A DNA stretch of 24,854 nucleotides from the IMG/VR virus record IMGVR_UViG_3300012202_000010, positions 1 to 24,854 of that record. One strand, 5' to 3'. The stretch's first letter is position 1. The number at the start of each line of letters is the position of its first letter. This DNA comes from a virus. The position numbers and the translations under genes were made by a program. This document shows positions 1 through 24,854 of the stretch, in pieces. The notes below the pieces were generated by a model. The model was not told the DNA's origin. It did no database searches and saw only the letters and a list, made by a program, of their open reading frames with translations.

Positions 1-393
1 CAGCGGGTGTCGACGGGCAACGAGGCGACGGGCAAGTACAGCGTCGGCTCGACCTCTCCTGGCCTCTACAACTTCGCGGCAGGCGACACGACGGCCGGTG
101 CCGCTGGCGGCACGTTCGTCAAGATCACCTACACGAATACAACGTCCGTTGGCGGCAACATCCTGGTCACGAACCAGCTCATCGGCTCGACGCCGACGTT
201 CCAGCTCGACTACTACACGAACTTCAACCAGCCGGCGTCCAAGCCGTTCGTGGTGCGCATCTTCTCGTGTGTTGCTGCGAAGCACATGCTGCAGTTCAAA
301 CTTGAGGACTTCATGATCCCCGAGTTTGACTTTTCGCTATTCGCGAACGCTGCCGGCAATGTCTACAGCATGACATTCCCCGAGATCTCGTGA
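1..393 (+). CDS. Phage tail tube / major tail protein, C-terminal part (5' end outside window)
   Basis: The frame is open from base 1, so this is the 3' part of a gene that begins upstream; a GTG at position 7 is in frame but need not be the start. About 130 residues are visible. They are rich in Thr, Gly and aromatics with alternating beta-type segments, and end in MPEFD-like IPEFDFSLFANAAGN followed by a short strand, a C-terminal pattern I associate with siphophage tail tube proteins. Position supports this: the tail tube gene normally lies just before the tail assembly chaperones and tape measure, which follow here. The tube would polymerise around the tape measure. The stop overlaps the GTG of the next ORF. 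Identity rests on context plus the C-terminal pattern; it could be another structural protein. Confidence 0.6.
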   Translation, partial: QRVSTGNEATGKYSVGSTSPGLYNFAAGDTTAGAAGGTFVKITYTNTTSVGGNILVTNQLIGSTPTFQLDYYTNFNQPASKPFVVRIFSCVAAKHMLQFKLEDFMIPEFDFSLFANAAGNVYSMTFPEIS

Positions 394-728
394 TCCCCGT
401 GCCTGGCGGTGTGCGGGTGAGCGCGGCGGCGGTGTCAGTGGTCTCCTTTTCGGTGGGGTGCCTGCTGCTCACCGCCGCCGTCGTATATACCCCTGCCACG
501 CCCGTGGGGACGTTCCTGAGAGCCGACATGGTCTTGGCCGGCATTGCCCTAGCCATCCTGCCCGTTGCCATCCTGATGCCCCCTATGTCACCCTACGAGC
601 CTCGTATCCTAGGGATACCGGCATGGCTCGTGCGCCGCGCGTCAAAGGCAGCAAAGCAGGTGGTGGAGGAGCCGCGGGGCGGAACCGTGGTGGCCGCCCG
701 TCCCTCGACCCCATTGACCATGTGCTGA
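390..728 (+). CDS. Small membrane protein, two predicted transmembrane segments
   Basis: 112 residues, starting at a GTG that overlaps the stop of the tail tube gene (GTGA). A hydrophobic stretch at about residues 10-33 and a second at about 45-65 suggest two membrane segments, followed by a basic tail. No family recognised. The last roughly 106 bases overlap the next gene in another frame, so one of the two may be over-called at its end. An alternative GTG start lies three codons downstream. A membrane protein at this point of a tail operon is unexpected; it may be a small accessory gene. Confidence 0.45.
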   Translation: MIPVPGGVRVSAAAVSVVSFSVGCLLLTAAVVYTPATPVGTFLRADMVLAGIALAILPVAILMPPMSPYEPRILGIPAWLVRRASKAAKQVVEEPRGGTVVAARPSTPLTMC

Positions 729-874
729 TCGATGCCGTGCGGCGGGCCGCGGAGTCCGCCGGTCTGAAGGTCTCCAGCCTCATCCTCATCAACGTCAGGG
801 TCGGGCTCATCCTCGGCGCCAGCCGGGAGGCGACGCTCAAGCGGCTCCAGAGCAAGGCGAAGCGGCGTATATAG
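623..874 (+). CDS. Small basic protein of unknown function
   Basis: 83 residues from the ATG at 623. The N-terminal 25 residues are Arg/Lys/Gly-rich and probably disordered. The rest looks helical (DPIDHVLIDAVRRAAESAG, then a hydrophobic helix) and ends in a Lys/Arg-rich tail. This resembles small nucleic-acid or protein-binding phage products, but no family is recognised. It overlaps the preceding ORF by about 106 bases in a different frame. Its stop is followed by a 108-base AT-rich gap before the tail assembly chaperone. I prefer 623 to the in-frame 458 start because the upstream extension reads like out-of-frame translation of the membrane ORF. Confidence 0.5.
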   Translation: MARAPRVKGSKAGGGGAAGRNRGGRPSLDPIDHVLIDAVRRAAESAGLKVSSLILINVRVGLILGASREATLKRLQSKAKRRI

Positions 875-982
875 CCACGCGCATATTTAACGCCAATTTT
901 TGGCAATCTCAGTTTTCGTCCTTCTGCGACAATGATTTCATCGGGTAGTTTGTTTGCAAGGAAAACCAAAGGAACCACCGCC

Positions 983-1282
983 ATGCCAGGAAAAAGGACC
1001 GCGACCATCATGCTGGACGGGGACAGTTACACCGTCCATGCCTTCAACATCGACGAACTGGAGCAACTCGCCGGGATCATCTCCGACGACAACGTCCAGG
1101 CATCGGCGCGCTCGTTCATGATTCTCAAGCTGGCGCTGCTGCGCGCGGATCCCAGCGTCGGTGATGTCGGCTCTCTCGAGGCCACCCTCGACGAGGTGAT
1201 GGAGGCGTCGAAGGTGATCATGGATCTAGCGGGGTTGAAAGCCACCGCAAACCCTCAAACGGCGGTGACGCCCGCGGTCTGA
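983..1282 (+). CDS. Tail assembly chaperone, upstream product (lambda gpG-like)
   Basis: 99 residues from the ATG at 983, preceded by AAGGA about 10 bases upstream; an in-frame ATG at 932 has no ribosome site. In siphophages such proteins bind the tape measure and keep it soluble until the tail tube polymerises. The product is a small acidic, mostly helical protein (for example AFNIDELEQLAGIISDD). It sits directly before an overlapping -1 ORF and the tape measure gene, the standard G/GT arrangement. A canonical X_XXY_YYZ heptamer lies 25 bases before the stop. Assignment rests on size, position and the frameshift architecture rather than on a recognised sequence signature. Confidence 0.65.
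   Translation: MPGKRTATIMLDGDSYTVHAFNIDELEQLAGIISDDNVQASARSFMILKLALLRADPSVGDVGSLEATLDEVMEASKVIMDLAGLKATANPQTAVTPAV
1249..1272 (+). promoter_or_regulatory. Probable -1 programmed ribosomal frameshift signal
   Basis: AAACCCT at 1249-1255 reads A AAC CCT in the frame of the upstream gene and matches the X_XXY_YYZ slippery pattern exactly. After a 5-base spacer, GGCG-GTGA-CGCC (1261-1272) can form a 4-bp hairpin with a GNRA-type tetraloop. The -1 frame is open from at least 1201 to its stop at 1605, so slippage would give a fusion of about 207 residues. Spacing and frame are those expected for a G/GT tail chaperone pair. The short stem is a weakness. Confidence 0.6.
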
Positions 1283-1605
1283 CCGATCCAGAGTTCTGGC
1301 AGGACGTGTTCGGCCCGTTCCTGGACCACGGGATAGGGTTCGAGGAGGTGAGGCGGATGACGCTCCACGACGTAGCGATCGCCCATGGATACTGGAAGCG
1401 CAACCCACCGCTGCGCGTTCTCGTCAGCACCGTAGCCGCAGCGCTGGGTATCCCGCTGGAGAAATTGTATAACGTTAAGACGGTGAAGGACTTGACGGCC
1501 GAAGACTATGACCTGACGCCCAAGAAGGGCCACATGACGTTCGAGCAGTTCGAGCGGCACATGGCGGCGACTGGCGGGAAGATCGACGGGATAGGACAAC
1601 TCTGA
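1255..1605 (+). CDS. Tail assembly chaperone, -1 frame extension (lambda gpT-like part)
   Basis: Coordinates give the part read after -1 slippage at 1249-1255; if translated independently the first usable start is a GTG at 1306. About 116 residues follow the slip site. Protein-like sequence begins upstream of 1306 (LTDPEFWQDVFGPFLDHG), with no start codon of its own there, which favours expression as a fusion. The rest is a compact helical domain containing WKRNPPLRVLVSTVAAALG. In lambda the T part of the fusion recruits the tail tube protein to the tape measure complex. The stop overlaps the tape measure ATG by one base (TGATG). No recognised family signature; the call is from architecture. 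Confidence 0.6.
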   Translation, partial: SNGGDARGLTDPEFWQDVFGPFLDHGIGFEEVRRMTLHDVAIAHGYWKRNPPLRVLVSTVAAALGIPLEKLYNVKTVKDLTAEDYDLTPKKGHMTFEQFERHMAATGGKIDGIGQL

Positions 1606-3704
1606 TGGCTGATGATGTCTCTCTGCAATTTGGTGCGAAGACCGATGGCATTGATCAGGGTGCCGCCGACGTTTCGGCCAAGCTGAACCAACTGCGAGAT
1701 CAGACCGACGCGATGTCGTCGCAGTTCACCGCCTTCGGGGAGAAGATGGGGGCGGCTTTCGATGATGCTGCGACCAGCCTCACCCATTTCGATACGGTCC
1801 TAAAATCTCTCAACGACACGATCCAGAAGGGAGGTAACGTTTCAGCGGCGTCCGGCATCATAGGAATATTGTCGAAGGCACCCGGCATCGGGATCGCTAT
1901 CGCAGCGGTCGCTGGCCTCGCCGAAGGCGTTCATCTTCTCGGTGAAGAGATGATCAAGTTAGAGCGGTCCGCGAATGAGACGGGCGTGTCGATAGAGAGG
2001 TTCCAACTTCTTCAGTCAGCTTTCAATGCGGCGGGTGTTTCCTCAGACAAGATTATCTCAAGCCTAGATGAGGTATCGAAGAAACTGACGAACATTAAAT
2101 ACGACTCCGGCGAACTTGGGAAGTTTCTCGACGCCAACAACATCAAGTGGAAGGATTCCAAGGACAATATCGTTTCGACGAACGACTTCATTAGGGAGTC
2201 GGCTCGGCTGCTTCAGCAGGCAGTCGCCGAGGGAGGCGCACCACTGGCCCGTAAAGTCGGCGAATCCCTCGGCCTGTCGCAAGAATTGGTGCGCGTGCTG
2301 CAACAGGGGCCTGTCGCGTTCGATGCCATGGTGAAGAAGGCGAAAGACTTGGGTGTTGGTCTCGACGCGGAAGTAGTTCACAAAGCGGCCGATTTCGAGA
2401 AGGAGTGGAATGCCGCTACCTCTAACATGGCCACCTGGTTCAAGGCGCAACTGGCTGGGCTTCTTCCATCTCTGCAAGAGTGGGGAATGGCCGTCGCCAA
2501 AGCCATCCGGGCAGCCTTCGCCACCATCTTCGCAGAGTTGAAGGGCACATTCCAGGACGTCACGTCCAAGTGGGCCGGCGATGTTGACACGTTCGCTGGT
2601 CGATTCGGAGCAGCCGAAGGTTCTCTTAGAGCCCTAGCCACGAGCACGACGAAATTATCGGCATCGCTCACAAGCTCCGTCAAAGAGGCTGAGAACCTTG
2701 GCGGTGAATTCGATGGACTCGTCGCGACCGGGAAGAAGTTCGATGCAATCAAATTCCCAGGCAGTGACAAGGAGGACAAATTCGACCCGACGGCGCTGCG
2801 TGAGTTCGGTGCTCAATTGGACGCCGTGAAAGAAAAATATGCGCTGTTGAAGATCAAAGAAGATGAAGACCTCGCAACGTATAAGATAACGGAAGGACAG
2901 AAAGTCGCGACACTCAGAGAGGCGCTGGCGGCGCGCCAAAGGGCCACGGATGAGATTTTTGCAAACGAGATAGCGGAGTACGGCGACAACGCCAGGGTAC
3001 GGGCCAACATAGAGCGGAACTACCAGAAGGAAACCTTTGAGATCACGCGCGAGGGAGAGAAACTTAAATTGGAGGAGTTGAAAAGGTCGACACAGCAATG
3101 GGAATCCACCTTGAGAGGCATCTCAACCGCGTTCACCAGCCAACTCCGCGGCATCCTTCAGGGTACCACCACATGGTCGCAAGCGATCAAGAACATCATG
3201 CTTGAACTCGTTCTTAAGATCATCGACGAGTTCCTCCTGTTGGCCGTCATCAAACCCCTGAGCGGCATGCTAGCGTCGGCGCTGGCGGCCCCGTCCGAGA
3301 TACTGGGCGCTCTCATCAAGGTCATCACGAGCATGTTCGGTCCGCTGTTCGCTGGGTTCACGGCGTTCTTTGCCCCCGTGCAGGGGCCGGCGGCACCCGC
3401 CGAGGGTGCTGCGTTGGCGACTGCTACGGTCGCGGCGGCGACTGCCGCGGTCGCGCTCGACACCGGCACCGACTACGTGCCTCGCACCGGAATGGCGCTC
3501 ATCCACCAGGGCGAGGCGATCATCCCGGCATCTGAGAACATCAAACCGTATGGAGGTGGTGGAGGACTCGCCGCGACGTTCAACATCTCGGCGTGGGATG
3601 GGTCGAGCATCCAGAGCTGGCTGCGCGGCGGCGGCGGACAGATGATAGCGCGCCACGTCGTCGAGGCGATGAACGCCAACCCGACGCTGCGGCCGAGGTA
3701 CTGA
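1605..3704 (+). CDS. Tail tape measure protein
   Basis: 699 residues, the longest gene between the chaperones and the distal tail genes. Tape measure proteins fill the tail tube lumen, set tail length and take part in DNA ejection. Visible features: an N-terminal helical region with coiled-coil character (about 15-75), a hydrophobic Gly/Ala-rich segment at about 82-112, long charged helices at about 400-500, a second hydrophobic region at about 535-600, and a C-terminal GTDYVPRTGMALIHQGEAI block followed by a Gly stretch. That C-terminal block is typical of tape measure proteins in lambda-like and GTA-like tails. The length implies a tail in the usual siphophage range. The ATG overlaps the preceding stop (TGATG), suggesting coupled translation. 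Confidence 0.85.
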   Translation: MADDVSLQFGAKTDGIDQGAADVSAKLNQLRDQTDAMSSQFTAFGEKMGAAFDDAATSLTHFDTVLKSLNDTIQKGGNVSAASGIIGILSKAPGIGIAIAAVAGLAEGVHLLGEEMIKLERSANETGVSIERFQLLQSAFNAAGVSSDKIISSLDEVSKKLTNIKYDSGELGKFLDANNIKWKDSKDNIVSTNDFIRESARLLQQAVAEGGAPLARKVGESLGLSQELVRVLQQGPVAFDAMVKKAKDLGVGLDAEVVHKAADFEKEWNAATSNMATWFKAQLAGLLPSLQEWGMAVAKAIRAAFATIFAELKGTFQDVTSKWAGDVDTFAGRFGAAEGSLRALATSTTKLSASLTSSVKEAENLGGEFDGLVATGKKFDAIKFPGSDKEDKFDPTALREFGAQLDAVKEKYALLKIKEDEDLATYKITEGQKVATLREALAARQRATDEIFANEIAEYGDNARVRANIERNYQKETFEITREGEKLKLEELKRSTQQWESTLRGISTAFTSQLRGILQGTTTWSQAIKNIMLELVLKIIDEFLLLAVIKPLSGMLASALAAPSEILGALIKVITSMFGPLFAGFTAFFAPVQGPAAPAEGAALATATVAAATAAVALDTGTDYVPRTGMALIHQGEAIIPASENIKPYGGGGGLAATFNISAWDGSSIQSWLRGGGGQMIARHVVEAMNANPTLRPRY

Positions 3705-3705
3705 C

Positions 3706-3888
3706 ATGGACGAGAACCAGGGACGTTGCGAAACTACGCTGACGGAGCGCTTCTCGAACCCATTCTGCCAGTGCAACACATATGTAGGAAACCTCGGACC
3801 GTGCCGGACATTTGAGATCGGTACCAACGGCCGTTGCGTCTATTGCGACCACGAACCAAACTGCCACGCGGCAGTGCAGGAACGATGA
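3706..3888 (+). CDS. Small Cys-rich protein, possible zinc binder
   Basis: 60 residues with seven cysteines: one near residue 8, then FCQCNTY, GPCRTF and the closing CVYCDHEPNCH. The CxxC pairs and terminal Cys/His group suggest metal binding. GAGG lies about 10 bases before the ATG, and the gene fits exactly between the tape measure stop (1 base away) and the next ATG (1 base away), which argues that it is real. No family recognised. It may be an accessory insert, since tape measure and DUF2460 genes are normally adjacent. Confidence 0.6.
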   Translation: MDENQGRCETTLTERFSNPFCQCNTYVGNLGPCRTFEIGTNGRCVYCDHEPNCHAAVQER

Positions 3889-3889
3889 T

Positions 3890-4522
3890 ATGGCCCCCCC
3901 GATCCTCCCGACGTTCAACTTCATCACCTACCCGGCCACGCGCTCGCCGATATGGAGGACGCTGCACCAGGAATCGGTGTCCGGGATGGACAACCCGATC
4001 CCGCTTTGGAGTTTCAACAGGTGGATGTACGACCTGCCGATCTCGCTCTTGAACTCCAAGTCGGTGGCGTTCCAGAACGCCGTTGCCCTTGAATGGCAGG
4101 CCCTCAACGCGTTCTACAACCAGCTCAACGGATCGTTCGGCGTGTTCCAGTTCCTCGACACCGACGACAGCTCGGTAACGGACCAACTATTCGGCGTCGG
4201 AGATGGGACGACGGTGGGGTTCCCGCTGACGCGCACGATGACGGGGGCAGGCGGCTTCGTCTGGAACGAGCCGGTGTTCGCCCCGGTCGGAACGCCGGTC
4301 GTCAAGATCAACGGCACGCCGACCGTGCTGTTCACGCTCGGCACCCAGGGGCTCATCACGTTCAACAGTCCCCCGGCGGGTGGTGCCAACCTGACGTGGA
4401 CGGGGACCTTCCGGTGGCTGTGCCGTTTCGACGACGACAACCTCGACTTCTCGAAGTTCATGAGTGCGCTTTGGGAGGTCAAGAGTCTGAAATTCACGAC
4501 CATCAAGACGCAGAGCAAGTAG
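3890..4522 (+). CDS. DUF2460 family distal tail protein (GTA gp12-like)
   Basis: 210 residues from the ATG at 3890, which has AGGAA about 8 bases upstream. In gene transfer agent and lambda-like tails, proteins of this family form the distal tail ring below the tube. The N-terminus contains the pattern FNFITYPATRSPIWRT and an aromatic-rich segment; a central FGVFQFLDTDD is followed by a beta-rich C-terminal half with a conserved-looking GDGTTVGFPLTR element and TWTGTFRWLCRFDDD near the end. These match my knowledge of DUF2460 proteins, whose C-terminus carries a similar G-x-F-x-x-P-V-R-F-D-like strand. The gene lies two places after the tape measure, as expected, apart from the inserted Cys-rich ORF. 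Confidence 0.8.
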   Translation: MAPPILPTFNFITYPATRSPIWRTLHQESVSGMDNPIPLWSFNRWMYDLPISLLNSKSVAFQNAVALEWQALNAFYNQLNGSFGVFQFLDTDDSSVTDQLFGVGDGTTVGFPLTRTMTGAGGFVWNEPVFAPVGTPVVKINGTPTVLFTLGTQGLITFNSPPAGGANLTWTGTFRWLCRFDDDNLDFSKFMSALWEVKSLKFTTIKTQSK

Positions 4523-4759
4523 ATGACAAAACGAACAGAAGAAGTCCGCCATGAATTTGATAGTGCCGTCGACGCGTTGAAGCGTCATCTGTTACTGGCT
4601 GTTGGTCCATTGCATGCCAATGCGATTGGCGATGACATCGCTAGGTTGGCTGACGCGAGAGCTAGGCTCGCGATTCTAGAGTTCGATGATCAGTTTGAGA
4701 GACTTACGGAAGTCATGTCTATGGCCACGCCTCGGATAGACACCTCGGACATCAAATGA
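4523..4759 (+). CDS. Small helical protein of unknown function
   Basis: 78 residues, predicted almost fully helical and charged (for example EVRHEFDSAVDALKRHLLL and LADARARLAILEFDDQFER). It begins directly after the DUF2460 stop and its own stop overlaps the next ATG (ATGA), so it is in the operon and probably translationally coupled. The start region is less GC-rich than the flanking tail genes (ATGACAAAACGAACAGAAG). In related tails DUF2460 and DUF2163 genes are usually adjacent, so this may be a later insertion. No family recognised. Confidence 0.55.
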   Translation: MTKRTEEVRHEFDSAVDALKRHLLLAVGPLHANAIGDDIARLADARARLAILEFDDQFERLTEVMSMATPRIDTSDIK

Positions 4760-5685
4760 AGACCGCGCCGACCGGCCTCGTCACGCTGCTGGGGACCGGC
4801 CAGTTCGTCTTCTGCGACCTCTACCAGTTCACGCTCATCACCGGACAGGTGTTGCGTTACACGACCGCGGACGTGGACATCACCTATGCCGGCAACACCT
4901 ACTCGTCGGCGCTGTTCTTCGACCAGAGCGGCAACAAGGCGGTCGGGCACTGGAAGACCGGCCTCGACACCGACACGTGGCAGGTCTACGCCATGCCGGT
5001 CGAGTTCGACCCGGTGACGCTCGCGCTGTTCCCCATCACCATAGGCAGCACGCCGTTCCTCGCCGCGGTGGCCGCTGGGGCGCTCGCAGGAGCCCAGGTG
5101 GACATCCATCGGGCCTACTGGCCATCCTGGCCCCAGCCGTGGAAAAGCCCACTGGCGGCCTTCTCTGACGGTTCTGGGACCTTCGTGATCGTGGACTACT
5201 TCGCCGGGCGGGTCGCGGCGGTCGATGTGATGCGCAACCAGGCGGTCATCTCCATCAACTCGTGGCTCGACCAGTTCCGCCTGATGATGCCGCGGAACCT
5301 GTGGCAGGCACCGTGCCGGTGGACGCTGTTCGACGCTGGGTGCGCCCTGAACCAGGTGGACTTCCACATCAACGGCAACGCCCAAGCCGGGTCGACGCAG
5401 TCCCAGATCGTGGCCACGGGGATCGGTCCTCCTGCCGGATGGTTCACGCTGGGGCAGGTGACGATGGTGAGCGGGCTCAACGCCGGGTTCCGCCGCATGG
5501 TGAAATCGTTCGACGGGTCAACGATGTTCCTCATCGCGCCGTTCCCGTTCGCGGTGGCGGTGGGAGACGGGTTCACGGCTTATCCGGGATGCGACAAATC
5601 GGAGCAAACTTGTGCTAACAAATTCAATAACCTCGTGAATCACGGCGGAGAATCGTTGATACCAAAACCAGAGGTCGCGGTCTAA
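4756..5685 (+). CDS. DUF2163 tail protein, baseplate hub type (GTA gp13-like)
   Basis: 309 residues. This family forms the hub that joins the distal tail to the tip in GTA-like tails. Recognisable points: an N-terminal FCDLYQFTLITGQVLRYT strand pair and YAGNTYSSALFF, a middle NSWLDQFRLMMPRNLWQAPC segment, WTLFDAGCALN, and a C-terminal YPGCDKSEQTCANKFNN block, which is the usual Cys-containing end of the family. The last 85 bases (from about 5600) use AT-rich codons (for example AACTTGTGCTAACAAATTC) unlike the rest of the gene, just before the homing endonuclease. I read this as a recoded or co-converted end. The start ATG overlaps the preceding stop. Confidence 0.85.
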   Translation: MKTAPTGLVTLLGTGQFVFCDLYQFTLITGQVLRYTTADVDITYAGNTYSSALFFDQSGNKAVGHWKTGLDTDTWQVYAMPVEFDPVTLALFPITIGSTPFLAAVAAGALAGAQVDIHRAYWPSWPQPWKSPLAAFSDGSGTFVIVDYFAGRVAAVDVMRNQAVISINSWLDQFRLMMPRNLWQAPCRWTLFDAGCALNQVDFHINGNAQAGSTQSQIVATGIGPPAGWFTLGQVTMVSGLNAGFRRMVKSFDGSTMFLIAPFPFAVAVGDGFTAYPGCDKSEQTCANKFNNLVNHGGESLIPKPEVAV

Positions 5686-5688
5686 GTT

Positions 5689-6474
5689 ATGACAAAGCTG
5701 ATAAACCACAAATGGCTGATCTATCTTCTGTTCAACCAATCCGCCATTCCGATTTACGTCGGCTCGACGAATGACCTTAAACGTCGGCTGAAAGAACATA
5801 AGAAGGTTCTGGGATACAAACCGCAAGTGCAAGTTTTGGAAACTGGGGTAGGTGTCAGTCGCAACGATGCCGAATCAAAGTGGATCAAGCTTTATCGCCG
5901 CATCAATCCTGCTTTATCGAACAAATTGACGGACACTTTCGGTGGACGATGGGTTCAGACGCAAGCCTCTCGTGAACATTGGTCCATGATCAAGAAAGGG
6001 AAAAAGAAACCAGACGGATGGGGTGAGCGCATCGGTGCGGTAACACGTGGCAAACCGCATGATTGGACCCCAGAGGGACGTGAAGCAGCGGCCAAAACAC
6101 AATTCAAGCCAGGTCGGAAACGAACTGCCCAGGAAGATGAAAAACTTTATGAAGGTATCCGAATTATGTGGGATGCCATTCCGCATGATCAACGCTCGAA
6201 GATGGCAACAGCACGCAATAACGATGCATGGGCTCAACGGTCTCCAGAAGAACGATCAGCGATAGGCAAAAAGATCGCCAAGGCGCGCGAGCGCAACTTG
6301 TCACAGGAACGACGCTCCGAGATTTCTAGTCAGGCCGCGCGTGCCGCCGCAGCTAAGCCGGGCGCTCAATCCAGGCTTTCGTCCCAAGTCAAGAACTGGT
6401 GGGCATCGCTAACGCCAGAGGCGAAGGCTGCTTTCGTGAGCCGACGCGCAGAAAAGATTGCTGCGGCGAGATGA
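5689..6474 (+). CDS. Free-standing GIY-YIG homing endonuclease
   Basis: 261 residues. The N-terminal about 90 residues form a GIY-YIG nuclease domain: the GIY position is read as L10-I11-Y12, the YIG position as Y23-V24-G25 (IYVGSTNDLKRRLKEH), with the catalytic Arg at about 32 and the catalytic Glu at 62 (DAESKWIKLY). The rest is Lys/Arg-rich with repeated helix segments (SPEERSAIGKKIAKARERN, SQERRSEISSQAARAAA), resembling NUMOD-type DNA-binding regions of phage homing enzymes. Base composition is lower in GC than its neighbours, and the gene splits two tail genes that are normally adjacent. Its stop overlaps the NlpC/P60 ATG. Such enzymes cut a related phage lacking the insert and spread by repair copying; that role is inferred from the family. 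Confidence 0.88.
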   Translation: MTKLINHKWLIYLLFNQSAIPIYVGSTNDLKRRLKEHKKVLGYKPQVQVLETGVGVSRNDAESKWIKLYRRINPALSNKLTDTFGGRWVQTQASREHWSMIKKGKKKPDGWGERIGAVTRGKPHDWTPEGREAAAKTQFKPGRKRTAQEDEKLYEGIRIMWDAIPHDQRSKMATARNNDAWAQRSPEERSAIGKKIAKARERNLSQERRSEISSQAARAAAAKPGAQSRLSSQVKNWWASLTPEAKAAFVSRRAEKIAAAR

Positions 6475-6953
6475 ACACCACCGAACTTGCCCAGCGTCAA
6501 CGCGTCGTCACCATCGCACATAGCTGGATCGGTACGCCGTACCGCCACGGAGCCCGCATCAAGGGCGTCGCCGCCGACTGCACGTTCTTCGCGAAGGTCT
6601 ACGAGGAGGCTGGCCTTGTCCCAGAGGTACCGATATCTGTCTACTCGTCGAACGCCCATCTGCATCGCGCGTCTGGGCAGTACCTTCAGCACATCAGGAA
6701 GTACGCCCACGAGGTGGATCGTGACCGGGTACGGCCCGGTGACATCGCGATGTTCCACATCGCGAGGGATTTCTCGCACGGCGGGATCGTCAACGCCCAC
6801 GACTGGCCAGAGCACGTCAAGGACTTCGAACAGGCCGTAGGGTGGCCGTGGATCATCCACGGGGACATGGGGGCCAAGATCATCTACGAGGTGCGCGGAG
6901 ACCAGGCGCACCTCGCGATGGCAAGGGAGGTGAAGTTCTTCAGCCTCTGGTAA
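6471..6953 (+). CDS. NlpC/P60 family cell-wall peptidase of the tail (GTA gp14-like)
   Basis: 160 residues from the ATG at 6471, which overlaps the endonuclease stop (ATGA). Family members cleave the peptide part of peptidoglycan at the tail tip during DNA entry. The N-terminal helix leads to IGTPYRHGARIKGVAADC, with C37 as nucleophile, and FSHGGIVNAHDW supplies H103, with H110 as a possible third residue. The residue after the catalytic Cys is Thr-Phe-Phe rather than the common Ser/Leu-Gly-Leu, a minor variation. Length is normal for the family. It lies between DUF2163 and the large tip protein, the standard position apart from the homing endonuclease insert. Confidence 0.85.
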   Translation: MNTTELAQRQRVVTIAHSWIGTPYRHGARIKGVAADCTFFAKVYEEAGLVPEVPISVYSSNAHLHRASGQYLQHIRKYAHEVDRDRVRPGDIAMFHIARDFSHGGIVNAHDWPEHVKDFEQAVGWPWIIHGDMGAKIIYEVRGDQAHLAMAREVKFFSLW

Positions 6954-7113
6954 TTTCTTCCCACGTTAGACATCGCGCGCCATCCGTTGCCTCGGTATAA
7001 TCACCATGGTCGCCGTTGCTGATGGACGCCCAGAATGGCAAATTCGGTTCTTCCCATCCGCAGGACGGCGGATCCTGATCTCGCAGCCAATGTTTGCATG
7101 TGCCGCATGACTT
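6940..7113 (-). pseudogene. Start-less Cys-rich CxxC small protein ORF (remnant or unrecognised gene)
   Basis: On the minus strand, an open frame without a stop from 7179 down to TGA at 6942-6940 encodes, from 7113, KSCGTCKHWLRDQ, then SCGW, EEPNLPFW and a closing DGARCLTWEE. This CxxC-KxW ... C ... LPFW ... DGxxC pattern is one I know from small zinc-ribbon-like phage proteins. No ATG, GTG or TTG precedes the first cysteine in frame, and a TGA closes the frame at 7182-7180, so the 5' end seems lost. It lies against the direction of the surrounding late genes and its 3' end overlaps the last 14 bases of the NlpC/P60 gene. I read it as a decayed insertion; a sequencing error at the 5' end or a non-standard start are alternatives. 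Confidence 0.45.
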
Positions 7114-7187
7114 GCGCGTTGGTTTACTTCCTTCTGTCCGTCGTCGCCGCGTAGTATGACTCCGTCGGCAAGGACGGCGTCAACACC

Positions 7188-10100
7188 ATGACCAACTTCT
7201 TCGGCGGCGGCGGCCGGAAGACAGCGCCGACACCGCCAGCCACCCAGCTGCGGGTCCAGACGGCCGTCGCCGGCACGCCGATCCCGATCGGCTGGGGTAC
7301 CAACCGCATTGCGCCTAATTTGATATATTACAACGACTTCCTGGCGACAGAGGTCCAGCAGAGTTCCGGTGGCGGCAAAGGTTCTGGATCTGGCGGCGGC
7401 GGGAAGGGTGGAGGAGGGGGAACCCAGACTAACTACTCCGCCACGGTGGTGTGCGGGCTGTGTGAGGGGCCGATCCTAGGCGTCGGCACGCAGGTGGGTA
7501 GCACGGCCGCCGTATCCGGCAATGTATTCGGAAGCCAGAACAACAACTTGTTCTTTAACGGCTTCAACAACCCGATAACGCAGGCGACGATCAAGACGCT
7601 CATAAGTCAGATCTTGACCAGTACCACCACGTCCCCCATCGGCAACGGCGTATGGGTGAGCGGCAACATCTCGTCCCTGGCCGCGCTCAACTTTGCGCTG
7701 TTCACCGGCAGTTACACGCAGACGGCGTGGTCCTTCGTGATGACGAACCACCCTAACGATGCGCGCGCCTACCGCGGCGTGGCCTATGTTGCGGCGGCAC
7801 CGTTCAACCTCCACACGTCGCCGGAACTCCCGGCGCTCAACTTCGAGGTGATGTTCGGGTTCCTCGAACCTTCCAACACGACGCTCGACGCGAACCCGCG
7901 TGACATCATCGTCGACTTCCTGACGAACAACAAATACGGACTCCAGTTCCCGTCCAGCCGCATCGGCGACACCAACCTCGTCACGCTCTACAACTACTGC
8001 CAGTCCGTCGGCATCTGGATGTCGCCTATCCTGTCGGCGCAGAAGGATGCCAACTCCTTCATGCAGGACATCCTCTACGGTTGCGTGGCGGAGGCGGTGT
8101 GGTCGAACGGCCAACTCAAGGTCGTGCCCTATTATGACTCGCCGGTCAGCGGACACGGCGCGTCGTTCACGCCCAACCTGTCGCCGATCTACGATCTGAC
8201 CGACGACGACTTCCAGGCCGGCGGCAACAACAGCTACTCGTCTCCGGTCATCGTCACCATCAAGGCGGTGGCGGACATCTACAACAACGTCAAGGTCCAA
8301 TATCTCGACCGCAACTTCAACTACGCGGGGGCGGCCGGTTCGACGCCGGACTACAACCCGACGGTCGTCGAGGTGAAGGACGACGCCTTGATCCAGCAGT
8401 ACACGTTGCGCGCGCGGGACACGAAGCAGCTCGACCTGTTCTGCTACGGGCCTGCCGCGCAGCAGTGTGCGCTCCTCCAGCTCGGCCGCGAGCAGGTGAT
8501 CACCACCTACCAGTTCTCGCTCGGGGCAAAGTTCGTCCTGCTGGAGCCCATGGACCTGGTGACGCTGACGGACGTGGCGCTCGGGCTCAGTCGCAAGCTG
8601 GTGCGCATCAAGGAGATCACCGAAAACCAAGACTACACCCTCACGTTCCTCGCCGAGGACATGCTCATCGGCTCGGCATCGTCCCCGCTGTTCGGTGCGC
8701 AGGCAGGCTCCGGGTTCGTCCTCAACAGCAACATCGACCCGGGCGTGACGCTGCAGCCGTTCTTCTTCGAGCCCACGGACCAGCTCGCCGGAGGCCTCGA
8801 GGTGTGGATGGCCGTCACTGGCGTCAACCTAGCGACGTGGGGCGGCGCCAACGTCTACGTCAGCTACGACGGGATCAACTACCAGTTCTCCGGCCAGCAG
8901 CTCGGCCCGACGAGGATGGGCGTTACCACTGCGACGCTTCCGCCTGTGACCCAGGCGACGTCTCCACCCACGATTGACTCGTCCAGCACGCTGCCCATTA
9001 ACTTGACCGAGAGCGGATCGCAACTCATATCCGCCACGCAAGCCGACCTGCTCGGGTTCGCCACGCTCTGTTACGTGGGCGGCGAGTTCCTGGCGTACCG
9101 CGACGCGACGCCGACCGGGGCAAACTCCTACAACCTGACAACGCTCAACCGCGCCGGATATGGGACGACCCCGCAGACGGTTCCATCCGGAACGACGTTC
9201 GTGCGCATCGACGCGGGAGTGTTCCGCATCCCGTTCACGCAGGACCGCATCGGGCAAACGCTGTTCATAAAGCTGGTGAACTTCAACCACTATGGTGCCG
9301 GGCCGCAGACGCTGGCCAGCGTGTCGCCGTACACCTACACGATCGTCGGGACAGCGCTCGTTTCACCGCTGCCGGACGTGCAGAACTTCACCACGAACTA
9401 CCAGAGCAACATCACGCTGTTCGCGTGGGACGAGATCAGGGACTTTAGGAACCCGATCGACTACGAGATCAGGCGCGGTGCCACCTGGGATTCCGCCCAG
9501 GTCATCGGCCGCTACCTCCACCCTAACGTTCCCGCGATCGGTTCGTCAGTCGGCGGCACGCTGTACCTCATCAAGGCGCACTGCCAGCCCATATCCGGAT
9601 TGGACGTGTACTCGGCAGATGCGGCAACGATCTCGATCGTGAGCGGCAGTTCGGTGATCCCGCTCAATATCGTCAAGAGCTTCGACGAGTTCTCCGGTGT
9701 CACGGGAATCCTGACAGGCACGTTCGGTGGCAGCGCCTACAACAACAATGGCACCATCGAGACGTTCGGGACCGGCGACCTCTACGCGGTGCCGGACCTC
9801 TACGGATTGCTCGACTTCTACAACTTCGCGTTCGGTTCGGTCCCTAGCGACGTTTACACGATCCCTAACGTCTACATCATCCCGGATTTCTACTTCATCA
9901 ATACGTCCCTGGTGGTGACCGGCACATACACCGCCCCGACCTCGCATTTCATCAACGTCGGCCGCGTCGTCGGGTGTTTGGTGGACGTCTCGTGGGTGTC
10001 CGAAGGAATTCCGATCGGGCAGAACATCTTCTCGTGGACCGACGTGTTCTCGATCACGGACATCTTCTCGACATCGGCGAACGTGTTTATCTCGGCTTTC

Positions 10101-10616
10101 CCGAACATCAACGTGTCGTCGGATGGCGTGTTTGACGGCGACGTGTTCGCGATCACTGACATCTACACCGTGCCGGACATTTACCAGTTCAGTATCACGT
10201 CGACGGGGTGGCGTCGCTACCGGGCCGGGTTCTACGTCGGCAGGTCGTTCGCGATGCAGATGTTCCTCCAATCGGTCGACCCTAACACGATCGCCGCGGT
10301 GAGCGCCTTCTCGTATGCGGTGCACATCCCATCGAGAATCGACCACTACATCGGTCTTGCTACGCCGAGCAGTCCGGGCGGCGTCACCGTCACGTTCACG
10401 TCGGACGGATCGCTGGTGGCTGCGGCGTTCAACGGTGGACCCGGTGGAGGGCCGTCGGTGCCTGGACTCCCGACGTGGCAGGCGACGATAACCAACGAGA
10501 TGGCCGGTGATCTCTTGACCGTCACCGCTCTCTCCTTGTCATCTGCCATCGTGACCACTACCAATGCAGGCAGCCCCGTCGCCAGGACGGTCAACATTGA
10601 GTTCGCGGGGTACTGA
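7188..10616 (+). CDS. Large tail-tip / host-specificity protein (gpJ- and GTA gp15-like)
   Basis: 1142 residues, the largest gene here. It would form the tail tip that contacts the host surface. The N-terminus (GTPIPIGWGTNRIAPNLIYY) followed by a Gly/Lys/Ser-rich linker at about 60-80 and ATVVCGLCEGPI is typical of J-type tip proteins. Residues about 400-490 (AAQQCALLQLGREQVIT, LLEPMDLVTLTD, and so on) match the Phage-tail_3 hub region. The C-terminal half holds fibronectin-like or receptor-facing beta segments and two clusters of an aromatic/acidic hexapeptide at 864-905 and 946-1002. AAGGA lies 13 bases before the ATG, rather far. The position after NlpC/P60 is standard for this tail class. 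Confidence 0.85.
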   Translation: MTNFFGGGGRKTAPTPPATQLRVQTAVAGTPIPIGWGTNRIAPNLIYYNDFLATEVQQSSGGGKGSGSGGGGKGGGGGTQTNYSATVVCGLCEGPILGVGTQVGSTAAVSGNVFGSQNNNLFFNGFNNPITQATIKTLISQILTSTTTSPIGNGVWVSGNISSLAALNFALFTGSYTQTAWSFVMTNHPNDARAYRGVAYVAAAPFNLHTSPELPALNFEVMFGFLEPSNTTLDANPRDIIVDFLTNNKYGLQFPSSRIGDTNLVTLYNYCQSVGIWMSPILSAQKDANSFMQDILYGCVAEAVWSNGQLKVVPYYDSPVSGHGASFTPNLSPIYDLTDDDFQAGGNNSYSSPVIVTIKAVADIYNNVKVQYLDRNFNYAGAAGSTPDYNPTVVEVKDDALIQQYTLRARDTKQLDLFCYGPAAQQCALLQLGREQVITTYQFSLGAKFVLLEPMDLVTLTDVALGLSRKLVRIKEITENQDYTLTFLAEDMLIGSASSPLFGAQAGSGFVLNSNIDPGVTLQPFFFEPTDQLAGGLEVWMAVTGVNLATWGGANVYVSYDGINYQFSGQQLGPTRMGVTTATLPPVTQATSPPTIDSSSTLPINLTESGSQLISATQADLLGFATLCYVGGEFLAYRDATPTGANSYNLTTLNRAGYGTTPQTVPSGTTFVRIDAGVFRIPFTQDRIGQTLFIKLVNFNHYGAGPQTLASVSPYTYTIVGTALVSPLPDVQNFTTNYQSNITLFAWDEIRDFRNPIDYEIRRGATWDSAQVIGRYLHPNVPAIGSSVGGTLYLIKAHCQPISGLDVYSADAATISIVSGSSVIPLNIVKSFDEFSGVTGILTGTFGGSAYNNNGTIETFGTGDLYAVPDLYGLLDFYNFAFGSVPSDVYTIPNVYIIPDFYFINTSLVVTGTYTAPTSHFINVGRVVGCLVDVSWVSEGIPIGQNIFSWTDVFSITDIFSTSANVFISAFPNINVSSDGVFDGDVFAITDIYTVPDIYQFSITSTGWRRYRAGFYVGRSFAMQMFLQSVDPNTIAAVSAFSYAVHIPSRIDHYIGLATPSSPGGVTVTFTSDGSLVAAAFNGGPGGGPSVPGLPTWQATITNEMAGDLLTVTALSLSSAIVTTTNAGSPVARTVNIEFAGY
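9777..9902 (+). repeat. Hexapeptide repeat cluster 1 in the tail-tip protein
   Basis: Residues 864-905 of the tail-tip protein read as seven consecutive hexads in one register: DLYAVP, DLYGLL, DFYNFA, a degenerate FGSVPS, DVYTIP, NVYIIP, DFYFIN. The consensus is [DN]-[aliphatic/Phe]-[Tyr]-x-[hydrophobic]-[Pro or variable]. DNA copies are not identical, so this is a protein-level repeat, not a recent DNA expansion. Confidence 0.75.
10023..10193 (+). repeat. Hexapeptide repeat cluster 2 in the tail-tip protein
   Basis: Residues 946-1002 contain two triplets of the same hexad: NIFSWT, DVFSIT, DIFSTS, then after a 21-residue spacer DVFAIT, DIYTVP, DIYQFS. Here Phe often replaces Tyr and Thr replaces Pro. 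The triplet-of-hexads unit (18 residues) therefore occurs four times in the protein counting cluster 1. Confidence 0.75.
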
Positions 10617-10620
10617 TGCC

Positions 10621-11817
10621 ATGAGCCAAGCGAGTTACAACGTTCCGACCGGCGGCTCCTTCTCGATGGTGACGTTCGCCGGGCTGATGAACGGTGCCTA
10701 CAACGCGCTGGCCAGTCAGAGCGCTGGTGCGTCTGCACCCGCCAACGGTCCCGGCAGCGCGCCGCAGGAGTTCCAGACCTGGTTCAACACGACGAACGTC
10801 ACTGTCCCGAGCCTGAACATATTCGATGGCGTGAATTGGGACTTCGTCGGGGCGCTCGATGTCGCCGGCAACAATTGGTTGCCGAAGATGGGCGGCGGCA
10901 TGATCACGCTGGCCAGCAGTTCCACGGTAGACGTCGGCGGGCATGGCGAGAATTTCATAACCATCAGCGGTTCGGTAACGATCACCAGCTTTGGCGCGAA
11001 CGCTACGGTTGGGCAAGAGAAGAAGGTACAGTTCTCCGGCCAGCTCCAACTGACCTACAACCCGGCGGCCATCATCACTCCCGGGCTCGTCAACATTACG
11101 ACGAACGCCGGCGACAATTGCACAGTCGTTTACCAGGGCGCTGGCGTCTGGATCATCTTCGGGTTTTCCCGCGGTTCCTTCGCGGCAGGGTTCTCCCTGC
11201 CGACGGGAGCGACGTTCTGGACTCCGAGCGCGAACGTCTCGATCAGCGGCGCGGTGCGATGCAACGCCAGGACGTTGGGTTCGGCTGCGTCGGGGGCGAC
11301 GGAGTTGGCCAGCGCCACGGCGTCGAACCTCTACGCGTTCCTGTGGAACAACCTGTCGAACATCGCAGCGCCGGTCAGCGGCGGGCGCGGCGCGACGGCG
11401 GCGGCCGACTTCGCCGCCAACAAGACTATCGGCCTCCCGGACATGCGCGGTAACGTGCCGGCCGGACTCGACGACATGGGGAACTCGGCGGCGTCGCGGC
11501 TAACGTCCCTGACGATGACGCCTGACGGCGTGACCCCGATGGCGACCGGTGGCGGGCAATCTCTGACGTTCCTCCAGGCCAACCTGCCGAGCCTCAACTG
11601 GTCGGTGACCGATTCTGGTCACAACCACACCTATAGTATAGCCGTAACGAGTGGGAACCAAAAACCAGCTGCCGGCGGCACCGCGCCCTTCGATACGCTC
11701 AACACGGTCAACACCTCGACCAGTACGACAGGCATCAGCGTTGCCTCGGGCGGCAGCGGAACAGCAGTGAAGATTTTACAGCCTACGGCTACTGGGACTT
11801 GGTATATTTGTCTTTGA
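10621..11817 (+). CDS. Tail fibre protein with tail-collar-like domain
   Basis: 398 residues from the ATG at 10621, five bases after the tip gene stop. The first 75-80 residues (MSQ..., MNGAYNALASQS, and a WFNTTN/FDGVNW block) are related to the N-termini of the next two genes, suggesting a shared attachment module. A beta-rich middle follows. From about 215 a collar-type fibre-tip domain is visible: SLPTGATFWTPSANVSISG, then LPDMRGNVPAGLDDMGN, and late a GHNHTY motif that could bind metal as in other fibre tips. The protein probably binds the host surface. The in-frame start at 10564 would overlap the tip gene and was not used. Confidence 0.7.
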   Translation: MSQASYNVPTGGSFSMVTFAGLMNGAYNALASQSAGASAPANGPGSAPQEFQTWFNTTNVTVPSLNIFDGVNWDFVGALDVAGNNWLPKMGGGMITLASSSTVDVGGHGENFITISGSVTITSFGANATVGQEKKVQFSGQLQLTYNPAAIITPGLVNITTNAGDNCTVVYQGAGVWIIFGFSRGSFAAGFSLPTGATFWTPSANVSISGAVRCNARTLGSAASGATELASATASNLYAFLWNNLSNIAAPVSGGRGATAAADFAANKTIGLPDMRGNVPAGLDDMGNSAASRLTSLTMTPDGVTPMATGGGQSLTFLQANLPSLNWSVTDSGHNHTYSIAVTSGNQKPAAGGTAPFDTLNTVNTSTSTTGISVASGGSGTAVKILQPTATGTWYICL

Positions 11818-11841
11818 CATGCCAAAACTCATTGTCAAAGA
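11811..11841 (+). other. Perfect inverted repeat between fibre genes
   Basis: TCTTTGACA (11811-11819) and TGTCAAAGA (11833-11841) are a perfect 9-bp inverted repeat with a 13-base loop. It includes the stop codon of the first fibre gene and ends 8 bases before the GGAG ribosome site of the next. There is no T tract after the second arm, so it is a weak terminator at best; it may act as an RNA-processing, attenuation or recombination element. Confidence 0.5.
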
Positions 11842-11860
11842 AATAATCGGAGCACGATAA

Positions 11861-13135
11861 ATGTCGCAGTCCGCCGTCATATTGCCTGGGTCGCCGCTCG
11901 CCGGAAGTACGATGGTTGGCGACATCAACGCCGCGTGGGCAGCGATCATCTCCAAGTTCTCCGGCACCGTCGCGCCGACGCTCGGTCCTGGCGGCAGCGG
12001 CGCGCTCGTCGAGAGCCAGTGGTGGCTGGACACGTCGACCACGCCCCACGTCCTGAGAGTTCACGACGGCGCGCAGTTCGTTCCGCTGCTGACGCTGGAC
12101 ACGACCAACCACTTCTCGCAACCGCCGCAAGCATTGCGCAACATCCTGATGGACAACGGCAGCTTCGAGGTGTGGCAGCGCGGGGCCGGATCGTCTGCAT
12201 CGATCGCCGTAGGCGCGTCATCGACGGCCTACACGGCGGACAGGTGGTACATCACGACGGGAGCGAATCAGGCATCCGTGGTCGCGGCGGTGACGGGACT
12301 CACGAACGCGTCCAACCTCGCTGGAAAGATCACCCGCAACAACGCACAGACCGGCGTTACCGCCTACACCTTCGGCTTTCCGCTCGACACCGACGAGGTG
12401 GTGCGGATGCGCGGCAGCAAGGTGACGATGAGTGCGTTCTTCAAGGCGGGTGCGAACTGGTCGCCGACGGCCGGCACGATTGTAGGAACGCTCTACGTCG
12501 GCACGGGCGCGGTGGCGAAGCGTGGTGGCGGGTTCACCGGCGAAATCAGCGTCGTGTCCATGAGCACCAACATCGCGCCGAGTGCAGGGCCGACCGGAAA
12601 CTCGGCGGTGAGCGCCGCGGTGGTGCCGACGAACGCGACGCAGGGCGAACTCCAGTTCACATGGACGCCGGTCGGTACGGCTGGCGCGGACGACTCGATC
12701 ACCCTGGACGACGTGCAGGTCGAGATCGGCGTGTTCGCCAGCCAGTTCGAACGGATGCCGTTCGACCTCATCCTGCAGAAGTGCAAGCGGCACTTCTGGA
12801 AGACGTTCCTATATGGGACTGCGCCGGTGACCAACGCGGGAGCTAACACCGGGGAGATACAGGACACTATTGGGAAGGCGGGCGCAACAGCCCTCGGTTT
12901 CGTCGTGGCGGTTCGTCACCCAGTCTCGATGCGAGCATCCCCATCAGTGACGACGCTCAACCCGTCGGCAGCAAATGCGCAAGCGAGATTGGAGACAGGA
13001 ACCCCTGGCGATATGAGCGCCACAGCTACCGCCAACCTCAATTCAGAAACCATAACGGTCACGGCGACAGGAAACGCTAGCGGAACGGTTGGCGATACTG
13101 GCGGTGTCCATCTAATCGTTGACGCGGGGATCTAG
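11861..13135 (+). CDS. Tail fibre / carbohydrate-binding structural protein, paralogue A
   Basis: 424 residues from the ATG at 11861, with GGAG 8 bases upstream. Residues 1-85 form the shared N-terminal module (GDINAAWAAIISKFSG, LGPGGSGALVESQWWLDTS, HDGAQFVPL). Residues about 95-300 form a jelly-roll-like module beginning DNGSFEVWQRGAG and YTADRWY and closing with SITLDDVQVEIG, a pattern I know from carbohydrate-binding-like domains in phage structural proteins. The C-terminal 120 residues start with CKRHFWKTFLYGTAP and are beta-rich. The whole protein aligns end to end with the next gene. Probable role: receptor binding or fibre decoration. Confidence 0.7.
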   Translation: MSQSAVILPGSPLAGSTMVGDINAAWAAIISKFSGTVAPTLGPGGSGALVESQWWLDTSTTPHVLRVHDGAQFVPLLTLDTTNHFSQPPQALRNILMDNGSFEVWQRGAGSSASIAVGASSTAYTADRWYITTGANQASVVAAVTGLTNASNLAGKITRNNAQTGVTAYTFGFPLDTDEVVRMRGSKVTMSAFFKAGANWSPTAGTIVGTLYVGTGAVAKRGGGFTGEISVVSMSTNIAPSAGPTGNSAVSAAVVPTNATQGELQFTWTPVGTAGADDSITLDDVQVEIGVFASQFERMPFDLILQKCKRHFWKTFLYGTAPVTNAGANTGEIQDTIGKAGATALGFVVAVRHPVSMRASPSVTTLNPSAANAQARLETGTPGDMSATATANLNSETITVTATGNASGTVGDTGGVHLIVDAGI

Positions 13136-13136
13136 C

Positions 13137-14402
13137 ATGTCGCAAGCTCCCGTCATCCTCCCCGGTTCCCCGCTCACCGGCGCTGCTGCCGCTGGCGACA
13201 TGAACGCCGCATGGGCGGCCATGATCTCCCTGTTCTCGGGGGCGGCTGCCCCGACGCTTGGGCCGGGCGCGTCCGGCGCGCTGGTGGAGGGGCAGCCGTG
13301 GCTCGACACGTCCCTGTCGGTCCACGTGTGGAAGGTGTGGGACGGCACGACTTGGTGCTTGCACGCAGCGATCGACCCTGCCAGCCACTCGGCGACGCCG
13401 CCGCTGTCATGGCGCAACATTATCGGCGACAACGGCGGCATGGAGGTATGGCAGAGGGGAGCGGGTTCGAGCGCCAGTTTCGCGGTCGGCGCATCGTCGA
13501 CGACCTACACTGCCGACAGATGGTACTACCAGAACGGGGCCAACCAGGCCTCCGTCATCGCCGCCGTCACCGGGTTGACGACCAACTCCAACCTCGCCGC
13601 CAAGATCACCAGGAACAACGGCCAGACCGGCACTACCTTCGTGGTGTTCGCATTCCCGCTCGACACCGACGAAATCATCAGGATACGGGGCAAGTTGATA
13701 AGCATCAGCTTCGTGGCGAAGGCAGGCGCTAACTGGTCGCCAGCCAGCGGCACCTTGACTTGCTTCCTGTTCACTGGAACTGGCGCCGTCGGAAAGCGCG
13801 GGACGGGTGCCTTCACCGGAGAGGTCCAGGTCTTCGGATCCGCCATTAACATAACTGCCGGCTCCCAGGTGTCATCGAACCTGGCGTCAGCTGCCATCGT
13901 TGCCGTCCCAGCCAACGCCACGCAGGCAGAGGTGACGTTCGCGTGGACCCCCGTGGGGACTGCTGGCGCGGACGACTCGATCACGATCGACGATGTGCAG
14001 CTCGAGGTCGGGACGACGACGCCGTTCGAACGAGTTCCACTGGAGAGGTCGCTGCTGGGATGCAAACGGCATTTTGCAAAGACGTTCGCCTATGGTACTG
14101 CGCCGGCGCAGAACGCTGGAGTGGTTGGTGCGCTCGGTGCGAACACACAGGTGGCCACCTCCGACGTGTCGTGGAACTGGAACTTCCCGGTATCGATGCG
14201 AATCAATCCAGTCATCACGACCTACAACCCATCGGCCGCAAACTCCAGTGCGCGCAACGTTACCGGAGCCGCTGACGTGGCGATCAGTGTTGACCCCAAC
14301 ACCGCTTTGAGCCCAGATCGGGTATTCATCGAGACAACCGCCACCGTTGCTGCCCAGAACAGCAACATATACGTCCACGTTTCAGCAGATGCTGCTATTT
14401 GA
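13137..14402 (+). CDS. Tail fibre / carbohydrate-binding structural protein, paralogue B
   Basis: 421 residues from the ATG at 13137, one base after the previous stop; GGGGA lies 6 bases upstream inside the previous gene. The protein is collinear with paralogue A: GDMNAAWAAMISLFSG at the N-terminus, GGMEVWQRGAGSSASFAVG and YTADRWY in the middle, SITIDDVQLEVG, CKRHFAKTFAYGTAP, and VSMRINPVITTYNPSAAN in the C-terminal domain. The N-terminal and jelly-roll parts are most alike and the C-terminal part is more diverged, as expected for a tandem duplication followed by receptor-side change. DNA identity is visibly lower than protein similarity, so the duplication is not recent. Confidence 0.7.
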   Translation: MSQAPVILPGSPLTGAAAAGDMNAAWAAMISLFSGAAAPTLGPGASGALVEGQPWLDTSLSVHVWKVWDGTTWCLHAAIDPASHSATPPLSWRNIIGDNGGMEVWQRGAGSSASFAVGASSTTYTADRWYYQNGANQASVIAAVTGLTTNSNLAAKITRNNGQTGTTFVVFAFPLDTDEIIRIRGKLISISFVAKAGANWSPASGTLTCFLFTGTGAVGKRGTGAFTGEVQVFGSAINITAGSQVSSNLASAAIVAVPANATQAEVTFAWTPVGTAGADDSITIDDVQLEVGTTTPFERVPLERSLLGCKRHFAKTFAYGTAPAQNAGVVGALGANTQVATSDVSWNWNFPVSMRINPVITTYNPSAANSSARNVTGAADVAISVDPNTALSPDRVFIETTATVAAQNSNIYVHVSADAAI

Positions 14403-14415
14403 GATATCTGAAAAC

Positions 14416-14940
14416 ATGAGAAACTTCACCAACCTCAGCGCCCTACCTGGCCACACTATCATCATCGATGGCGAGGCCTACAACTGTCCCGACATCGAGG
14501 TGCAGGACATGCAGGGTTCCGTACGCAAGGTGCCGGCGGACCGCATCCTTGCCGTCCAGTGGCACGGCGCGCACAACCACGGCAGCATCGAGGGCTACGG
14601 CGCGATGGAGGGCTTCGCCGACAGGGAACAACTCGCGCCATACGTCAAGGCGTGGCTGCGGGCGCGGGCGAATGCCAAGGTCGATAAGGTTGACGCGCTC
14701 ATACGCCAGCAGGGGCACGTAGACGAGGCGATCACGTCAAACACGGCTGCTGCTGCTGGACTCGCGTCCGACATCGCCGCGTCGACAGACAAGGACAGGA
14801 TCGCGATCAATCAATCACTGCTGGACACGCTCACGTTTGAGATCACTAAAATGAAGAAGCTACGCCCGACTGATGCCCAGGTGGCCGCTGCGCAGACCGA
14901 GGCTGACGCCGCGCGCACGGAGTCCGATGATGCAGCGTGA
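14416..14940 (+). CDS. Tail-region protein of unknown function with helical C-terminus
   Basis: 174 residues from the ATG at 14416; an in-frame ATG at 14389 overlaps the fibre gene. The N-terminal half is a small beta domain (LPGHTIIIDGEAYNCPD, then ILAVQWHGAHNHGSIEGYG). From about residue 80 it is helical and Ala-rich with a likely coiled coil ending in EITKMKKLRPTDAQ and AQTEADAARTE. Phage genes in this place often encode fibre-associated or chaperone proteins with such a fold, but I do not recognise a family. The stop overlaps the start of the next gene. Confidence 0.6.
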   Translation: MRNFTNLSALPGHTIIIDGEAYNCPDIEVQDMQGSVRKVPADRILAVQWHGAHNHGSIEGYGAMEGFADREQLAPYVKAWLRARANAKVDKVDALIRQQGHVDEAITSNTAAAAGLASDIAASTDKDRIAINQSLLDTLTFEITKMKKLRPTDAQVAAAQTEADAARTESDDAA

Positions 14941-15235
14941 TCCCAAGGATACCTGCGAGCATTGTCCGGCGTTCGCAAAGGGAGCCGACTACGACGGCAA
15001 GGAAGTCCTCGTGCCGATGACCGGAAACGATGGAAAGCCTGTCACCGAGAACGGCGCAGTCCAATATGAGAGATCGGTAGACGGCCGGTTCGTGATGAGC
15101 GGTTCATGTCGCCTGCGCGCCCCGGTCCTGATGATGGGCCCTGCTGGTATGAGCGCCAACTATCCTCCCACCAAGTCAAACTGGTGGTGCGAGGACCCGG
15201 ACCGACACGCGATGTTGACGCGGATGGGTAAGTGA
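14930..15235 (+). CDS. Small Cys-containing protein, possible zinc binder
   Basis: 101 residues from the ATG at 14930 (CGGAG 7 bases upstream; another ATG at 14927 is only 4 bases from it). It begins inside the end of the preceding gene. Four cysteines occur in a CEHCPAF motif near the N-terminus, GSCRLRAP in the middle and WWCEDPDR near the C-terminus, an arrangement consistent with one metal site. No family recognised. It belongs to a set of small Cys-rich proteins in this genome. Confidence 0.6.
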   Translation: MQRDPKDTCEHCPAFAKGADYDGKEVLVPMTGNDGKPVTENGAVQYERSVDGRFVMSGSCRLRAPVLMMGPAGMSANYPPTKSNWWCEDPDRHAMLTRMGK

Positions 15236-15273
15236 GATTGCACTGTGCGGGTCCAACAAGGAGACCCATCCCC

Positions 15274-15753
15274 ATGAGAATATTTCTAGTCACCGCATCC
15301 ATCCTCCTCGCATCTGTCCAGGCGCGGGCAGACACGATCGAGATCGGCGTTCAGTACACGGTCAATCAGGGGTTCACCATCCAGTGGACCGGCTACAACG
15401 GGACCGGCTACTGCGGATCGCCCAATCAGGGTGGAAGCAACTGCGCCGCCATCCCATCAGGCAAGATCCTGCGGGAGTGCAGCGGAACACAGACGATCAA
15501 GATCATGAACGTTGAACTGCTGGCGCGCGTCGTGGTCGGCACGATCGATAACTTCGAGACGGTCTGGCAGGGGCACCACCTGTCGACGGAGCCGACCATT
15601 CCCGTGCACAGTCCCATTCTGTCGCCGAACGACCCGCAGATCCAGGGCAACGGAGCCAACATGGTGTGGATCGATTTCCAGGCCAGCAACTCCGGTGTCG
15701 GCTCGCCGGCTGGTGGCGGGTGGGAAATGCAGGTCACCTGCTCGACTTATTGA
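15274..15753 (+). CDS. Exported protein of unknown function
   Basis: 159 residues from the ATG at 15274, with AAGGAG 10 bases upstream. The N-terminus MRIFLVTASILLASVQARA is a good Sec signal peptide with cleavage after ARA. The mature part is beta-rich, with GYCGSPNQGGSNCAAIP, a third Cys at RECSGT and a fourth near the C-terminus (QVTCSTY), so two disulphides are possible in the periplasm. No family recognised. It precedes the lysozyme-like gene, so it may act at the cell envelope late in infection, or be a moron altering the host surface. Confidence 0.65.
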   Translation: MRIFLVTASILLASVQARADTIEIGVQYTVNQGFTIQWTGYNGTGYCGSPNQGGSNCAAIPSGKILRECSGTQTIKIMNVELLARVVVGTIDNFETVWQGHHLSTEPTIPVHSPILSPNDPQIQGNGANMVWIDFQASNSGVGSPAGGGWEMQVTCSTY

Positions 15754-15799
15754 GGAACACCGAGGCCATGCTGACCATCGAGATGCTGAAGAGGATGAA

Positions 15800-16417
15800 A
15801 TGACGTTCGACCAACTCGAGGCCGACTACACCAATGACCTAGCCACCATGAAGACCACCGCGCATGACGCCGAACTTTCCAGCGTAGCGAGGGTACTGTT
15901 GGCGAGCGTCGGCCGTTTCAAGAAGGTCCAGGCAGGGTGCGGCGTCCCGGCTTTGTGGTTGATGCCTGTCTTCGAACGAGAGGGACCATCCTTCGACGCT
16001 TACTTCGGCAATGGTGACCCACTCTCGCACCCGACAACCCACGTGCCCAAGGGGCGCGGTCCGTTCTCAACGTGGGAGGACGGCGTCATCGATTCGTTGA
16101 AGCTCGACCACATCACGGCATGCCCCGTATGGACCTGGGAGCGCGCCTGCTACTATTGGGAACTATGGAACGGTTTCGGACCCAGGCTTCACCACGGACG
16201 CCCCAGCGGCTACCTATGGGCTGGGACGAGCATCTACCGGGGCGGCAAGTACATCGCTGACGGAGTCTGGAGCCGCGGGACATTTGATCATCAACTCGGC
16301 ACGGTGGCGATCGCCAAGAAGCTGGCCACCATGTCTCCAGAGTTGGCATCCGGGTTCGTCACCACGGAAAAGTCATTGACTGTTGCTGCGGAGACACATG
16401 CCCAGCAAGCGGCCTAG
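15800..16417 (+). CDS. Probable phage lysozyme / endolysin
   Basis: 205 residues from the ATG at 15800, with GAAGAGG about 8 bases upstream; in-frame extension upstream overlaps the exported protein gene and looks out of frame. It has no signal peptide or membrane segment, so a holin is needed for export. The core LWLMPVFEREGPSFDAYFGN, HVPKGRGPFSTWEDG, WERACYYWELWNGFG and YLWAGTSIYRGGKYIADGVW matches a family of phage lysozyme-like proteins I recognise; E59 or E61 is the likely catalytic acid. It should cleave peptidoglycan at the end of the lytic cycle. Two holin-type genes follow after the barrel gene, which supports a lysis role. Confidence 0.7.
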   Translation: MTFDQLEADYTNDLATMKTTAHDAELSSVARVLLASVGRFKKVQAGCGVPALWLMPVFEREGPSFDAYFGNGDPLSHPTTHVPKGRGPFSTWEDGVIDSLKLDHITACPVWTWERACYYWELWNGFGPRLHHGRPSGYLWAGTSIYRGGKYIADGVWSRGTFDHQLGTVAIAKKLATMSPELASGFVTTEKSLTVAAETHAQQAA

Positions 16418-16463
16418 TGTAGGGTGCCCTGCAAACCACACCGCTTCAGAGGAAGGACAACCC

Positions 16464-17192
16464 ATGAAGAAGCTCATCATCGCAACCGCCGCGCTGCTCT
16501 GCTCCACCAGCGTTTATGCGGCCGATCTAAGGGTGCCGCCGCCCCAGTACAAGGCACCGGCGGCTGTTGAAGTCTACGATTATTTCAACGGCTTCTATGT
16601 CGGTGGGCATGGTGGCGTCGGTTGGGACCGCGGCTCGGGAACCGCATCCGACCCGTTCGGTAGCATGGACTTCAACACGGCGCCGTTCGGAGCCATCGGT
16701 GGCTTGCATGCCGGCATCGGCACCCACTTTGGCGGCAACTTCTACGTCGGCATTGAGGGCGACGGTGACATCGCGACGATGGACGGAGACGTCAAGAACC
16801 CCGGCTTCATCGGCAACATCAACAGCAAAAGCCGATGGCTGGCTTCGATCCGCGGCCGGTTCGGCTTCATCCTTGCTCCCAACCTCATGGCCTACGGAAC
16901 GGCCGGCTGGGGTTGGTCCGGGTCTGAGTTCATCGTGACGGGGACCGACGGCTCGCAATTCTCGACAAAGCCGACGCTCAACGGCGCTGTCGTTGGCGCC
17001 GGCCTGGAATACGCCCTCAGCCGTAACTGGGGTCTCGGAGTTGAGTATCGTCATTATTTCCTTGGCGATGTTCACACGGGAACGACAGGCGTTGTCTGTA
17101 GCGGCAACGAATGCACCGGTCCCATCCCGGTCGGTGCCGATATCAAACACAATATCAGCGCGACCATAGTGCGGCTGAGCTATCACTTCTGA
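16464..17192 (+). CDS. Omp25/RopB-like outer membrane beta-barrel protein
   Basis: 242 residues from the ATG at 16464, preceded by a strong purine-rich site (AGAGGAAGGA). Signal peptide MKKLIIATAALLCSTSVYA, then ADLRVPPP and a short proline-rich linker typical of Rhizobiales porin-like proteins. The barrel shows alternating strands: NGFYVGGHGGVGWD, GGNFYVGIEGDGD, SRWLASIRGRFGF, MAYGTAGWGWSGSE, LEYALSRNWGLGVEYRHYF, and a C-terminal strand ending in ATIVRLSYHF with the terminal Phe needed for BAM insertion. It is likely a host-derived moron changing the surface of the infected cell. A terminator follows, so it may be a self-contained unit, although I see no convincing promoter. Confidence 0.85.
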   Translation: MKKLIIATAALLCSTSVYAADLRVPPPQYKAPAAVEVYDYFNGFYVGGHGGVGWDRGSGTASDPFGSMDFNTAPFGAIGGLHAGIGTHFGGNFYVGIEGDGDIATMDGDVKNPGFIGNINSKSRWLASIRGRFGFILAPNLMAYGTAGWGWSGSEFIVTGTDGSQFSTKPTLNGAVVGAGLEYALSRNWGLGVEYRHYFLGDVHTGTTGVVCSGNECTGPIPVGADIKHNISATIVRLSYHF

Positions 17193-17226
17193 GAACTTTC
17201 TCCTCCCTGGGAAAGGACAGACTGAG

Positions 17227-17255
17227 GGCGTCGCCTTGTGCGACGCCTTCTTTTT
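17227..17255 (+). terminator. Rho-independent terminator after the barrel gene
   Basis: GGCGTCGC (17227-17234), loop CTTGT, GCGACGCC (17240-17247), then TTCTTTTT. The stem is a perfect 8 bp of high GC with a U-rich tail, 34 bases after the barrel stop codon. Read-through would still be needed for the holin-type genes unless they have their own promoter. Confidence 0.85.
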
Positions 17256-17291
17256 GTCCACAGTGCGGGAGAAATGTCTGGGAAGTAGCAC

Positions 17292-17636
17292 ATGATGGAC
17301 GATGGCGTTGGCTCGTGGAGGGAAGTCCTCACGCAGCTCGGGATCGATCCATCGATCGCTGTGGCGGGGTTCAGCGGGGGCGTCGTAAACGTTCTGCGCA
17401 TGAAGGCGCTCAACGCGCTTATCGTCATCGCGACGGTGGCGTCATCAACCCTGATAGCCGTCTACTTGGGAGAGCCCATAGCCAAGCTCGTCAACTTTCC
17501 TCTCGTCCCGACCTCGTTCGTCATCGGCTACATCGGCGTGCAAATATTGGAATCCCTCTCCTCGATGCTGCGCAAGCGCTTGAACTCAGGCACGACGCCA
17601 TCGTCAACTCCAAATAGCGGGGGGCCGAATGCCTGA
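17292..17636 (+). CDS. Small membrane protein, holin candidate
   Basis: 114 residues from the ATG at 17292; GGGAAG lies 9-14 bases upstream. Three hydrophobic segments are visible at about 21-35, 39-59 and 74-90, followed by a basic then Ser/Thr/Pro-rich tail (MLRKRLNSGTTPSSTPN). Size, segment number and charged C-terminus suit a holin. It lies just after the lysozyme-like gene and the barrel gene, and its end overlaps the next membrane gene by 8 bases. Class cannot be assigned from sequence alone. Confidence 0.65.
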   Translation: MMDDGVGSWREVLTQLGIDPSIAVAGFSGGVVNVLRMKALNALIVIATVASSTLIAVYLGEPIAKLVNFPLVPTSFVIGYIGVQILESLSSMLRKRLNSGTTPSSTPNSGGPNA

Positions 17637-18012
17637 CGGGAAGGTCGTCACCAGGTCGATTGAAATAACCAACAAGGCAGTTGATGCCATCGTCGTGAAC
17701 CTCGACGCCATCACGTCGATCTCATGCGCGGTGGCGGCGGTCGGATGCCTTTACCTGACTGTCGTCATCCTCAAGGAACATACGCCATTTGTTCATCTGC
17801 AACGGATGTCGCTCGCATTGCTGTCGATCGCGCTGTTCGCTAACGCCGTCTATGACATTCCGAACTGGATGCTGATCGAGGGACACCGTCCGACCGGGGC
17901 CGCCGTGGATGTGCTGCTCATGATCAACGTCCTGGTGATGTGCGTCCGCGGCAGCATCATGTATCAGCCGAGGAAACGGCATCCCCATCAGGGAGAGGGC
18001 GTTCCTGGCTAG
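17629..18012 (+). CDS. Small membrane protein, second holin-type or antiholin candidate
   Basis: 127 residues from the ATG at 17629, overlapping the previous gene; a G-rich run (GCGGGGGG) serves as the likely ribosome site. Three hydrophobic segments at about 27-48, 60-75 and 91-106 and a basic His/Arg/Lys-rich tail (RKRHPHQGEG). Two adjacent small membrane proteins next to a lysozyme fit a holin/antiholin or holin/accessory pair. It is the last + strand gene of the late arm. Confidence 0.6.
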   Translation: MPDGKVVTRSIEITNKAVDAIVVNLDAITSISCAVAAVGCLYLTVVILKEHTPFVHLQRMSLALLSIALFANAVYDIPNWMLIEGHRPTGAAVDVLLMINVLVMCVRGSIMYQPRKRHPHQGEGVPG

Positions 18013-18103
18013 TTGCCGTGGACGAGATCACGAAGCGACGGCGATGAATGGCCGCAACGGATCGGTGCAATGAACCGCTGCTTGAAATTGTAGGCGACCA
18101 TGA

Positions 18104-18544
18104 TCAAACCTCGTTCTGAGGATTCGATGTCGCCCACGCGTGCAGCGTCGGGGGCAGGATGAACCTGAACTGGTCCTTGTCGACGGTGCCGGATGGCATG
18201 GAATCGGAGAACTGCTCGGCGATTTGGATCATCTCCCCGTAGGTGAGCGCCTTCACGAGGTCCTTGATCTGCTCGATCTTCGACTTGCTCATCTCCTTCT
18301 CCAGATCATCCATACGACGCATCTCCGCGGCGCGTTGCTGCGCCCTCTCGGCTTTGTCTCCAGCCATGTCGTCAATCTCGATGATGTCTGGCGTATATGT
18401 GTGAATGTCGCTGCGTTGGTTGAGATCCTCGATGGCCCGCGCTGTCGCGCGCTGCTCTGGCTTGTTCCACCCGTTCGTCGGTAGCTTCTGTGGCACCTTA
18501 TGGTCGGTGTCGTCGCGGGTGGTTTTTTTATCTCCCCATGCCAT
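18104..18544 (-). CDS. Charged helical protein of unknown function
   Basis: 146 residues from the minus-strand ATG at 18544, with AGGAG 10 bases upstream; longer in-frame extension runs into the next gene. The N-terminus is Lys/Asp-rich and probably disordered, followed by a coiled-coil-like helix (AERAQQRAAEMRRMDDLEKE) and a folded end (KALTYGEMIQIAEQFSD, RFILPPTLHAWATS). A run of seven A residues at codons 6-8 could allow slippage. No family recognised. It is the last gene of the minus operon. Confidence 0.65.
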   Translation of the reverse strand: MAWGDKKTTRDDTDHKVPQKLPTNGWNKPEQRATARAIEDLNQRSDIHTYTPDIIEIDDMAGDKAERAQQRAAEMRRMDDLEKEMSKSKIEQIKDLVKALTYGEMIQIAEQFSDSMPSGTVDKDQFRFILPPTLHAWATSNPQNEV

Positions 18545-18591
18545 AGGCGGTGATCTCCTGTTATAGGCTAGTCGGTGGATCGTGATTGCTT

Positions 18592-18804
18592 TCATGATCG
18601 CCAAGACCTCCACGCGCTCCTGCACCACAGCGCGATCGCCACCATGATGGCAGCGCCGACGAGCTTGGTGCAGAAGATGACGACCACCCACCCGAGGATG
18701 CCAGGATTTACCTGCAAGACCTGGATGTGGGTGAATACGCTGTCGAGGCACAGCGCGGTGACCAGCGTCGCGAACATGAACTTGAGGGGATTGGCATCAG
18801 TCAC
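18592..18804 (-). CDS. Small membrane protein
   Basis: 70 residues from a GTG at 18804 that overlaps the end of the zinc-ribbon gene by 8 bases. Two hydrophobic segments, about 8-24 (FMFATLVTALCLDSVF) and 36-60 (ILGWVVVIFCTKLVGAAI), then an Arg/Trp-rich C-terminus. No family recognised. Coupled translation with the upstream gene is likely since no separate strong ribosome site is evident. Confidence 0.5.
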   Translation of the reverse strand: MTDANPLKFMFATLVTALCLDSVFTHIQVLQVNPGILGWVVVIFCTKLVGAAIMVAIALWCRSAWRSWRS

Positions 18805-18922
18805 TCTGATCTTCCTGGTCTTCGTCTTCCGAGCACTTGGTGCAAAACCAGATGTCCATAACCTTGCTCATAGGTTCGCCGCAGACCGGGCAATCGCGAA
18901 CCTCGACGCCGACATCAGCCAT
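18797..18922 (-). CDS. Zinc-ribbon mini-protein
   Basis: 41 residues from the ATG at 18922; GAGGAG lies about 7 bases upstream, while a second ATG at 18928 is too close to it. CPVCGEP and WFCTKC give a four-cysteine CxxC-x(13)-CxxC type zinc ribbon, followed by a very acidic tail (SEDEDQEDQSD). Such proteins may bind nucleic acid or act as DNA mimics or adaptors; the function here is unknown. The next gene downstream overlaps its end. Confidence 0.6.
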   Translation of the reverse strand: MADVGVEVRDCPVCGEPMSKVMDIWFCTKCSEDEDQEDQSD

Positions 18923-18947
18923 TGTCATGCTCCTCGTCAACACCCGT

Positions 18948-18991
18948 GGAAAGAGAAGGCCGGCCTCCAGCGTGGGGGAAGGAGGCCGACC
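18948..18991 (-). terminator. Possible rho-independent terminator inside the minus operon
   Basis: Read on the minus strand, GGTCGGCCTCC (18991-18981), a 12-base loop, then GGAGGCCGGCC (18968-18958) pair in 10 of 11 positions, followed by TTCTCTTTCC. It lies after the stop of the 19039-19320 gene and before the zinc-ribbon gene. The tail is only partly U-rich, so efficiency is uncertain. Confidence 0.5.
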
Positions 18992-19038
18992 CGGCGGCGC
19001 GGGAGATGGAGAAATCGACCGCCGCCACCGCGGGGGCA

Positions 19039-19320
19039 TTACCTGCCAGGTGCGCCCCGCTCTATAATTGATGGAAAATTAGCAATACGTGCCGCTTCCG
19101 CCGTAGTCTCTTTGATCCAATCTTCGCGGAATTTACGAGCGGCATTTAGCGCAGCCTCTTCCGTTCGATGCCACGTCACGCCCTCGCGATACCACCATTG
19201 GCTTGTGTAATAGGTTCCATTCTTGATGAAGGCGAGGCGGCTATCGTCCTTCGGATCTTCAGTTGTTTCTACTTCTTCGATCCCATCCGGATCGTATGGC
19301 AGTGTGAGGTAAATCTTCAT
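19039..19320 (-). CDS. Small acidic/aromatic protein of unknown function
   Basis: 93 residues from the ATG at 19320, chosen because AGGAGG lies 6 bases upstream and the ATG overlaps the previous stop (ATGA). The sequence has a beta start (MKIYLTLPYDPDGIEEVET), a NGTYYTSQWWYREG strand pair and a C-terminal helix (EEAALNAARKFREDWI). No family recognised. It is followed on its strand by the hairpin at 18991-18958. Confidence 0.65.
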   Translation of the reverse strand: MKIYLTLPYDPDGIEEVETTEDPKDDSRLAFIKNGTYYTSQWWYREGVTWHRTEEAALNAARKFREDWIKETTAEAARIANFPSIIERGAPGR

Positions 19321-19724
19321 CTCCATCCTCCTATCGCTTGCCGAATCCGCCAGTCCTCGAACTCCTCGAACAGCTTGGCGTGCTCGGAGTTCTTCCAGCG
19401 AAAAGGGTGGCTCCCGTCGCGGGAATCGAACCCGCTGTTCAGCCCATGCATCGCGCTGGCGTGGCTAGCAGACGCCTTCGTTGGTGATGCAAGAGATGGC
19501 TTTGCTCCAGCACGGGAATGATGTCGGCCGTAGCCGACGCGATAGCACTTCACATCGTCGACTATGTTCCATGTGGCGTGAGAACCAGGATGCGCCGCCC
19601 ACACGGCGCGAGCGCTCGGGAGGCACTCCGCCGCGCGGCCGACGGAGGCCACGCCGATGATGATGAGCATCGCGGCGATGACGAGCGCGAGGAAGATCAT
19701 GATGCGTTTGAGAACCGGTTTCAT
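19317..19724 (-). CDS. Small exported protein with embedded tRNA-like sequence
   Basis: 135 residues from the ATG at 19724, overlapping the stop of the upstream gene (ATGA); GAGGAG lies 11 bases upstream. Residues 1-31 form a signal peptide or anchor (KRIMIFLALVIAAMLIIIGV ... GRA). The next block, CLPSARAVWAAHPGSHATW with a second Cys at DVKCYRVGYG, resembles small exported proteins common in rhizobial phages. From about residue 70 the sequence is odd (Ala/Ser-rich, then NSGFDSRDGSHPF), and the DNA here resembles a tRNA. The end (EHAKLFEEFEDWRIRQ) is helical, and the stop overlaps the next ATG, so the full ORF is probably translated. Confidence 0.6.
   Translation of the reverse strand: MKPVLKRIMIFLALVIAAMLIIIGVASVGRAAECLPSARAVWAAHPGSHATWNIVDDVKCYRVGYGRHHSRAGAKPSLASPTKASASHASAMHGLNSGFDSRDGSHPFRWKNSEHAKLFEEFEDWRIRQAIGGWR
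19408..19517 (-). other. tRNA-like cloverleaf / tRNA 3'-end mimic inside a coding gene
   Basis: On the minus strand: TCCCGTG (19517-19511), GGAG (19508-19505) with CTCT (19495-19492), GCATC (19490-19486) with GATGC (19452-19448), a perfect T-arm GCGGG-TTCGATT-CCCGC (19435-19419), then GACGGGA (19418-19412), G and CCA (19410-19408). Acceptor pairing is 6 of 7 and the other stems are complete (one G-T). The anticodon loop is 33 bases instead of 7, lacks U33, and the D-loop lacks GG, so a working tRNA is unlikely. The 3' half alone looks like the end of a tRNA gene, a common phage attachment core. Confidence 0.4.
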
Positions 19725-19834
19725 CGGCGTAAAATCTCCTCGAAGGTTTCAGCGATATAGCTTGCTGTCCAGCCCGAGAATAGGACTAGCCCGCAATAGC
19801 CGATCACAATCATCAAATCAGGGTTGGCTCTCAT
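19721..19834 (-). CDS. Single-span membrane mini-protein
   Basis: 37 residues from the ATG at 19834, which overlaps the stop of the upstream gene (ATGA); its own stop overlaps the next ATG in the same way. One membrane segment (LMIVIGYCGLVLFSGWTA) is followed by a short acidic/basic helix (ETFEEILRR). The two coupled junctions are the main evidence that this short ORF is real. A longer frame-open extension to 20083 runs through the upstream gene in another frame and is not favoured. Confidence 0.55.
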   Translation of the reverse strand: MRANPDLMIVIGYCGLVLFSGWTASYIAETFEEILRR

Positions 19835-20031
19835 TTTCGGCGATCCTTCCTGCCTGCGTTGGCTTTGACGGCACGGAGCTGTTGCCTCCAGTGCTTGTCC
19901 TCCTCGGGGATGGCCTTGCTCTGTCGGCTGCGCGGGCGTCCCGTCTTCGGCTTGGCCCCGTGCTCCTTTACCTGCTGTTCGCGCTGGGTCCGAAGTTGCT
20001 GTTCCCGCGGACCGATCTTCAACGTTGTCAT
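19831..20031 (-). CDS. Small basic protein of unknown function
   Basis: 66 residues from the ATG at 20031, preceded by an excellent AGGAGG 6 bases upstream. The protein is very rich in Lys, Arg and Gln (REQQLRTQREQQVKEHG, GRPRSRQSK, a C-terminal GRKDRRK) and probably binds nucleic acid. No family recognised. It is translationally coupled to the membrane mini-protein downstream. Confidence 0.6.
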   Translation of the reverse strand: MTTLKIGPREQQLRTQREQQVKEHGAKPKTGRPRSRQSKAIPEEDKHWRQQLRAVKANAGRKDRRK

Positions 20032-20060
20032 GATTGTCCTCCTGGAACACGAGGAGATGG

Positions 20061-20879
20061 CTATGAGGATTGAAGTCGCTCAAGGTTGCGCCTCCTCTGA
20101 AGCTCAGTAAACGCCGTATGGGTTACGTCTTCGTCCATGCCGCGCTGGGACATGATCCAGTCTAGATAGCCACCATCAATTTTCTCTATCGGAACGCCTG
20201 CGTTCTTGCCGAAGTAGAACTTCGGCAGCAGCGCCGGCTGGCTGGACACCTCGACCATCTGCTCGATCGTCGCGCCGGCCATGAACGCGCGGCGCAGGAC
20301 GGCGGCGCAGATGTAGGCGTCCAGTATAGCGAGATGTCCTCGCCGCAATGGCAGATATTCCCTGCCGTATGCCATCACGACTGCATCGAGCGCATCCCTG
20401 AAGCTTTCCAATTTCAATTTCAGCCAGTACCGCAGCGTCGCGAGTTTGTGCTCTGGCGCGGACGGCCACAGCCACAGCGCGATGCGATAGGTGTCGAGCC
20501 ATACCGCATCTTCTGGCATAAAGAACTTGCTGTCGAACCGGCTGTTGTGGGCGCAATAGTAGTCCGGCGGATCCATCGCAGCGATATGCATGAGGACATC
20601 TCCGGAAGACGGCGCGTCCTTCACCATCTCGTCGGTGATGTCATGGATGCCGCTGGCCTCGGGCGGAATAGGTATACCCGGGTTGATAATGGACGACCAC
20701 ATCGCGCCGCGCTCGACCGTCATCAGCGCATTATCCTTTATGACGCTACCGCCGCTTTCCATGTCTGGAAGCTTATTTTTGCTGATGATCACGTCCACCG
20801 TCGCGATCTCGCAGACGCGGTGAACCGCAGGATCGATCCCAGTAGTCTCCACGTCGACGCATCGGATGAGCGTTGTCAT
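20061..20879 (-). CDS. ExoX-like DEDDh 3'-5' exonuclease
   Basis: 272 residues from the ATG at 20879 (GAGGT about 7 bases upstream; a GTG at 20885 is also possible). DnaQ-fold exonuclease: motif I VDVETTG with D9 and E11, motif II YYCAHNSRFDSKFF with D116, motif III GHLAILDAYICAAVL with H182 and D187, all four acids and the general-base His being present. The C-terminal 60 residues (FYFGKNAGVPIEKIDGGYLDW) match the small domain found at the end of ExoX-type enzymes. It should degrade single-stranded 3' ends in recombination or mismatch processing. The ATG overlaps the stop of the 55-residue gene upstream. It works in the same operon as the RecE- and RecT-like genes. Confidence 0.85.
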   Translation of the reverse strand: MTTLIRCVDVETTGIDPAVHRVCEIATVDVIISKNKLPDMESGGSVIKDNALMTVERGAMWSSIINPGIPIPPEASGIHDITDEMVKDAPSSGDVLMHIAAMDPPDYYCAHNSRFDSKFFMPEDAVWLDTYRIALWLWPSAPEHKLATLRYWLKLKLESFRDALDAVVMAYGREYLPLRRGHLAILDAYICAAVLRRAFMAGATIEQMVEVSSQPALLPKFYFGKNAGVPIEKIDGGYLDWIMSQRGMDEDVTHTAFTELQRRRNLERLQSS

Positions 20880-21043
20880 GACCACACCTCATGTTCCAGG
20901 AACTCATCGACCGCCGTCTGGATATCGAGCGCCAGCATGTGTGCCAACTCACGGCGTCGTTTATCGGTGAGGTCCTTGTAGTCAACGAGAAACGCGTCGG
21001 CGAGGTCGCGGCACCTAATGTCGTAGATCCTGGCCGCGGTCAT
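20876..21043 (-). CDS. Small helical protein of unknown function
   Basis: 55 residues from the ATG at 21043, with both ends in ATGA-type overlaps with neighbouring genes. Sequence begins MTAARIYDIRCRDLADAFL and continues as charged helices (DLTDKRRRELAHMLALD, AVDEFLEHEVWS). Coupling on both sides and sensible amino acid composition support it despite the short length. No family recognised. Confidence 0.6.
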   Translation of the reverse strand: MTAARIYDIRCRDLADAFLVDYKDLTDKRRRELAHMLALDIQTAVDEFLEHEVWS

Positions 21044-21279
21044 GTCGATTGCGCCCCGTCGCGTTTTCGAATGTTATCCTGCCTCCAGTATTCGCTTTCG
21101 ACAGCATCCAGGTCGTTGACGATTGACTCTGCAAGCGCGAGGCACTTGTTCCACTGCGTGCCGAACCCCTCATAGCCGCAGGCTGGACATCCTGATCCCC
21201 GATCGGACGCGTGCATGATGACGCCAGCCACGACTGCGACGCGCTGATTTTTGTTTGTGAAGAGATGGTTCAGGCTCAT
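21040..21279 (-). CDS. Small protein with CxxC motif
   Basis: 79 residues from the ATG at 21279, which overlaps the RecT-like stop (ATGA); the end overlaps the next gene. A CPACGYEGFG motif in the middle and one more Cys (WNKCLAL) suggest partial metal binding, followed by a helical end (AESIVNDLDAVESEYWRQD). No family recognised. The longer frame to 21486 runs through the RecT-like gene and is out-of-frame noise. Confidence 0.6.
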   Translation of the reverse strand: MSLNHLFTNKNQRVAVVAGVIMHASDRGSGCPACGYEGFGTQWNKCLALAESIVNDLDAVESEYWRQDNIRKRDGAQST

Positions 21280-22481
21280 GATCCAACCTTCCCCAGCGCA
21301 TCCTGGCACGCCGCCATCTGCTCCTTGTCGAGAGGGTTGGCGAGGCCGTTGCGGATGGCGCGTTCGGTGTTCCAGCGCTCTTTGGCGCGCTCCTGGCTGG
21401 GGGCAGCATCCATCCAGACTAGCGCGTATCCAACGTAGCTGGCCGAACTCTGCCGGTTCCACGGAGTCGGGAACGCTGCTGTCCATGTGTCGAGGCGCGG
21501 AGGGGACGACACGCTACTGGACATGTCGCTCCCATCACCAGTAGTCTTCCGGGTTCCCTCCGCTACCGTCCCTTCGTCGGGACGGGTCTGTTTCCGGGGT
21601 GCCCGCTTGGTCCCGGATGACATATGGGTTTCCGTAGGCCCGCCAGCCTTGGTAGGAGACCCAGGAGAGGCTTTCTGGTCCTTGGGCTGGTTACTAACCG
21701 TCTCGACATCCGGTTCACCAGCGGGCTCCCTACGGCTTGCTCCGACGCACCCTGGTCCGGAGACTATACCACCGTTCCACTCCTCTACCGTTCCGGCGGT
21801 CTTGTCCGGTACCCCCTCCCCGTTCCCGCCGAGGGGGTTGGAGATGCGCTCGTACTCCCGGTGCTCGATCATCTTCGGGTTGTCCACGACCTCGTCGCGG
21901 AAGTAGGTGCCGAGCAGAACGTCGGGGAAGTATCGCCGGCACAGCGCGCGTCCGGCGTAGTAGCAGAGTTGCTGATCGGGGTCGGTCTTCCATAGCGGGC
22001 TGTTCTTGGGGCTGATCTTGCCGACCTCCGGCGTCGTGTATTCGACGACCTCTTCATCATCCACATGCAAGCACGTGGCCGACGCCGTGCACCGCCGCCT
22101 GTCCCCCTCCCCGTCGTGGCGGTACTTGATGCGCCCCTTGATCGGAGCCTTCATGTTGATGACGGCGGTGGATATCTGCGCCATGTAGCAGAGCGTCCCG
22201 CTGACGACGAACGACAGCAGCGCCACCTTGAACGGGTCCATGCGCCACCCCAGCGCGTCGCTGACGACGTGCAGACACGTGGCCGGCTTCCCCTGCAGGT
22301 GCTTCGGCATCGTCGGGTCGAGCGCCATCATCTTCGCCCACTCCATGATCTCGCCGACGTTCCTGAAGATTATCCCATAGGGTTGTCCAGCGCCTTGCCC
22401 CATCGGGATCAATGCCGTGCGCTCGCGGTCGAGCTTGGATTCGATGAGCGCCGTGCCGCGCTCGGTGGACTGGTCGGTCAT
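21276..22481 (-). CDS. RecT-like single-strand annealing protein
   Basis: 401 residues from the ATG at 22481 (GGAG 10 bases upstream; upstream in-frame starts lack a site). RecT-type proteins coat single-stranded DNA and anneal it to a homologous partner. The N-terminal about 220 residues fit: FRNVGEIMEWAKMM, CLHVVSDALGWRMDPFKVAL, YMAQISTAVINMKAPIKGR, and WKTDPDQQLCYYAGRALCRR near the core end, a pattern I know from rhizobial phage RecT proteins. Residues about 230-340 are a Gly/Pro/Ser/Thr-rich linker, and the last 60 form a helical domain (RAIRNGLANPLDKEQ). A RecE-like nuclease lies three genes upstream, a usual partner. Confidence 0.75.
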   Translation of the reverse strand: MTDQSTERGTALIESKLDRERTALIPMGQGAGQPYGIIFRNVGEIMEWAKMMALDPTMPKHLQGKPATCLHVVSDALGWRMDPFKVALLSFVVSGTLCYMAQISTAVINMKAPIKGRIKYRHDGEGDRRRCTASATCLHVDDEEVVEYTTPEVGKISPKNSPLWKTDPDQQLCYYAGRALCRRYFPDVLLGTYFRDEVVDNPKMIEHREYERISNPLGGNGEGVPDKTAGTVEEWNGGIVSGPGCVGASRREPAGEPDVETVSNQPKDQKASPGSPTKAGGPTETHMSSGTKRAPRKQTRPDEGTVAEGTRKTTGDGSDMSSSVSSPPRLDTWTAAFPTPWNRQSSASYVGYALVWMDAAPSQERAKERWNTERAIRNGLANPLDKEQMAACQDALGKVGS

Positions 22482-22638
22482 GGTGGCGGTTCTCCATCTG
22501 TTGGGCAGGTCGCCCGTCCCCGGTAACTTGCTGAGGGCCACGCATTCAGCCGCGTGATGAATCCCGGTTGACCTCCCTTCAGGAAACGCAAACGGCTGTT
22601 GCTGGGACGCGGCGACCTTAGATCAAGCAAACAACGGT

Positions 22639-22860
22639 TCAACCGGCGGCGTCAACACCGCTCAACCATTCCAGGAAGGTCTCGATGTCTGAAGGGTCCA
22701 GCGTGATCGACGTCGTCGCGCCGAATCCCGTTTCTGTCGATCCGGCCCACTCGTTCTCGATCTCCACGTACAGGTTGCCATTCTCCATCTTCGTGAAATG
22801 GATCGTATTGCCGACGCCAGCATCCAATTGCAGGATATTTTTGCGTGACACGGCCATCAT
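22639..22860 (-). CDS. Small protein of unknown function
   Basis: 73 residues from the ATG at 22860, with AAGGA 6 bases upstream. A compact beta-type sequence (SRKNILQLDAGVGNTIHFTK, NLYVEIENEW, TTSITLDPSDIETFLEWL) with an acidic helix at the end. No family recognised. On its strand it is followed by a 157-base gap (22638-22482) before the RecT-like gene, in which I see no gene and no clear terminator. Confidence 0.6.
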   Translation of the reverse strand: MMAVSRKNILQLDAGVGNTIHFTKMENGNLYVEIENEWAGSTETGFGATTSITLDPSDIETFLEWLSGVDAAG

Positions 22861-22893
22861 CAGCAGTCCTTGCAATGTATTCGAAGTGCGCGC

Positions 22894-23145
22894 TCATAGT
22901 TCCCTGTTGGACCTCGTCTTGCGGCTATCGCCGGGCAGAATCGTGGGAACCTTTCTGACCTCGCCGGCGAAATTGGCGACCGCCGCCGCGGCCTGGGCGC
23001 GCAACTCCTCCTTGATCATGCCGTGACCCTTCTTGGGTCCGGCACCGGTGCGGTTCAGAGCCCCGGCGGTGTCGAAGCCCTGCCTCATCGCCACGGCCGA
23101 CTTCTTCTTGTTCTGGAGTGCCTTCCAGTTGCCTGGCTTGCCCAC
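22894..23145 (-). CDS. Small basic protein of unknown function
   Basis: 83 residues starting at a GTG at 23145 that shares one base with the previous stop (TAGTG); GGGAGG lies 7 bases upstream. N-terminal part is Lys/Gln/Asn-rich (KPGNWKALQNKKKSAVAM), with KKGHGMIKEELRAQAAAAV as a helix and a basic tail. It could bind nucleic acid. No family recognised; the longer frame to 23268 lies within the upstream gene and is not used. Confidence 0.55.
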   Translation of the reverse strand: MGKPGNWKALQNKKKSAVAMRQGFDTAGALNRTGAGPKKGHGMIKEELRAQAAAAVANFAGEVRKVPTILPGDSRKTRSNREL

Positions 23146-23543
23146 TAATGCGCCTCCCTGCGGAGATGGTCGTGACCGCAGACCTGGGCGAGCACGATGC
23201 AGTGTTCCCGCTGGCTCACATCGATCTGCCAGCCTTCGGGCGGCGGCTCGACCGTGCGCTGGTTCCACCCGGTGAAACCGAACATTTCGGCAATCGTGAA
23301 TGCCGCAAATGGATTGGGATATTTCGATCCCGGCACCGATACCGACAGATGCCGGTACACGATCCCGTCGGCGTGCGTATAGGAGAAGACCGCCAGGTAG
23401 GTGTCGAAATGAGCGACGAAGTTCGGATCATCGCCGGGCGTCATCTGACCGGGACGACCGGGGTGATAGTGATGCGTGTCCGCGTAGGCTAGGATGCGTG
23501 CCGCCGTTGCTTTGGCTTCATCGTCGATGATCAGCGCGCGCAT
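23145..23543 (-). CDS. Conserved-looking protein of unknown function
   Basis: 132 residues from the ATG at 23543, with GGAGG 5 bases upstream and a 1-base overlap with the RecE-like stop. It contains several His and aromatic clusters (AYADTHHYHPGRPGQM, HFDTYLAVFSYTHADGIVYR) and a C-terminal CIVLAQVCGHDHLRR. It looks globular, and I recall similar proteins of unknown function in rhizobial phages. The His-rich parts could bind metal, but no catalytic motif is certain. Confidence 0.65.
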   Translation of the reverse strand: MRALIIDDEAKATAARILAYADTHHYHPGRPGQMTPGDDPNFVAHFDTYLAVFSYTHADGIVYRHLSVSVPGSKYPNPFAAFTIAEMFGFTGWNQRTVEPPPEGWQIDVSQREHCIVLAQVCGHDHLRREAH

Positions 23544-24538
23544 CACCGCCTCCCATAGTTGTAGCCCATTTCCTCAGCCATCAGCTCCTCGGGCGGTTCG
23601 AACTCCTCCCACGGCTTGTCTGACCCGAATTTATCCATACAGTTTATGTAATTCTGGAGTCCGCGGTTCACCTTGGCCGCGCCGGTTTCGAAGATCGCGC
23701 TGCCAGGCGCGCCGTCCATCCCCGGCGTCATCGAGAACGAGCACGTCGTCGGGAATCCGTTCTTCTGGACGAAGATCCATTGCCAGGCGTAGCGGATGTT
23801 ATCGGCCAGAAACTGATCTAACCACTCCTCGGACGGAACTGGTCCTTCGTGGGCATAAAACGTACCAGCGTCGACCATCCTAGGGACATGTGCCAGACCG
23901 TCGATGTAGTGCGAGGCTTGAGCGTCGTAGTGGTAACGCTCGATCGCCTGCCGGCAGATTCGCTTGAAGTTGTCGTCGTAGATGTTCTCAACAGTCTTCA
24001 GATCACCGTTGGCCGCTAGCATGTAGCCGGAACGCTCCATAATCTTGAGATAGTCGAACCGGCCCTTGAGACGTACTCCCTCGCGCTCCCAGAACACCGA
24101 CACCTCGCCGAACCCTCCCCTGAACGCCTCGGCGAGGAAAGGATTGCGGAGGATCGCTCCTGCCCACTCCGCGATGCCATCGTATTCGTCAGCCTTCAGC
24201 ATGACTCGGTTGATCTTCTTCGCCTCGGCTTTGGCAGCCTTGGTGGCGACGCCCTTCATCCCAGACGACAGCGCATCGTCAACGGTGGGACCACGCAGGA
24301 ACACCTCGTCAAACTCATCCTTGCCTTCCAGGACGAGCTTATGAAGGGCGTGCCCCATGACGTGGTGCGGCTTCTCCTTGCGCTTGGGACGTTTCGGGTT
24401 CATCTCCGACTTCCACCAATAGGTGGAAGGGTTGGTAAATAAATCCTTGATGTCGCCGGAGCCCAACCCGGGGTCACCGAGGTATTGCTCGAAAGGCAAG
24501 CCGAAGTGCAGACCTAGGGGAATGAGTGCGCCGGTCAT
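23543..24538 (-). CDS. RecE-like PD-(D/E)XK exonuclease
   Basis: 331 residues from the ATG at 24538, where GGGAG lies about 10 bases upstream; a GTG at 24562 has no site. RecE-type enzymes resect double-stranded ends 5'-3' and leave 3' tails for a RecT-type partner. Visible motifs: a helix HHVMGHALHKLVLEG, E145, GRFDYLK with D162, GDLKT with D179 and K181, and YHYDAQASHYIDGL (Y204, Q207, Y211) as the usual helical motif after the core. The first 60 residues (GLGSGDIKDLFTNPSTYWW) are also typical. Its start overlaps the stop of the small membrane gene upstream. Confidence 0.8.
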   Translation of the reverse strand: MTGALIPLGLHFGLPFEQYLGDPGLGSGDIKDLFTNPSTYWWKSEMNPKRPKRKEKPHHVMGHALHKLVLEGKDEFDEVFLRGPTVDDALSSGMKGVATKAAKAEAKKINRVMLKADEYDGIAEWAGAILRNPFLAEAFRGGFGEVSVFWEREGVRLKGRFDYLKIMERSGYMLAANGDLKTVENIYDDNFKRICRQAIERYHYDAQASHYIDGLAHVPRMVDAGTFYAHEGPVPSEEWLDQFLADNIRYAWQWIFVQKNGFPTTCSFSMTPGMDGAPGSAIFETGAAKVNRGLQNYINCMDKFGSDKPWEEFEPPEELMAEEMGYNYGRR

Positions 24539-24711
24539 CTGGCTGCCACTCCCAATGCGCACGCGGCCATTATCAGCATCAGGACAATGCAGGTCGTTGC
24601 CTTCGGATAATTTGTAGAATCGGACTGTGCTTTTTCAAGAAACAATCCAGCTGATATCGCGAACATCAATGACACCAACTCAACGATTGTCGCGATGAGT
24701 GCTTGGATCAT
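24535..24711 (-). CDS. Small membrane protein
   Basis: 58 residues from the ATG at 24711 (GGAG 9 bases upstream), with its stop overlapping the RecE-like ATG (ATGA). Two hydrophobic segments at about 3-24 (ALIATIVELVSLMFAISAG) and 40-56 (CIVLMLIMAACALGVAA) separated by a short polar loop. No family recognised. The coupled end and good ribosome site support it although it is short. Confidence 0.55.
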   Translation of the reverse strand: MIQALIATIVELVSLMFAISAGLFLEKAQSDSTNYPKATTCIVLMLIMAACALGVAAR

Positions 24712-24722
24712 AGCGGTTCTCC

Positions 24723-24739
24723 ATCGGTACGATTCCGAT
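24723..24739. promoter_or_regulatory. Inverted repeat upstream of the small membrane / RecE-like genes
   Basis: ATCGG-N7-CCGAT (24723-24739) is a perfect 5-bp inverted repeat in the leader of the 24535-24711 gene, with one arm touching the GGAG ribosome site. On the minus strand a possible -35 (TTGACC, 24767-24762) and a poor -10 (TTGTAT, 24743-24738) lie upstream. It could be an operator or an RNA hairpin; evidence is weak. Confidence 0.3.
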
Positions 24740-24752
24740 ACAAAACCGGATG

Positions 24753-24854
24753 TCAGCGCGCGGTCAACACCGGCTTCTGCGGTCTCTGCCTCACGCGCTT
24801 GCGGGTGTCCGTGCTGATGGCGACGTGCGCGCGGTTGAGGATGTCGGAAAGGTC
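24753..24854 (-). CDS. C-terminal end of an unknown gene (start outside window)
   Basis: On the minus strand the frame is open from the window edge to TGA at 24755-24753, giving 33 residues that begin DLSDILNRAHVAIST and end in a basic tail (RKRVRQRPQKPVLTAR). It reads with the operon and is separated by 41 bases from the next ATG. Too little is visible for a family. Confidence 0.55.
   Translation of the reverse strand, partial: DLSDILNRAHVAISTDTRKRVRQRPQKPVLTAR

Follow-up and report, generated by a model that had tools for sequence, protein, structure and literature searches.

The window analysed here is a 24,854-nucleotide stretch, presented as a 24.9 kb IMG/VR virus record (IMGVR_UViG_3300012202_000010) with a GC content of 60%. 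Genes for a tape measure protein, a DUF2460 protein and a Gp84-like hub lie 5' of the gene under study (Table 1). Its product, called a tail-tip protein in the first-pass annotation, matched PF13550 (Phage-tail_3; E 1e-19, 71.1 bits, cut-off 23), PF23666 (Rcc01698_C; E 3e-15, 56.9 bits, cut-off 27) and phrog_1101 (tail protein; E 1e-85). Predicted viral structures, some of them named 'Tip attachment protein J', matched with an E of about 1e-18. With both Pfam domains above their cut-offs and a tail gene module as context, the protein is of the GTA/lambda-J type, and its identity as a tail-tip protein was upheld by the Pfam domains, phrog_1101 and the predicted-structure matches.

The hub gene and the tail tip gene are separated by a GIY-YIG endonuclease-like open reading frame (5689-6474, +), which may encode a homing endonuclease. 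A pair of similar, neighbouring tail fibre genes (11861-13135 and 13119-14402, +), each matching phrog_4492, is followed on the 3' side by an OmpA-like outer-membrane beta-barrel gene (16383-17192, +; PF13505, E 2e-12), whose product, which we take to be Lom-like, could alter the host surface. The opposite strand carries a recombination module encoding a RecT-like annealing protein (21276-22541, -) and a DUF3799 PDDEXK nuclease-like protein (23543-24562, -). The tail tip protein also has a glycine-rich stretch close to its N-terminus, SSGGGKGSGSGGGGKGGGGG (residues 59-78; window 7362-7421, +), slightly beyond where the disordered iris/penetration region is described in the RcGTA megatron (residues 22-37).

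Table 1. Coordinates of the tail tip gene, its C-terminal domains and its hexad triplets in the window.
Feature	Window position	Residues	Strand	Basis
Tail tip (megatron/J-like) gene, 1142 aa	7188..10616		+	PF13550, PF23666, phrog_1101
FN3 domain	9345..9650	~721-821	+	VIA-align
Jelly-roll discoidin/galactose-binding-like sandwich, loop carrier	9669..10328	~828-1047	+	VIA-align
Loop A, triplet 1: DLYAVP DLYGLL DFYNFA	9777..9830	864-881	+	
Degenerate spacer FGSVPS, in register	9831..9848	882-887	+	
Loop A, triplet 2: DVYTIP NVYIIP DFYFIN	9849..9902	888-905	+	
Loop B triplet: NIFSWT DVFSIT DIFSTS	10023..10076	946-963	+	
Loop C triplet: DVFAIT DIYTVP DIYQFS	10140..10193	985-1002	+	
C-terminal H-type-lectin/gp53-like domain	10329..10613	~1048-1142	+	Structure comparison, homologue profiles

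The four 18-residue triplets of a hexapeptide that the first-pass annotation described were all recovered with the same boundaries, and the first cluster does run in a single register, the spacer FGSVPS maintaining the six-residue phase. Residues conforming to [DN][VILF][YF] occupied positions 1-3 in 12 of 12 hexads and position 5 was hydrophobic in 11 of 12. This part of the proposed consensus stood; the proline or threonine assigned to position 6 was present in only 7 of 12 hexads and in none of the third hexads of the triplets. At an exact spacing of six residues the whole protein contains eight motif pairs and four motif triples, whereas none of 20,000 residue shuffles exceeded two pairs and one triple. 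The motif matches a thirteenth time at NVFISA (residues 965-970), out of register and within the next strand. The hexad pattern is a real, conserved protein-level repeat.

For residues 720-1142, AlphaFold2 modelling from 40 sequences reached a mean pLDDT of 71.2 and yielded three domains: FN3, a confidently modelled jelly-roll sandwich and, last, the C-terminal domain. Values of pLDDT below 50 were found at residues 862-907, 945-962, 985-991 and 993-1003, which coincide almost exactly with the hexads, and additionally in two short segments of the FN3 part. A second model, of a Rhizobium-type relative built with 81 sequences, had a mean pLDDT of 85.6 and fell below 50 solely at residues 224-241, 279-284 and 290-293, which are its two triplets. 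Because both models fell below a pLDDT of 50 at the triplets, the solenoid, prism and calcium readings offered in the first-pass annotation are not established.

Structure comparison by VIA-align related the FN3 domain to other FN3 domains (Z about 10) and to lambda J (8iyk and 8k35; Z about 8.5). The sandwich gave Z scores of 8.5-10 over 120-130 residues with a phi812 baseplate protein, MAM, Eph ligand-binding and discoidin I structures; these moderate scores indicate a shared fold only, and the model points to a jelly-roll of the discoidin/galactose-binding type. Searching the 81 members against Pfam at E 0.01 yielded no discoidin or F5/8C family. VIA-align of the Rhizobium-type model returned a list filled by FN3 domains and so did not probe the sandwich, and profile searches of the PDB matched the FN3 part only, yielding no solved homologue of the loop-bearing domain. 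The C-terminal domain resembled the phage gp53 tail fibre domain 4mtm (Z 8.8, rmsd 2.1 over 75 residues). Gp53-like_C profiles matched 11 and H_lectin profiles 5 of the 81 homologues, with no direct H-lectin/gp53 profile match in the window protein itself. The hexads had been taken as one repeat element; they proved instead to be inserted separately into three of the sandwich's loops (A, B and C), and thus do not constitute a domain of their own.

Close relatives of the C-terminal region were seven viral contigs with 64-96% identity. Both first-cluster triplets were kept in all seven and the third triplet in all six that extend that far; the fourth triplet, in loop C, was absent from two (L006 and L008), and the second loop A triplet was limited to the window's clade. 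Copy number therefore varies, with a duplicated loop A triplet across the window's clade and an additional loop C triplet in some of its members, and a check for such variation suggested by the first-pass annotation gave a positive answer. The Bradyrhizobium phage ppBdUSDA122-1, aligned at 26%, has DVFGPS DVFAPT DVFHAG where the window protein has its fourth triplet and TDVLGSQDILG where it has its third. Three contigs (L015-L017) have a single hexad triplet at each of two sites, which in L015 are NILADV NVLTDT DILFGG and NVLSVT DILSQQ DILGSQ. Rhizobium phage RHph_Y3_1 has DIFELV DWFSVE DYFLSL and DLFTRA DWFDVP EYFGLA, with near variants in 15 Rhizobium-type contigs.

A scan of genome contigs returned only two weak matches. 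A wider scan found at least 578 candidate stretches encoding relatives, and many of the best 80 of these at least 578 carry a heptad form, such as NFDDAKG, that also occurs in isolates infecting Roseobacter (CRP-406) and Pelagibacter (HTVC202P). Distant J proteins had triplets of two kinds, some built from hexads of the form D-phi-[F/D/Y]-xxx and others from heptads of the form [LN]-F-D-D-x-x-G; in 56 heptad triplets, aspartate occupied position 3 in 152 of 168 heptads and glycine position 7 in 114 of 168. The distant J proteins with comparable triplets belong to metagenomic phages and to phages of Rhizobium, Bradyrhizobium, Roseobacter and Pelagibacter.

The triplets were placed using alignments of 12 to 81 sequences. 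Loop A precedes the strand 'GxYxF...DLG', loop B follows the next long strand, and loop C of the window protein precedes a strand starting near 'WxxYxxGxY'. Among the 81 aligned homologues, triplets of period 6 were detected in 42 A loops and 37 B loops and triplets of period 7 in 38 and 37, where some loops fit both periods and shuffling each loop led to an expectation of 3-4 homologues. The enrichment of periods 6 and 7 over loop shuffles was about tenfold in both loops; period 5 showed no excess and period 8 little. With the pattern used, 8 of the 81 homologues had no triplet in either loop A or loop B. The loop A triplet was not clear in L018 and L020, and loop A was empty in the cultured Rhizobium phages RHph_I4 and P106B. 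Only the Bradyrhizobium type and part of the window's clade had triplets in loop C. Inserts unrelated to the triplets occupied loop C in P106B (about 200 residues) and cyanophage MED4-117 (about 75 residues), suggesting that loop C of the J domain is a general insertion site.

The DNA copies of the triplets were only 48-69% identical to each other, and since they have diverged this far the repeat is mainly one of protein. The sole DNA tandem repeat was a weak one in the third triplet (10024-10071; 18 bp, 73% matches), and a DNA-level tandem repeat as the cause of the pattern was ruled out by the divergence of the copies. Identity to the window protein was higher at hexad positions 1-3 than at positions 4-6 in L003 (28/36 v 19/36, Fisher p 0.05), L005 (29/36 v 18/36, p 0.01), L006 (20/27 v 9/27, p 0.006) and L008 (25/29 v 9/27, p 8e-5). 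Over these four relatives, identity was 74-86% at positions 1-3, 33-53% at positions 4-6 and 63-74% in the remaining domain, a descriptive comparison of four relatives only in which defining the hexads on the window sequence gives a slight bias toward conservation of positions 1-3. Diverged DNA copies together with conserved positions 1-3 agree with the earlier claim of protein-level selection. Judged from sequence, the pattern fits a conserved scaffold at positions 1-3 and variable, exposed residues at positions 4-6.

The window protein resembles the megatrons of RcGTA (Rcc01698) and roseophage R4C in the gene order DUF2460, Gp84-type hub, megatron and in the combination of PF13550 with Rcc01698_C. 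These megatrons make up a tail tip that is trimeric and bears several sugar-binding modules (PMC7296036, PMC10276861), and they have a fibre-binding domain at the end, whereas the window protein ends in FN3, discoidin-like and H-lectin-like domains with hexad loops. Like lambda gpJ (8iyk, 8k35, 8xci), it combines a hub and FN3 architecture with a C-terminal beta-sandwich, and phrog_31, 'central tail fiber J', matched 65 of the 81 homologues. Lambda gpJ, whose loops bind the receptor, differs in having an Ig-like receptor-binding domain that follows a helical shaft and a beta-prism, and the available portion of its published account does not mention hexad triplets (PMC11101478). Discoidin I (2wn2, 2w94) likewise has a discoidin domain followed by an H-type lectin and aligned over model residues 112-423. 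This Dictyostelium protein differs from the model by an rmsd of about 8 A across both domains, with 7-8% identity. We know of no hexad loops in discoidin I. Left-handed beta-helix hexapeptide repeats share the hexad period and the 18 residues per three hexads; the window pattern differs from them in being D-phi-[YF] with one or two triplets per loop, and Pfam Hexapep did not match the window protein at E 0.1 or E 1, in agreement with the mismatch to this repeat reported earlier. The window protein is a variant of the known tail tip protein J type. No description of the triplets was found in the open-access papers searched, a search of incomplete coverage, and the triplet-loop module appears undescribed within that literature.

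On balance, we favour the reading that the triplets are modular receptor-contact inserts carried by the loops of a discoidin-like sandwich, which lies distally in a J/megatron tail tip protein and is followed by an H-lectin-like domain; this reading is probably, though by no means certainly, correct. Since comparable blocks occupy loops A and B in most of the 81 homologues, the triplets are probably interchangeable and receptor-facing, and the receptor-facing location proposed in the first-pass annotation is plausible by analogy. Recurrence at loops A and B in distant proteins and the optional and duplicated copies count for this reading, as do the stronger conservation of positions 1-3 than of 4-6, the domain folds and the kinship with J; the unclear loop A triplet of L018 and L020 and the eight homologues lacking a triplet in both loops count against it. 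By comparison with known tips, the hexad loops are most likely receptor-contact loops that would become ordered in the trimer or upon binding; in the models, the low pLDDT would also fit plain flexible loops. The hydrophobic and aromatic residues at positions 2-3 may form a small scaffold packed inside its own loop or, in the trimer, against the partner loops, and the variable residues would point toward the host surface, where a glycan or an outer-membrane protein is the probable target. Swapping, doubling or losing loops would then change adhesion and leave the domain undisturbed. The account of lambda gpJ assigns a central role in receptor binding to bottom loops L1-L4 of the C-terminal domain and describes opening of the tail tip when gpJ binds LamB (PMC11101478); several sugar-binding sites are present in RcGTA and R4C tail tips (PMC7296036, PMC10276861).

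The triplets could instead order only between chains, for example as a short three-chain beta-prism or as interlocked loops about the threefold axis, and stabilise the fibre tip rather than bind a receptor. J/megatron proteins are trimeric, lambda gpJ has a trimeric beta-sheet prism (PMC11101478, PMC7296036), and monomer prediction breaks down precisely at the triplets. However, loops A and B leave from and re-enter one sandwich, and the insertion sites are empty or otherwise filled in some relatives, unlike a structural stalk, which leaves this explanation a minority one.

Somewhat less likely again, each triplet would be one full turn of a triangular beta-coil with a hexad per side, the coils of loops A and B stacking as a mini-solenoid and the chain returning to its exit point on the sandwich. 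One coil of a left-handed beta-helix is 18 residues, or three hexads, and triplets do predominate. Loops A and B also tend to share a period within a protein (25 strictly 6,6 and 18 strictly 7,7, with no strict 6/7 mismatch), an agreement that is suggestive. It is not independent evidence, because only about two period changes occur on the tree, and physical coupling of the loops was dropped as its cause for the same reason. Against the coil, finer labelling revealed one period mismatch (L128), looser counting gave runs of four in many loops, Pfam hexapeptide matches were absent, and pLDDT was below 50 at the triplets though the remainder was modelled well. The single-turn coil and the inter-chain prism are possibly forms of the same loops.

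That the aspartate-rich triplets are calcium-binding loops is improbable: although Asp and Gly abound in the marine heptad [LN]-F-D-D-x-x-G, none of the window hexads contains more than one acidic residue, position 3 is Y or F, not D, and no metal-site motif was identified. Functionless low-complexity expansion through slippage, for which the weak 18-bp repeat in the loop B triplet could speak, is very improbable given the diverged DNA copies, the conserved positions 1-3 and the conservation of triplets at the same sites in distant phages.

The receptor-contact reading might extend further, such that loop-grafted hexad or heptad triplets are a standard exchangeable tail-tip module on a discoidin-like domain, coil-like or ordered in the trimer, with constant scaffold and variable host-facing positions, whose duplication or loss retunes receptor binding; we advance this generalization tentatively and regard it as doubtful. 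The triplets are a widespread short motif whose monomer structure AlphaFold2 fails to predict. For environmental phages, few of whose receptors are known, a recognisable repeat that occupies constant loops of the J tip domain marks the probable receptor-contact surface, and this module, which occurs in Pelagibacter, Roseobacter and Rhizobium phages, would provide a direct handle on host-range testing.
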